Positions 1 to 56,311 of a stretch of DNA of 56,311 nt are shown in pieces. Made by a program: the position numbers and the translations under genes. Below the pieces are notes generated by a model that was not told the DNA's origin, searched no databases, and saw only the letters and a program-made list of their open reading frames with translations. This DNA is from Acidocella sp. Its GTDB lineage: Bacteria; Pseudomonadota; Alphaproteobacteria; Acetobacterales; Acetobacteraceae. The first letter of the stretch is position 1; each line of letters starts with the position of its first letter. Location: assembly GCA_029077825.1 (NCBI GenBank), contig JAQNCT010000013.1:1-56311 (forward strand), given 5' to 3'.

Positions 1-109
1 CGGCCGCCACTCAGATTGTTCCCTCTCCCCAATCCGAAGATTACGAAAACATCCTAAACTACCGTCGGATAAGCATTGATGGCTAAGGCCCCTTGCCCTA
101 TGTTAATTT

Positions 110-130
110 GGTCTGGGAAACACCCAGGCC
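110..130 (+). promoter_or_regulatory. Hairpin upstream of the preferred cold-shock gene start
   Basis: An 8-bp stem (110-117 with 123-130, one G-U pair) closes a 5-base AAACA loop. If the downstream cold-shock gene starts at GTG 163, this hairpin lies in its mRNA leader 15 bases before the AAGAGGA ribosome binding site (145-151). Cold-shock mRNAs often have structured leaders, so a regulatory role is possible but is inference. If translation began at ATG 79 the hairpin would instead be coding. Confidence 0.35.
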
Positions 131-162
131 ACGTAATTGATGACAAGAGGACAGTTTTAATA

Positions 163-828
163 GTGCGACCCCCGAAAAACGACCGCCAGCGCCAGCCACG
201 CCGCCGCGGTTTTGATGACGATAATTTCTTTGGCAACACACCGCCTCCCCCGCCGTCTTTTTCCGGGTTTGGGTCCGCCTCTTCCGCTCCGGAAGCGAAA
301 GCTACGGTTAAGTGGTATAATTCCGAGAAGGGATTCGGCTTCGTTGAGATGTCCGATGGGTCAGGTGATGTTTTCCTGCACGCCAACTCATTACAAAATG
401 CCGGATTCCAGGCCGTATCTCCTGGCTCGATCTTGCAGGTTCGCGTCGGCCAGGGCCAGAAGGGTCGCCAGGTTGACCAGGTGATCTCCGTGACCGAAGG
501 CACCGGCGAAGCGCCGGCACCTCGCGGCGGCGGGTTCGGTGGTGGCGGTGGCGGTGGCGGCTTCGACCGTCCTCGCTCTTCGGCACCGCGGGCACCGCGC
601 CAGCAGGCCAGTGGCCCGTCCGTTGAGATGACCGGCATTGTCAAATGGTACAATTCCACCAAAGGCTTTGGCTTCATCAGCCCGCAGGATGGCGGCAAGG
701 ACGTATTCGTTCATGCCACGGCTCTGGAACAAGCCGGTTTGCCGCCGTTGCAGGAAGGCCAGTCGGTTCGAATGAATGTTGTGCAAGGCGCCAAAGGTCC
801 GGAAGTCAGTTCGATCAGCGTCGGCTGA
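163..828 (+). CDS. Cold-shock protein with two cold-shock domains
   Basis: This is a probable nucleic-acid-binding protein of 221 residues, acting as an RNA chaperone in the cytoplasm. Two cold-shock domains are visible, each with RNP1-like (KGFGF) and RNP2-like (DVFLHA, DVFVHA) motifs. A glycine-rich linker of about 40 residues (GGGFGGGGGGGGF) separates them, and a basic N-terminal tail rich in R and Q precedes the first. The frame is open from TTG 76 and ATG 79. I prefer GTG 163 because AAGAGGA lies about 11 bases upstream and no ribosome binding site precedes ATG 79. Double-domain cold-shock proteins of this size are common in alphaproteobacteria. A strong intrinsic terminator follows. Confidence 0.85.
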   Translation: MRPPKNDRQRQPRRRGFDDDNFFGNTPPPPPSFSGFGSASSAPEAKATVKWYNSEKGFGFVEMSDGSGDVFLHANSLQNAGFQAVSPGSILQVRVGQGQKGRQVDQVISVTEGTGEAPAPRGGGFGGGGGGGGFDRPRSSAPRAPRQQASGPSVEMTGIVKWYNSTKGFGFISPQDGGKDVFVHATALEQAGLPPLQEGQSVRMNVVQGAKGPEVSSISVG

Positions 829-850
829 TCAGGTTTTTGTACTTACGATA

Positions 851-890
851 AAAGAGCGTAACCCGGCTGCAAAGCCGGATTACGCTCTTT
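851..890 (+). terminator. Intrinsic terminator after the cold-shock gene
   Basis: This is a near-perfect inverted repeat. AAAGAGCGTAA (851-861) pairs with TTACGCTCTTT (880-890), and inside it CCGGCT pairs with AGCCGG around a GCAA loop, with one C/A mismatch. The 3' arm ends in CTCTTT. It separates the cold-shock gene from the small gene at 925. Confidence 0.85.
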
Positions 891-924
891 GTATTTGGTC
901 ATGCATCCGAGGTAGGAGCAAATC

Positions 925-1101
925 ATGGCTTATAAAGTGAATTACGGTCTGGAGCGCGCTGAGCGTAACCGCGCCAAATTAGCGAAAAAAGAAGCAAAAC
1001 TGCGCGACAAAAAAGCCGGCGTAAAGTCTGACGAGCCAGAGGCTGAACCAACGGACGAGGCTTCAACGGCAACACCAGAACCACCTGCTGAAGACGCCTG
1101 A
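925..1101 (+). CDS. Small basic/acidic protein, 58 residues, not recognised
   Basis: ATG 925 follows a good ribosome binding site (GGTAGGAG, 911-918). The reading frame ends at TGA 1099-1101, just 29 bases before tpiA. The product starts MAYKVNYGLERAERN. A lysine/arginine/alanine-rich middle likely forms a charged helix, and a proline/glutamate/threonine-rich acidic tail (residues ~36-58) is probably disordered. There is no signal peptide or membrane segment. Its own terminator-bounded 5' side and close spacing suggest co-transcription with tpiA. I do not recognise a family and assign no function. Confidence 0.6.
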   Translation: MAYKVNYGLERAERNRAKLAKKEAKLRDKKAGVKSDEPEAEPTDEASTATPEPPAEDA

Positions 1102-1130
1102 AAAACAAAAAGTCTGAATCAAGGGATAAA

Positions 1131-1862
1131 ATGCGCCAAATAATCGCTGGAAACTGGAAAATGAACGGCACTCTTGCCGGTGTTGCGGCCTATGCGGCAG
1201 CTTTGCGCGCGGCGGCCAGCCCAGCCACGCTGATTATTTGCCCACCATTCCCCCTGCTCTCCGCCTTTGCCAGCGCGTTTGCTGGCAGCGATATTGGGCT
1301 GGGTGCCCAGGATTGCCATGCGAACCCCTCTGGTGCGCATACCGGCGACGTTGCAGCTGGCTTATTGAAGGAAGTAGGCGCGGGTTACGTTGTTCTAGGC
1401 CATTCCGAGCGCCGGGCAGACCATGCTGAAAGCAACGCCGTGGTGGCTGGCAAGGTGAAGGCAGCGCTTGCCGCCTCGCTTATACCGATCGTGTGCGTCG
1501 GCGAAAGCGAGGTCGAGCGTGATGCCGGCGAGGCTGAGGATGTGGTGCGCACACAGCTCACCCATAGCCTGCCTGAAGAATTTACCGGGCTGATCGCCTA
1601 TGAGCCGATCTGGGCGATCGGCACGGGGCGGACACCCACAGCTGCCGACATTACAGCCATGCATGCCGCAATCCGAACCGCCCTGGTGGCGCAATTCCCC
1701 AAAACCGGCGCCACAACCCCCATTCTTTATGGTGGATCAGCCAAACCGGGGAACGCCGAGGCCATTTTGGCACTACCAGAGGTAGGTGGAGCCCTAGTCG
1801 GTGGGGCCAGTTTGCCGGCGGCGGAGTTTCTGGCCATTGCTGCCAGCGCGCGGGTTGTTTAG
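1131..1862 (+). CDS. tpiA: Triose-phosphate isomerase
   Basis: This enzyme interconverts dihydroxyacetone phosphate and glyceraldehyde 3-phosphate in glycolysis and gluconeogenesis. The 243-residue length is normal for the bacterial TIM barrel. Catalytic elements are all visible: GNWKMNG with Lys10, GHSERR with His91, AYEPIWAIGTGRT with Glu158 and the flexible loop, and the phosphate-binding LYGGSAKP. The start is ATG 1131, directly before the conserved RQIIAGNW strand. It lies in the order tpiA-secG-pyrG-kdsA found in many alphaproteobacteria. Confidence 0.97.
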   Translation: MRQIIAGNWKMNGTLAGVAAYAAALRAAASPATLIICPPFPLLSAFASAFAGSDIGLGAQDCHANPSGAHTGDVAAGLLKEVGAGYVVLGHSERRADHAESNAVVAGKVKAALAASLIPIVCVGESEVERDAGEAEDVVRTQLTHSLPEEFTGLIAYEPIWAIGTGRTPTAADITAMHAAIRTALVAQFPKTGATTPILYGGSAKPGNAEAILALPEVGGALVGGASLPAAEFLAIAASARVV

Positions 1863-1918
1863 AAGCCGCCACTAGGTTTCATGGCGCGTTGCTGGGTAAA
1901 ATTTAAGTAAGGTTTCGG

Positions 1919-2368
1919 ATGATCAAGGTTCTTCTCGTTTTGCATGTGTTTGTCACCATTGCGCTGATTGGCGTGGTGCTGATCCAGCGCAGCGAGGGTG
2001 GCGGGCTTGGACTCGGCGGCGGCCAGGGCATGGGCAACTTCATGTCGGGCCGGGGTACCGCCAATTTGCTCACCCGCACCACCGCGATACTGGGCGCGGC
2101 ATTCTTCGTGCTCTCGCTCAGCCTGGCATTGCTTTACAAGGGTGGCGCCACCGGCAACGCCGCGGCAATTTTGGCCCCCCCGCAGCAAGGCACACCGAGC
2201 ATGCCGATTCCCGGTTTGCCGAACGGAGGCAGCGCACCGATTTTGCCACAAACCCCTGCTGATGCCCGGCCCGCTCCGGCAGCACCGGCGCCCGGCGTTC
2301 CGGCGCCCGGCGTTCCAGCACCTGATGTTCCAGCACCAGGGACACCTGGCCCGGCCAAATCAAACTAA
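1919..2368 (+). CDS. secG: Preprotein translocase subunit SecG
   Basis: SecG is the small accessory subunit of the SecYEG channel in the inner membrane. The N-terminal ~75 residues carry the two membrane helices, with the conserved connecting segment (IQRSEGGGLGLGGGQG, then FMSGRGTANLLTR). The remaining ~70 residues are a low-complexity proline/alanine-rich extension with PAPGV-type repeats, longer than in enterobacterial SecG but common in alphaproteobacteria. The gene lies 56 bases after tpiA and 51 before pyrG. Confidence 0.93.
   Translation: MIKVLLVLHVFVTIALIGVVLIQRSEGGGLGLGGGQGMGNFMSGRGTANLLTRTTAILGAAFFVLSLSLALLYKGGATGNAAAILAPPQQGTPSMPIPGLPNGGSAPILPQTPADARPAPAAPAPGVPAPGVPAPDVPAPGTPGPAKSN
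2285..2344 (+). repeat. Four 15-base tandem units in the secG tail
   Basis: Units start at 2285, 2300, 2315 and 2330. The first two are identical (CCGGCGCCCGGCGTT) and the next two have diverged (CCAGCACCTGATGTT, CCAGCACCAGGGACA). They encode PAPGV, PAPGV, PAPDV and PAPGT. In-frame 15-base units of this kind can change copy number without breaking the gene. Confidence 0.8.
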
Positions 2369-2410
2369 ACGCGTCTCCCCCCTCTCATTTTTTCTATGAC
2401 TCATGTATGA

Positions 2411-4875
<2,465 letters not shown>

Positions 4876-4892
4876 CGGAGCGAGCAAAAAAT

Positions 4893-5045
4893 CTAAAGGA
4901 CCAGGAATACCAGCACCACAATCAGCAACAGCCCCAAACCGCCGCCGTAATAAAGGCCTCCTGAACCGACGAACAGGCCGCCATGCAGGCCAAAACCACC
5001 ACCAAGCAGTATCATAATCAATAGAATAATCAGCAGCAATCTCAT
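4893..5045 (-). CDS. DUF3309-like hydrophobic peptide, 50 residues
   Basis: This short reading frame encodes MRLLLIILLIMILLGGG, then a glycine-rich middle (FGLHGG, GGLYYGGG), then a second hydrophobic stretch (LGLLLIVVLVFLVL). Two membrane segments flanking a Gly/Tyr-rich linker is the layout of DUF3309 proteins, which are small, of unknown function and common in alphaproteobacteria. It stands alone in antisense orientation between kdsA and the HlyD gene. I see no strong ribosome binding site, so the gene call rests on composition and family resemblance. Confidence 0.65.
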   Translation of the reverse strand: MRLLLIILLIMILLGGGFGLHGGLFVGSGGLYYGGGLGLLLIVVLVFLVL

Positions 5046-5148
5046 GACACGTAACCTCACTATGTTTCTATACAGTTACATGTGATTTCATCGGCGCCGT
5101 TAAAGCCTTTGGTTCATGTCGATGCTGCCATGATTTGGTAATGTAACG

Positions 5149-6018
5149 CTAATTCGCTGGTATTATCTCAACCGTGGCGGTCAGCCCGGCAATCAACCGG
5201 ACACCGGCCGGCACATGATCCAATGCGATCCGTACCGGCACACGTTGGGCAAGGCGCACCCAGGTGAAGGTGGGATTCACATCCGCCAGCAAATTCGGGC
5301 TGGCGACGCGCTCATGATCAGTAATCCCAGAATCGATGCTCTCCACATGCCCGTCCAGAGCGGGGCCACCGCCCAATAATGTGATGCGCGCCTTGTCGCC
5401 AATGGCGATGCGCGGCAGTTTGGTCTCCTCAAAATAGCCATCGACATAAATTGAATCCGTATCGACCAGTGCCGCCACCGCAGTCCCGCGCGTCACGAAA
5501 TCTCCAGGGCGCATCGAGAAGTTTGTGACCTTGCCATTGACTGTGGCGCGCACCGTGGCGCGGGTGAGGTTAAGCTGCGCATCGGCTTCATTGGCATTGG
5601 CCAGGTCAAGCTCGGCCTGGGCTTCCAGCACCGCGGTATTGCTCTGATCTCTGATCTCGCCTGAAACCGCGTTGCCTGAAAGGCCATTATAGCGCCGCGC
5701 GTCGCTACCGGCTTGCGCCAATGCCGCCTTGTCCTTCGCCACCACCGCCTGGGCGGCTTGCAGGGCAACTTTGAAGCGAACATCGTCGATCTGGAACAGA
5801 GGATCACCGGTGCGCACGCTTTGATTATCATGCACGTAAATATTTGAAACGAGGCCCGAAACATCCGGCGCCACTTCAACGATGTCAGCGCGCACACGGC
5901 CATCGCGGGTCCAGGGGGCCAGCATATAATAAACCCATAATTGCCAGGTCACCAACGCCGCCACCAGCACCATGGCCAGGGTGGCGAGAAAACGCGGCAG
6001 GAATGATTGTGTTGTCAT
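5149..6018 (-). CDS. HlyD-family efflux membrane-fusion subunit
   Basis: This is the periplasmic adaptor of a FUSC-type (AaeAB-like) exporter. It has 289 residues when started at ATG 6018 (MTTQSFLPRF). The upstream open frame overlaps the DUF1656 gene and is rejected. A membrane anchor spans residues ~10-32. A lipoyl-like half-motif follows (PDVSGLVSNIYVHDNQSV, GDPLFQID), then a helical hairpin (~85-140) and the beta-barrel region (VDGYFEETKLPRIAIGD). It is the last gene of the unit cysK-FUSC-DUF1656-HlyD. Substrates of related systems are aromatic acids or drugs; this one's is unknown. Confidence 0.9.
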   Translation of the reverse strand: MTTQSFLPRFLATLAMVLVAALVTWQLWVYYMLAPWTRDGRVRADIVEVAPDVSGLVSNIYVHDNQSVRTGDPLFQIDDVRFKVALQAAQAVVAKDKAALAQAGSDARRYNGLSGNAVSGEIRDQSNTAVLEAQAELDLANANEADAQLNLTRATVRATVNGKVTNFSMRPGDFVTRGTAVAALVDTDSIYVDGYFEETKLPRIAIGDKARITLLGGGPALDGHVESIDSGITDHERVASPNLLADVNPTFTWVRLAQRVPVRIALDHVPAGVRLIAGLTATVEIIPAN

Positions 6019-6031
6019 GGTTGATCCAAGC

Positions 6032-6238
6032 TCAGAAAAAATGATTGGCCACAGCCGCGATACCGCCAAGCAGCACCACCAGAATGGCGAGGTCGAATAA
6101 AGGCCGGTGCCAGACATATTGATAAACACCGGCGCGATTTAAAACCCGCCGCAACAGCACTGAAAATACCAGGGCTAGCGCCAGCCAAACCAGCAAGGGC
6201 GGCAGCAGCACGCCGTAAAAATCGATTTCGCCGATCAT
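6032..6238 (-). CDS. DUF1656 small membrane protein (AaeX-like)
   Basis: This 68-residue inner-membrane protein has two predicted membrane helices (about residues 7-30 and 46-65). The conserved MIGEIDFYGVLLPPLL start marks DUF1656. Proteins of this family sit between the FUSC permease and the HlyD adaptor in AaeXAB-like operons; their exact role is not established. The ATG at 6238 overlaps the end of the FUSC gene by 4 bases, and only 13 bases separate its stop from the HlyD gene start. Confidence 0.9.
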   Translation of the reverse strand: MIGEIDFYGVLLPPLLVWLALALVFSVLLRRVLNRAGVYQYVWHRPLFDLAILVVLLGGIAAVANHFF

Positions 6239-8259
6239 GCGGCGATCGCTATTTCAGCAAGCGGTGGCGGCACACTGGCAAACAACACACTGCGCAACCC
6301 TACCAGCATCATCAATGTCTCCCGGTGAGGGCGGCTTTGCGCGGCATCAGCACGATGAATGATCCCAGCGATGGCATCATCAATCGCCTGCCGCAAAACA
6401 GGCGAAGCCGCCTGCAGGGGGTTGCCCTGGTAGTGCGCCGCCACGCCCGCCAGCACGGCGGCATTGCGCAGTTGCTCAGCCGGCGAGAGAAACGCCATTT
6501 CACGTTGCAGCCCAATGGTGTTCAGCCCCACCCGCAGGTCAATCAGCGCATCAGCGGCAGCAATATCCGCCCCCGGCGAGACCGCTGCCAGCCTGGGCAT
6601 CAACAGGCCGAGCCGGTCCATCATCACGCCGGTCAGATGGGCGCGGTCATGCCGGGCCTGCGGGCCTGCGGCGGCGGCAATGTCGCGCCAGCCCGCGCGG
6701 ACTAGGCGCTCGGCACTCCAAGCCGCCCCCACCGAACGGATCAGCCTGGTGACAACCAAAGCCGTCGAGAGGCCAAAAATCAATGCCAGGGAGCTATTCA
6801 CATAGGACGCGAAGTCCCCGGCGTAGCCATTGTTCAACGCCAATGTCGTGGCACCCACCGCGCCCATTACCATCCCGGTGCCAAAGGTGGCGGGACGGGA
6901 CACCAGGACACCGATGAGCAGCCCTGCTGGCAGCAAAACCAGCATCAATTCCGGAAAGGTCTCCACCCGCGGCAAAATGGCAAAGCCATACAGCGCATCC
7001 GCCACCACCACGATCAACGCATTGCGGGTCATCTGCGCGATGGCTGGTGCCGGGTCATCCTGTGCCGCGAAGAACGAACAGGCCACGGCCACCATGATCG
7101 CCGCCCCGGCCCCGGCGGGCCAAACCGTAAGAATCCAAAAGCCACACACCAGCAACACCGCAACGGCCGCAGCGGCGGCGGAGAGCAATGCCAGCCCATG
7201 GTCATGCACCCGATGAGGTGCTGCTAACGCTCCCTCTGCTTTGGATGTGGGCGGCTCAGGATCATTATCAGTCACATGGGCGCGAATGGCGCGGGAATCG
7301 CGGACCATGCTCACCAACTCACGCAGCCGCACCAGCAAGGTGGTGCGCAATATGCCGGACCAGGTCAGCCTAGCCTCACCGGCTTGCTCGATGGCGGCGA
7401 TATCGGCTGTAAGCCTGGTTGGAACATGCTCGGCCCCGCCGTCACGTATCCAGGCTGCAATCTCGTCCAGCAGCTTTTGCAATGGCGGGGTGATGCCGCC
7501 GATGAGCTTTAATTGCGCCACCCGGTCACCGATTGAACTTAGCACCGGCATCAAGCTCAACACATAGAGCCGCAACCGCTCGATATGGCGGGTGGCCGAT
7601 TGCAAATGCGACGTATCATAGGCCAGTTGGCTGACCATCATACTGATCTCCACCGCCTCAGCCGCGAGTTGGCGGCGCGCAGCACGGGTGGCGGCATCTT
7701 CCTCTCGCCCGTCCAGAGCAGCTTGTGCCCAATCCACCGCCGGTTTCACCCACGCCAAAATCCGCGCCGCCAGCACCGGGCCCAAAGGCCGGGGAAAGAA
7801 AATGGTGCCGACGAAGGTGGTGCAGGCAATGCCAATCGAAATTTCCTCAACCCGCGTCAATGCGGTCTGGAAAATATGGCCGGGGTCCGAGACGCTGGGA
7901 AAACCGATGATGGCCGCGGTATAGCCCGCTAGCATAAACAAATAGGCGCGGGGCGAGCGATCCAGCAGGGAAAGATACAGGCAAAGCCCGATCCAGAGCG
8001 CAAAGCCCAGGCTCAGCAGCACCGGCGCATCGACAAGGTTCGCCACCAGCGCCACCGCCGCCACCCCGCCCACAAGCGTGCCAACGAAGCGGTAAAGCGC
8101 CTTGGAGCGCATGGCGCCGGTGAGCGGTTGTGCTACGATATAAGCGGTGGCCATGGACCAGTACGGATTGTCCAACCCCAGCCAGAAGGCCAGCCCAAGG
8201 GCCAGCATGGCCCCCAGAAAGGTCTTCAGAGCGAAAACCAGTTCGCCGGTGGTCGGCAA
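6235..8259 (-). CDS. FUSC-family (AaeB-like) exporter
   Basis: This large inner-membrane permease of 674 residues has two halves. Each carries a cluster of membrane helices (about residues 10-160 and 365-500) followed by a soluble cytoplasmic helical region. Motifs typical of the family are GLDNPYWSMATAYIVAQP near the N terminus and the second-half WPAGAGAAIMVAVACSFFA. Translation begins at TTG 8259, two bases after the cysK stop. The next Met (residue 18) would cut into the first helix. It probably works with the downstream DUF1656 and HlyD proteins as a proton-driven exporter. Confidence 0.9.
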   Translation of the reverse strand: MPTTGELVFALKTFLGAMLALGLAFWLGLDNPYWSMATAYIVAQPLTGAMRSKALYRFVGTLVGGVAAVALVANLVDAPVLLSLGFALWIGLCLYLSLLDRSPRAYLFMLAGYTAAIIGFPSVSDPGHIFQTALTRVEEISIGIACTTFVGTIFFPRPLGPVLAARILAWVKPAVDWAQAALDGREEDAATRAARRQLAAEAVEISMMVSQLAYDTSHLQSATRHIERLRLYVLSLMPVLSSIGDRVAQLKLIGGITPPLQKLLDEIAAWIRDGGAEHVPTRLTADIAAIEQAGEARLTWSGILRTTLLVRLRELVSMVRDSRAIRAHVTDNDPEPPTSKAEGALAAPHRVHDHGLALLSAAAAAVAVLLVCGFWILTVWPAGAGAAIMVAVACSFFAAQDDPAPAIAQMTRNALIVVVADALYGFAILPRVETFPELMLVLLPAGLLIGVLVSRPATFGTGMVMGAVGATTLALNNGYAGDFASYVNSSLALIFGLSTALVVTRLIRSVGAAWSAERLVRAGWRDIAAAAGPQARHDRAHLTGVMMDRLGLLMPRLAAVSPGADIAAADALIDLRVGLNTIGLQREMAFLSPAEQLRNAAVLAGVAAHYQGNPLQAASPVLRQAIDDAIAGIIHRADAAQSRPHRETLMMLVGLRSVLFASVPPPLAEIAIAA

Positions 8260-8261
8260 GG

Positions 8262-9194
8262 CTAATCCAGTAAGCCTGCAAACAACGGCGTGCTGAGGTA
8301 ACGCTCACCATAGGAGGCGATAATGGCAACGATCATCTTACCGGCATTTTCCGGCCGCGCCGCCAGTTGCAATGAAGCCCAGAGCGCAGCACCTGATGAT
8401 ATGCCCACCAGCAGCCCTTCCTCCTTGGCGGCCCGGCGGGCGGTGATCAGCGCATCGTCATTGGTCACACGAATAATTTCATCGTAGGCGTGAGTGTTCA
8501 ACACAGCTGGCATAAACCCGGCCCCGATGCCCTGAATGACATGCGGGCCTTTCGGCCCACCTGAGAGCACCGGCGAGGCATCGGGTTCAACCGCCACTGC
8601 CCTGAACGATGGTTTGCGTGACTTGATCACCTCGGAGACGCCGGTGAGTGTTCCGCCGGTTCCGACGCCCGAGACCAGAATATCAATGGCCCCATCGGTA
8701 TCGGCCCAAATTTCCTCAGCCGTGGTACGGCGATGAACCTCAGGGTTGGCCAGGTTGCTGAATTGCTGGGGCATGAAATATTGATCGCCGGAGGCTACAA
8801 TTTCCTCGGCTTTGCGAATTGAGCCGCCAATGCCATCAGCCCCAGGGGTGAGGACCAGTTCCGCGCCGTAAGCCCGCAGCACCGCGCGGCGCTCCTTGCT
8901 CATGGTCTCGGGCATGACGATGATGCATCTATAGCCACGGGCAGCGCACACCATGGCCAGACCAATGCCGGTATTCCCAGAGGTGGGCTCAACAATCACA
9001 CTGTCCTTGTTGATCAGGCCGGCCTGCTCGGCGGCCTCGATCATCGCCGCCGCGATACGGTCCTTCACCGAATTTGACGGGTTATAAAACTCCAGCTTGG
9101 CCACGATATTGCCAGGTAACCCTGCCGAAAGCCGGTTGATCCGCACCAGCGGGGTGTGGCCGATGAGCGCTGTGACGTTATTGGCAATTTTCAT
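8262..9194 (-). CDS. cysK: Cysteine synthase A (O-acetylserine sulfhydrylase)
   Basis: This enzyme makes L-cysteine from O-acetylserine and sulfide with pyridoxal phosphate. The 310-residue protein shows the cofactor lysine in NPSNSVKDR (Lys44), the substrate loop [12 protein letters not shown], and the phosphate-binding [14 protein letters not shown] 9194 has GAGGAG about ten bases upstream on the minus strand. It is the first gene of a leftward unit that continues with an efflux system two bases downstream. A 15-bp perfect palindrome lies in its leader. Confidence 0.95.
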
Positions 9195-9220
9195 GGGGGA
9201 GGACTCCTCAGGGCCAGGGT

Positions 9221-9235
9221 TAATAACAGTTATTA
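9221..9235. promoter_or_regulatory. Perfect palindrome in front of cysK, possible operator
   Basis: TAATAAC-A-GTTATTA is a 7+1+7 perfect dyad located 27-41 bases upstream of the cysK start codon. The symmetry and position suit a dimeric repressor or activator. I cannot match it to a named regulator, and no convincing -35/-10 pair could be fixed around it. Confidence 0.4.
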
Positions 9236-9334
9236 GATCCTACGGCTTCATAACCTGCCGGCCTTGGCAATGCATAGGGCACCTGCCAGCCCGTGTCGGC
9301 GGGGCAAAAAAGCTTGGTCGCAGCGATGCAAAAA

Positions 9335-9844
9335 TCATTTTTTGGCCCGCTGCTTTGGAATCTCACGGCTCGTCGAAAACCGCGCAGCGATGGAGCGGGC
9401 AACCACCAGCACGATGACCACCACGCAAAGCGCAAGCAAGTCAGTTGACGAAAAATTTTGCGCATAAAGCTTGATGAGAATCTCACGCAACGCAAACACG
9501 ATGGTGACATCAAGAAGATTCGAGAGGCGGATATGCCGGGACCGCGCATATTCCATGAAAGTGTTAAATAACTCAATCAGAATCACAACGTCCAGTACGC
9601 GGGCCACGAGCATCCTGAGCGCCACTTCGTCTGGTGAAACCGTATCATCCGTGCTGATGCTATGCAGCAGTGGCACCATGTGGGCCATGCCGATGACAGC
9701 CTCAGAAAAGGCAAACAGCAGTGCGATCAGCATCAGGGGAATGACGCCAAGAATAATCAGGTCAACCGCACGATCATACAGCCGGAACACCAGATGGCGT
9801 ACATCTTGCGGGGATTGATCGTCGGGGTCTTCCATCTCAGACAT
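9335..9844 (-). CDS. PsiE-like membrane protein
   Basis: This 169-residue protein has about four hydrophobic segments (roughly residues 24-45, 83-100, 111-130 and 137-155) and the arrangement of the phosphate-starvation-inducible PsiE family. Its charged stretches include FMEYARSRHIRLSNLLDV. I chose ATG 9844 because GAGGA lies 6 bases upstream; a GTG four codons earlier gives no better context. No Pho box is visible upstream, so phosphate control is not supported here. Function in this family is poorly known. Confidence 0.7.
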   Translation of the reverse strand: MSEMEDPDDQSPQDVRHLVFRLYDRAVDLIILGVIPLMLIALLFAFSEAVIGMAHMVPLLHSISTDDTVSPDEVALRMLVARVLDVVILIELFNTFMEYARSRHIRLSNLLDVTIVFALREILIKLYAQNFSSTDLLALCVVVIVLVVARSIAARFSTSREIPKQRAKK

Positions 9845-9952
9845 GAAGTTCCTCACAGGTTTTGGCTTATATCATGGCTTAATGAAGCTGGGACCGCCAG
9901 CCGGGGCAATTACGGCTTTGCAGATCGCGCCCTGGTTGCTAGATCGTAACCC

Positions 9953-10366
9953 ATGACCAGCATTCAATCTTGGCGCAGTGCAGCCGGTTGCGGGATTTTC
10001 GCCGCTGGCCTGTTGCTGGCCGGTTGCGCGCACCAGGCAGCCCCGCCGCCGGTGGTGGCTGCCGTCAAAGCGCCAGCGCCGCCCTCACCTGACCCGGCAG
10101 CTTTGCACAAAGCCTTCGAGACCGGATACGCCGCCGGCTATGCCGCCGCGAAACGCATGCAGGCACGGCTTGATGAGCAATTAAAGCCGCAGCCTGGCAT
10201 AGCGGACGCCAGCCAAGCCCAGTCGAATCAAGCCACAACCTCAACTACGGCGGTTGGGCAGCTCAACAACTTCGCGATCAATGGCCCCGCCGACGAGGCG
10301 ACTAACGCTTCTGGAGATATTTTCCAGCAAACTGGACAGGCTGTACCGGTAGGCCACGGCAACTAG
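9953..10366 (+). CDS. Small lipoprotein, function unknown
   Basis: This 137-residue protein has a clear lipoprotein signal: a hydrophobic stretch followed by the lipobox LLAGC with Cys25 as the lipidated residue. A proline/alanine-rich spacer follows (APPPVVAAVKAPAPPSP), then a short helix with GYAAGYAAAKR, and then a Gln/Asn/Thr-rich tail. No enzyme motif is visible. It is transcribed away from the PsiE-like gene and stands alone. Location is probably an envelope membrane facing the periplasm. Confidence 0.75.
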   Translation: MTSIQSWRSAAGCGIFAAGLLLAGCAHQAAPPPVVAAVKAPAPPSPDPAALHKAFETGYAAGYAAAKRMQARLDEQLKPQPGIADASQAQSNQATTSTTAVGQLNNFAINGPADEATNASGDIFQQTGQAVPVGHGN

Positions 10367-10410
10367 GCCATATTCTTTATGACAATGGGTATCAGTTGGT
10401 CTGCGGACTG

Positions 10411-10617
10411 TTAAACCGCGTGATGACTGGTGTGTTTGAACACCCCACGGCCAAACCCGCCCGGGTTATGCGGTGCCTTGGGCGTGTTGCGGTTAAACAA
10501 GGCAAGCAAGAACATAACGGCGTTGGTGAACACCCGCGCCTGCCTGATTTGATATTTGAATTCAGCCGGATACAGCTTTACGCCACCGGCAGAACCAAAA
10601 TTATCTAAACGACTCAT
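10411..10617 (-). CDS. Hypothetical small protein, 68 residues
   Basis: This begins at ATG 10617 with AAGGA about 9 bases upstream on the minus strand. It encodes MSRLDNFGSAGGVKLYPAEF and then a single hydrophobic patch (TNAVMFLLALF) within a basic, glycine/histidine-rich sequence. The opposite strand holds an open frame of similar length without a convincing ribosome binding site, so this strand is preferred. I do not recognise it. Confidence 0.4.
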   Translation of the reverse strand: MSRLDNFGSAGGVKLYPAEFKYQIRQARVFTNAVMFLLALFNRNTPKAPHNPGGFGRGVFKHTSHHAV

Positions 10618-10939
10618 TTACCACGTCCTTCTTCATCCGGCGCAATCCGGGGAAACTTTCCCCCCTTCATTCCAGATCGTTATACCACAGTATTATTGTG
10701 CGTCGCACCATAACAACGCGGCTCATGAGGCATGGCTGGTTTGCAAGCCATGACATTTGTCAAATTTCAGATTTACCAGGGGGTGAAGGGGGGCAGCTGC
10801 CGGTTTGATGGAGACCCGCTTTTAGCCGCAATAAAATTGCTCTAGTGCCTTGTAAAATTCACCGAGCCATCTGATTGCCGCTGGCAGCACAGCGCTAAAT
10901 GAGCTAGATGGTTGCACTAGTCACCGCGAGGAGTCTTCG
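10618..10939. other. Gene-free stretch before the DUF707-like gene
   Basis: No gene is supported in these 322 bases. A 7-bp inverted repeat CATGGCT/AGCCATG (10731-10737 and 10746-10752, 8-base loop) could form a hairpin but is not followed by a T-run. The right part presumably holds the promoter of the gene at 10940, whose ribosome binding site is GCGAGGAG (10926-10933). Confidence 0.5.
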
Positions 10940-12184
10940 ATGTTCGCCATAGTGCGAGATTTTATTACCATCCTTCGCACGGGGATTTTCGAGCATCGTT
11001 TGTATGCGCGGGTCTATCTTGGGGGCTTATACGCGGCCCCGTTTGCCTTGCTGCATTATCTCCTGCGCGGCGAGGCTGAGGGCGCAAACCCCTGCCTTTT
11101 TTTTGACCCCGCATTCTACCGTGCGGCACAAGGCAGCAAGGGCCGGGGGAATTTGTTCGCCGGATTCCTGCGCAGCGGTGACGCAGGGCCTCCCTGCGCG
11201 GCGTTTGACCCGGACTGGTACCGCGCCCATACGCCCGGTATCGCCTCCAGCAAACTCTCTCCTTGGCGGCATTTTCAGAAACACGGTCTCGCCGGATGGC
11301 ACGACCCCGCGCCGAATATTTCCCTGCGCTTTATCTTCATCACCTACACCAAGCACCGCTCCCATCGCGTGGGGCGCAAACTCTACGAGATTCTTGCCAC
11401 CCAAAATCCCTTACCGCCGCTCACGCCTGCCGCCCTCAAGCAGAGCCAGACAAATTTCCGCGCCCAGATTAGGCTCGAGGTGCAGCAAGCCTTGCCCCAA
11501 CGCAGGCATAATAATTTGGTTTTCGTGCAAACCTCTGGCAGCCACCCCGCCAGCATCGAGGCGGGCCGCGCCTACGATTTGATGCTCAACCACTACGCTC
11601 CCCTCGTGGCCGCGCGCGAGGCTGACTATGTTCTGGCGCAGCGCGGGACCAAAGTTACCGCCATTGACACAATTTTGCGCCAGCAGCCGGATTTGCTGTT
11701 GCGCTATGACCACACGCTGTTTCTCGACGATGATGTTGAGATGGATGCCGCCGCCATCAATGATTTTTTCTCTATCATGGAGCGCTGCGAGCTCGACCTG
11801 GCGCAACCGGCACTGACCACTGATTCCGTCGCCTCCTTCAAAGAGCTATTGGTCCAGCCTGATGGCGCACCCGTCCGTCCCTTCAACTGCGTGGAAATCA
11901 TGGCCCCCAGCCTATCGAGCCGCGCATTGCAACATTGCGGCTGGGTCTTCGGCGTCGGCATCAGCGGTTTTGGCGTTGACATGCTGCTGGGTGCCGAGGT
12001 GCATAAGCAGTTTGGCAATACGGTTGCCGTTATCAACACCATCACCGCCCGCCACGCCCGACCACAGGACAGGCAGGACGGCGCATTCTACCGCTACATG
12101 GCGGCCAACAGCATCAACCCGATGGTAGAATTATACGTGCTGTTGGAAGAACATAACATTCCCCTTGCCATAACGGCGCTTTAA
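10940..12184 (+). CDS. DUF707-like protein with FDPxxYR repeats, glycan-related
   Basis: This 414-residue protein has no signal peptide. Residues ~50-125 contain two FDPxxYR motifs (55-61 and 89-95), a repeat often found in glycosyltransferase-rich proteins of alphaproteobacteria. Residues ~190-405 resemble DUF707: YDHTLFLDDDVEMD (256-269), then LAQPALT, GISGFGVDMLLG (340-351) and VINTITARHARP. The DDD cluster followed by a late DxxxG and His is reminiscent of GT-A glycosyltransferases, but activity is inference. It converges with the methyltransferase at 12217. Confidence 0.7.
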   Translation: MFAIVRDFITILRTGIFEHRLYARVYLGGLYAAPFALLHYLLRGEAEGANPCLFFDPAFYRAAQGSKGRGNLFAGFLRSGDAGPPCAAFDPDWYRAHTPGIASSKLSPWRHFQKHGLAGWHDPAPNISLRFIFITYTKHRSHRVGRKLYEILATQNPLPPLTPAALKQSQTNFRAQIRLEVQQALPQRRHNNLVFVQTSGSHPASIEAGRAYDLMLNHYAPLVAAREADYVLAQRGTKVTAIDTILRQQPDLLLRYDHTLFLDDDVEMDAAAINDFFSIMERCELDLAQPALTTDSVASFKELLVQPDGAPVRPFNCVEIMAPSLSSRALQHCGWVFGVGISGFGVDMLLGAEVHKQFGNTVAVINTITARHARPQDRQDGAFYRYMAANSINPMVELYVLLEEHNIPLAITAL

Positions 12185-12216
12185 GGATTTGCCTTCACAC
12201 CGCTCGCCCGTGCTTA

Positions 12217-13014
12217 TTAGCGAAGGCGGTTTAAATCTTCGGCCGTAACGAGGCTGCTGGTGGCGGTCATGGGCAAGCTGGCGTCAAAGGCGCGAAAACG
12301 GTCACGCGGGTTGGGGCTGGTATCAAATGACGCGATGATTTCATCGTACTTGTCTTTAAGGACCGTCGAGGCCGGGTTGAGACCAGTGACCAGAACCAGC
12401 CCGGTAGGGGGGGCATCAAGCGCGATGATGGTTAAATCCGGCCGGTATTTTTTCAGCGCCTCGGCGGCCAGCCAGACATCGCCGGTCCACCACTCAGCCT
12501 GGCCGGGCTTATCAGGGCGCGAGCGGTCATCCTCATCACGGCGGGCCATCACCTCATCGGTTGGGAAACAATCATGCAGCGCGATCACTGAATCCGGCTT
12601 GCAATGCGGCTCGGTGTTGATGAAGTCGCGCAACAAAAATTCTGCCAAGTGCAGGCCATCCAAAAAGGCGAAATCGATCGGGCGGCCGAAAATCGCGGTG
12701 GGGCTGTGGGCGGCAAAAAAATCGTCGCTGGTCATGGCATAGAGATGGCAAACCGGTTTGTTGTTGTGAAACGCCGGGATGAGGCTGAATTGCGGGTCAA
12801 TGGCGATTGAGGCGCAGGAGGCAAGTGCCAGCGAACCGCCCGAACGGCTACCAATTTCAAAATAGGTGGCAGGTGCGAGAATGGTATGCAGGCGGGCGAG
12901 CACGGTGGTGTATTCCTCGCCCTTATGGTCCGGACGCCAGATATATGCAGCAGGAAACGGCGGGATAGGGTGCAGCTTATTTTTTAATCTCGAGATAAAA
13001 TTACTCATGGTCAT
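12217..13014 (-). CDS. Class I SAM-dependent methyltransferase (Methyltransf_24 type)
   Basis: This 265-residue protein shows a Rossmann methyltransferase core. Motif I is YFEIGSRSGGSLALA (residues 51-65), with the acidic loop at AIDPQF and the family-typical FLDGLHLAEFLLRDF, followed by ALHDCFP. The pattern matches the cephalosporin-hydroxylase/Methyltransf_24 group, often found in cell-surface glycan clusters. The substrate is unknown. ATG 13014 and ATG 13008 are both possible starts. It ends 32 bases from the convergent DUF707-like gene. Confidence 0.8.
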   Translation of the reverse strand: MTMSNFISRLKNKLHPIPPFPAAYIWRPDHKGEEYTTVLARLHTILAPATYFEIGSRSGGSLALASCASIAIDPQFSLIPAFHNNKPVCHLYAMTSDDFFAAHSPTAIFGRPIDFAFLDGLHLAEFLLRDFINTEPHCKPDSVIALHDCFPTDEVMARRDEDDRSRPDKPGQAEWWTGDVWLAAEALKKYRPDLTIIALDAPPTGLVLVTGLNPASTVLKDKYDEIIASFDTSPNPRDRFRAFDASLPMTATSSLVTAEDLNRLR

Positions 13015-13511
13015 CGCCCTTAACTGGAATGAAAAGATTAAAATAAAGCGGCTGCAAATTTTGTTCTCATTTAAGGCTTTTTACAAAGTTTTTTACGGTT
13101 TGTCGAACGGGCAACCCAAAGCCAGCTCAATTTTTATTTTTGAGCGAACGAATGCTTCAAGCCGGCTTATCAAAAATTTCGATAAAATGACGCTGGTGTT
13201 TGGTAATCCGCTGGTTGGTAACTGCAATCAACCGGTGCACCATAATGCTCACGTTATAAAAAAGGCGAAACCAACCATCTGGGTTATGCGTTTTAATGCT
13301 GCCATTTAATGTGACCGTAATTGATCTGTAAGATAACCCTTGAGTGCCGAGCGGCTTCGCTTTTTGTAAATTTTTCAGCACTGGAGCCTGAAATAACGCC
13401 CTGGCGAACCAATAAGGAGCAAGATTATAGCTCAAAATGCGTTCATTTTTGATTATTACGGATTTTGCCTCTAAATCGACTGGTAAATAAAATTTGAGTG
13501 GGAGCATTAGG
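13015..13511. other. AT-rich gene-free stretch
   Basis: About 500 AT-rich bases lie between the divergent methyltransferase and glycosyltransferase genes. An open frame of 116 codons on the minus strand (13157-13507) and one running in from the methyltransferase on the plus strand (to 13309) were considered. Neither has a ribosome binding site or a recognisable domain. The region must hold both promoters; it may also be debris from a replaced glycan gene. Confidence 0.5.
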
Positions 13512-14369
13512 ATGACTGATTTAGCGCGGGCATTTTCAAGAGATATTTTGCCGCGTGATTTGGGCGCTGGGCCAGGCGGTGAAACCGGCGTTCAATTTAC
13601 AATCGGGGTTTTGGTCACCAAAAAAGATGAATATGTAGAGTTGCTGGAATCATTTCATGATGCAGGGTTTGGCACCGATGACTGTGAGTATATTTTTATT
13701 GACAACACCAAAAGTAACCAAGCCGATGGCTACACAGGGTTAAACCGCATATTAAATGAGGCCAAGGGGCGGTTTGTTATTTTATGCCATCAGGATGTGC
13801 GGTTGTGTTTTGATCATCGCCCGGTTCTTGAAACAAAATTGTTGGAGCTTGATAAGTTTGACAAAAACTGGGGTCTGGCGGGGAATGCTGGCGCTGATAC
13901 GACAAGAACAATTGCCATACGCATTACGCATTTTAATGGGCGCGAAGAAAAATCTGGCAGGTTCCCAGCGAAGGTAATGTCCTTAGATGAGAATTTTATA
14001 ATTGTAAAAAAATCTGCGCGGCTAGGTTTTTCGAATGATCTAACTGGGTTTCATTTTTATGGAACGGATATTTGTTTGCAAGCCGATATAAAAGGATTTA
14101 ACGCTTACGTTATAGATTTTCATTTGCACCATCTGGGCCTCGGCATAATGGGCGAAGATTTTTTTATGATGCGAAAAGAATTTAAGCAAAAATGGGATCG
14201 GGCACTGCGGGTAAGGCTGGTTAAAACAACTTGTATAACTTTGGCCATAGGGCAGTTAGTACAATTAGAATGGGGCATTATACGTCATCGTACTAAAAAT
14301 TTACAAAAAAGCTTTGATAGAAAACTATATTTTTACTTTCAACGTTTGGTATCTTGGTTTCGTCATTAA
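13512..14369 (+). CDS. StrF-type glycosyltransferase-like protein
   Basis: This protein has 285 residues when started at ATG 13512, which has GGGAG seven bases upstream. The TTG at 13494 is less likely. The N-terminal half has a GT-A-like fold signature: TIGVLVTKKDEYVELLESF, YIFIDNTKSNQADG, GLNRILNEAKG and FVILCHQDVRL (HQDV 93-96). The last is typical of the StrF/Glyco_tranf_2_5 group. A later FYGTDICLQADIKGFNAYVIDFHLHHLG fits the acceptor side. The C terminus is basic. Codon usage is clearly AT-richer than the flanking housekeeping genes, which suggests transfer. Donor and acceptor are unknown. Confidence 0.75.
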   Translation: MTDLARAFSRDILPRDLGAGPGGETGVQFTIGVLVTKKDEYVELLESFHDAGFGTDDCEYIFIDNTKSNQADGYTGLNRILNEAKGRFVILCHQDVRLCFDHRPVLETKLLELDKFDKNWGLAGNAGADTTRTIAIRITHFNGREEKSGRFPAKVMSLDENFIIVKKSARLGFSNDLTGFHFYGTDICLQADIKGFNAYVIDFHLHHLGLGIMGEDFFMMRKEFKQKWDRALRVRLVKTTCITLAIGQLVQLEWGIIRHRTKNLQKSFDRKLYFYFQRLVSWFRH

Positions 14370-14565
14370 ACGATTTTCGGTGTTAGCAATAAATTTTTAT
14401 TATGTGCTAAAATTCCATCGGGTGGCTTTTGGTGGGCGAAATTGCCACCTGCACTGAGCATTCAGTCTGCCACCATTTGCAAGCAACCACGCTGCTGAAA
14501 TCTCACCACGCGCGTCTGGGGGGTAGTTTATAACCAGTCAGGTTTTGAAGCGCCAGCTTGGTTGG

Positions 14566-14655
14566 TGGCGGAGAGACAGGGATTCGAACCCTGGGTACGC
14601 TTTCACGCACACACGCTTTCCAAGCGTGCGCCTTAAGCCGCTCGGCCATCTCTCC
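14566..14655 (-). tRNA. tRNA-Ser(GGA)
   Basis: A 90-base class II tRNA with encoded CCA. The acceptor stem is GGAGAGA/TCTCTCC. The anticodon stem CACGC/GCGTG encloses TTGGAAA, giving anticodon GGA. The long variable arm and the T-loop GGTTCGAATCC are present. It lies 47 bases downstream of the lepA stop in the same orientation. Confidence 0.97.
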
Positions 14656-14702
14656 AGCGCTGTGTGGTATTACCTAAAGCCGGCGGTTAGCTCAAGGGCT
14701 GG

Positions 14703-16508
14703 TCAGGCATCCATTTTTAGGGCGGCCAGGAAGGCTGATTGTGGAATTTCCACCTTGCCGAACTGGCGCATGCGTTTTTTACCCTCTTTTTGCTTATCCA
14801 GCAGCTTACGCTTGCGCGAAATATCACCGCCATAACATTTCGCTGTCACGTCCTTGGACATGGCGCTAATGGTCTCACGCGCGATCACCCGGCTGCCAAT
14901 GGCGGCCTGAATGGCAATTTTAAACAGCTGTTTTGGAATAAGGTCTTTCAGCTTGGCGCAAATGGAGCGCCCGCGGCTTTCCGCCGCTGAACGGTGCGCA
15001 ATGAAGGAAAGCGCATCCACCGGCTCCAAATTCACCAGAATCGAGATTTTCACGAGGTCAGCCTCGGCGTAATCCTCCATCTGATAGTCAAAGCTGGCAT
15101 AACCCCGGCTGATGGATTTCAGGCGGTCATAAAAATCAAACACCACCTCATTAAGCGGCAAGCGGTACACCGCCATGGCGCGGTTGCCTACGTATGTCAG
15201 GTCAGCTTGTTGGCCCCGGCGCTCGTTGCACAGCGTCAGCACAGCGCCCAGGTAGTCATCAGGCACCATGATGGTGGCACGGATCCAGGGTTCTTCGATA
15301 TGGTCGATCACTGAGCCGTCTGGCATGTCAGACGGGTTATGCAGCAACTCCATCTCGCCGTTTGATTTGAAAATTTTGTAAACCACTGATGGGGCAGTGG
15401 CGATGAGGTTAAGGTCAAACTCGCGCGACAACCGCTCCTGGATGATTTCCAGATGCAGCAGGCCCAAAAACCCGCAGCGATAGCCAAAACCAAGGGCGGC
15501 GGAGGTTTCAGCCTCATAATGGAAGCTGGCATCATTCAGACGCAGCTTGCCAAGGGAATCGCGTAATTTTTCAAAATCATCAGCATCCACCGGATACAGC
15601 CCACACCACACCACCGGCACCGAGGGTTTGAAGCCCGGTAGTGCTTCAGCAGTAGGGGTGCGGTCATCGGTGATGGTATCCCCCACCTTGCAATCCGCGA
15701 CGGTTTTAATGGCGGCGGTGATGTAGCCCATCTCGCCCGGCCCAAGTTCGGTCACCGGGCGCATTTTCGGCGTAAATACGCCTAGCTGTTCAATCGGGTG
15801 AACAGCCCCGGTTGCCATCATACGAACCTTCTGGCCGCGGCGCAAAACGCCATTTTTAACGCGCACCAGTGTCACCACACCAAGGTACTGGTCGTACCAG
15901 CTATCAATCAGCAGGGCAGAAAGCGGCGCATTAATATCACCGGTGGGTGCTGGCAGGCGGGTAACCAGCGCTTCCAGCACGCCTTCAATGTTGATGCCGG
16001 TTTTGGCTGAAATTTCCACCGCCTCGGAGGCATCCAGCCCAATCACATCCTCAATTTGCTGCTTTACGCGCGGCACATCAGCGGCGGGTAAGTCAATTTT
16101 GTTGAGCACTGGCACGATCTCATGTTGCGCATCGAGCGCCTGGTACACATTGGCCAGGGTCTGGGCTTCAACACCCTGAGAGGCATCCACCACCAGCAGC
16201 GAGCCTTCACAGGCGGCCAGGCTACGGCTGACCTCGTAGGCAAAATCCACATGGCCGGGCGTGTCCATCAGGTTCAGCACATAGGTTTTGCCGTCCTTGG
16301 CCGGGTATTCCAGCCGGACCGTCTGCGCCTTGATGGTGATGCCGCGCTCTTTCTCGATATCCATGGAATCGAGCACCTGCTCAGTCATCTCGCGGGCGGT
16401 AAGGCCGCCGCAATACTGAATCAGCCGGTCGGCCAGGGTGGATTTGCCATGATCGATGTGAGCGATGATGGAGAAATTACGGATCAGGGTGGTGGGCGTT
16501 TCGGTCAT
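14703..16508 (-). CDS. lepA: Elongation factor 4 (LepA)
   Basis: LepA is a translational GTPase that acts on stalled or mispositioned ribosomes. The 601-residue length is normal. G motifs are AHIDHGKS (16-23), DTPGHVDF and NKIDLP. The LepA-specific C terminus is present ([25 protein letters not shown], then [13 protein letters not shown]). It lies 18 bases downstream of aspS on the same strand, suggesting co-transcription, and tRNA-Ser follows it. Confidence 0.97.
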
Positions 16509-16526
16509 GTTGGGTACATACGCTAG

Positions 16527-18332
16527 TTATTGCGTTTTCACAGCCTTTGGCGGCAGGGCCAATGCTAAAGATAATTCCTTCAAGCGTTTTGCATCCACTG
16601 GTGCGGGGGCGCCCATCATTAAATCTTCGCCCTGCTGGTTGAGCGGGAAGGCGATAACCTCGCGGATGTTGGGCTCATCGGCGAGCAACATCACAATCCG
16701 GTCAATCCCCGGGGCCGAGCCGCCATGCGGCGGGGCACCAAAGCGAAACGCGTTCAACATGCCGCCAAAACGGGCTTCCACCTCCTCGGGGCCGTAGCCA
16801 GCAAGCTCAAACGCGCGCAGCATGATGTCTGGCCGGTGGTTACGAATAGCACCTGAGGACAGCTCAACGCCGTTGCAAATAATATCATATTGAAAGGCTT
16901 TGATGGTAAGCGGGTCTTGCCCGTTCAAAGCCTCCAGCCCGCCTTGCGGCATTGAGAACGGGTTATGGCTGAAGACGATCTGCTTGGTATCCTCATCCAG
17001 CTCATACATCGGGAAATCAACAATCCAGCAGAATTTGAATTCGCCGGCTTTAATCAAGCCCAGATCATTACCCAATTTGGTGCGCACGGCCCCGGCGAAC
17101 TTGGCAGCCTCCAATGGCTTGCCTGCCGCGAAAAACACCGCATCACCAGCGCCCAGGCCGCAAACGGCGCGGATAGCCTCCGCGCGGTCAGCATCAAGGT
17201 TTTTGGCAATCGGGCCCTGCGCACCAGCCTCATTAAAGGTAATATAGCCCAAGCCGCCCGCCCCTTCGGCGCGCGCCCATTCGTTTAATTTATCAAAAAA
17301 GCTGCGCGGGTTGGCACCCGCCCCGGGGGCAGGAATGGCGCGCACAATGCCGCCGGCTTCAATAATTTTGGCAAATAGCCCAAAGCCTGAGCCTTTGAAG
17401 GCCTCAGTCACATCCTGAATGAGCAGCGGGTTGCGCAAATCCGGCTTATCAGAGCCATATTTCAGCAGCGCATCATCATACGCAATGCGCACAAACGGCG
17501 GCTTGGTAACGCTGCGGCCTTGTGCAAACTCCTCAAACACCCCGGCAATCACGGGTTCAATGGTGTTAAACACATCTTCCTGCGTAACAAAGCTCATCTC
17601 GAAATCAAGCTGGTAGAATTCGCCGGGCGAGCGGTCCGCCCGTGAGGCTTCATCACGAAAGCACGGCGCGATTTGGAAATATTTATCAAACCCGGCCACC
17701 ATCAGCAGTTGCTTAAACTGTTGTGGCGCTTGCGGCAGCGCGTAGAATTTGCCGGGGTGGTTGCGGGCGGGCACCAAAAAGTCCCGCGCCCCTTCCGGCG
17801 AGGACGCCGTGAGAATCGGGGTTTGGAATTCGGTAAAGCCCGAGGCCACCATGCGGTTACGAAACGAAGCGATAACCCCGGCGCGCAGCATGATGTTTTT
17901 ATGCACCGAGTCGCGGCGCAAATCGAGAAAGCGGTATTTCAGCCGCAGCTCATCAGGGTAATTCTCGCTTCCCGCCACCTGGATGGGCAGCACATCAGCG
18001 GTGGATTGCACGATGAGGCTTTCCACCTTCAGCTCGATCTCACCAGTTGGCAGCTTGGCGTTGGAGGTACCAGGGGCGCGCGCCACCACCTCACCCGTAA
18101 CGGTAATCACGCTCTCAACCCTGAGCGCCTCAGCCTGCGTAAAGGCGGGGGTACCGGCGGCAAACACGCATTGGGTAAGGCCAAAATGGTCCCGCAAATC
18201 CAGGAACAGCAGCCCGCCATGGTCGCGCTTGGCGTGCACCCAGCCGGAGAGGCGGGCGGTGTGGCCAATATCACTGGCACGCAGGGCGGCGCAGTTGTGG
18301 GTACGGTAGGCGTGGGGGGTGATTATGTTCAT
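16527..18332 (-). CDS. aspS: Aspartyl-tRNA synthetase
   Basis: This class II synthetase charges tRNA-Asp, and possibly also tRNA-Asn if it is the non-discriminating form usual in bacteria that rely on GatCAB. It has 601 residues from ATG 18332 ([14 protein letters not shown]). The open frame upstream of this codon overlaps rnd and is rejected. Visible parts are an N-terminal OB-fold ([20 protein letters not shown]), motif 2 with [19 protein letters not shown], the bacterial insertion domain, and motif 3 [12 protein letters not shown]. It diverges from rnd with 60 bases between the starts. Confidence 0.96.
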
Positions 18333-18392
18333 GGATGCGGAAAGAACCGACGCCCCCCTCCCTGTCAAGCCGGTGTTTGTGTAAGGGGAGAT

Positions 18393-19571
18393 ATGAACAC
18401 TGCCCCGATTTTCCCGCCCGCCGTTTTTATCACCGATTCTTCTGACCTGACCGCCCTTTGCGAGCGCCTCGCTGCTGAGGAATTTGTCACCGTTGATACC
18501 GAATTCATGCGGGAGAAAACCTACTACCCTGAGCTTTGCCTGGTGCAATTGGCCGGCGCCCATGAGGTTGCGGTGGTGGACGCCCAGGCCAAGGGGCTGG
18601 ATTTAGCGCCTTTGGGCGCGCTGTTGGCCAAGCCGGATGTGGTGAAAGTGTTCCACGCCTGCCGCCAGGACGTGGAAATTTTCCTCCTGATGTTCGGTAC
18701 GGTACCATCCAACCTGTTCGATACCCAGGTGGCCGCCATGGTGGCGGGGTTTGGCGACCAGGTGGGGTATGACGCGCTGGTGCAAGCTCTCACCGGTGGG
18801 CATATTGATAAAGCCCATCGCTTCTCTGATTGGTCAGCCAGGCCCCTCACCAGCGCGCAAGTTACCTATGCGGCGGCTGATGTGACGCATTTGCGGCTGG
18901 TATATGAACGCCTGATCGCTAGGCTGCGGGTTGATGGCCGAATGGATTGGGTGGGCCAGGAAATGGCCGCCCTGGCTGACCCTAACACCTACCGGGTTGA
19001 CCCCGAACGCGCCTGGGAGCGCTTAAAGCTGCGCACCGGCAACCGCCGCCAGTTGGCGCTGGTGCAAGCCATTGCCGCCTGGCGTGAGCGCGAGGCCCAG
19101 CGCATCAACATCCCCCGCCAGCGGCTGGTGAAGGACGAGCAAATCCCTGAAATTGCCGCTCTGGCCCCGCAAGACGCCGAGGCCCTGACCCGTGCGCGCG
19201 GTATTTCAGCCGGGTTCGCGCAAGGCAAATCCGGCACCTCCCTGCTGGAAGTGATCGCCGCGGCGAAGGCGATACCAGAGGAAAACCTGCCCCGCGCCGA
19301 GCGCCAGCGCGAAACCCAGCGCGCCTCACCCGCACTGGTGGCGCTGCTGAAAGTGCTGCTGAACGCCCGGGCCGAGCAAAACAACGTAGCCGCCCGCCTG
19401 CTGGCCAGTTCCGAGGAAATTGAAGCCCTGGCCTTGGATGAAACCGCCCCCAACGCCGCCAATGACGGCTGGCGCGGCGAGATGTTCGGTGCTGACGCCG
19501 TGCGCTTGATCAAAGGCGAAATTGCGCTCTCAGCCCAAGGAAAGCGCGTTAAAATTGTACCGCTCGGTTAA
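18393..19571 (+). CDS. rnd: Ribonuclease D
   Basis: This is a 3'-5' exoribonuclease involved in tRNA 3'-end maturation, 392 residues. ATG 18393 has AAGGGGAG a few bases upstream, and the longer open frame to its left is antisense to aspS. The DEDD exonuclease core is visible: [19 protein letters not shown] (Asp35, Glu37), [11 protein letters not shown], and [14 protein letters not shown] near the end of the domain. An HRDC-like helical region follows ([21 protein letters not shown], then [12 protein letters not shown]). Confidence 0.94.
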
Positions 19572-19579
19572 CCACAGGA

Positions 19580-20203
19580 TTATTTTTGGGCTATCAACGC
19601 GTCGTCCATCTCCGCTGCACGTATCGCGGCGGGGCGGGCTTTGATGCGGTCCCAATAGGCGGAGAATTCCGGGCGGGGCGTGATGCTGCCAAAGCGCAGG
19701 CCGAAGCCAATTTGCGAGGCGATGTAGAGATCCGCCGCCGAGAATTTATCCCCGGCTAAATACTCAGTGGCTGATACCGCCTTTGCCAGCGTGTCCATCA
19801 CCGCCTCGAAACTGCCGTATCCCGCCATGCGGCCTTTGTCTTCCGGCAGTTCAAAGCCGCAGGCCTTGTTGGTAATCGCCGCCTCAACCGGCCCAGCGCC
19901 AAAAAACAGCCAGCGGTAGTAGGCTCCACGGGCGAGGCTGCCCGAGGCCGGGGCCAGCCCGGCTTCTGGGAAGGCGTCAGCCAGATACGCACAGATGGCG
20001 GCCACCTCCGTCACCACCACATCGCCGTGGCAAATAGCTGGTACCTTGCCCATCGGGTTGATGGCCAGATACTCCGGCGCCTTCATGCTGGTGCCGTACC
20101 CCAGTACATTGGTTTCATAGGGCTGGCCCACTTCCTCCAACATCCAGCGGACCATCCGCCCGCGGGACATTGGGTTGGTGTAGAAGGTTAAATGGTTGCT
20201 CAT
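19580..20203 (-). CDS. Glutathione S-transferase family protein
   Basis: This 207-residue protein has the two-domain transferase fold. The N-terminal thioredoxin-like part shows YTNPMSRGRMVRWMLEEVG, the cis-proline segment MGKVPAI and the glutathione-binding VTEVAAICAYLADAFP. The helical C-terminal half includes LAGDKFSAADLYIASQ. It converges on rnd with 8 bases between stops. The physiological substrate cannot be read from the sequence; conjugation or detoxification is the family expectation. Confidence 0.9.
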   Translation of the reverse strand: MSNHLTFYTNPMSRGRMVRWMLEEVGQPYETNVLGYGTSMKAPEYLAINPMGKVPAICHGDVVVTEVAAICAYLADAFPEAGLAPASGSLARGAYYRWLFFGAGPVEAAITNKACGFELPEDKGRMAGYGSFEAVMDTLAKAVSATEYLAGDKFSAADLYIASQIGFGLRFGSITPRPEFSAYWDRIKARPAAIRAAEMDDALIAQK

Positions 20204-20246
20204 GTCACGCTCCTGGGGTTTTTTCCCAGGCTAGCGTAAAGTGTAG

Positions 20247-20501
20247 CTAATGCACCAGAGAGGGCAGCATGTCATTCTGGATGATCGCCGCCTGCGCCAG
20301 CATGGAATCCGAGGCAATCGCCATCGGCGTGCCATCAGCCGCGTGAATGGCAAAGGCAGGGCCTTTTTCGGTCATCACGGGTTTCACGAAGGCAATCTCC
20401 TCGATGCCCAGCGTCGCCAATTCGGCAACTGAGATGTGGTGGATATCAAACACGGTACCGGGAATGATGTTGGCGGTACCGTCATGGGTTTTTATGTTCA
20501 C
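20247..20501 (-). CDS. DUF1150 family protein
   Basis: This 84-residue protein starts at GTG 20501, preceded by AAAAGGA; the longer open frame lacks homology upstream. The conserved body reads ELATLGIEEIAFVKPV, then FAIHAADGTPMAIASD and ending in LPSLVH, which is typical of alphaproteobacterial DUF1150. These genes usually follow a small heat-shock gene, and here hsp20 ends 73 bases upstream. The family's function is unknown; association with the heat-shock response is inferred from context. Confidence 0.85.
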   Translation of the reverse strand: MNIKTHDGTANIIPGTVFDIHHISVAELATLGIEEIAFVKPVMTEKGPAFAIHAADGTPMAIASDSMLAQAAIIQNDMLPSLVH

Positions 20502-20574
20502 GATAAAAAATCCTTTTCGCGCCAAAATGTTTGTTATATGCCGAAATGACGAAATTCGGGTCGCACCGGAAGCG

Positions 20575-21045
20575 TTAGTCGTCGGTTGAAGTCCCGCCAT
20601 CGACCATGCGGTTAGCACCTACGGGCACTTTGGCCTGGCCTTTTGAGATCGGGATGGTCTTCACCACCGGTTGTGGCACAGGCCGCACTAAATCAACATG
20701 CAACAATCCGTTATCGAGCCAGGCCCCTTTCACTTCAATCCCCTCGGCGATCACGAACGCGCGCTGGAACTGCCGGGCTGCGATGCCCCGGTGCAGAAAC
20801 ACCCGGCCATTGCCATCGTCAGTCTGGCGGCCACGGATGACAAGCTGGTTGTCCTCCAGGGTGATTTGCAAATCATCCATGGTGAAACCGGCCACCGCCA
20901 GCGTGATGCGCAGCGAGATCGGGCTGAGTTGCTCGATGTTATAGGGTGGGTACCCGTCAGATGAGCTTTTTGCGGCGCGTTCGATCATTTGTTCGAGATG
21001 ATCAAAGCCGAGAAATAAAGGCGACGTAAAGACACGGGTATTCAT
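20575..21045 (-). CDS. Small heat-shock protein, Hsp20/IbpA type
   Basis: This ATP-independent holdase chaperone has 156 residues. ATG 21045 is chosen because GGGGAG lies 6 bases upstream and the sequence then matches IbpA-type starts (MNTRVFTSPLFLGFDHLEQM). The alpha-crystallin domain spans ~residues 38-130, with YNIEQLSPISLRITLAVAGF, the ARQFQRAFVIAEGI block and the GLLHVDLVRPVP motif. A candidate heat-shock sigma promoter lies 60-90 bases upstream. DUF1150 follows it. Confidence 0.93.
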   Translation of the reverse strand: MNTRVFTSPLFLGFDHLEQMIERAAKSSSDGYPPYNIEQLSPISLRITLAVAGFTMDDLQITLEDNQLVIRGRQTDDGNGRVFLHRGIAARQFQRAFVIAEGIEVKGAWLDNGLLHVDLVRPVPQPVVKTIPISKGQAKVPVGANRMVDGGTSTDD

Positions 21046-21105
21046 TGTGGCTCCCCCTGGTTGAGCGAAGCAGTTCTGCGGACCCAAAAGCGGCATCCAC
21101 TGATG

Positions 21106-21136
21106 GTATGTTGTCACAATCTACGCGTCTTGCAAG
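21106..21136 (-). promoter_or_regulatory. Candidate sigma-32 promoter for hsp20
   Basis: Read on the minus strand, CTTGCAA (21136-21130) and CAACATAC (21113-21106) are separated by 16 bases. The E. coli heat-shock consensus is CTTGAAA, 11-16 bases, CCCCATNT. The -35 matches 6 of 7 positions; the -10 keeps the first C and the CAT core. Position about 60 bases before the start codon is reasonable. The match is by eye only. Confidence 0.45.
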
Positions 21137-21179
21137 TGGGCGCGTTGCCGGGTGGGCGAGCAAGCGGTAATATGGAGAG

Positions 21180-21710
21180 ATGTCTGAACAAAAACTGCTC
21201 CTGCCTATATTAATTGTGCCTGATCCGCTGCTGCGCAAAATCTGCCGGGCGGTGACGCCTGATGATATGAAGCGGGTGAAAACCCTGATCCCACAGATGT
21301 TTGCCACCATGTACAAGGCTCCCGGCATCGGGCTGGCGGCCCCCCAGGTGGGAGCACTGCTGCGGCTGGTGGTGATTGACCTAGCACCTGAGAAAGTGCC
21401 GGCCCCGTTGGCGTTGATTAACCCTGAAGTGATCGCCAAGAGCGAGGATAAAGCCACCCGCGAGGAAGGTTGCCTCTCCTTGCCGGACCAATATGCCGAT
21501 GTCACCCGCCCGGCCTGGGTACGTGTGCGCTACCTTGATGAGGCGGGCCAGAAGCAGGAAATTGAGGGTGATGGCCTTATGGCAACCTGCTTGCAACATG
21601 AAATCGACCATTTGAACGGCGTGCTGTTTGTGGATTATCTTTCCTCCTTGAAGCGCAACATGCTGCTGCGGCGGTTGGCCAAGGAACAAAAAGACCGGAA
21701 GGGCCGGTGA
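21180..21710 (+). CDS. def: Peptide deformylase
   Basis: Deformylase removes the N-formyl group from nascent proteins. The 176-residue protein has all three motifs: GIGLAAPQVG, EGCLSLP with metal ligand Cys98, and QHEIDHLNG with His140, Glu141 and His144. ATG 21180 overlaps a GGAGAG ribosome binding region. It diverges from hsp20. The fmt start follows one base after its stop, giving the usual def-fmt pair. Confidence 0.96.
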   Translation: MSEQKLLLPILIVPDPLLRKICRAVTPDDMKRVKTLIPQMFATMYKAPGIGLAAPQVGALLRLVVIDLAPEKVPAPLALINPEVIAKSEDKATREEGCLSLPDQYADVTRPAWVRVRYLDEAGQKQEIEGDGLMATCLQHEIDHLNGVLFVDYLSSLKRNMLLRRLAKEQKDRKGR

Positions 21711-21711
21711 T

Positions 21712-22617
21712 ATGCGCATAGCCTTCATGGGCTCACCGGAGTTTGCGGTGCCGGCTCTGCAAGCGCTGGTGGCAGCCGGGCATGAGGTGGCGGCGGTGTA
21801 CGCCCAGCCCCCCAAGCCTGCCGGGCGCGGCCAGCATGAAACCCCCTGCCCGGTTCACGCGGCGGCTTTGGCCATGAGGCTGAACGTGCGCACGCCCAAG
21901 CGGTTGCGGGGCAATGTTGAAGAAGCTGAATTTTTTGCTAGCCTGAAGTTAGATATAGCGGTGGTGGCGGCCTATGGGTTGATTTTACCTGCGGTGATTC
22001 TCAGCGCCCCAAGGCTTGGTTGCTTGAACATTCACGCCAGCCTGCTGCCACGCTGGCGCGGTGCCGCCCCCATCCAGGCCGCCATTCTGGCAGGGGATGA
22101 CGCTACTGGCATCACCATCATGCAAATGGACGCCGGGTTAGATACTGGCGCCATGCTTCTCTCAGAAGCCACCCCGATTGGCCCGCATGACACCGCAGCT
22201 GACCTGCATGACCGACTGGCCGAAATCGGCGGACGGCTGATTTTGCGCGCCTTGAGCACCCCGCAAACCCCCAAAGTCCAGGATGATACGCTTTCCACCT
22301 ACGCGCCGAAACTCTCCCGCGAGGACGCCCGGCTGAATTTCACCAAAAGTGCAGTGGAACTTGAACGCCAAATCCGCGCGTACCACCCCTGGCCGGGCAG
22401 CCTCGCGTTACTGGGCACTGCGGTTATTAAATTTTTGGCGGCTGAAATTGTGCCTGGTGAGGGCATTCCGGGTGAAATTCTGGATGACAAACTCACCATT
22501 GCCTGTGGTGAGGGTGCCCTGCGCCCCACCCTGCTGCAACGTGCTGGTAAAACTCCCATGAGCACATCAGCGTTTCTGCGCGGCTTTCCGGTGGCGGCTG
22601 AGTCCAGGTTTTTTTGA
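21712..22617 (+). CDS. fmt: Methionyl-tRNA formyltransferase
   Basis: This enzyme formylates initiator Met-tRNA using 10-formyltetrahydrofolate. The 301-residue protein starts MRIAFMGSPEFAVPAL. It carries the catalytic/folate site HASLLPRWRGAAPIQAAI and ITIMQMDAGLDTGAML, followed by a C-terminal tRNA-binding barrel. It sits between def and truA. Its stop codon overlaps the TTG start of truA in the sequence TTGA. Confidence 0.96.
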   Translation: MRIAFMGSPEFAVPALQALVAAGHEVAAVYAQPPKPAGRGQHETPCPVHAAALAMRLNVRTPKRLRGNVEEAEFFASLKLDIAVVAAYGLILPAVILSAPRLGCLNIHASLLPRWRGAAPIQAAILAGDDATGITIMQMDAGLDTGAMLLSEATPIGPHDTAADLHDRLAEIGGRLILRALSTPQTPKVQDDTLSTYAPKLSREDARLNFTKSAVELERQIRAYHPWPGSLALLGTAVIKFLAAEIVPGEGIPGEILDDKLTIACGEGALRPTLLQRAGKTPMSTSAFLRGFPVAAESRFF

Positions 22618-23378
22618 CCTTGTTGTGGGCGCTGGAAGTCGAGTATGACGGCACACCCTTCATGGGCTGGCAGCGCCAAAAGCATGGGCTGGCCATTCAA
22701 CAAATTATGGAAGAAGCCGGCGCCATGCTGTGCGGCGGCGACCCACCGGCCGCCATCGCCTCTGGCCGGACTGACGCCGGGGTACATGCGCTGGGCCAGG
22801 TGGTGCAAATGGAACTGCCGGATTACCCGGCAAAGCGGATTCGTGAGGCGCTGAACCATCATATGAAGCCGCACCCGGTGGTGGTGCTGCGGGCGGTGCA
22901 TGCCCCGGCGAATTGGAATGCGCGGTTTTCCGCCATTGAGCGTACTTACCGCTATATTATTTCCAACCGTGAGGTGTGGCCCACGATTGAGGCCAACCGG
23001 GTATGGCATGTGCGCCAGCCCTTGGATGCGGCGGCGATGCAACGGGCGGCGAATTTACTGCTGGGGCACCATGATTTTTCCTCCTTCCGGGCTTCGGCCT
23101 GCCAAGCCAAATCCCCCATCAAAACCCTTGACGAACTAACCGTAACCCGCACCGGTAGCCAAATTATAGTCATGGCACGGGCGCGGAGTTTCCTGCACCA
23201 CCAGGTCCGCAACATGGTAGGCTCATTGAAAATGGTTGGTGAGGGCACGTGGCCGGAACAGCGGGTGGCTGAGGTGTTGGCAGCCCGCAACCGCGCGGTG
23301 GCTGGCCCCACGGCCCCGGCGGACGGGTTGTATTTTGTAAATGTAAAGTACGCCCAAAATATATTCGAAGAGTCATAA
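22614..23378 (+). CDS. truA: tRNA pseudouridine(38-40) synthase
   Basis: TruA isomerises uridines 38-40 in the tRNA anticodon arm. The 254-residue protein shows the catalytic ASGRTDAGVHALGQV with Asp54, the HDFSSFRA segment and RSFLHHQVRNMVGSL. Translation must start at a TTG (22614, alternatives 22620 or 22623), because the conserved LEVEYDGTPFMGWQRQ begins only a few codons later and no ATG/GTG precedes it in frame. TTG 22614 overlaps the fmt stop, indicating coupling. Confidence 0.94.
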   Translation: MTLLWALEVEYDGTPFMGWQRQKHGLAIQQIMEEAGAMLCGGDPPAAIASGRTDAGVHALGQVVQMELPDYPAKRIREALNHHMKPHPVVVLRAVHAPANWNARFSAIERTYRYIISNREVWPTIEANRVWHVRQPLDAAAMQRAANLLLGHHDFSSFRASACQAKSPIKTLDELTVTRTGSQIIVMARARSFLHHQVRNMVGSLKMVGEGTWPEQRVAEVLAARNRAVAGPTAPADGLYFVNVKYAQNIFEES

Positions 23379-23495
23379 TGCTCATGGCTCCGGAATGATG
23401 ACACGCGCACGGCCCCGCTGATGCAGATGTTACGGCTGGCAAGTTGAAAAGCTGCGGTAATCAGCCGACCATGCCGGGTATCAGGAGTCGCGTTT

Positions 23496-26400
23496 ATGCC
23501 ATATGAAAACTTCGTCCATCTGCGGGTACATTCGGCCTATTCGCTCTCGGAAGGGGCGATCAAGGTGGAGCAAATCCCGGCATTGGCGCGGGCGGGCAAT
23601 ATGCCAGCGGTGGCAATTACGGATACCTCTAACATGTTCGGGGCGTTGGAATTTTCGCAATATTGTCTGGCGAAAGGCATCCAGCCGCTTATTGGCTGCC
23701 AGTTGGGCCTGGCCCGCAAAGGCAGTGCGTTGCTGGCACCTGATTACGTGGTACTGCTGGCACAAACCCCCACCGGATTTGCCAATTTACAAAAACTCTC
23801 CTCTTTGAGTTTTTTAAACAACGAGGCCAGCGCCAAGGCGCAAATTTCAATGGAAATGTTGGCAGAACACGCGCAAGGGCTGTTTTTGCTCACCGGCGGG
23901 GCGCATGGGCCTATCGGCAGGCTGCTGGCAGAAGGCCAGATGGCGGAGGCTCAAAATATTTTGGCCGCGTTAAAGGCGCTGTTCCCTGAGCGGATTGGCA
24001 TGGAATTGCAGCGCCATGGTGAAAAACTCGAGGAGGCGGTTGAGCCGGGGTTGATCACCCTGGCTGATAAATTCGCCATCCCCTTGGTTGCCACCAATGA
24101 ATGTTACTTCTCCACACCAGGAATGTATGAAGCCCATGATGCGCTGCTGTGCATTGCCGAAGGCCGCGTGTTGGCAGAACCAGACCGGCGGCGGGTAACA
24201 CCAGAACACTGGTTCAAGCCGGCTGCGGCTATGCGTAAATTATTCGCTGATTTGCCCGAAGCCTGTGACAATACCATCGCCATTGCGCAAAGCTGTGCTG
24301 CCATGGCGGAAACCAGTAAGCCGCTATTGCCCACTTGCCCCAAAGTGCGCGCGGGTACCACCGAGGCACAAACCATCCGCGCCATGGCTGGCGAAGGGCT
24401 GGAAGCCAGGCTGGATGCCATAAAACTAGCCGAAGATTTACGCGCGCCCTACCGTGAGCGGCTGCGCTTTGAGCTTGGCGTGATCGAGCAGATGGGTTTT
24501 CCGGGCTACTTCCTGATCGTGGCGGATTTTATCCAATGGGCAAAGTCACAAAAAATTCCGGTGGGGCCGGGGCGTGGGTCAGGTGCTGGCTCGGTGGTGG
24601 CGTGGGCGCTGCTGATTACTGATTTGGACCCGATAAATTTTGGGCTTTTGTTTGAGCGGTTTTTGAACCCTGAACGTGTTTCAATGCCGGATTTCGACAT
24701 CGATTTTTGCCAGGAGCGGCGCGATGAGGTGATTGCCTATGTAACGCGTGAATACGGCAAGGACCGCGTGGCGCAAATTATCACCTTTGGTAAATTGCAA
24801 GCCCGTGCCGCCGTGCGTGATGTGGGGCGCGTTCTGGGGCTGCCATATGGGCAAGTCAATAAAGTAGCGGAGCTGATCCCCAACAATCCGGCCAAACCGG
24901 TAACGCTGCAACAAGCCATTGATGGTGAGCCGAAATTACAGGAGTTGCGCGCCCAGGATGAAGCGTTGCGGCGGTTGATGGAAATTGCCTTGCAACTGGA
25001 AGGTTTATACCGCCACGCCAGCACCCATGCCGCCGGTGTGGTGATTGGTGACCGCCCGCTCAACCAGCTGGTGCCACTATATAAAGACCCGCGCTCGGAT
25101 TTATTGGTCACGCAATATTCGATGAAATATGTCGAGCAAGCCGGGCTGGTAAAATTTGGCTTTTTGGGCCTGACCACGCTGACCGTGCTGGACAGAACCC
25201 TGAAATTTTTGGCCGAACAAGGGGTGACAATTGATCTGGCCACCCTGCCCCTGGATGATGCCAAAACCTATGAGATGATTTCCAAAGGTGACACTGGCGG
25301 TGTGTTTACATTTGAAACGCAAGGCTACCGAGCGGCTTTGTTGCAGATGCGGCCTGATAAATTTGAAGACCTCGTCGCCATCCAGGCGCTCAACCGGCCC
25401 GGCCCGATGGCAAATATCCCAGATTATTGTGCACGCAAGCGCGGCGCCCCCTGGGAACCGCCGCACCCGGTGCTGGCGACCATTCTGGGTGAGACCTTCG
25501 GCATTATGGTGTACCAAGAACAGGTGATGCAGATCGCTCAGGTGATGGCCGGCTACACCCTGGCCGGTGCTGATTTATTGCGCCGTGCGATGGGTAAAAA
25601 AATTCGCTCTGAGATGGATGCGCAGCGCAAAATTTTTACCGATGGTGCGATCGCCCAAGGGTTTGATGTGGCCAAGGCCGAAGACGTGTTTGATTTGATG
25701 GCGAAGTTTGCTGACTACGGCTTCAACAAATCGCACGCGGCGGCTTACGCGCTGGTCTCGTACCAGACCGCTTATTTGCGAGCGAATTATCCGGTGGCGT
25801 TCCTGGCCGCCTGTATGAGCCTGGCCCAGGCCAACACCGAAAAGCTCGCCTCATTGCGCCAAGATGCCCTGCGGTTGGGGATTGCGGTGCTGCCACCTGA
25901 CATCAATGCCTCCGGCGCTGATTTTACGGTGGAGAAGCAACATGATGGCACGTTAGCGATCCGTTACGCGCTCGGCGCCATCAAACGCGTGGGTGCTGCC
26001 GCCATGGCTCAAATTGTGGCCGCCAGAGGGGCTGAAAAATTCAAAAGCCTGGCTGATTTTTCCGCCCGGCTTGACGCGCGTGCCGCCACCAAAGGCCAGT
26101 TGGAAACTCTGGCAAAAGCCGGTGCATTGGATTCAATTGTCAACAACCGCGCGCAGGTTTTTGCCCTGGCTGAAACCATCATACGGCGCGCCCAAGCCCA
26201 GGCAGAAGAACGTGAGTCAGGGCAAGTTGGGTTGTTTGGCGGCGGCGAACCCGAAGCCATTCATCTGCCTGATATGCCAGACTGGCCACAAACTGACCGT
26301 TTGATTTTTGAAGCCGAGGCCATTGGGTTTCACATCAGTGCGCATCCGCTTGATATGTACGCAACCGCCCTGAAGCGCCTGGGCGTGGTGGCCTCAAGCG

Positions 26401-26909
26401 CCATTGAGCGCTGGGCCCAAAGCGGCAGCCGGATCAAACTCGCCGGCACCATGACAGCCAAAAAAGAGCGCATTACCCGCACCGGCAGCCGGATGATGTG
26501 GGTGACGCTCTCGGACATGGCCGGCAGTTTTGAAGTAACGTTATTCTCTGAGGTACTGGGCCGTAGCCGGGAGTTATTAACCGAGGGTAGCGCCTTGCTG
26601 GTAACCGCCGATGTGAAAATTGAAAATGAGGCTTTGAGAATCACGGCTCAAGACATCACGTCGCTTGACGCCGCCGCCGCCAAAGCAGGGGCTGGTTTAC
26701 GGATCTGGCTAGACCGTACCGAGGCATTGCCACACATCAAATCACTGCTGGAGCGGGAGGGCAAAGGCCGTGGCAAAGTGGCTCTGGTGCCCAAACTAGG
26801 GGTGGAGCGCAGTTTGGATGTGGTGTTGCCGGGATTGTTTAATGTCTCACCCCGCCTGGCACAGGCTTTGAAAATGATTCCAGGGGTGGAAATGGTTGAG
26901 GATGTCTGA
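23496..26909 (+). CDS. dnaE: DNA polymerase III alpha subunit
   Basis: This is the replicative polymerase catalytic subunit, 1137 residues. ATG 23496 has CAGGAGTC about eight bases upstream. Order of domains: PHP (FVHLRVHSAYSLSEGA, then VAITDTSNMFGALEF), polymerase palm with PGRGSGAGSVVAWAL and PDFDIDFCQERRDEVI (catalytic aspartates), fingers (GFNKSHAAAYALVSYQTAYL), helix-hairpin-helix (RAATKGQLETLAKAGALDS), and an OB-fold (IKLAGTMTAKKERITRTG). Length and order fit DnaE1 rather than the shorter mutagenic DnaE2. A tRNA-Val gene follows 46 bases downstream. Confidence 0.97.
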   Translation: MPYENFVHLRVHSAYSLSEGAIKVEQIPALARAGNMPAVAITDTSNMFGALEFSQYCLAKGIQPLIGCQLGLARKGSALLAPDYVVLLAQTPTGFANLQKLSSLSFLNNEASAKAQISMEMLAEHAQGLFLLTGGAHGPIGRLLAEGQMAEAQNILAALKALFPERIGMELQRHGEKLEEAVEPGLITLADKFAIPLVATNECYFSTPGMYEAHDALLCIAEGRVLAEPDRRRVTPEHWFKPAAAMRKLFADLPEACDNTIAIAQSCAAMAETSKPLLPTCPKVRAGTTEAQTIRAMAGEGLEARLDAIKLAEDLRAPYRERLRFELGVIEQMGFPGYFLIVADFIQWAKSQKIPVGPGRGSGAGSVVAWALLITDLDPINFGLLFERFLNPERVSMPDFDIDFCQERRDEVIAYVTREYGKDRVAQIITFGKLQARAAVRDVGRVLGLPYGQVNKVAELIPNNPAKPVTLQQAIDGEPKLQELRAQDEALRRLMEIALQLEGLYRHASTHAAGVVIGDRPLNQLVPLYKDPRSDLLVTQYSMKYVEQAGLVKFGFLGLTTLTVLDRTLKFLAEQGVTIDLATLPLDDAKTYEMISKGDTGGVFTFETQGYRAALLQMRPDKFEDLVAIQALNRPGPMANIPDYCARKRGAPWEPPHPVLATILGETFGIMVYQEQVMQIAQVMAGYTLAGADLLRRAMGKKIRSEMDAQRKIFTDGAIAQGFDVAKAEDVFDLMAKFADYGFNKSHAAAYALVSYQTAYLRANYPVAFLAACMSLAQANTEKLASLRQDALRLGIAVLPPDINASGADFTVEKQHDGTLAIRYALGAIKRVGAAAMAQIVAARGAEKFKSLADFSARLDARAATKGQLETLAKAGALDSIVNNRAQVFALAETIIRRAQAQAEERESGQVGLFGGGEPEAIHLPDMPDWPQTDRLIFEAEAIGFHISAHPLDMYATALKRLGVVASSAIERWAQSGSRIKLAGTMTAKKERITRTGSRMMWVTLSDMAGSFEVTLFSEVLGRSRELLTEGSALLVTADVKIENEALRITAQDITSLDAAAAKAGAGLRIWLDRTEALPHIKSLLEREGKGRGKVALVPKLGVERSLDVVLPGLFNVSPRLAQALKMIPGVEMVEDV

Positions 26910-26955
26910 AAGGCTTGCCACCAAAACGCAACACGGCTAAACCCCGCATAGGAAT

Positions 26956-27030
26956 GGGCGCGTAGCGCAGCGGTAGAGCACCACCTTGACATGGTGGGGG
27001 TCACAGGTTCAATCCCTGTCGCGCCCACCA
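26956..27030 (+). tRNA. tRNA-Val(GAC)
   Basis: A 75-base tRNA with encoded CCA. The acceptor stem is GGGCGCG/CGCGCCC. The anticodon arm CCACC-TTGACAT-GGTGG gives anticodon GAC, and the T arm CAGGTTCAATCCCTG is canonical. An AT-rich run with nine Ts (about 27043-27051) follows. I see no duplicated 3' end nearby that would mark an integrated element. Confidence 0.97.
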
Positions 27031-27163
27031 AATTTTAGAATAATTTTTTTTTATTTCACTCCTATTGGCAGGGGTATCCTGCTGTTGGACAATGGGTCTT
27101 CGGCCCGCCATACGCAGTGGTGCGAGGCTCAATTGCTGACTTTATTTCATAAGAGGACGAAAC

Positions 27164-27808
27164 ATGACCATTCAACTCGGCCAGTTGGCACCGGATTTCG
27201 AACAGGATTCCAGCCAGGGGAAAATTAAATTCTATGATTACCTGGGCTCATCCTGGGGCATTCTGTTCAGCCACCCGAAGGACTACACCCCGGTTTGCAC
27301 CACCGAACTGGCCGAAGTGGCGCGGCTGATGCCGGAATGGAAGAAGCGCAATGTGAAGCCGCTCGGCCTGTCGGTCGATACCGGCGAAAACCATGCCGGC
27401 TGGGCCGCCGATATCGTCGAGACCCAGGGCCAAGCCCTTAACTTTCCCGTGCTGGCCGACCACGACCGTAAGGTATCTGACCTGTATGGCATGGTTCACC
27501 CCGATGCTGACCCCTCAGTGACCGTGCGTTCCGTGTTCGTGATCGACCCCCATAAAAAGGTGCGGCTGATCCTGACCTACCCACCCTCCACCGGCCGGAA
27601 TTTCCTGGAAATTCTGCGGGTTGTGGATAGCTTGCAGTTGACCGACGCCCATAAAGTGGCAACCCCGGTGAACTGGCAAGACGGTGAGGATGTGATCATT
27701 GTACCCTCACTCTCCGACGAGGATGCGAAAGCCCGCTTCCCTGAAGGCTGGAAAACCCTGAAGCCCTACCTGCGGATTGTGAAGCAGCCGAAGCTGCCGC
27801 GCGGCTGA
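27164..27808 (+). CDS. 1-Cys peroxiredoxin (Prx6 type)
   Basis: This thiol peroxidase of 214 residues reduces hydrogen and organic peroxides. The peroxidatic site is HPKDYTPVCTTELAE with Cys45. The Prx6 signature TYPPSTGRNFLEILRVVDSLQ and the C-terminal KPYLRIVKQPKL are present. There is no second conserved cysteine in the C-terminal half, consistent with the 1-Cys type. ATG 27164 has AAGAGGA upstream. An intrinsic terminator closes the unit, so it is monocistronic. Confidence 0.94.
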   Translation: MTIQLGQLAPDFEQDSSQGKIKFYDYLGSSWGILFSHPKDYTPVCTTELAEVARLMPEWKKRNVKPLGLSVDTGENHAGWAADIVETQGQALNFPVLADHDRKVSDLYGMVHPDADPSVTVRSVFVIDPHKKVRLILTYPPSTGRNFLEILRVVDSLQLTDAHKVATPVNWQDGEDVIIVPSLSDEDAKARFPEGWKTLKPYLRIVKQPKLPRG

Positions 27809-27816
27809 TTTAACGA

Positions 27817-27848
27817 TTATGACGGGCCGGGAACACGGCCTGTCATAA
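27817..27848 (+). terminator. Intrinsic terminator after the peroxiredoxin gene
   Basis: A 13-bp stem (TTATGACGGGCCG with CGGCCTGTCATAA, one G-U pair) closes a six-base loop GGAACA. An A/T-rich run rather than a clean T-tract follows. It insulates the peroxiredoxin gene from the Pho-controlled operon. Confidence 0.7.
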
Positions 27849-27869
27849 TAAAACCTTTACGGGCACAGG

Positions 27870-27909
27870 GTGTCATGGAACCTTCATCATACTGTCATCG
27901 GTCTGTCAT
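27870..27909 (+). promoter_or_regulatory. Tandem Pho boxes (PhoB sites) upstream of pstB
   Basis: Four heptamers lie exactly 11 bases apart: GTGTCAT at 27870, CCTTCAT at 27881, CTGTCAT at 27892 and CTGTCAT at 27903. Against the PhoB half-site CTGTCAT they score 6, 5, 7 and 7 of 7. Two such repeats make one Pho box, so this is a double box with a perfect downstream half. The last repeat would replace the -35 element, with TATGGA near 27920 a possible -10. The regulator PhoB is encoded in the same operon, implying autoregulation. Confidence 0.85.
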
Positions 27910-27932
27910 GAAACGCGCTTATGGAGGCGCTC

Positions 27933-28757
27933 ATGGAAATAGCGAGTCACCAAATGTCCACAGTTCCTCTGCCCGCCGACCTGCAAGCCGCCGCGGCGAT
28001 GGATAAAGTAAGGGTTTCGATCCGCGACCTTAATTTCTATTATGGCGATAACCACGCGCTCAAAGACATTAATATCGACTATCTGGATCGCAAAACCACC
28101 GCCATGATCGGACCATCCGGTTGCGGCAAATCCACGCTGCTGCGGGTTTTGAACCGGATGTATGATTTATACCCAGGCCAGCGCGCTGAGGGCGAGGTGA
28201 TGCTGGGCGACCAGAACATCATCGCATCGGGCGTTGATTTAAACCGCCTGCGCCGCCGGGTTGGCATGGTATTCCAGAAGCCGACGCCATTTCCGAAATC
28301 AATCTATGAGAATGTGGTTTTCGGCGTGCGTCTGCACGAAAAACTCTCAAAATCCGAGATGGATGAGCGGGTCGAATGGGCGTTAACCCGCGCCGCCCTC
28401 TGGGGTGAGGTAAAAGACCGTCTCAACAGCTCAGCAATCGGCCTTTCGGGGGGGCAGCAGCAGCGGCTTTGCATTGCCCGCTCAATTGCGGTGCGTCCAG
28501 AAGTGCTTCTGCTCGATGAGCCGACCAGCGCGCTCGACCCGATCAGCACGTTGAAGATCGAAGAGTTGATTGATGAATTAAAGAAAGACTTCACCATCAT
28601 CATCGTGACTCACAACATGCAGCAGGCTGGCCGTTGCGCTGACCAGGTGGCGTTTTTCTATCTCGGCGAACTGGTGGAAGTTGGCTCCTCTAGCCAAATT
28701 TTCACCGCCCCGCGCGAGCGCCGCACGCAGGAATATATCACCGGCCGGTTTGGCTAA
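27933..28757 (+). CDS. pstB: Phosphate ABC transporter ATP-binding protein
   Basis: PstB powers the PstSCAB high-affinity phosphate importer. The protein has 274 residues from ATG 27933, which follows GGAGG; ATG 27921 is also in frame. Visible are Walker [10 protein letters not shown], the Q-loop [17 protein letters not shown], the signature [14 protein letters not shown], and Walker [13 protein letters not shown]. If the Pho-box promoter uses TATGGA as -10, transcription would begin almost at this codon, so the message may be nearly leaderless or start at ATG 27957. The pstS, pstC and pstA genes are not adjacent. Confidence 0.95.
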
Positions 28758-28769
28758 GGAACAACTGAC

Positions 28770-29492
28770 ATGGCTGAAGATACCAAACATATTGTCTCGA
28801 GCTTCGAGCTTGATCTGCAGAAGCTGCGTGACATGATTGCCGCGATGGGCGGGCTGGTGGAGCGCTCTGTGGCAGATGCCACCGCCGCCTTGCTGACGCA
28901 TGACAGCGAACTCGCCGCACGGGTAGTGGCGCTGGATCCAAAAATTGACGCCGAAGAACGTGCTGTCGACCAATTCGCAGTCAAACTACTGGCATTGCGT
29001 CAGCCGGTGGCTGATGATCTGCGCCAGGTGGTGACCGCCTTGAAGATTATCACGGATCTCGAACGGATTGGCGATTACGCCTCCAACGTCGCCAAGCGCA
29101 GCTTGGTGTTGAACAAGGTGGCCAGCGCCTATTCGCTCTCTGGTATCGGCCAGATGGCCAATCTGGTGCAACAGAATTTGAAAACCGTGATTGACGCGGC
29201 TGGTGAAGCTGACCCGCAAAAGGCAATCACCATCTGGCGCGCTGACCAGATGGTGGATGATTTATACAACACCATCTTCCGCGAGCTTATCACTTACATG
29301 ATGGAAGATGCCCGCAGCATCACCGCCTGCACGCATTTGCTGTTCATCGCCAAAAACCTGGAGCGGATCGGCGATCACGCGACCAACATTGCCGAGCTGA
29401 CCTATTATGCTGTGACCGGCGAGACATTGCCAGATTTCCGCCCGAAGGGCGACCAGACCTCAGCCTATGTGCATATTGACCCGGCGAAATAA
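28770..29492 (+). CDS. phoU: Phosphate signalling regulator PhoU
   Basis: PhoU is a cytoplasmic helical-bundle protein that links PstSCAB activity to the PhoR-PhoB two-component system and represses it when phosphate is plentiful. At 240 residues it has the usual double three-helix repeat. Matching metal-binding segments are LKIITDLERIGDYASNVAKRS and HLLFIAKNLERIGDHATNIAEL. It begins 12 bases after pstB and ends 3 bases before phoB. Confidence 0.96.
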   Translation: MAEDTKHIVSSFELDLQKLRDMIAAMGGLVERSVADATAALLTHDSELAARVVALDPKIDAEERAVDQFAVKLLALRQPVADDLRQVVTALKIITDLERIGDYASNVAKRSLVLNKVASAYSLSGIGQMANLVQQNLKTVIDAAGEADPQKAITIWRADQMVDDLYNTIFRELITYMMEDARSITACTHLLFIAKNLERIGDHATNIAELTYYAVTGETLPDFRPKGDQTSAYVHIDPAK

Positions 29493-29495
29493 GCC

Positions 29496-30212
29496 ATGAG
29501 TGAACAAAACAAGCCCTATATTCTGATCGTTGAGGATGAAGCGCCGCTGGTAACCCTGCTGCGCTATAATCTGGAAAAGCAGGGTTTTCGGGTGGAAGAT
29601 GCCGGCGATGGGGGTGAAGCTCTCAACCGCATTACCGAAGCACCGCCTGATTTGCTCTTGCTGGATTGGATGCTGCCCACCATGTCAGGCATCGAGTTAT
29701 GCCGGCAGTTGCGCAGGCGCCCCGCCAACCGGACCTTGCCGATCATCATGCTGACTGCCCGCGCCGAGGACCAGGACGCGGTACGCGGGCTGGACACCGG
29801 CGCTGATGATTACATCACCAAGCCATTTTCGACCGAAGCGCTGATCGCCCGCATCCGAGCCTTACTGCGCCGTTCCGGCACGGTGCCAACCAAGCTGAAG
29901 CTGGATTTCCATGATATTTCGCTTGACCCCGCTTCGCACCGGGTGTTGCGTAATGGCCGCGCACTGCATTTGGGCCCAACCGAATTCCGCCTGCTGGAGT
30001 TCTTCCTACGCCACCCCAAGCGGGTATTCTCGCGCGAGGACGTGCTAAACGCCGTGTGGGGCCGGGATATTCATGTAGAACCGCGCACGGTTGATGTGCA
30101 TATCCGCAGGCTGCGCAAAGCCATCAATGGCCCTGGCGAGACCGATATTGTCCGCACCGTGCGGGCCGCTGGCTATGCGCTGGATATCGACGGCGCTGTA
30201 GCCGCCGCATAG
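29496..30212 (+). CDS. phoB: Phosphate regulon response regulator PhoB
   Basis: PhoB is an OmpR-type transcription activator of 238 residues. The receiver domain has the acidic pair in IVEDEAP, phospho-acceptor Asp57 in LLLLDWMLP, and the conserved lysine in DYITKPF. The C-terminal winged helix runs from LDFHDISLDPASHRVLRNG to the recognition region VEPRTVDVHIRRLRKAI. Tight spacing after phoU and the Pho boxes before pstB indicate an autoregulated operon. The sensor gene phoR is not in this window. Confidence 0.96.
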   Translation: MSEQNKPYILIVEDEAPLVTLLRYNLEKQGFRVEDAGDGGEALNRITEAPPDLLLLDWMLPTMSGIELCRQLRRRPANRTLPIIMLTARAEDQDAVRGLDTGADDYITKPFSTEALIARIRALLRRSGTVPTKLKLDFHDISLDPASHRVLRNGRALHLGPTEFRLLEFFLRHPKRVFSREDVLNAVWGRDIHVEPRTVDVHIRRLRKAINGPGETDIVRTVRAAGYALDIDGAVAAA

Positions 30213-30214
30213 AG

Positions 30215-30229
30215 GAACAAGACGGGAAC
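30215..30229 (+). promoter_or_regulatory. LexA (SOS) box upstream of recA
   Basis: GAAC-AAGACGG-GAAC matches the alphaproteobacterial LexA site GAAC-N7-GAAC exactly. It lies 3 bases after the phoB stop and about 195 bases before the recA start. It also overlaps the 5' arm of the phoB terminator hairpin. I could not fix the recA -35/-10 elements. Confidence 0.75.
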
Positions 30230-30255
30230 AATTTATTAATAAAACCCGTCTTTTT
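30219..30255 (+). terminator. Terminator of the pstB-phoU-phoB operon
   Basis: AAGACGGG (30219-30226) pairs with CCCGTCTT (30245-30252), followed by T residues. An outer repeat, AGGAACAA (30213-30220) with TTGTTCCT (30267-30274), could extend or compete with it. The 18-base loop is long, so efficiency is uncertain. Confidence 0.6.
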
Positions 30256-30423
30256 CTGTTGCTAATTTGTTCCTGCCATGAGAGCCTCATTTCACGCGCT
30301 CGATTCGCGCTCAAAAATTGGCCCTTAGCAATTTGATCGGAACACGTTATGGTTGTATCTCCTACAGCAGCGAAACGCCGTTTGGCAGCCGTTGAATCGG
30401 TGTCGAACGCACCGGAGGTAACA

Positions 30424-31488
30424 ATGGCTAAAAAACTCGACCCCGAAAAAAACAAGGCGCTCGACGCCGCCATGGCGCAGATCGAGCGCGCCTTCGGCAA
30501 AGGCTCCATCATGCGGATGGGCTCCAAAGGGACCGGCGAAGCATTTGATGTGATTTCATCCGGTTCATTGGGGCTGGATTTAGCACTCGGCATCGGCGGC
30601 TTGCCGCGCGGCCGGGTGATCGAAATTTACGGCCCGGAAAGCTCCGGTAAAACCACCCTCGCGTTGCACGCGATTGCCGAAGCGCAAAAACGTGGCGGTG
30701 TTTGTGCTTTTATTGATGCCGAGCACGCGCTTGACCCAACCTATGCCCGCAAATTGGGGGTTGATGTTGACAATCTTCTCATCAGCCAGCCCGACACCGG
30801 CGAGCAAGGGCTGGAAATTGCTGACACTTTGGTTCGCTCGGGTTCAATTGATGTTTTGGTTATCGACTCAGTAGCAGCCCTGGTGCCACGGGCCGAGCTG
30901 GAAGGCGAAATGGGTGATACCCATGTTGGTTTGCATGCCCGTCTGATGAGCCAGGCCTTGCGCAAAATCACCGGCTCGGTGGCGCGCAGCAATACCATGT
31001 TGATTTTTCTCAACCAAATTCGCCTGAAAATCGGTGTGATGTTCGGCAACCCGGAAACAACTACAGGTGGTAACGCCTTGAAATTCTACGCATCGATCCG
31101 AATGGAAATCCGCCGGATTGGGTCGATTAAGGACCGTGAGGAAGTCACTGGCAACCATACGCGCGTGAAAGTGGTAAAAAACAAACTCGCCCCGCCATTT
31201 CGCCAAATTGAGTTCGACATTATGTTTGGCGAAGGCATCAGTAAGGTCGGCGAACTTATCGACCTTGGGGTTAAGGCCAACGTGGTCGAAAAATCCGGCG
31301 CCTGGTTCAGCTATGACAGCCAGCGCATCGGCCAGGGCCGTGAGAACGCCAAACAATTCCTGCGCGACCACCCCGCAATATCCGACGCCATCGAAAAACG
31401 CATCCGCGATCAATCAGCCGTGGTGGCGGAAGCCTTGATGGTTGCCCCCGAAAGCGACACCGACAGCGAAGCCGAGGCGGCTGACTGA
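30424..31488 (+). CDS. recA: Recombinase RecA
   Basis: RecA forms filaments on single-stranded DNA for homologous recombination and triggers LexA self-cleavage. It has 354 residues from ATG 30424, which has a strong GGAGG ribosome binding site. The in-frame ATG at 30349 would add a 25-residue leader without homology and is rejected. Visible are Walker [10 protein letters not shown] (70-78), [13 protein letters not shown], the L2 loop region [17 protein letters not shown], and an acidic C terminus. A LexA box lies upstream and a terminator downstream. Confidence 0.98.
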
Positions 31489-31500
31489 GGCGAGTGAGAT

Positions 31501-31532
31501 AAGACCAGGGAGCGCTGCCCTCTGGTCTTTTC
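31501..31532 (+). terminator. Intrinsic terminator after recA
   Basis: AAGACCAG (31501-31508) pairs with CTGGTCTT (31522-31529), and GGG/CCC can extend the stem inside. TTTTCC follows. It ends 6 bases before the stop of the convergent carbonic anhydrase gene and may serve both directions. Confidence 0.8.
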
Positions 31533-31538
31533 CTAATT

Positions 31539-32093
31539 CTACCCGGCCAACCCGGTTCGGTATTGCTTAGCGAGGCTGACGTAATGGGGGATCGTCTCGT
31601 CCCAGCGAGCGCGTTCTTCATGGCTCATAATGCGTACCAGTCTTGCAGGCGCTCCGGCCCAGAGTTCCTGCGGGCCGATGCGTTTAGCGGGTCCGAGTAA
31701 GCCGCGGGCACCGATGAGGCCGGCTTCTTCAATAACAGCGCCATCAAGAATAGTGGCGCCCATGCCGACGAAAGCGCGGTTGCGGAGTTTGCAGGCATGG
31801 ATGATAGCGGCGTGACCAATGGTCACATCATCGCCGATATCAGTAAAATTCTCACCATGGTCAACGTGGATGATGGTGCCGTCCTGAATATTTGAGCGAG
31901 CTCCTATGATTATAGGGTTGGTATCACCCCGAAGAACACAATTAAACCAGACGCTTGCCTCGGGCCCCACCCGAACATCACCGATAAGCACAGCCGTCGG
32001 CGCGATCCAGGCAGTGGGATGGACAGTGGGCCAGACGCCGTTGAATGGATACAGCAAGCCGCCGGTTTTGGCTGGCGCGTGAGTGTCAAGCAT
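31539..32093 (-). CDS. Gamma carbonic anhydrase-like protein
   Basis: This left-handed beta-helix protein of 184 residues belongs to the gamma carbonic anhydrase/PaaY group. The three zinc-ligand histidines are in place: His76 in TIIHVDHG, and His94 and His99 in IGHAAIIHAC. Hexapeptide repeats run through residues ~35-150 (VGPEASVWFNCVLRGDTNPI, GARGLLGPAKRIG). The start overlaps the argC end by 8 bases, so the two are co-transcribed leftward. Carbonic anhydrase activity is plausible but many relatives are inactive or have other roles. Confidence 0.88.
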   Translation of the reverse strand: MLDTHAPAKTGGLLYPFNGVWPTVHPTAWIAPTAVLIGDVRVGPEASVWFNCVLRGDTNPIIIGARSNIQDGTIIHVDHGENFTDIGDDVTIGHAAIIHACKLRNRAFVGMGATILDGAVIEEAGLIGARGLLGPAKRIGPQELWAGAPARLVRIMSHEERARWDETIPHYVSLAKQYRTGLAG

Positions 32094-33036
32094 CGTGAAG
32101 GTCCTTGTGTGAGGCGAGAGGGTCTGCCAGTCCGAGCATCAGAGCAATATTCTGAACAGCCGCGCCAGAGGCCCCTTTGCCCAGATTATCAAGCCGGGCA
32201 ACCAGAACGGCATGATCATGCACCTCGTTGGCGCAGACAAAAATATCCAGGAGGTCAGTATCATTGAGGCCCTGAGGTTCAATTTCAACAGCGTTGATGC
32301 CAGCAGGCGGGCGCACCCGTAAACTGCTGACAAAGCGTTCATGATAGGCTTCGACAATTTCGTGGCCGCTTGGCCGGCCGGGCAAACGGTCAAGAAACAA
32401 CGGGATTGAAACCAGCATGCCTTGCCGGAAATGCCCAACGGAGGGCACAAAAATCGGCCGACGGGACAGCCCGCTATAGCTGACAATTTCCGGCACATGC
32501 TTATGGGCAAGGGTAAGCGCGTAGATTTCAAAGGCCGGGCCGCCATCGGCTGCATGGGCCGCAATCATGGCTTTCCCGCCACCGGAATAGCCCGAAATGG
32601 CGTTGATGCTGATATCATGATTTGAGGTGATGATCCCCGCATCGACCAGCGGACACAGCAGCGCAATCGCCCCAGTGGCATAGCAGCCGGGGTTGGAGAC
32701 CTTTTTGGCACTGGCGATGGCGGTGGCATGAGTTGGCGAAAGTTCCGGAAAACCATATACCCAGCCAGAGGACACCCTGTGAGCAGAACTCGCATCCAGC
32801 AGTTTGGGACCAGAAGCGCCTAGTGTTTCTACCATCGCGGCGGCATGACGAGCAGCCTCATCCGGCAGGCACAACACCACCAAATCAGCTTCCCGCATGG
32901 CTTCCAGCCGGGCACGCTCGTCCTTGCGGTCTGCAGCGTCCAAGCTGATCAGCTCGATGCCAGTCATTGGCAGCACGCGCTCAACGATACCCAAGCCCGT
33001 GGTGCCAGCCTCGCCGTCTATGAACAGTTTCGCCAT
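32086..33036 (-). CDS. argC: N-acetyl-gamma-glutamyl-phosphate reductase (short type)
   Basis: ArgC catalyses the NADPH-dependent third step of arginine synthesis. It has 316 residues from ATG 33036, with GGAGAG four bases upstream; an in-frame start seven codons earlier is less well placed. The N-terminal nucleotide-binding strand is FIDGEAGTTGLGIVERV, the active-site cysteine is in NPGCYATGAIALL, and SINAISGYSGGGKAM follows. Length and motif spacing fit the type 2 ArgC family. It diverges from secB. Confidence 0.93.
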   Translation of the reverse strand: MAKLFIDGEAGTTGLGIVERVLPMTGIELISLDAADRKDERARLEAMREADLVVLCLPDEAARHAAAMVETLGASGPKLLDASSAHRVSSGWVYGFPELSPTHATAIASAKKVSNPGCYATGAIALLCPLVDAGIITSNHDISINAISGYSGGGKAMIAAHAADGGPAFEIYALTLAHKHVPEIVSYSGLSRRPIFVPSVGHFRQGMLVSIPLFLDRLPGRPSGHEIVEAYHERFVSSLRVRPPAGINAVEIEPQGLNDTDLLDIFVCANEVHDHAVLVARLDNLGKGASGAAVQNIALMLGLADPLASHKDLHDA

Positions 33037-33110
33037 TTTTCTCTCCGATACTGGCAACGATACACCTACCGTGCTAGGCGGTCCCAGAACTTATACCAGG
33101 GAAACCATTC

Positions 33111-33605
33111 ATGTCTGAAGCCGCACCGGCCGTTGCGCCACTTGTCCTGAATATTCAATACACCAAAGATCTTTCGTTCGAAGTACCAAACGCACCCGCC
33201 ATCTACACAATCCTGCGCTCGGCACCGCAAGTTAACATTAATCTCGATGTGCAAGTGCGCAAACTTGAGGAAGACCAGACAGTATTTGAAGTAACTCTGG
33301 CCGCCCGCGCCGAGGCGACCCTGCCGCCGGCGGAAGGTGCCAAGGCTGACGAGAAGCCGATGGTGGTGTTTATCGCCGATATTGCCTATGCCGGAATTTT
33401 CACCCTGAATGGCATCCCGGACAACCAGCAGGAGCCTATTTTGCTGGTAGAATGCCCACGCCTGCTGTTCCCATTTGCCCGCAACATTCTGGCCGATGTA
33501 ACCCGCGATGGCGGCTTTCCGCCAGTAATGCTGGGCCCGATTGATTTCGTTGGTCTCTGGCAGGCCCGCGCCGCCCAGAACATGAAAACGGTGGCGAACG
33601 CTTGA
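33111..33605 (+). CDS. secB: Protein-export chaperone SecB
   Basis: This cytosolic tetrameric chaperone keeps precursors unfolded and hands them to SecA. The 164-residue protein shows the conserved strands LNIQYTKDLSFEVPNAP, FVLAARAEA-like FEVTLAARAEAT, and CPRLLFPFARNILADVTRDGGFPPVMLGPIDF. ATG 33111 starts the rightward run that continues into his genes. Its TGA stop overlaps the TTG start of hisB. Confidence 0.96.
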   Translation: MSEAAPAVAPLVLNIQYTKDLSFEVPNAPAIYTILRSAPQVNINLDVQVRKLEEDQTVFEVTLAARAEATLPPAEGAKADEKPMVVFIADIAYAGIFTLNGIPDNQQEPILLVECPRLLFPFARNILADVTRDGGFPPVMLGPIDFVGLWQARAAQNMKTVANA

Positions 33606-34192
33606 GCCGCACCGCCGACATTACCCGCAAGACCAGCGAGACCAATATCTCGCTGGTGTTGAACCTAGATGGCACGGGCCAGGCCGAGATTGCCACGGGG
33701 GTTGGTTTTTTTGACCATATGCTCACCGCCTTCACCCGGCATGGGTTGTTCGATTTAAAACTGGTTGCGGCGGGCGATTTGCATATCGATGCGCATCACA
33801 CAGTTGAGGATGTCGGCATCGTATTGGGCAAGGCTTTTGCCAAAGCTTTGGGCGAAAAGCGTGGCATCACCCGGTTTGGTCAGGCGATCGTGCCGATGGA
33901 TGAGGCCCTGGTTGAAGCGGTGGTGGATTTATCAGGCCGGGCGCATTTAAGCTGGAGTGTCACGTTTCCCCGCCCGATGCTGGGCGAGATGGACACCCAA
34001 CTGTTTGAGGAATTTTCCCGCGCATTGGCTGGCAACGCGCTCCTCACAATGCACGTGGTGCAAAAAACCGGCAGCAATGCTCACCATGTTGCGGAAGCGG
34101 CGTTCAAGGCGATGGGGCGGGCCATGAAAATGGCGGTTGCCATTGAACCACGCGTGGCCGGGGAGATACCCTCGACCAAGGGCAGCCTGTAG
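33602..34192 (+). CDS. hisB: Imidazoleglycerol-phosphate dehydratase
   Basis: This catalyses the sixth step of histidine synthesis. It is the monofunctional form with 196 residues; no phosphatase domain is fused. Metal-binding motifs are GFFDHMLTAFTRHG, DAHHTVEDVGIVLG and AHHVAEAAFKAMGRAMK. The only start giving a normal N terminus (SRTADITRKTSETNIS) is TTG 33602, which overlaps the secB stop as TTGA. The hisH start follows directly after its TAG. Confidence 0.95.
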   Translation: MSRTADITRKTSETNISLVLNLDGTGQAEIATGVGFFDHMLTAFTRHGLFDLKLVAAGDLHIDAHHTVEDVGIVLGKAFAKALGEKRGITRFGQAIVPMDEALVEAVVDLSGRAHLSWSVTFPRPMLGEMDTQLFEEFSRALAGNALLTMHVVQKTGSNAHHVAEAAFKAMGRAMKMAVAIEPRVAGEIPSTKGSL

Positions 34193-34828
34193 TTGCTTGT
34201 CACTGTTATTGACTATGCAAGCGGCAACCTGGCTTCAGCGGCAAGGGGGTTGGCTTTGGCGGCGGAGCGCCAGAATATTACCGTCAACATTCAAATAACG
34301 TCCGACCCTGAAGTTGTGATCAAAGCTGATCGGATTGTGCTGCCCGGACAAGGCGCCTTTGCTGACTGTGCCGCCGGTCTTGCCAGATTTGATGGGCTGC
34401 AGGAAGCCATGATGGCGCGGGTCGAGGCGGGCGCTCCGTTTCTGGGTATTTGCGTCGGCATGCAGTTAATGGCCACGCGCGGGCTTGAGCACCAAATTAC
34501 GCCCGGCTTCGGCTGGATCGCGGGCGATATTGCGCCACTGCCAGCACCTGGCCTGCGGCTACCGCATATGGGTTGGAACGAGCTGGCTTTTACGCCGGGA
34601 GCCCATCATTTGCTCGACAAGCTACAGCCCGGCGATCACGCCTATTTTGTGCATTCCTTTGCCCTCAGCGGAGGCGATGAAACTGACCTGCTCGCGACCA
34701 CGGATTACGGCGGCCGCGTGAGCGCCATGGTGGCCAGGGGCAACCGGGCGGGCACGCAGTTTCATGCCGAAAAGAGCCAGGATGTTGGTATCCAGATTCT
34801 GGGTAATTTCCTGACCTGGAACCCTTAA
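34193..34828 (+). CDS. hisH: Imidazole glycerol phosphate synthase, glutaminase subunit
   Basis: HisH releases ammonia from glutamine for HisF. The 211-residue class I amidotransferase shows VIDYASGNLAS at the N terminus, LPGQGAF, the nucleophile Cys87 in GICVGMQLM, YFVHSF, and the late FHAEKSQDVG. The start is TTG 34193, immediately after the hisB stop; no ATG or GTG is available at the conserved N terminus. It works with HisF, which is encoded three genes downstream. Confidence 0.95.
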   Translation: MLVTVIDYASGNLASAARGLALAAERQNITVNIQITSDPEVVIKADRIVLPGQGAFADCAAGLARFDGLQEAMMARVEAGAPFLGICVGMQLMATRGLEHQITPGFGWIAGDIAPLPAPGLRLPHMGWNELAFTPGAHHLLDKLQPGDHAYFVHSFALSGGDETDLLATTDYGGRVSAMVARGNRAGTQFHAEKSQDVGIQILGNFLTWNP

Positions 34829-34887
34829 TTCCGAAGTTTAATGCGGCATGGCTTGATTAGCAGGGCCACCGCTGCGAAGAGGCAGTC

Positions 34888-35433
34888 GTGAAACATGATA
34901 TGCCCAAACCCGCAACCCTGACCGCCGAGCACCTCATCCGCTTCGATGATGAGGCTGATGTGCATGCCATCGCCGAAGCCGCCACGGCGGCAATACTGGA
35001 GGGCGGCGGATTCGGCTGGGTAAAGCCTCCGAAGGCCACGGTACTGGAACAATATTTCCGCGGCGTGCTCCTGGTGCCGGAACGCGAGTTGATCATCGGC
35101 CGGATGGACGGAGCGATCTACGGCGCAGCACAATTACTCAAACCCTCGCGCAACAATGAGGCGCAGGCTTTTGCCGCCACTATTTTGCATAATTTTGTAG
35201 CACCCTACGCGCGCGGACACGGGTTGGCGGGCTTGATTATTCAGAAAGCCGAGGAACGAGCCAGGGCTTTAGGGTTCCATGTGCTGAACCTCGATGTCCG
35301 CGAATCCCAGACCGCCGCTATTAAACTTTATGAGTCCGCCGGGTTCACCCGCTGGGGCACCCACCCCGCTTACGCGCGGGTGAAAGGCGCCTTGGTGCAG
35401 GGGCATTTTTATTACAAGCGGCTGACTAAATGA
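34888..35433 (+). CDS. GNAT-family N-acetyltransferase in the his operon
   Basis: This 181-residue protein lies between hisH and hisA. GTG 34888 follows AAGAGG at 6-7 bases. The acetyl-CoA region is clear in the second half: [27 protein letters not shown], then [21 protein letters not shown]. The N-terminal part (residues ~10-85) is more divergent. The stop overlaps hisA by 4 bases. The position suggests co-expression with histidine synthesis, but the substrate is unknown. Confidence 0.88.
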
Positions 35434-36161
35434 AACTAACGCTTTACCCGGCAATCGACTTGAAAGATGGCGCTTGCGTGCGGCTTAAGCGCGGCGAGAT
35501 GGACCAGGCTACCATTTATGCCGATGACCCCGGAGCCCAAGCAGCGGCGTGGGAAGCCCTGGGATTTGCCTGGGTTCATGTAGTGGATTTAAACGGCGCC
35601 TTCGCTGGCAAACCGGTGAACGCCGAGGCGGTGCGGGCGATTTTAAAGGCGGTGAAAATTCCGGTGCAACTAGGGGGCGGCATTCGAGACTTAGGCGGCA
35701 TCGAGGCTTGGCTGAATGCTGGGGTGAACCGCGTGATCCTGGGCAGTGCTGCCGCCAAAAACCCGGCAATGGTCCGTGACGCTTGTGCAAAATTTCCTGG
35801 CCGGATTGTGGTGGGCATCGACGCGCGCGGCGGCATGGTTGCCACCGAGGGCTGGGCCGAGACATCGACGCTGGCAGCCACTGAACTGGCGGCGCGGTTG
35901 GAAGATGCCGGAATTTCGGCGATTATTTATACTGATATTGCGCGCGACGGCATGTTAAGCGGTTTAAACTTGCAGGAAACAGCGGCACTGGCGGCGCGTG
36001 TCACGGTGCCGGTAATCGCCTCCGGCGGCGTTGCTGATATCGCGGATATTATCGCCCTGAAAGCGGCATCCCGAACCACCCAAAACCTCTGCGGCGCCAT
36101 TATAGGCCGGGCTTTGTACGATGGCCGGTTGGATGCCGCCGAGGCGCTGGCCGCATGCTGA
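35430..36161 (+). CDS. hisA: ProFAR isomerase
   Basis: HisA performs the Amadori isomerisation in histidine synthesis. The 243-residue beta/alpha barrel has [16 protein letters not shown] with catalytic Asp10, [15 protein letters not shown], the second-half [13 protein letters not shown] with the other catalytic aspartate, and [11 protein letters not shown]. The start overlaps the GNAT gene (ATGA) and the end overlaps hisF by 7 bases. Confidence 0.96.
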
Positions 36162-36928
36162 AGCTGCGGGTGATTCCGTGCCTGGATGTCAAGGACGGGC
36201 GGGTGGTCAAAGGCGTTAATTTTGTCTCCTTGCGCGACGCCGGTGACCCGGTGGAGCAAGCAGCGGTATATGATGCTGCCGGAGCCGATGAACTGACCTT
36301 TCTGGACATCACGGCCAGCAGTGATAATCGCGACACGATTCTCGACGTGGTGGCCCGCACCGCCGAGAAAATATTCTTGCCCCTCACGGTCGGCGGCGGC
36401 ATCCGCTCGGTGGGTGATATGCGTAGGCTTTTGCTGGCCGGAGCTGACAAATGCAGCATCAACTCAGCCGCCATTGCCCGCCCCGAACTGGTGGCCGAGG
36501 CGGCGCAGAAATTTGGCAGCCAATGCGTGGTTGTAGCGATTGACGCAAGGCAGTCAGCCCCCGGCAAATGGCAGGTTTTCTCACATGGCGGGCGACAAAA
36601 CACCGGCCTGGATGTTGTTGCGTGGGCACAGCAGTTGGCAGCCTTTGGGGCGGGTGAAATATTATTAACCTCAATGGACCGCGATGGCACAGGCAAGGGC
36701 TTCGACCTTGATCTGCTACGGGCAGTTTGCGGGGCGATACGGCTACCCGTGGTGGCATCGGGCGGGGTTGGCACGCTGGAGCATTTTGTTGAAGGCGCTA
36801 AAGCCGGAGCGAGCGGACTGTTAGCCGCTAGCGTCTTCCATTTTGGTACATTTAAGATAGATGACGTTAAAACAGCGTTGAGCGATGCCCATCTGCCGAT
36901 TCGCAGGGCGCGGCGTATCTCTGCATAA
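36155..36928 (+). CDS. hisF: Imidazole glycerol phosphate synthase, cyclase subunit
   Basis: HisF uses ammonia from HisH to make imidazole glycerol phosphate and AICAR. The 257-residue barrel shows [19 protein letters not shown] with catalytic Asp11, [40 protein letters not shown] and [11 protein letters not shown]. It overlaps the end of hisA. Confidence 0.97.
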
Positions 36929-36946
36929 AGGAAATTTTGATCGTAG

Positions 36947-37429
36947 ATGGCCAAGAAAGTTGTTAAATCCGCGACCTCTGACAAGACGAAGGCGAAGGGG
37001 AAGGCCAGAGGCAAACCAAGCGCGAAAAGGGCCAGCAAGCTGTCTGACCCGACAATTCCACCCCCCAGCGCTTCTATTGATGCACGGGTACTGGACCGGC
37101 TTTGGGGGACAGTGCTGTCGAGGAAAAATTCAGACCCGGCGCTGAGCCACTCGGCCCGTCTGCTGTCACGCGGAACCGCCAAAATTGCACAGAAATTTGG
37201 GGAAGAGGCCGTCGAGTGCCTGATCGAAGCCGTCAGCGGCCAACGCAGTGCGCTGATCGGTGAAAGTGCCGACGTACTTTACCATCTGCTGGTGCTTTGG
37301 GTTGACGCCGGACTGCGGCCCGAACAGATTTGGGCAGAGCTTGCCCGCCGTGAGGGGGTTAGCGGAATTGCCGAGAAAGCCGCGCGTAAACCAGCCTATA
37401 AAGCAGTTGCCTCAACGAAAATACCCTAA
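36947..37429 (+). CDS. hisE: Phosphoribosyl-ATP pyrophosphatase with basic N-terminal tail
   Basis: HisE hydrolyses phosphoribosyl-ATP in the second step of histidine synthesis. Residues ~45-150 form the all-alpha pyrophosphohydrolase domain with [33 protein letters not shown] and [17 protein letters not shown]. Residues 1-45 are an unusual lysine/alanine/serine-rich extension ([20 protein letters not shown]), making the protein 160 residues instead of about 105-115. The first ATG is 36947; no internal Met precedes the domain closely, so the tail is probably real. Confidence 0.92.
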
Positions 37430-37441
37430 AAGGAGCGCTTC

Positions 37442-37828
37442 ATGGTTGTCAGCGGCATGCCTCCCTATGACGATGAAAATATTTTTGCGAAAATTCTGCG
37501 GGGAGACATTCCCTGCAACAAAATTTACGAGGACGAATTCGCTCTCGCGTTCCATGATATCAGACCGCAAGCACCGGTTCACGCGCTGGTCATCCCGAAA
37601 GGCAAATATGTCAGCTTTGCTGATTTCGGCAGCAGCGCACCGGTTGATCTCGTCCATGGCTTCAACCGCGCGATTGCCTTTGTCGCCCAAAAGCTCGGGC
37701 TCGAGGAAACCGGCTATCGGTTAATTGCCAATATGGGCTGGAACAGTCACCAGGAAGTGCCGCATTACCATGTGCATATCCTCGGCGGCCGCAAACTAGG
37801 TGCGATGCTGGCACCGAGCCCGGATTAA
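37442..37828 (+). CDS. HIT-family nucleotide hydrolase
   Basis: This histidine triad protein of 128 residues belongs to the HINT-like branch. The triad HYHVH (108-112) is followed by ILGGRKLG, and the N terminus shows IFAKILRGDIPCNKIYEDE. ATG 37442 has AAAGGAG upstream. It likely hydrolyses purine nucleoside phosphoramidates. It directly follows hisE, as in many alphaproteobacteria, and its TAA overlaps the next ATG by one base. Confidence 0.94.
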   Translation: MVVSGMPPYDDENIFAKILRGDIPCNKIYEDEFALAFHDIRPQAPVHALVIPKGKYVSFADFGSSAPVDLVHGFNRAIAFVAQKLGLEETGYRLIANMGWNSHQEVPHYHVHILGGRKLGAMLAPSPD

Positions 37829-38997
37829 TGCAGGCACTGGAAGTCTTTTGGGTCTTCCTTAAGCTTGGGGTCACCAGTTTTGGCGGACCAGTGGCGCATT
37901 TTGGTTATTTCAGACGCGAATTTGTTGAAAAACGCGACTGGCTGAACGATTCCGATTATGCATCGTTAATAGGTCTATGCCAGTTTTTACCCGGCCCCGG
38001 CTCCAGCCAGACCGGCTTTGGTATTGGGCTGTTGCGGGCGGGCTGGTTGGGAGGAATAGCGGCTTGGGTTGGGTTTACCCTGCCATCCGCTGGCTTGATG
38101 TTTACCATCGCGATGGAGGCCAGCACGCTGGAGGCATCAGCCGCCGGCCAAAAACTGTTGCATGGGCTGCAACTGGCGACACTGGCGGTGGTTGCGCAGG
38201 CAGTATGGACCATGGCCAACAGCCTGTGCCAGGATTTTTCGTGCCGGACTTTAGGGGTGATTGGGCTGCTGGTGGTGATATTGCTGCCCGGCACCGAAGG
38301 GCAAATTCTTGCTCTGGCCATCGGGGGTCTGGTGGGGCGTTATCTACTTGACCGGCCCGCCAAACCGCCAGCCGCAATGGCAGCACCTGGGTTCCGGTTA
38401 TCGCACAAGGTAGGCGTTGTGTGCGTCGGAATTTTTATCCTCATCTTGTTGGCAACGCTCACCATTCCGGGTGCTGGGAATTGGGGCTTGTTTAGCGCCT
38501 TCTACCGCACCGGGGCACTGGTGTTTGGTGGCGGCCATGTTGTGCTGCCCTTATTGAACGATGCCATCGTGCTTCCCGGCTGGGTATCCTCGAGGTTGTT
38601 TTTAGCGGGCTATGGCGCCGCGCAAGCGATGCCCGGCCCGCTGTTCACGATCGCCGCGTATCTGGGTGCGCTCGCCACGCCAAAATCCTCCAATCTGGCC
38701 GGCGCCGGCATTGCTTTGATGGCGATTTTCCTGCCCGGCCTGTTGCTGGTGGCGGGCATTTTGCCATTCTGGCATGGGCTGCGAAACAGGCTGAACGTTG
38801 TGATGACGATGCGGGGGTTGAATTCCATCGTGGTAGGAATCATGGGGTTTGCGCTACTCAATCTTGTCATGCTTGGCAGTATGCGTAGCGTTTATGATTT
38901 AATGATTACACTGGCCGCCTGCTGGGCTTTGATGATTGGCAAAATGCCACCGATTCTGGTGGTTGGTGTTTGTGCTCTGGTTGCGGTAATCACCTAG
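37828..38997 (+). CDS. chrA: Chromate transporter, ChrA family
   Basis: This is an inner-membrane protein of 389 residues with two CHR halves and about 10-12 membrane helices. The N half has GVTSFGGPVAHFGYFRREFV and LCQFLPGPGSSQTGFGIGLLRAG. The C half has ALVFGGGHVVLPLLND and GYGAAQAMPGPLFTIAAYLGAL. These repeat the FGGP...H and PGP motifs of the long-chain CHR family. Members export chromate; the true substrate here is untested. It is coupled by a 1-base overlap to the HIT gene, an unusual neighbour for a his operon. Confidence 0.92.
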   Translation: MQALEVFWVFLKLGVTSFGGPVAHFGYFRREFVEKRDWLNDSDYASLIGLCQFLPGPGSSQTGFGIGLLRAGWLGGIAAWVGFTLPSAGLMFTIAMEASTLEASAAGQKLLHGLQLATLAVVAQAVWTMANSLCQDFSCRTLGVIGLLVVILLPGTEGQILALAIGGLVGRYLLDRPAKPPAAMAAPGFRLSHKVGVVCVGIFILILLATLTIPGAGNWGLFSAFYRTGALVFGGGHVVLPLLNDAIVLPGWVSSRLFLAGYGAAQAMPGPLFTIAAYLGALATPKSSNLAGAGIALMAIFLPGLLLVAGILPFWHGLRNRLNVVMTMRGLNSIVVGIMGFALLNLVMLGSMRSVYDLMITLAACWALMIGKMPPILVVGVCALVAVIT

Positions 38998-38998
38998 C

Positions 38999-39835
38999 AT
39001 GGCAAACGAAAAACAATTTACGTATTGGAACGAGGTCGCTGGCCCGAAATGGGTTAAAATTGGCGATGAAATGGACTCACGCTTCACCGCCATCACTGAT
39101 CTGCTGGTCACGCAAGCCGATGTAAAACCTGGCGAGCGCGTGCTTGATATCGGTTGTGGCATGGGGCCAACAACTTTCCGCTTCGCCGATAAAGCTGGAT
39201 CTGATGGCCACGTCACCGGGATTGATATCTCAACACCGATGCTCAACGTGGCGCGCGAGCGCGGCGTCGGAATTCCTCGTTTAGATTTTTTATTGGCTGA
39301 TGCTCAAACTTTTGAGTTTGTCCCAGCAAAATTTGATGTTCTGACCTCGCGCTTTGGGGTGATGTTTTTTGCAGACCCCGTGGCTGCCTTCACCAACTTA
39401 CGCACCGCTTTGGTTCCCGGTGGTCGGGTATGCTTCGTTTGTTGGGCAACCCTGGATGAAAACCCGCATTGGAACGTGCCATTTCAACTGGTTGCCAAAA
39501 GGCTTGGATATCCTGATGAACGACCGGCGCGGGCACCGGGCCCTATGGCGTTTGCCGACGCCGGTTATGTCACCGAGATTTTAACCAAGGCTGGATATTC
39601 CGATATTGCGGTCACACCAACGCCAGTGCCAATTATCGGGAAAAATCTTACCGAAGAGGCCCAGATTGCCTGCTTGCTGGGCCCGTCTGGCGCACTAACC
39701 GATGAGAAACAGGCTGATGAAGCCACCCGGCAGATCTTGCGTGAAAACATCAGCATCGCATTGGCGCAATTTGATAGCCCTCATGGCATCAAACTGCCAG
39801 CCACGGTGAATGTTATCACCGCAACCAATCGGTAA
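38999..39835 (+). CDS. Class I SAM-dependent methyltransferase
   Basis: This 278-residue protein has a UbiE-like methyltransferase core: VLDIGCGMGPTTFRFAD (motif I at 48-56), VTGIDISTPMLNVARERG, LLADAQTFEF, and the post-motif VLTSRFGVMFFADPVAAFTNLRTALVPGGRV. ATG 38999 lies one base after the chrA stop, so it is probably the last gene of the long rightward run. It converges on uvrA with 5 bases between stops. The substrate is unknown. Confidence 0.88.
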   Translation: MANEKQFTYWNEVAGPKWVKIGDEMDSRFTAITDLLVTQADVKPGERVLDIGCGMGPTTFRFADKAGSDGHVTGIDISTPMLNVARERGVGIPRLDFLLADAQTFEFVPAKFDVLTSRFGVMFFADPVAAFTNLRTALVPGGRVCFVCWATLDENPHWNVPFQLVAKRLGYPDERPARAPGPMAFADAGYVTEILTKAGYSDIAVTPTPVPIIGKNLTEEAQIACLLGPSGALTDEKQADEATRQILRENISIALAQFDSPHGIKLPATVNVITATNR

Positions 39836-39840
39836 GTCAC

Positions 39841-42717
39841 TTAACCGGTCTTTCGTTTACTTCGGGCTGGTTTAACAGGCACCAATAAACTTGCCAAAAA
39901 CCGCCCGGTGTGACTCCCGGCATTGGCAGCAATTTCCTCAGGCGTGCCGGTGGCAACAATGCGCCCCCCGCCATCGCCACCTTCAGGGCCCAGGTCAATC
40001 ACATGGTCTGCTGTTTTTATGACTTCCAGATTATGCTCGATCACGATGATGGTGTTGCCAGCATCAACCAACGCATGCAGCACCTCCAACAATTTGCGGA
40101 TATCATCAAAATGCAGGCCTGTCGTCGGCTCGTCTAAAATATATAATGTCCGGCCGGTCGGACGTTTGGCGAGTTCCTTTGAGAGCTTAATACGCTGTGC
40201 CTCACCGCCTGAGAGCGTGGTCGCTTGCTGGCCAAGGCTAATGTAGCCAAGGCCGACTTTCTGCAGGATGCTAAGACGGTCATGAATTTTTGGAACCGCC
40301 CTGAAGAATTCCTTGGCCTCGTCAACAGTCATGTCCAACACATCCGCGATCGATTTCTCGCGGAATTTTACTTCCAGGGTTTCGCGATTATAGCGCTTGC
40401 CTTTACAGGTATCGCAGGTCACGAACACGTCGGGCAGGAAGTGCATTTCAATTTTTAAAACGCCATCGCCTTGGCAAGCCTCACAGCGCCCACCTTTGAC
40501 ATTGAAGCTGAAGCGGCCAGGCTTGTAGCCGCGCGTGCGCGCTTCTGGCATTTCGGAAAACCAGTCGCGGATGGGGGCGAATAAATCTGTGTAGGTTGCC
40601 GGATTGGAGCGTGGGGTGCGCCCGATCGGTGATTGGTCAATATCAATGATTTTATCAAGCTGTTCCAGACCTTCTAATTTATCGAAAGCACTCGGCACCT
40701 CACCGGAGCCCATCAAACGCCGGGAGACGGCCTTGAAGAGCGTATCAATCACCAGGGTGGATTTGCCGCCGCCCGAGACGCCGGTGACGCAGGTAAATAC
40801 GCCCAGCGGGAAAGCCGCCGTGACATCTTTTAAATTATTGCCGCGCGCACCGATGACTTTAACCATCCGATCTTTTTTGATAGGCCGCCGTGGATTAGGT
40901 ATCGGGATCATCTTGCGGCCGGAAAGGTAATCTCCAGTGATGGATTTAGGGTTGGCCGTTACCTCAGCGGGTGTGCCTTCAGCCACCACATAACCACCGT
41001 TCATGCCGGCGGCGGGGCCCATGTCTATCAAATGGTCAGCACTGCGAATGGCATCTTCATCATGCTCCACCACCAGCACGGTATTGCCAAGGTTTTTCAA
41101 GCGCTGCAGCGTGCCAAGCAAGCGCTCATTGTCGCGCTGGTGCAAACCAATTGATGGCTCATCCAACACATATAAAACGCCTGTCAAACCAGAGCCGATT
41201 TGGCTGGCCAGCCGGATACGCTGGCTCTCCCCACCCGAGAGTGTGGCAGAACCACGGGACAGACTAAGATAATTCAAGCCAACATCAACCAAAAACTGCA
41301 AACGGTCATTGATTTCGCGTAAGATTCGCCGGGCAATTTCCAGCCGCTGGGGGGTGAGGGTTTGATCAACGCCGGCAAACCAATCACGCGCTTTGGCAAT
41401 CGAAAGCTCAGCAATTTCAGCTAGATTTTTCCCGGCAATTTTTACCGCCAGAGCTTCAGGCTTCAAGCGCGCGCCGTGGCAGGTGCCGCAGGGGCGTTCT
41501 GCCTGGTAACGCGATAATTCCTCGCGCACCCAAGCGGAATCAGTTTCGCGTAACCGCCGTTCAAGATTACTGATTACACCTTCAAACGGCTTTTCAACTT
41601 TATAAGCGCGCGCGGCATCTTTATAAATAAACTCAACAGCCTGTTTGCCGGTACCGTAGAGAATAGCAGTGCGTACAGCCTCGGGCAAAGTTTCCCACGG
41701 GGCGGTCATCTTCACGCCAAAATGTTTGGCCAGGCTGGCCAGCGTTTGGTCATAGTAAGGTGATTGCGCATTCGCCCATGGTAGCACTGTACTCTCATTT
41801 AAGGCGCGCTGTTCATCAGGCACCACCAGATGCGGGTCAAAAAAAGTTTCAGCGCCCAAACCATCGCAGGCTGGGCAGGCACCGTGCGGTGAATTAAATG
41901 AGAACAGGCGTGGTTCAATTTCCTCAATGCTAAAGCCGGAAACCGGGCAGGCAAAGCGCGAGGAAAAAACTGTTCGGGCAGCATCGTCCGCACCTTCCGC
42001 GTACACAATGCCATCGGAGAGTCCCAAGGCCGTCTCAAAGGAATCGGCCAGCCGCTTTTCAATGCCAGCACGAACCACGATGCGGTCCACCACCGCCTCA
42101 ATTTCATGCTTGAGCTTTTTATTCAGCGCTGGAACCTGATCGATTTCGTAAAGCTTGCCGTCAACCTTCGCACGGGTGAAGCCCCTACGCTGCAACTCGG
42201 CAAGCTCCTTGCGGTATTCACCCTTACGGTCGCGGATCACTGGGGCGAGCAGCAATAATTTCGTACTCTCAGGCATCGCCATGACCCGGTCCACCATTTG
42301 CGCCACACTCTGCGCCTCGATCGGCAGGCCCGTGGCCGGCGAATAGGGCACCCCGGCCCGCGCCCAGAGCAGCCGCATGTAATCATGAATTTCGGTGACC
42401 GTGCCAACAGTTGAGCGGGGGTTTTTCGATGTGGTTTTTTGCTCAATCGAGATCGCCGGTGAAAGCCCTTCAATTGAATCAACATCAGGCTTGCCCATCA
42501 ATTCCAAAAATTGCCGGGCGTACGATGACAGGCTTTCCACATAACGGCGCTGCCCTTCGGCATAAATCGTATCAAACGCCAGGGAGGATTTTCCCGACCC
42601 TGACAAGCCAGTAATGACAGTAAGCTGCTCGCGCGGGATCGCAATATCGATGTTCTTCAGGTTATGCTCACGCGCCCCCCGCACCGTAATAAACCCAGCG
42701 CCTGCCAACTTCGCCAT
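39841..42717 (-). CDS. uvrA: Excinuclease ABC subunit A
   Basis: UvrA is the damage-sensing ATPase of nucleotide excision repair. It has 958 residues from ATG 42717 ([20 protein letters not shown]); upstream frame extension runs through the LexA boxes and is rejected. Two ABC ATPase halves are visible: [14 protein letters not shown] and [16 protein letters not shown] as Walker [17 protein letters not shown] and [15 protein letters not shown] as signatures. Cysteine pairs in [22 protein letters not shown] and CEACQGDG...CDTCKGKRY supply zinc sites. The gene diverges from ssb. Confidence 0.98.
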
Positions 42718-42730
42718 ATTAGCCCCAAAT

Positions 42731-42756
42731 GTTCGTGCAGTGTTCGTGCAATGTTC
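42731..42756. promoter_or_regulatory. Three-unit LexA (SOS) array at the uvrA start site
   Basis: On the plus strand GTTC occurs at 42731, 42742 and 42753, each separated by exactly 7 bases. This gives two overlapping alphaproteobacterial LexA boxes GTTC-N7-GTTC (GAAC-N7-GAAC on the uvrA strand). The array begins 14 bases upstream of the uvrA start codon and covers the predicted transcription start. The spacers GTGCAGT and GTGCAAT are nearly identical. Confidence 0.85.
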
Positions 42757-42760
42757 TTGC

Positions 42761-42789
42761 AAGATATGGGGGGACGATTCATAATGCAA
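42761..42789 (-). promoter_or_regulatory. Predicted uvrA promoter
   Basis: Read on the minus strand, TTGCAT (-35, 42789-42784) and TATCTT (-10, 42766-42761) are separated by 17 bases. The predicted start, about 7 bases further on, falls in the outermost LexA half-site, the classic arrangement for repression. Confidence 0.65.
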
Positions 42790-42868
42790 ATATCAAATAT
42801 GTTGCCTGCTGGTATGACCGAATAAAACCGGTTAACCTGATGGCAACTTCAGATTGCAGGAGATGACC

Positions 42869-43363
42869 GTGGCCGGTAGCGTAAACAAAGTCACTTTAGT
42901 GGGGAATTTGGGGAAAGACCCTGAATCACGCAACATGCCCTCCGGTGCTAAGGTTGTTAGCTTTTCAATCGCCACATCGGAATCATGGAACGATAAAGCC
43001 AGCGGTGAGCGCAAAGAGGTAACCGAGTGGCATAAAATTGTGGTGATGAACGAGCGTCTGGCTGACGTTGCCGAAAAATATTTGCGCAAAGGCTCAAAAG
43101 TTTATTTGGAAGGCAAACTGCAAACCCGCAAATGGACCGACCAGTCAGGCCAAGAAAAATACACCACAGAAGTGCTGCTAGGCCGCTTTGGTGGCGAAAT
43201 GGTGCTGCTAGACCGCCCCCAAAACAACTCATCAGGTGGTGAAGATTATGCGCCGCGCGCCAGCGCCCCAACCAGCGCAGCAGCCAAAGCCCCGGCCAAA
43301 GCCAGCAGCGGCGGGTGGGATACGCGCCCCAGCAACGATATGGACGACGAGATCCCGTTCTAG
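42869..43363 (+). CDS. ssb: Single-stranded DNA-binding protein
   Basis: SSB protects single-stranded DNA and recruits repair and replication partners. It has 164 residues. The start is GTG 42869, giving the canonical [23 protein letters not shown] lies 7 bases upstream, whereas the ATG at 42863 touches it. The OB-fold runs to ~residue 110 ([42 protein letters not shown]). A disordered Ala/Ser/Pro-rich linker and the acidic tip DMDDEIPF follow. It diverges from uvrA across the LexA array. Confidence 0.96.
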
Positions 43364-43367
43364 AGAG

Positions 43368-44372
43368 CTAGCCCGGCACGCCCTTGCTGGTGGAGTATTC
43401 AAAATGCAGGGCGGTGCCGGGAAACACGATGGGGTGGATGGCGTGCGCCGCCATCGCCGCTTCCGAGAAGCCTTGCAGGATAAGTTTCAGCTTGCCGGGA
43501 TAAGTGGCAATGTCGCCAATTGCGAAAATACCCGGCGTTGACGTCTCACACTTGGCCGGCGTGACGCTCAGATGATGGCGCTCCAGCGCCAAGCCCCAAT
43601 CAGCAATCGGGCCAAGCTCCATGGCAAGGCCAAAAAACGGTAATAAAACATCAGCCGGAATGCGCAGCGTGGCATTATCAAGGTCAGCCACCTCAACCGC
43701 GGTTAAGCGCCCGTTTTCACCATGCAGGGCATGGAGCTGGTAAGGTATTACCAGGTTAATCTGACCTTGCGCGGCGGCGGCATCTAATTGCGCGGCTGTC
43801 TCTGGTGCCGCACGAAATTTTGGCCGCCGGTGAATGACGTGAATTGAAGCTGCAATGTCCTTTAGTGCCAGCGCCCAATCAACCGCAGAATCACCGCCGC
43901 CCGCAATTACCACACGCTTACCACGAAAATCCTCGCGTTTTTTAACATAATACTGCACCGCACCGGTTGCCTCATAAGCGGCAAGCCCTTCCAGTGGGGG
44001 GCGGTTGGGGCCAAAAGCCCCGGCACCGGCGGCAATAATAACCGCTTTGGCGTGAATGGTGTCACCTGCACTGGTGGTCAGGGTAAAATCACCGGCGGTT
44101 CCGGTGAGGCCCTCAACCCGGCGGTTCAACAAGCGCGGCGTTGGAAACGGCGCGATCTGGCGCTCCAGCTGCGCAATCAAATCCGCTGCCTCAATCGCCG
44201 GGTGGGCTGGAATGTCGTAGATCGGCTTCTCCGGATATAAAGCAGCGCATTGGCCACCTACCTCACCCAGCGCGTCAATCAACACGCTGCTCAGCTTCAG
44301 CATGCCACATTCAAACACGGCGAACAGGCCAACCGGCCCTGCGCCAATAATCGCCACATCGGTTTTCATCAT
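43368..44372 (-). CDS. Ferredoxin--NADP+ reductase-like flavoprotein (TrxB-like fold)
   Basis: This FAD- and NAD(P)H-binding reductase has about 334 residues. The FAD site is IIGAGPVGLFAVFE (10-15 core) with LGEVGGQCAALYPEKPIYDIPA, the NADPH site is VVIAGGGDSAVDWALAL, and the second FAD site is GIFAIGDIATYPGKLKLI. There is no CxxC redox pair, which separates it from thioredoxin reductase and points to the YumC-type ferredoxin/flavodoxin reductase. Start codons at 44381, 44372 and 44369 are all possible. The open frame further upstream is antisense to tsaE. It converges on ssb. Confidence 0.88.
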   Translation of the reverse strand: MMKTDVAIIGAGPVGLFAVFECGMLKLSSVLIDALGEVGGQCAALYPEKPIYDIPAHPAIEAADLIAQLERQIAPFPTPRLLNRRVEGLTGTAGDFTLTTSAGDTIHAKAVIIAAGAGAFGPNRPPLEGLAAYEATGAVQYYVKKREDFRGKRVVIAGGGDSAVDWALALKDIAASIHVIHRRPKFRAAPETAAQLDAAAAQGQINLVIPYQLHALHGENGRLTAVEVADLDNATLRIPADVLLPFFGLAMELGPIADWGLALERHHLSVTPAKCETSTPGIFAIGDIATYPGKLKLILQGFSEAAMAAHAIHPIVFPGTALHFEYSTSKGVPG

Positions 44373-44439
44373 GTCACCCATAGCTTGGATGTGCCGCAGA
44401 GCGCTTCCACAATCAAGCGGAACAGCGGATGCTACCAGC

Positions 44440-44883
44440 ATGCCCGACTCGAAGTTTATTTCCCCCGGCGAAGCCGCCACCGCAGAGCTGGCCGAACGAT
44501 TGGCGGGCCGGGCCAGGCCGGGCGATGTTTTATGTCTCAGCGGCCCGCTCGGGGCGGGAAAATCAACCTTGGCCCGAGCGTTCATCAGGGCACGGCACAA
44601 AAATCCGGCCTTGGAAGTCCCCAGCCCTACCTTCACGCTGGTACAGATGTATGAGCACCCCGGCGGCAACATCTGGCATTTTGACTTGTGGCGGCTAACC
44701 GGCCCCGAAGCCCTGGAGGAGCTAGGCTGGGATGAGGCGCAAGCCGGCATTGTGCTGGTTGAATGGCCAGACCGGCTTGGCCCCCTGCTGCCAGCGCATG
44801 CTTTGGATATTTTCATCTCGCTCAACCCGGCGGGGCGTGAGATAAAGCTGCAAGGCGATTCAAGGTGGTTCGATGCGTCCTGA
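44440..44883 (+). CDS. tsaE: tRNA threonylcarbamoyladenosine biosynthesis ATPase TsaE
   Basis: TsaE is the ATPase that works with TsaB and TsaD to make t6A37 in tRNA. It has 147 residues from ATG 44440 (MPDSKFISPGEAATAEL); the open frame to the left is antisense to the flavoprotein. Walker A is GPLGAGKST (35-43), followed by VPSPTFTLVQMY and the IWHFDLWRL motif, then VLVEWPDRLG. It overlaps the next gene by 11 bases and heads the tsaE-murU-addB-addA run. Confidence 0.93.
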   Translation: MPDSKFISPGEAATAELAERLAGRARPGDVLCLSGPLGAGKSTLARAFIRARHKNPALEVPSPTFTLVQMYEHPGGNIWHFDLWRLTGPEALEELGWDEAQAGIVLVEWPDRLGPLLPAHALDIFISLNPAGREIKLQGDSRWFDAS

Positions 44884-45598
44884 TACAGCAGTTATTCTCA
44901 GTGCGGGCCTTGGGACCAGAATGCGCCCCCTCACCCTCACCACGCCAAAACCGCTGTTACAGCTGGCAGGCCGGCCCATTCTGGCGCACGCGCTTGAGCG
45001 GCTGCGGGCCGCTGGTGTGCAAAAAATTGTTGTAAATGCGCATTATCTGGCGGACCAAATCGGGGCGTTTTTAGCCAACCAGCCAGACGTGGTGTTGAAC
45101 CAAGAGCCGCAACTTTTGGACACCGGCGGCGCCATCATGGCCATGCAGGCCAAACACCTGCTGCCGGATGCGCCATTTTACGTGGTTAATGGTGATGCCT
45201 TCTGGATCGACGGCCCAACTGACACGCTGGCCCGGCTGGCCAACGCCTATGATGTCCAGCAGCTTGATGCCATGCTGTTGCTGGCACGCACGGCCGGTGC
45301 TCTGGCGGAAACCGGCCTGGGGGATTTTTTATGGCCGCGCGGTGGTGGGCTAAAACGACGTCAGGAACGTGATGTGGCACCTTATTTATATGCCGGGGTA
45401 CAAATTGTAGCCCCCAACTTATTTGCCGGCGCACCATCCGCGCCATTCAGCATGAATGTGCTGTGGGACCAGGCTTTGGCGGCCGGCAGGCTAGGAGCAA
45501 TCGTGCATGACGGGGTGTGGTTTCATCTCTCCACCCCGCAAGATCTGGCACATGCCGATGCCGTGCTTGAAGCGCGCGAAGTTGGCAACACCACATGA
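44873..45598 (+). CDS. murU: Nucleotidyltransferase, MurU type
   Basis: This is a probable uridylyltransferase acting on N-acetylmuramate 1-phosphate in peptidoglycan recycling, 241 residues. The nucleotide-binding signature is LSAGLGTRMRPLTLTTPKPLLQ, followed by VVNAHYLADQIGAFL, DTGGAIM and VVNGDAFW. ATG 44873 has AAGGTGG upstream. In many alphaproteobacteria the kinase gene amgK lies between tsaE and murU; here the two genes overlap and no kinase is present, so the exact sugar substrate is less certain. Confidence 0.85.
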   Translation: MRPDTAVILSAGLGTRMRPLTLTTPKPLLQLAGRPILAHALERLRAAGVQKIVVNAHYLADQIGAFLANQPDVVLNQEPQLLDTGGAIMAMQAKHLLPDAPFYVVNGDAFWIDGPTDTLARLANAYDVQQLDAMLLLARTAGALAETGLGDFLWPRGGGLKRRQERDVAPYLYAGVQIVAPNLFAGAPSAPFSMNVLWDQALAAGRLGAIVHDGVWFHLSTPQDLAHADAVLEAREVGNTT

Positions 45599-48531
45599 GG
45601 CTTGCCAGCTTTCCGGCTGATGCTGCGTTTCTGCCAGCCTTGGCCCACGCGTGGCTGACTTCGGGTAGCGCAGCGTTTAATGATGCCAGCGATGGGCTGA
45701 TCATTCTGCCAAACCGGCGGGCGGCACGCGCATTGGCGGGCGCTTTTTTACAAGCCAATAACGGCAAACCATTACTCCTGCCGCGCATCATCGCTTGGGC
45801 CGCCATTGACGAGGCAGCATTGGCTCTGGCGGGCGTTTTGCGGGCGCCGCCAGCCGTGCCTTCCATGCTGCGGCAGACGTTTTTGACCAAGCTGATTTTA
45901 GCGCGGCGCGGCCAGAACGGCGCGCCAACAAGGTTGCATAATGCGTGGTCGCTGGCAGGTGACCTGGCAGCCTTGTTGGATGAGGCGATCACCGCCGAGA
46001 TTGACCTGCGCGAAGCTTTGCCCGGCGTGGTAAGTGCCGAGCTGGCGCTGCATTGGCAAACAACGCTGGAATTTTTGCAAATTATTACGCAAGCCTGGCC
46101 AGCAATTTTATCAGAAATGAGCATGATTGACCCAGCGCTCCAACAAGTTTTGTTGGTCCGCTCCCAAGCGCAGGCCTGGGATGAGCAGCCACCCCAGCAT
46201 AAAATCTGGCTGGTGGCGCGCGATGCAACACCAGCACTTGGGCGCCTGGCCAAAACCATTGCCCAATTGCCGCAAGGTGTTGTGATTTTACCGGGTTATG
46301 ATGCCACCATGCCAGCCGCCGTGTGGGAGGCGGTGGATGAGAGCCATGCACAGGCGGGTATTGCCAAGCTATTGGCATATTTGGGTGTGCGGCATGAAGA
46401 AATTGAAACCTGGCCCGCGCTTACGGCAAAAGTTCCGGCGGGAAGGCAGGCGCTGGTATCAACCGCGCTGTTGCCGGGGGCTCATTTAAGCCAATGGCAG
46501 ACAGCCGCCACGCTGAATCCATCAGGCTTGTTCCGGCTGGCGTCACGCGATGAGCATGAGGAAGCCATCGCAATCGCCATGGTGCTGCGCGATGCGCTGG
46601 AATTACCTGGGCGAACCGCCGCACTGATCACACCTGACCGCGGCCAGGCCGTGCGGGTGGCTGCCGCATTGCGGCGCTTTGGCATTGTAGCCGACGATAG
46701 CGCTGGCGAACCCCTGGGTGACACCCCACCCGCGGTGTTTTTACGGTTACTGGCGCAAGCGGCAATGAGCGATTATGCGCCGCTGCATTTATTAGCGTTA
46801 TTGAAACATCCGCTGGCCGCAGCGGGGGAGCCACCCGAGGTATGCCGTGACCACGCCCGAACGCTGGAGCTTGCCGCCCTGCGGGGGGCCAGGCCCGCGC
46901 CGGGGTTTGATGAGATAAAATTTCGTTTGAAAGCAAAAGCCAGCACCGCCGTGCAGGATTTTCTGGACCGGCTGGAATTATGCCTGCGCCCGGTGAGCAG
47001 CCTGCCTGCAACTACCAACGCGGCGCATGCGTTACGCTGCTTAATTGAGGCTGGTGAAAATCTCGCCAAAACAGAGGCTCAAACAGGTGCGGCACGGCTG
47101 TGGCACGGCGAGGCAGGGTTAGCTTTGTCTGATCTGCTGGTTGAGGCGTTGGCAACGCTGGAGAGCCTGCCGGACATGCCAAAGGATGATCTGGGCGACC
47201 TGTTGGATGTGCTGTTCGCCGGGCAAGCCGTGCGAAAGCCCCGCACCAAAGGCGGCCATCCACGCGTTGCCATTTGGGGGGTACAGGAGGCTGATTTGCA
47301 AACAGTAGATGTTGCTGTGCTAGGCGGGCTGGTGGAGGGTATCTGGCCCGCCCTGACTGACCCTGGCCCCTGGCTGAGCCGCCCCATGCGCAAGGCCGCC
47401 GGCCTGCCTGCCGCCGAACAACGAACCGGTTTTGCCGCGCATGATTTTTTCAGCCTGTGCTGCCGCTGCCCGGTGGTGGTGCTGGCCGCCCCCCTGCGGC
47501 GTGAGCGGGCACCCGCTGTGCCGGCCCGCTGGATAACGCGGCTGGAGGCGCTGCTGGCAGGCAATGGCATGACACTGGCGCCGCACCCGGCACAATCATG
47601 GGCTGCTCAAATTGACCTTCCGGCGCAGCGGCTGTTGCGCGCCAAACCCATGCCAAAACCACCCGCCAATGTGAGGCCGCGCAGCCTGAGCATTTCAGAT
47701 GTCGCCACTTTGATGGCTGACCCTTATGCCATCTACGTTAAGAAAATTTTGGGCATCCGCGCGCTTGATGAATTGGATAAAGAGAGTGATGCCAGCCTGT
47801 TTGGCGATATTGTGCACGATGGTCTTGCTGAATTTTTCAAACAATCCCCGAACTTTGAGGCTGGTGGCTGTGCCGCGCAGCTAACATTATCTCTGCACAC
47901 CGCCATGCGTAAGCACCGGCCACGCGCCGCCTTGCAGCATTGGTGGGAGGCCAGGCTGGAGCGGATCGCCGCCTGGATTATTGCAGCCGAACGTGAAAGA
48001 CGGCAGCTAAAGGGCAATCCGGTAAAAATTACCGTGGAAAAACCAGCGGCTATGAGCGTTGCTGAACTATTCACTTTAACCGGCCGTGTGGACCGGATTG
48101 AGCAGCGCCAGGACGGCAGCATTTTTATTATGGACTATAAAACCGGCACCCCGCCCAACAGTAATAAAGTGGCTTCAGGCATCGCACCGCAACTGCCGCT
48201 GGAGGCTGTAATGGCTGAAGCCGGCGCTTTTGGTGAAGATTTTGAAGCCAGCGTAACAGAGCTTGCGTTCTGGAAGCTCTCAGGCCGCCATGTGGCTGGC
48301 GATGATTCGCCGCTGTTTAAAAAACCCGAAATATTACGCAGCGTGATTGATAAAGCCGCGCAGATTCTGCCGGAACTTTTTATAAAATTCGCCAACCCCG
48401 CCACCGCCTATTTATCAGCGCCCCACCCCGACCGTACCACATATGATGATCCGTTCCGCGGCTTATCACGCCGTAGCGAATGGGGCGGTGAAGGGGATGG
48501 CGGTGAAGGAGGTGATGATGACAGCGATTGA
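45595..48531 (+). CDS. addB: Double-strand break repair protein AddB (alphaproteobacterial type)
   Basis: AddB pairs with AddA to resect double-strand breaks for RecA loading. It has 978 residues. The N-terminal helicase-like half lacks a good Walker A (LIILPNRRAARALAGAFL). The C-terminal PD-(D/E)xK nuclease shows LFGDIVHDGLAEFF and the catalytic IFIMDYKTGTPP. ATG 45595 overlaps the murU stop, and the 3' end overlaps addA by about 14 bases, so the two subunits are translationally coupled. Confidence 0.93.
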   Translation: MRLASFPADAAFLPALAHAWLTSGSAAFNDASDGLIILPNRRAARALAGAFLQANNGKPLLLPRIIAWAAIDEAALALAGVLRAPPAVPSMLRQTFLTKLILARRGQNGAPTRLHNAWSLAGDLAALLDEAITAEIDLREALPGVVSAELALHWQTTLEFLQIITQAWPAILSEMSMIDPALQQVLLVRSQAQAWDEQPPQHKIWLVARDATPALGRLAKTIAQLPQGVVILPGYDATMPAAVWEAVDESHAQAGIAKLLAYLGVRHEEIETWPALTAKVPAGRQALVSTALLPGAHLSQWQTAATLNPSGLFRLASRDEHEEAIAIAMVLRDALELPGRTAALITPDRGQAVRVAAALRRFGIVADDSAGEPLGDTPPAVFLRLLAQAAMSDYAPLHLLALLKHPLAAAGEPPEVCRDHARTLELAALRGARPAPGFDEIKFRLKAKASTAVQDFLDRLELCLRPVSSLPATTNAAHALRCLIEAGENLAKTEAQTGAARLWHGEAGLALSDLLVEALATLESLPDMPKDDLGDLLDVLFAGQAVRKPRTKGGHPRVAIWGVQEADLQTVDVAVLGGLVEGIWPALTDPGPWLSRPMRKAAGLPAAEQRTGFAAHDFFSLCCRCPVVVLAAPLRRERAPAVPARWITRLEALLAGNGMTLAPHPAQSWAAQIDLPAQRLLRAKPMPKPPANVRPRSLSISDVATLMADPYAIYVKKILGIRALDELDKESDASLFGDIVHDGLAEFFKQSPNFEAGGCAAQLTLSLHTAMRKHRPRAALQHWWEARLERIAAWIIAAERERRQLKGNPVKITVEKPAAMSVAELFTLTGRVDRIEQRQDGSIFIMDYKTGTPPNSNKVASGIAPQLPLEAVMAEAGAFGEDFEASVTELAFWKLSGRHVAGDDSPLFKKPEILRSVIDKAAQILPELFIKFANPATAYLSAPHPDRTTYDDPFRGLSRRSEWGGEGDGGEGGDDDSD

Positions 48532-51500
48532 GCTTGCCAACCGCGAACAATTAAGCGCCTCTAACCCGCAAGTGTCAGCCTTCGTGGCGGCTTCAGCTGG
48601 CAGCGGCAAAACCAAACTACTCACTGACCGGCTGTTGCGGCTGATGCTTACCGGCACCCCGCCTGATAAAATTCTATGCCTGACCTACACCAAAGCCGCC
48701 GCCGCCGAAATGGCAATCAGGCTTAACCGCAAGCTCGGCGGATGGGTGGTAATGGCTGATCGTGAGTTGGACACCGAGCTTGCCAAACTGGATATGCCGG
48801 CAACCGCCACGTCACGCAGCAGAGCCCGCCAGTTGTTTGCTGATGTGCTGGATTTACCAGGCGGCATGCGGATCAACACCATTCACGCGTTCTGCCAGTC
48901 TTTGTTACGGCGGTTTCCGCTGGAGGCCCAGCTCTCACCTCACTTCAAACTTGAAGATGATTTTGAAGCCACAAGCCGCCTGCGCGAGGCGCGTGAAACG
49001 CAACTCACCAACCCTGACCAACGCGACAACATCGCAGCTCTGGCCGAGGAAACCAACGAGCTGGATTTTGCCGAACTGGTGGCGCGCCTGGCAGGCGAGG
49101 GTGAATTTCAAACGCTGATGCAGCAATTTTCGCATGCTGCTGTGACGGCCATGCAGCGCGCCGCCTTGAACGCGCCTGACATTTCACTTGAAGCTCTGGC
49201 GCTTGCGGGGGTTAACCTACCACGGGAAACCCAACTGGCCAGCGTGCTGCGCCGCATTGCCACAGTGGGCAACCCCAGCGGGGTAAAATGGGCCAACCGA
49301 TGTTTGGATTGGTTGGCCGATAACCACCAGGCAAGGCAAGCTAACTGGGCGGAATGGGTGGATGCGCATTTTACCGCCACCAATGGACGGCGCTCCTTCC
49401 ATGGGTTTTTTGGTAAAAACCCAGCCAATGAATGCGATGCCTGGGTTGTTGAAATTGACGCCGAACGCACCCGGATTGAAACAATTGAGGAAACCAGGCT
49501 TGCGATAAATCTGGCATCATTCAATGCGCATCTGCTCAACCTTGTTGCGCCAATTTTGCAAACCCATGGTGCACAAAAAATTGAACATGCAACGCTGACA
49601 TACACGGATTTAATTTCGATTACGCTTAATTTGTTCAAACAACCTGAAAATGTAGCGTGGATATTATACAAGCTTGACGGCGGTATTGACCATTTGCTGC
49701 TTGATGAGGTGCAAGATACCGCCCCAGCCCAATGGCAAATTGCCAGCGCCATTGCGGGTGAATTTTTCGCAGGCATCGGGGCCCGTGATGTACAGCGTAG
49801 TATTTTTGCTGTCGGCGATCCTAAACAATCAATCTTTTCGTTTCAGGGGGCAGACCTTGAGAGTTTCCAAACCTACCGCGCCGCTTTGCGCACCCAGGCG
49901 AAGGCTGCTGGACAAAACTGGCTGGACGGGCAGCTCTCAGTCTCGTTTCGCTCAACCGCGCCGGTATTAGCACTTGTGGATGCGGTGTTTGCTAAAGCGC
50001 CCGCTTGCCACGGTGTTTGCGAACCAGGCAGCCTGCGCCACGAGGTAAGCCGTACCGGCCAGGATGGTGGCACTACGCTCTGGCCGCTGAGCAAACCAAC
50101 CGTTACGGCGGCACTGCCACCATGGGAGGTGCCTGATGATTATGCACAAACGCAATCAGCCACTGCGATGCTTGCCGGACAAATTGCCAGTTATATTAAA
50201 AACGCACTGAACACGCGGCTGATGTTACCCAGCCGCGAGCGGCCCGCAATGGCAGGGGATTTTTTAATTTTGGTGCGCCGGCGTGACGCGCTTGTTAACG
50301 CCATCACCCGCGCCTGCAAAGCTGCTGACATACCGATTGCTGGGTTGGATAGAATGGTGTTGCCTGAGCAGCAGGCCGTGAGTGATTTGTTGGCACTTTG
50401 CGATGCGCTTTTATTGCCCAGTGATGATTTGGCTTTTGGGCAATTCCTGGTGTCACCGCTTGGCGGACTTTCAGATGAAAGCCTGATGGCGCTGGCACTT
50501 GGCCGCCGCACCAGCCTGGCCGCCGCCTTGTTCGCCCGCCGGGATGAACGCCCGGAGTGGGCCGCCGCCGATGCGTTTTTCCAAACATTGCTTAGGCAAG
50601 TTGATTTTATTGCCCCTTACAGCTTGTTGGCACAGGCACTTGGGCCCCTGGGGGGGCGGGCCAAGCTGTTGCAACGTCTGGGCGCTGAAGCCGGGGAGCC
50701 CATTGATGAAATGCTGGCGGAAGCCCAAACGCACGCCCGCAACAACCCGGCTTCCCTGCAGCATTTTGTGGTCTGGCTGCGCCAAACCGGTGCTACCATT
50801 AAACGTGAAGCTGAAGCCAGCGGCGGCATGGTACGAATTATGACCGTGCATGGCGCGAAAGGCTTGCAAGCCCCAATTGTAATTTTGCCAGATACCACGG
50901 CTATCCCCAAGCCCAAGGATACGTTGTTTCAGCTGCCGGTGCCGCAACAAAACCTGCAGGTTCCGGTTTTTTGTCCGCGCACGGCGTTGCGTTCAGGCGC
51001 CATAACGCGGGCGGCGGCGGCCAGCAAGCAACGCCAGATGGCCGAATATAACCGTTTGCTGTATGTGGCCCTCACCCGGGCAGAAGATGAGCTTATTATC
51101 TGCGGGGCGGAAGGCCGCAAAGCCTTGCCGGAAGAATGCTGGTATAATCTGGTTAAAACCGGCTTCACAGCCCTCAGGGCATCAGCCGGTACCGTAGGGG
51201 AATGGTCTTACCGAGCAGCACAAACCGCAAAGCCTGATCGTGAGGAAAAACGCGAGTTGATGAGTGCGGCGCCGCTCCCGGCATGGGCAGGAATGGCGCC
51301 TGACTGGCAGGCACTGCCACCCGGACTTGAAACCACCAGACCAGAGCCGCTGGTACCAAGCCGCAGTGCCGATGACCCAGCCAAACGGGCGACCGCGGCA
51401 TCACCCTTAGGCAACGGTATGGCGGCCCTGCGGCTATCCCAACAGTCAGCCTTGGCGAAAGGCCGGCTGGTTCATGCGCTGCTCCAGCATTTGCCAGATA

Positions 51501-51976
51501 TGGCGCCCGGGGCCCGAAGCACAGCGTGCCAGACATATCTGGCGCAACCAGGACTTGCATTGAGCGTAGCGCTGCAACACCAAATCCTCACCTCGGTAAT
51601 GACAATTCTGCAAGCGCCAGGGCTGCAAGCGCTGTTTGCTCCTGGTTCAAAGGCGGAGGTGCCGCTGGCGGGTGTTGTGGATGATGTTGAGATTGGCGGG
51701 TTGGTGGACCGGCTGGCAGTGCAAGATAATGCCATTTTGCTGGCTGACTATAAAACTGACCGGCTGCCACCTACCAACCCCGCGGCGGTTCCGCCCGCGT
51801 ACTTACGCCAGTTAGCGGCCTACCAGGCTGTTCTGGAACAGATTTTCCCGGCCAAGCGCATTTCATGCCTGCTGATCTGGACTGAAACCGCCACCATTAT
51901 GGCGCTCCCGCCCACCCTTTTGGTCCGCCATGCACCCGGGCATTTACAGCCACCCGAAACCAGCCAGGGCGCTTGA
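48518..51976 (+). CDS. addA: Double-strand break repair helicase AddA
   Basis: AddA is the helicase-nuclease subunit, a UvrD-like superfamily 1 protein of about 1152 residues. ATG 48518 (or 48515) follows AAGGAGG, inside the end of addB; the frame further left is a shadow. Walker A is AASAGSGKTKLLTDRLL, Walker B is LLLDEVQDTAPAQW, later helicase motifs are VGDPKQSIFSFQGAD, VRIMTVHGAKGLQAP and LLYVALTRAEDELII. The C-terminal nuclease has VDRLAVQDNAILLADYKTDRLPP. It acts with AddB and RecA. Confidence 0.95.
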   Translation: MTAIELANREQLSASNPQVSAFVAASAGSGKTKLLTDRLLRLMLTGTPPDKILCLTYTKAAAAEMAIRLNRKLGGWVVMADRELDTELAKLDMPATATSRSRARQLFADVLDLPGGMRINTIHAFCQSLLRRFPLEAQLSPHFKLEDDFEATSRLREARETQLTNPDQRDNIAALAEETNELDFAELVARLAGEGEFQTLMQQFSHAAVTAMQRAALNAPDISLEALALAGVNLPRETQLASVLRRIATVGNPSGVKWANRCLDWLADNHQARQANWAEWVDAHFTATNGRRSFHGFFGKNPANECDAWVVEIDAERTRIETIEETRLAINLASFNAHLLNLVAPILQTHGAQKIEHATLTYTDLISITLNLFKQPENVAWILYKLDGGIDHLLLDEVQDTAPAQWQIASAIAGEFFAGIGARDVQRSIFAVGDPKQSIFSFQGADLESFQTYRAALRTQAKAAGQNWLDGQLSVSFRSTAPVLALVDAVFAKAPACHGVCEPGSLRHEVSRTGQDGGTTLWPLSKPTVTAALPPWEVPDDYAQTQSATAMLAGQIASYIKNALNTRLMLPSRERPAMAGDFLILVRRRDALVNAITRACKAADIPIAGLDRMVLPEQQAVSDLLALCDALLLPSDDLAFGQFLVSPLGGLSDESLMALALGRRTSLAAALFARRDERPEWAAADAFFQTLLRQVDFIAPYSLLAQALGPLGGRAKLLQRLGAEAGEPIDEMLAEAQTHARNNPASLQHFVVWLRQTGATIKREAEASGGMVRIMTVHGAKGLQAPIVILPDTTAIPKPKDTLFQLPVPQQNLQVPVFCPRTALRSGAITRAAAASKQRQMAEYNRLLYVALTRAEDELIICGAEGRKALPEECWYNLVKTGFTALRASAGTVGEWSYRAAQTAKPDREEKRELMSAAPLPAWAGMAPDWQALPPGLETTRPEPLVPSRSADDPAKRATAASPLGNGMAALRLSQQSALAKGRLVHALLQHLPDMAPGARSTACQTYLAQPGLALSVALQHQILTSVMTILQAPGLQALFAPGSKAEVPLAGVVDDVEIGGLVDRLAVQDNAILLADYKTDRLPPTNPAAVPPAYLRQLAAYQAVLEQIFPAKRISCLLIWTETATIMALPPTLLVRHAPGHLQPPETSQGA

Positions 51977-52029
51977 TCAACCTAACCATTCCCGCCATGT
52001 TCAACGCAACGCAATATTAGGAACCTATC

Positions 52030-52347
52030 ATGAGCAAACCGGTAACCGACGAAACCTTCGCTGTTGATGTCCTCAAATCCTCTGGCCCGGTGTTGGTGGA
52101 TTTTTGGGCAGAATGGTGCGGCCCCTGCCGCGCCATAGCGCCATCATTGGAGGAGCTTGGCACCGAATATGCGGGCAAACTGGACATTGTGAAGGTAAAT
52201 ATTGACGAAAACCCCCTCACCCCCAGCCAATTTGGCGTGCGCGGCATTCCAACCCTGATTATTTTCAAAGACGGCAAACCCGCCGCCACGCAGGTTGGCG
52301 CGGCACCCAAAAGTGCCTTGAAGGCCTGGATCGAAAAAAGCCTTTAA
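52030..52347 (+). CDS. trxA: Thioredoxin
   Basis: This cytoplasmic disulfide reductase has 105 residues. The active site is [12 protein letters not shown] with Cys30 and Cys33, followed by VNIDENP and the cis-proline [14 protein letters not shown]. It lies 53 bases after addA, the usual position in alphaproteobacteria. The next gene starts one base after its stop. Confidence 0.97.
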
Positions 52348-52348
52348 T

Positions 52349-52759
52349 ATGAACGCCCAAGCTCCCGCCGAGCAACCGCCGGCTGAGCAACCACCAGCCG
52401 GCATGGCGATGATTCGCACCATCGCCATGCCGGCCGATTCCAATGCCAACGGTGATATTTTCGGCGGCTGGCTGATGAGCCAGATGGATCTGGCCGCCGG
52501 GAATCTGGCGTCACGGGTGTCGCACGGCCGCTGTGTGACCGTATCAGTTGACGCCATGAGCTTCTTGCGCCCAGTGAAAATCGGCGATGAGGTGAGTGTT
52601 TACTGCTCGTTGCTCTCGACCGGCCGAACGTCAATGAAAATCAATGTCGAGGCTTGGCGGCGGGCACGAATTACCGCGGAAGAATACCGGGTGACCCGCG
52701 CTGTGTTCACTTTTGTTGCCATTGACGCGGAGGGGCGGCCACGCGCGTTTGTGGTTTAA
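52349..52759 (+). CDS. Acyl-CoA thioesterase, YciA-like hotdog fold
   Basis: This 136-residue hotdog-fold enzyme probably hydrolyses acyl-CoAs. Conserved parts are MIRTIAMPADSNANGDIFGGWLMSQMDLAAG with the catalytic Asp region, then VSVDAMSFLRPVKIGDEV and TVYC-like SVYCSLLSTGRTSMKI. The first ~17 residues are a low-complexity duplication of AEQPP. ATG 52349 follows the trxA stop; ATG 52403 would remove the duplicated tail and cannot be excluded. Confidence 0.87.
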   Translation: MNAQAPAEQPPAEQPPAGMAMIRTIAMPADSNANGDIFGGWLMSQMDLAAGNLASRVSHGRCVTVSVDAMSFLRPVKIGDEVSVYCSLLSTGRTSMKINVEAWRRARITAEEYRVTRAVFTFVAIDAEGRPRAFVV

Positions 52760-52836
52760 CATTCAAAGCTAGTAATGTTATTTTGTTTATGCGATTTATG
52801 CACCACGATATGTTAATGTTGATAAGGCTTTAGGAC

Positions 52837-54312
52837 TTGAACAGCGATAATGTAAACGTTGAAGTGGCCTTAGAAACTGGTCCTATTGGATATCCAGATC
52901 TTGGACTTGGTCTTAATAATCAAAAATTCGCCTTATTTGGGCTTTTCAACAAAGCTCGTCTAATGAATCGTCCAGTCATTCTGCCTGATTTTGTGATCTT
53001 CGATGCCAAATCAGATCGCAAAGAAAAAATTCAGTTCGCCTCAGTTTATTCTGTTGACCATATGGTCCGATTTGCCAACAGCTTCGGAATGGAAATCATC
53101 GATCAATCGCCAATCGATAATGACAATGGGTGGCATTGCTTCATTGGTGGCACTTTTACAATGGGTTTAGAAGGTAAAAAAGGGCCGGGCAGTTTAGATG
53201 ATTTTACTTGCCAGTTTTTTAGGAATTTAAAGCCCAACGTCACTAACACCCCTGTTTTCAAAAAACTTGCTGAAAATGTTTTTATCGAACGCGGTATAGG
53301 TGTTGTCGCACAGCTTCGCATCGAGAATGACTGGTTAGATGTTGGTAAACAAGCTGAAGCCAGCAACTCACCGGATAAAGATAATTATAAAATTACCTTT
53401 TTAGATATTTTATCAAAAATCAACAATACTATAGGCGCTTTTGCTAGGACGATTTATGTTGTTTGCGATGAAGCAAACCTGCCCGTCAGTAAGGAAGTGA
53501 TTCGAAAAACCATATTTGATGAGTTCGGAATTTCTTTGTTTTGGAAATCGGATATTCTTTCCAACGAAGAGTTGAAAGCATTATCACTGCTAGATTTATC
53601 AATCATTGATTTTGAAATGGCCGTTCGAGCACCACTATTTGTTGGTTTAAGTCTTTCGACATTTTCAAACCTTGCTTGTTTTGAAACATTTTGCCGGACA
53701 GGCACACCTGCAACAAATCATTATATTTATAATTGTCCTGGGCCGCATCTCATCCGCCGGACGGATTTTGGTGCAGGTGGTAGCTTGGAAGATGTTACTA
53801 GCCCTTACCATCTAAGAACGCCTCTGATCCAGGATACGCTCAATGATTGTCACTGGCCAATGTCACTAACAGCGCATATATCTCGGTATGGAGATTTTAC
53901 CACTGTTTCTGGTAAGTTTCCAGGTGTTCGAAGGGGGCATATTGTATGTGGTGTTCCTGGGGGCTTCGAGAGAACAATAGAAGGTTTTACGCTGCAATCA
54001 CTAGGTCCAATGCAGGTTGATGTTGAATATCGTGCCAAGACTGATGCTGGTGGTTGGGGTAACTGGGTTACAAACGGCTTTATTGCAGGTTCTCAAGGAA
54101 ATGCCCGACCTATAAATGGTTTTGCAGTTCGTTTGAAAGGCATCTTAGCCCTCAGCTATGAAGTAATATGTGTCGGCAGTTTTGTGGGTAGACAAAATCT
54201 TATTCAAGAGAAAGGCCACATAGGCTGTGAATCTCCTAACGGAGAGTTCTTGGAGGCAATGCAAATTATTTTCCGCCCGATTTCGTCTAATTGGCCGGCA
54301 GGCATTTTTTGA
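52837..54312 (+). CDS. O-fucosyltransferase-like protein with a ChW-like C-terminal module
   Basis: This 491-residue protein has no signal peptide or membrane segment. Residues 20-300 resemble GT-B O-fucosyltransferases: GLGLNNQKFALFGLFNKARL ending in NRPVILPDF (23-52), QLRIENDWL (159-167) in the position of the donor-binding Arg motif, and DFEMAVRAPLFVGLSLSTFSNL (258-279). Residues ~343-482 form a separate module resembling 'hydrophobic W' (ChW) repeats, with GGWGNWVTNGFIAGSQG (405-421), NGFAVRL and GCESP. The same module opens the next gene. The start is TTG 52837; base composition is AT-richer than upstream DNA. Donor and acceptor are unknown. Confidence 0.7.
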   Translation: MNSDNVNVEVALETGPIGYPDLGLGLNNQKFALFGLFNKARLMNRPVILPDFVIFDAKSDRKEKIQFASVYSVDHMVRFANSFGMEIIDQSPIDNDNGWHCFIGGTFTMGLEGKKGPGSLDDFTCQFFRNLKPNVTNTPVFKKLAENVFIERGIGVVAQLRIENDWLDVGKQAEASNSPDKDNYKITFLDILSKINNTIGAFARTIYVVCDEANLPVSKEVIRKTIFDEFGISLFWKSDILSNEELKALSLLDLSIIDFEMAVRAPLFVGLSLSTFSNLACFETFCRTGTPATNHYIYNCPGPHLIRRTDFGAGGSLEDVTSPYHLRTPLIQDTLNDCHWPMSLTAHISRYGDFTTVSGKFPGVRRGHIVCGVPGGFERTIEGFTLQSLGPMQVDVEYRAKTDAGGWGNWVTNGFIAGSQGNARPINGFAVRLKGILALSYEVICVGSFVGRQNLIQEKGHIGCESPNGEFLEAMQIIFRPISSNWPAGIF

Positions 54313-54353
54313 AAATTATCGAAACTGACTACACAATTAAAAGGCAGGATGCA

Positions 54354-56311
54354 ATGTCAGGTTCAGAGTTTATAAAGCCATCTGCAGCAGCTGAGATGCA
54401 AGCAAGCGAAATACAGTTTAACGGCTCACTCACTGTCCATCTCTCAGGTATAGGTGACATTAAAAACACAGTAAGCCTATCAGGTGGTTTTCCATCTGAC
54501 CCCAGCCATATGATTGAGGGTTTTTGTGTTGAAATGGACCCTGGTTGTTCTTACCAATTCGAGTATATGGCTGTCACAAATGAAAATATCCCTAGTGGCT
54601 GGGCAAGAAATGGCATATTTGTTGGCAGTCGCGGGCTGGACGGTAGGATCATAGGGTTTGCAGCGCGGATGATTAGCAATCATGAACCGCCTCTGGAATG
54701 CTTATGTATTGGACAATTTGTTGGCTCTGAAGACTTAATTGAAGCTGTGGATAGTGAACTCTGTGAAAGTCCAGATAAGTCACCCTTACTGTCCATGAAA
54801 ATTATTATTCGCGAAGCAGTTTCGTACAAAGCTAGAGCCTTGAAAAATCATGCTGTTGTTTTTGGCCATAGTCATGCAAAAATAATTAAAAATGCTCAAG
54901 AAAAATCAAGAGATTTTTCTTTAACATTAGATTGTAATGTTATTGAAATGATCGGTAAATATTCTCCTTTTTCAAAATTTGAAAATGGGAGTGAGGTTTA
55001 TCATCAAGAATTTTTAGCAGATTTAGAAAAAACTGTGCGCGATCACCGTCCATCAATCTTAGTTGCGCTGATGAGTGGGCTGGAGATTATGATTACAATT
55101 CGGGCCTATAGTATTAAACCCTTTTATGTTCTGGGGGATAATGCTGAAATTGAACAGTCCACTTTATCATCTTACCCACAAGATAAAGAACTACTTCCAG
55201 CAAGCGCTATCTATTTAGACTATGTGGAGCTAATGCGTCCATGGATAAAAGCGCTACCTATGGTGAGACGCCGATTTAATTTGCCCGTAATTATGCTCAG
55301 CCCACCACCTCCAATTAGCGATGACGAATCTTACATCAGATATATGCCCGAGGAGATTCGCTTAGACATGCGGCGCTCCATGCCACCATCTGTCACGCGC
55401 TACCGTGTTTGGACAATCTGGATGCAAGCTGTCAAAGATTTATGTGTCGAATATGGAGTTGTTTTTTTCCCACCACCTGAAACAACAATCGATTCAAAAG
55501 ATGGTGGTCTCGCACTGCTTTATCATGGCGATGGGTTGCATGCGAATGAGCATTACGGGGCAGCACAAATTAAAATGGTTGAGACGTATTTAGCCGGCAA
55601 TTACACACCACCTGAAGTTAACGCCTTTTCTAAAAAAAACAATAAAAATAGTAACCCATATAGTTCTTTACCAAGCGAAAATTTTTGGCGCTCCTCAATT
55701 TCTGATCGGGCAATGAGCAGCGTTGATCCGGTTGCAAAAGCTAAATTTAAAATTACAAAAAATGATAAAATTGCTACGGCAGGCAGTTGCTTCGCGCAGC
55801 ATATTGCGCGGCATTTGAAAAGCAGTGGTTTTACCTACTATGTTAGTGAGCTACCTCACCCCGTTATACCGCAAAATATTGCTGAGCAGATGGGTTACGG
55901 AATGTTCACAGCACGTTACGGTAATATCTACACAGCTCGTCAGTGGCATCAACTGCTTGAAAGAGCCTACGGTATTTTTGAACCGATCGATGACGTCTGG
56001 CAACATGGCAGTGGCTTTGTTGATGCCTTTCGTCCTCGCATTGAGATCAAACCACTTTACTCTGAAGCGGAGGTACGATTATTGCGAGAGTCGCATTTTA
56101 AAGCTGTCCGCCAAGCGGTAGAAAACGCCGATTACTTTATTTTCACATTAGGGCTTACTGAGTGTTGGATATCCAAGCTTGACGGCGCTGTTTATCCAAT
56201 TTGTCCTGGCGTTGCTGGCGGAGTGTTTGATAATACGCGCTACGAATTTGATAATTTCACAGTCTCTGAAGTAGTAGCTGATTTACAGGCTTGCTATACT
56301 TTTCTGCGCGC
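54354..56311 (+). CDS. ChW-like / SGNH / GSCFA multidomain protein (partial, runs off the window)
   Basis: The frame stays open from ATG 54354 (AGGA four bases upstream) to the window end, at least 652 residues. TTG 54309, overlapping the previous stop, is an alternative start. Residues ~26-153 repeat the module of the preceding protein (SGWARNGIFVGSRG at 81-94, IIGFAARM, CESP at 137-140). Residues ~165-420 look like an SGNH hydrolase: VVFGHSHA with Ser173, and HGDGLHANEHYG with Asp393 and His396. From residue ~470, IATAGSCFAQHIARHL and TLGLTECW mark a GSCFA domain. Esterase or acyltransferase action on a glycan is inference. Confidence 0.7.
   Translation, partial: MSGSEFIKPSAAAEMQASEIQFNGSLTVHLSGIGDIKNTVSLSGGFPSDPSHMIEGFCVEMDPGCSYQFEYMAVTNENIPSGWARNGIFVGSRGLDGRIIGFAARMISNHEPPLECLCIGQFVGSEDLIEAVDSELCESPDKSPLLSMKIIIREAVSYKARALKNHAVVFGHSHAKIIKNAQEKSRDFSLTLDCNVIEMIGKYSPFSKFENGSEVYHQEFLADLEKTVRDHRPSILVALMSGLEIMITIRAYSIKPFYVLGDNAEIEQSTLSSYPQDKELLPASAIYLDYVELMRPWIKALPMVRRRFNLPVIMLSPPPPISDDESYIRYMPEEIRLDMRRSMPPSVTRYRVWTIWMQAVKDLCVEYGVVFFPPPETTIDSKDGGLALLYHGDGLHANEHYGAAQIKMVETYLAGNYTPPEVNAFSKKNNKNSNPYSSLPSENFWRSSISDRAMSSVDPVAKAKFKITKNDKIATAGSCFAQHIARHLKSSGFTYYVSELPHPVIPQNIAEQMGYGMFTARYGNIYTARQWHQLLERAYGIFEPIDDVWQHGSGFVDAFRPRIEIKPLYSEAEVRLLRESHFKAVRQAVENADYFIFTLGLTECWISKLDGAVYPICPGVAGGVFDNTRYEFDNFTVSEVVADLQACYTFLR

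Follow-up and report, generated by a model that had tools for sequence, protein, structure and literature searches.

Two adjoining genes at the end of the window, meaning the whole 56,311-nucleotide stretch of Acidocella DNA analyzed here, encode different enzymes that share one ChW-like module of about 135 residues, and elsewhere in the order the module is fused to further enzymes; the wider setting of the module is a conserved type I secretion/glycosyltransferase locus. We propose, as a reading with an even chance of being right, that through the module cytosolic enzymes dock on a common acceptor from this core locus, with variable decorations added before export. A sequence-only reading of the same DNA had described both open reading frames, which were found at the coordinates it gave; the architecture it observed stood, while its interpretation was upheld only in part. 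The features are as follows.

52349..52759, + strand: small hotdog/thioesterase-like ORF (by eye), upstream flank of gene 1
52837..54312, + strand: gene 1, O-FucT-superfamily glycosyltransferase domain with C-terminal ChW-like module; 491 aa, TTG start
52837..53827, + strand: O-FucT-like domain of gene 1, residues 1-330, from the relatives' alignment and PDB profile matches
53860..54285, + strand: ChW-like module of gene 1, residues 342-483; Pfam ChW core 406-435
54354..56311, + strand: gene 2, from the likelier ATG start; module, SGNH-like region and GSCFA domain; runs off the contig end
54426..54821, + strand: ChW-like module of gene 2, ORF residues 46-177 (profile)
54834..55640, + strand: SGNH-like middle region of gene 2, GxSH ... 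DxxH by eye
55767..56306, + strand: GSCFA domain (PF08885) of gene 2, Pfam; cut by the contig end

The ORF of gene 2 as listed begins at TTG 54291, and ATG 54354 was judged by eye to be the likelier start. A 146-codon ORF at the end of another contig of this genome, C20, continues the truncated gene. The small hotdog/thioesterase-like ORF also adjoins relatives of gene 1 in two other loci (L004 and L103). The paired glycosylation and acylation step of the earlier interpretation does not correspond to an obligatory gene pair: one gene 1 ortholog (G347:C73) stands without gene 2 as a neighbor, and one gene 2 ortholog (G288:C92) without gene 1.

The modules of the two genes are homologous, as had been proposed. 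Local alignment of gene 1 with gene 2 gave a score of 166, compared with 37 on average and 57 at most for 200 shuffled versions of gene 2, and profile-profile comparison of O-FucT-fused with SGNH-fused modules, a check suggested with the original observation, aligned them at 99.9% (E 1.8e-35); the negative control, the module profile against the O-FucT catalytic profile, gave 0.1%. The bounds first read by eye, 345-482 in gene 1 and 26-153 in gene 2, lie near the profile bounds of 342-483 and 25-156, the latter counted from ATG 54354. Pfam ChW (PF07538) matches gene 1 at 24.1 bits, above the cut-off of 22, and is absent from the match list of gene 2 at E 10. Within the module, repeats 2 and 3 align at 92.7% and repeats 1 and 2 at 67%, repeats 1 and 3 at only 10.9%; column-shuffled versions of repeat 1 reached at most 0.3% against repeat 2 in five of five trials. 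Each module thus looks like a triplet of ChW-like repeats, judging from these internal alignments, and ChW repeats, which occur in Gram-positive surface proteins and endolysins, have been suggested to work in triplets (PMC5817068). Six residues (H, G, Y, W, G, F) are invariant across 53 aligned rows, and a sequence search for a solved relative of the module returned none up to E 10.

The other part of gene 1 belongs to the O-FucT superfamily. Pfam O-FucT (PF10250) was matched at E 0.1 or better by all 10 relatives of gene 1, and a profile of these relatives found as its best PDB match 3zy2 (E 9.6e-5), the POFUT1 of C. elegans. Up to E 10 there were nine PDB matches, eight of them POFUT1 or POFUT2 chains, with 3zy2 alone below 0.001 and 4ap5 and 5kxq among the weaker ones. 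Residues R161, E163, D165, W166, F268, G270, S274, F276 and S277 are invariant in the 10 relatives, and the likeness to POFUT1/POFUT2 extends to the R-x-E-x-D-W and F-x-G ... S-T/S-F-S motifs. Scanned as whole proteins, 9 of 11 O-FucT fusions fall below the Pfam O-FucT cut-off, gene 1 among them (28.3 bits versus 31.5). Gene 1 differs from the POFUTs in being bacterial, in having no clear signal peptide and in its ChW-like module. A further difference concerns the donor: GDP-fucose synthase scores above its cut-off in none of the 11 O-FucT-fusion genomes, and fucosyl transfer, a possible activity of gene 1, is not upheld as a certain one. The closest case is G288, at 498.9 of 500 bits, about 1 bit short; the window's own genome (G000) yielded just an N-terminal ORF close to the edge of a contig. 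The dehydrogenase adjoining that genome's gmd-like gene was considered as a GDP-fucose synthase and ruled out by its score, 71 versus 500 bits. Genes resembling gmd are above the cut-off in 10 of 38 genus members, several more lying just below, and they occur in members with and without gene 1 and therefore do not single it out.

In gene 2, the GSCFA domain (PF08885) was confirmed at 74.3 bits versus a cut-off of 25 (E 1.7e-20), and a complete ortholog matches at E 8.8e-51. The SGNH assignment of the middle region did not receive the same backing and rests on motifs seen by eye: Pfam returned no family for it at E 10 in six members, and the PDB search gave no SGNH match, its one hit being unrelated (0.24). 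The GxSH and DxxH motifs are conserved by eye in 6/6 members; at the site of the oxyanion Asn three stand-alone proteins have GGN or VGN, and gene 2 and both of its orthologs have SGL. Comparison of the SGNH-like region with GSCFA gave no signal of relatedness (0.5%), and in three genomes of the same genus the two parts are separate genes without the module. Gene 2 differs from other members of the GSCFA family, which belongs to the SGNH clan, by its fusion to the SGNH-like region and the module. A 2022 review describes GSCFA as having no known function or structure (PMC9487903).

Of 395 genomes across the order, 256 match the module profile, mostly through one core protein of about 300 residues, which itself matches Pfam ChW at 29.3 bits. 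Its N-terminal domain was considered as a second module copy and ruled out (hhalign 0.6% and 0.2%). The core gene is flanked by glycosyltransferase genes within a type I secretion locus comprising a type I ABC exporter, an HlyD adaptor, a Sel1 protein, a large TPR-GT2-GT4 glycosyltransferase, the core module protein and a second GT4. Within the family, the ABC, HlyD, Sel1, large glycosyltransferase and GT4 genes were all found in 11 of 11 core loci of at least 14 kb; among 75 short core loci, in which some genomes are counted repeatedly, GT4 is present in 72 and the large glycosyltransferase in 74. In the window's own genome HlyD is above the TIGR01843 cut-off, and the best match of the ABC protein, TIGR01846, is below its cut-off. 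Among three loci with flanks outside the family, one (L095; not L092 or L093) has both ABC and HlyD, and in three relatives outside the family (L092, L093, L094) the module is fused onto the large glycosyltransferase itself. An RTX protein adjoins the glycosyltransferase or core gene in five divergent loci: in L092, L093, L095 and L153 (Pfam), and likewise in L154, where it is 80% identical to that of L153. A pattern scan of the 11 ordinary long core loci found no RTX protein, and the single RTX match in the window's own genome lies on another contig.

Fusions of the module to enzymes comprise O-FucT (14 proteins in 11 genomes), methyltransferase (11), GT61 (10), GT90 (4) and SGNH-GSCFA (3); the module occurs at either end of the enzymes, one protein carries both methyltransferase and GT61, and one GT61 enzyme bears two modules. 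A tree of 76 modules requires 13 changes of partner label, where 6 would be the minimum. With five Pfam-named enzyme families carrying the module, the earlier idea that it steers different enzymes to one target gains support, docking being the proposed means. Of the 32 order genomes that carry an enzyme fusion, 29 have the core as well, seen with glycosyltransferase neighbors in 23 and assigned by match score alone in 6. Conversely, a fusion occurs in 29 of 252 core genomes, most of which were classed as core by match score, and in 3 of 143 others (Fisher p 8e-4, by a test that ignores kinship). Docking does not appear universal among the enzymes, since a cassette methyltransferase in L104 and an O-FucT in L029 lack the module.

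Two other readings of this distribution are each unlikely. The module may bind another module or the core protein and gather the enzymes in a complex, without seeing the acceptor; the core being a stand-alone module copy between two glycosyltransferases, the fusions to the large glycosyltransferase in L092-L094 and the double-module GT61 enzyme all suit such assembly, and the three fusion genomes without a core copy (G049, G267, G302) count against it. We give a similarly low probability to binding of a general envelope glycan, an LPS or exopolysaccharide intermediate, in the manner of a carbohydrate-binding module, with the type I locus a mere conserved neighbor of one copy. GT61, GT90, methyltransferases and GSCFA are typical members of polysaccharide clusters, and the same three coreless genomes, together with ordinary core loci showing no RTX cargo gene, count in its favor; the enrichment of fusions in core genomes and the constancy of the long loci argue against it.

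The fusion proteins probably act inside the cell, as they have no clear signal peptide or membrane span by a crude hydropathy test of 42 proteins: with starts partly uncertain, their N-terminal 12-residue maximum was at most 1.71, compared with at least 2.00 for three control ORFs presumed to have signal peptides. Among the core proteins, one equals these controls in hydrophobicity (2.04). Anchoring of secreted enzymes at the cell surface, which the occurrence of ChW in Gram-positive surface proteins and endolysins (PMC5817068) would suggest, is therefore very improbable, none of the 42 proteins being as hydrophobic N-terminally as the controls. A further reading, in which the module serves regulation or stability as a tail with no common target and has spread by gene fusion in glycan islands alone, fits the separate occurrence of gene 1 and gene 2 relatives and is highly unlikely given that partners changed repeatedly while the six module residues stayed invariant. 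Methyltransferases and nucleotide-sugar enzymes, moreover, require cytosolic substrates, a further point against surface anchoring.

In the docking reading that we favor, the module would be a portable docking domain, one ChW triplet working in the cytosol. The core locus would assemble a glycan, either attached to or destined for an exported acceptor, with an RTX protein as the likely cargo, and accessory enzymes bearing the module would dock on the acceptor or the core complex, adding decorations that vary among strains before export takes place. The contribution of gene 1 would then be a sugar, and that of gene 2 the addition or removal of an acyl group. Counting against this reading are the separate occurrence of gene 1 and gene 2 relatives, the three fusion genomes without a core, the ordinary core loci in which the scan found no RTX protein, the unproven supply of GDP-fucose, the two loci outside the family in which ABC and HlyD were not seen and the cassette enzymes that lack the module.

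Some secreted adhesins are glycosylated in the cytosol before export, as with autotransporter heptosyltransferases, HMW1C and GtfA/GtfB of SRR glycoproteins. The proposed logic is the same, in that cytosolic enzymes would modify a protein that is then exported; here, instead, type I secretion is combined with a shared ChW docking module and a putative acceptor. The Gram-positive ChW proteins (PF07538) share with the module the repeat motif, the GW/GS core and the triplet-like arrangement, and differ in being surface proteins or endolysins, whereas the present proteins are Gram-negative, have no clear signal peptide and are fused to glycan-modifying enzymes. A literature search on ChW, GSCFA, type I secretion with glycosylation, bacterial O-FucT and Acidocella, mostly among papers outside subscription, did not find this architecture described.

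If the proposal is true, it links a repeat domain familiar mostly from Gram-positive surface proteins to intracellular glycan modification in Gram-negative bacteria, and GSCFA, an uncharacterized acyl-enzyme family, gains a testable substrate. The analysis also points to a type I secretion-linked glycosylation locus, apparently undescribed, that would be widespread in acetic acid and acidophilic bacteria. More broadly, and tentatively, as possible rather than probable, this locus may make a glycosylated exported protein in most Acetobacteraceae, and a docking domain built of a ChW triplet, active in the cytosol and carried by five or more enzyme families, may allow strains to exchange their sugar, methyl and acyl decorations by exchanging the enzymes that bear it. 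Should docking prove real, the module would be a ready handle to direct enzymes onto one acceptor.

The ChW-like modules of gene 1 and gene 2, which the sequence-only reading had matched by eye, aligned with a score of 166, where 200 shuffles reached 57 at most, and comparing them profile to profile gave E 1.8e-35. The genome of the window has a third copy, a protein of 288 residues on contig C108. Repeat-against-repeat alignment inside the module yielded 92.7% for repeats 2 and 3, 67% for repeats 1 and 2, and only 10.9% for repeats 1 and 3, with values of ≤0.3% in five trials of shuffled repeat 1 against repeat 2. The module is best read as one putative ChW-like triplet, in line with the triplet action suggested for ChW repeats in the accessible part of PMC5817068.

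The source genome of the window (G000) comprises 2.55 Mb in 112 contigs, the window being the entire contig C59, where the two genes lie as follows:

52837-54312, same direction as gene 2: gene 1, TTG start
54291 (TTG) to contig end, same direction as gene 1: ORF of gene 2; ATG 54354 is the likelier start

The ATG is preferred because a stretch resembling a ribosome-binding site, identified by eye, precedes it. Gene 2 is incomplete, as its ORF leaves the contig end, and is continued by a 146-codon ORF at the end of contig C20 of the same genome (75% identity to an ortholog), adjoining membrane-dipeptidase-like and MutY-like genes by eye. Genes of these two types also lie beyond the gene 1 region on G347:C73 and, on G766:C344, behind the gene 2 fragment; the pair therefore looks like an insert of two genes that separates a thioesterase-like gene from a dipeptidase-like gene. 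At this site G347 carries gene 1 and, in place of gene 2, an FkbH-domain protein (TIGR01686), a TPR protein and an ORF of 258 residues:

L103 3611-7968 (G347:C73): gene 1, FkbH-domain protein and TPR protein in the position of the window's gene pair

Of the 38 genus genomes, G000, G288 and G347 are the three with a gene 1 ortholog, and the same three have the full gene 2 orthologs; G766 adds one partial gene 2. On contig C14 of G347, a gene 2 ortholog is grouped with a methyltransferase lacking the module and a more distantly related gene of the O-FucT-module type; elsewhere, relatives of gene 1 and gene 2 are found apart from each other.

Gene 1 matched 136 of the 200 genomes in the family sample, mostly through the module, and the module profile matched 256 of 395 order genomes. 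The class sample gave 7 matching genomes of 337, 3 of them outside the family, and two Azospirillum plasmid records match the gene 2 module. Most matching genomes contain a single copy, which, in the part of the 256 genomes where flanks were read, is a protein of ~300 residues with constant neighbours, referred to here as the core. Genes for an ABC exporter, HlyD, Sel1, a large TPR-GT2-GT4 protein and GT4 were all present in 11 of 11 long core loci (11 genomes), and the full set recurs in L095, outside the family. Also outside the family, L092 and L093 have glycosyltransferases and no ABC/HlyD match within the flanks available, and L094 is a contig of 5.4 kb. The N-terminal ~130 residues of the core protein are conserved (N-terminal half of L008 8886-9752), and no Pfam family matched this half. 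A second module copy there was considered and rejected by comparison with the module.

The fusion survey covered order genomes with at least two module matches or one weak match (33 and 10 further genomes, G148 among the 33 coming from the family-sample gene 1 search only), leaving out the small fragments G027:C266 and G213:C143, any copy assigned to the core from its score, and the second match in G109, which contains stops. It counted L004 (Acidocella sp. 20-57-95) and contig C39 of G288 as one record, because both are 32,002-base contigs with an identical 490-residue gene 1 relative. The module was joined to O-FucT in 14 proteins from 11 genomes, to a methyltransferase in 11, to GT61 in 10 (L036 has both), to GT90 in 4 and to SGNH-GSCFA in 3; the L157 module protein has no Pfam match and is GT11-like by eye. 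All GT61 (10/10) and GT90 (4/4) domains exceeded the Pfam cut-off, 5 of the 11 methyltransferase fusions contained PF13578, and O-FucT passed in 2 of 11 whole fusion proteins scanned. The L158 protein, with no O-FucT at E 0.01 in Pfam, matches our own O-FucT profile, by which the first L164 protein was also classed; L102 was classed as a gene 2 ortholog by 65% identity. A second core-like protein accounts for some of the additional copies (L147-L150 and L152, partly by eye). Partner labels require 13 changes on a tree of 76 modules that has many open forks, the minimum possible being 6, and the GT61 label at least 4 by supported branches.

An enzyme fusion was present in 32 order genomes, accompanied by the core in 29 and without it in 3 (G049, G267 and G302). 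The core copy was seen with glycosyltransferase neighbours in 23 of the 29 and taken by score in 6 (G288, G179, G096, G092, G027 and G185). The association had a Fisher p of 8e-4, ignoring kinship, with ~252 core genomes of 395, that is, the 256 matched genomes, single strong matches taken as core, minus the three with a fusion but no core and minus G213, where a contig end truncates the match.

O-FucT in gene 1 scored 28.3 bits, below the Pfam cut-off of 31.5, with ChW above its cut-off. A PDB profile search from 10 relatives returned 9 sequences up to E 10, of which 8 are POFUT1/2 (best 9.6e-5, others ≥0.06), and none of the 10 deviates from the R-x-E-x-D-W motif or the F-x-G ... S-F-S residues. 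GDP-fucose synthase exceeded its cut-off in none of the 11 O-FucT-fusion carriers, G288 falling ~1 bit short. The gmd-like gene of G000 scored 397 bits, just under the cut-off of 415, and an 82-residue N-terminal GDP-fucose-synthase-like ORF lies beside a GT11-like ORF (by eye):

L185 2399-3735 (G000:C85): GT11-like ORF and N-terminal GDP-fucose-synthase-like ORF near the contig edge

A ~270-residue GT2-like gene lies directly 5' of the O-FucT-module gene in L159, L160, L167 and L172 (Pfam-supported in L160).

GSCFA, of which neither function nor structure was known according to the accessible part of a 2022 review (PMC9487903), matched gene 2 with E 1.7e-20 and its complete ortholog in L104 with 8.8e-51. 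Between the module and GSCFA lies a region whose likeness to SGNH comes from motifs only; in gene 2 and both orthologs its oxyanion-hole position reads SGL, and three stand-alone relatives have GGN or VGN there. In three same-genus genomes the SGNH-like and GSCFA ORFs are separate, neither with the module, and a gene resembling glutamine synthetase (judged by eye for L108 and L109) adjoins them:

L107 7708-9482: split SGNH-like/GSCFA pair
L108 3007-4877: split SGNH-like/GSCFA pair
L109 7780-9539: split SGNH-like/GSCFA pair

Gene 2 resembles such a split pair fused to the module.

In L092, L093, L095 and L153 the glycosyltransferase or core genes have an RTX protein (PF00353) beside them, and L154 encodes a protein 80% identical to that of L153 in the same setting; an RTX pattern scan of the 11 ordinary long core loci found none. 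The only RTX match of G000 is a 765-residue protein (L114 340-2637, G000:C98), which by eye resembles a protease of the serralysin type that has RTX and Hint-like parts, and is a possible type I cargo. Large repeat-rich proteins lie near module-bearing enzymes in L033 (1131-4322, 1,063 residues) and L035 (8407-11787, 1,126 residues); AIDA-repeat-like by eye, they are possible acceptors.

N-terminal hydropathy was ≤1.71 in all 42 fusion proteins, compared with ≥2.00 in three ORFs with presumed signal peptides. Because this test is crude, with starts partly uncertain and 1 of 33 core proteins reaching 2.04, we only infer that the fusion enzymes act in the cytosol. The parts of gene 1 and gene 2 are known families; neither their combination, nor a ChW triplet across five enzyme families, nor a type I secretion-linked core locus was found in the literature searched, largely without subscription papers. 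One rival account is that modules assemble with one another instead of docking on an acceptor, and another is that the module binds a general envelope glycan. The simplest account is that the module may serve as a portable docking domain for cytosolic enzymes on one acceptor: the conserved core locus would make the acceptor, the module would bring the enzymes to it, and type I secretion would export it.
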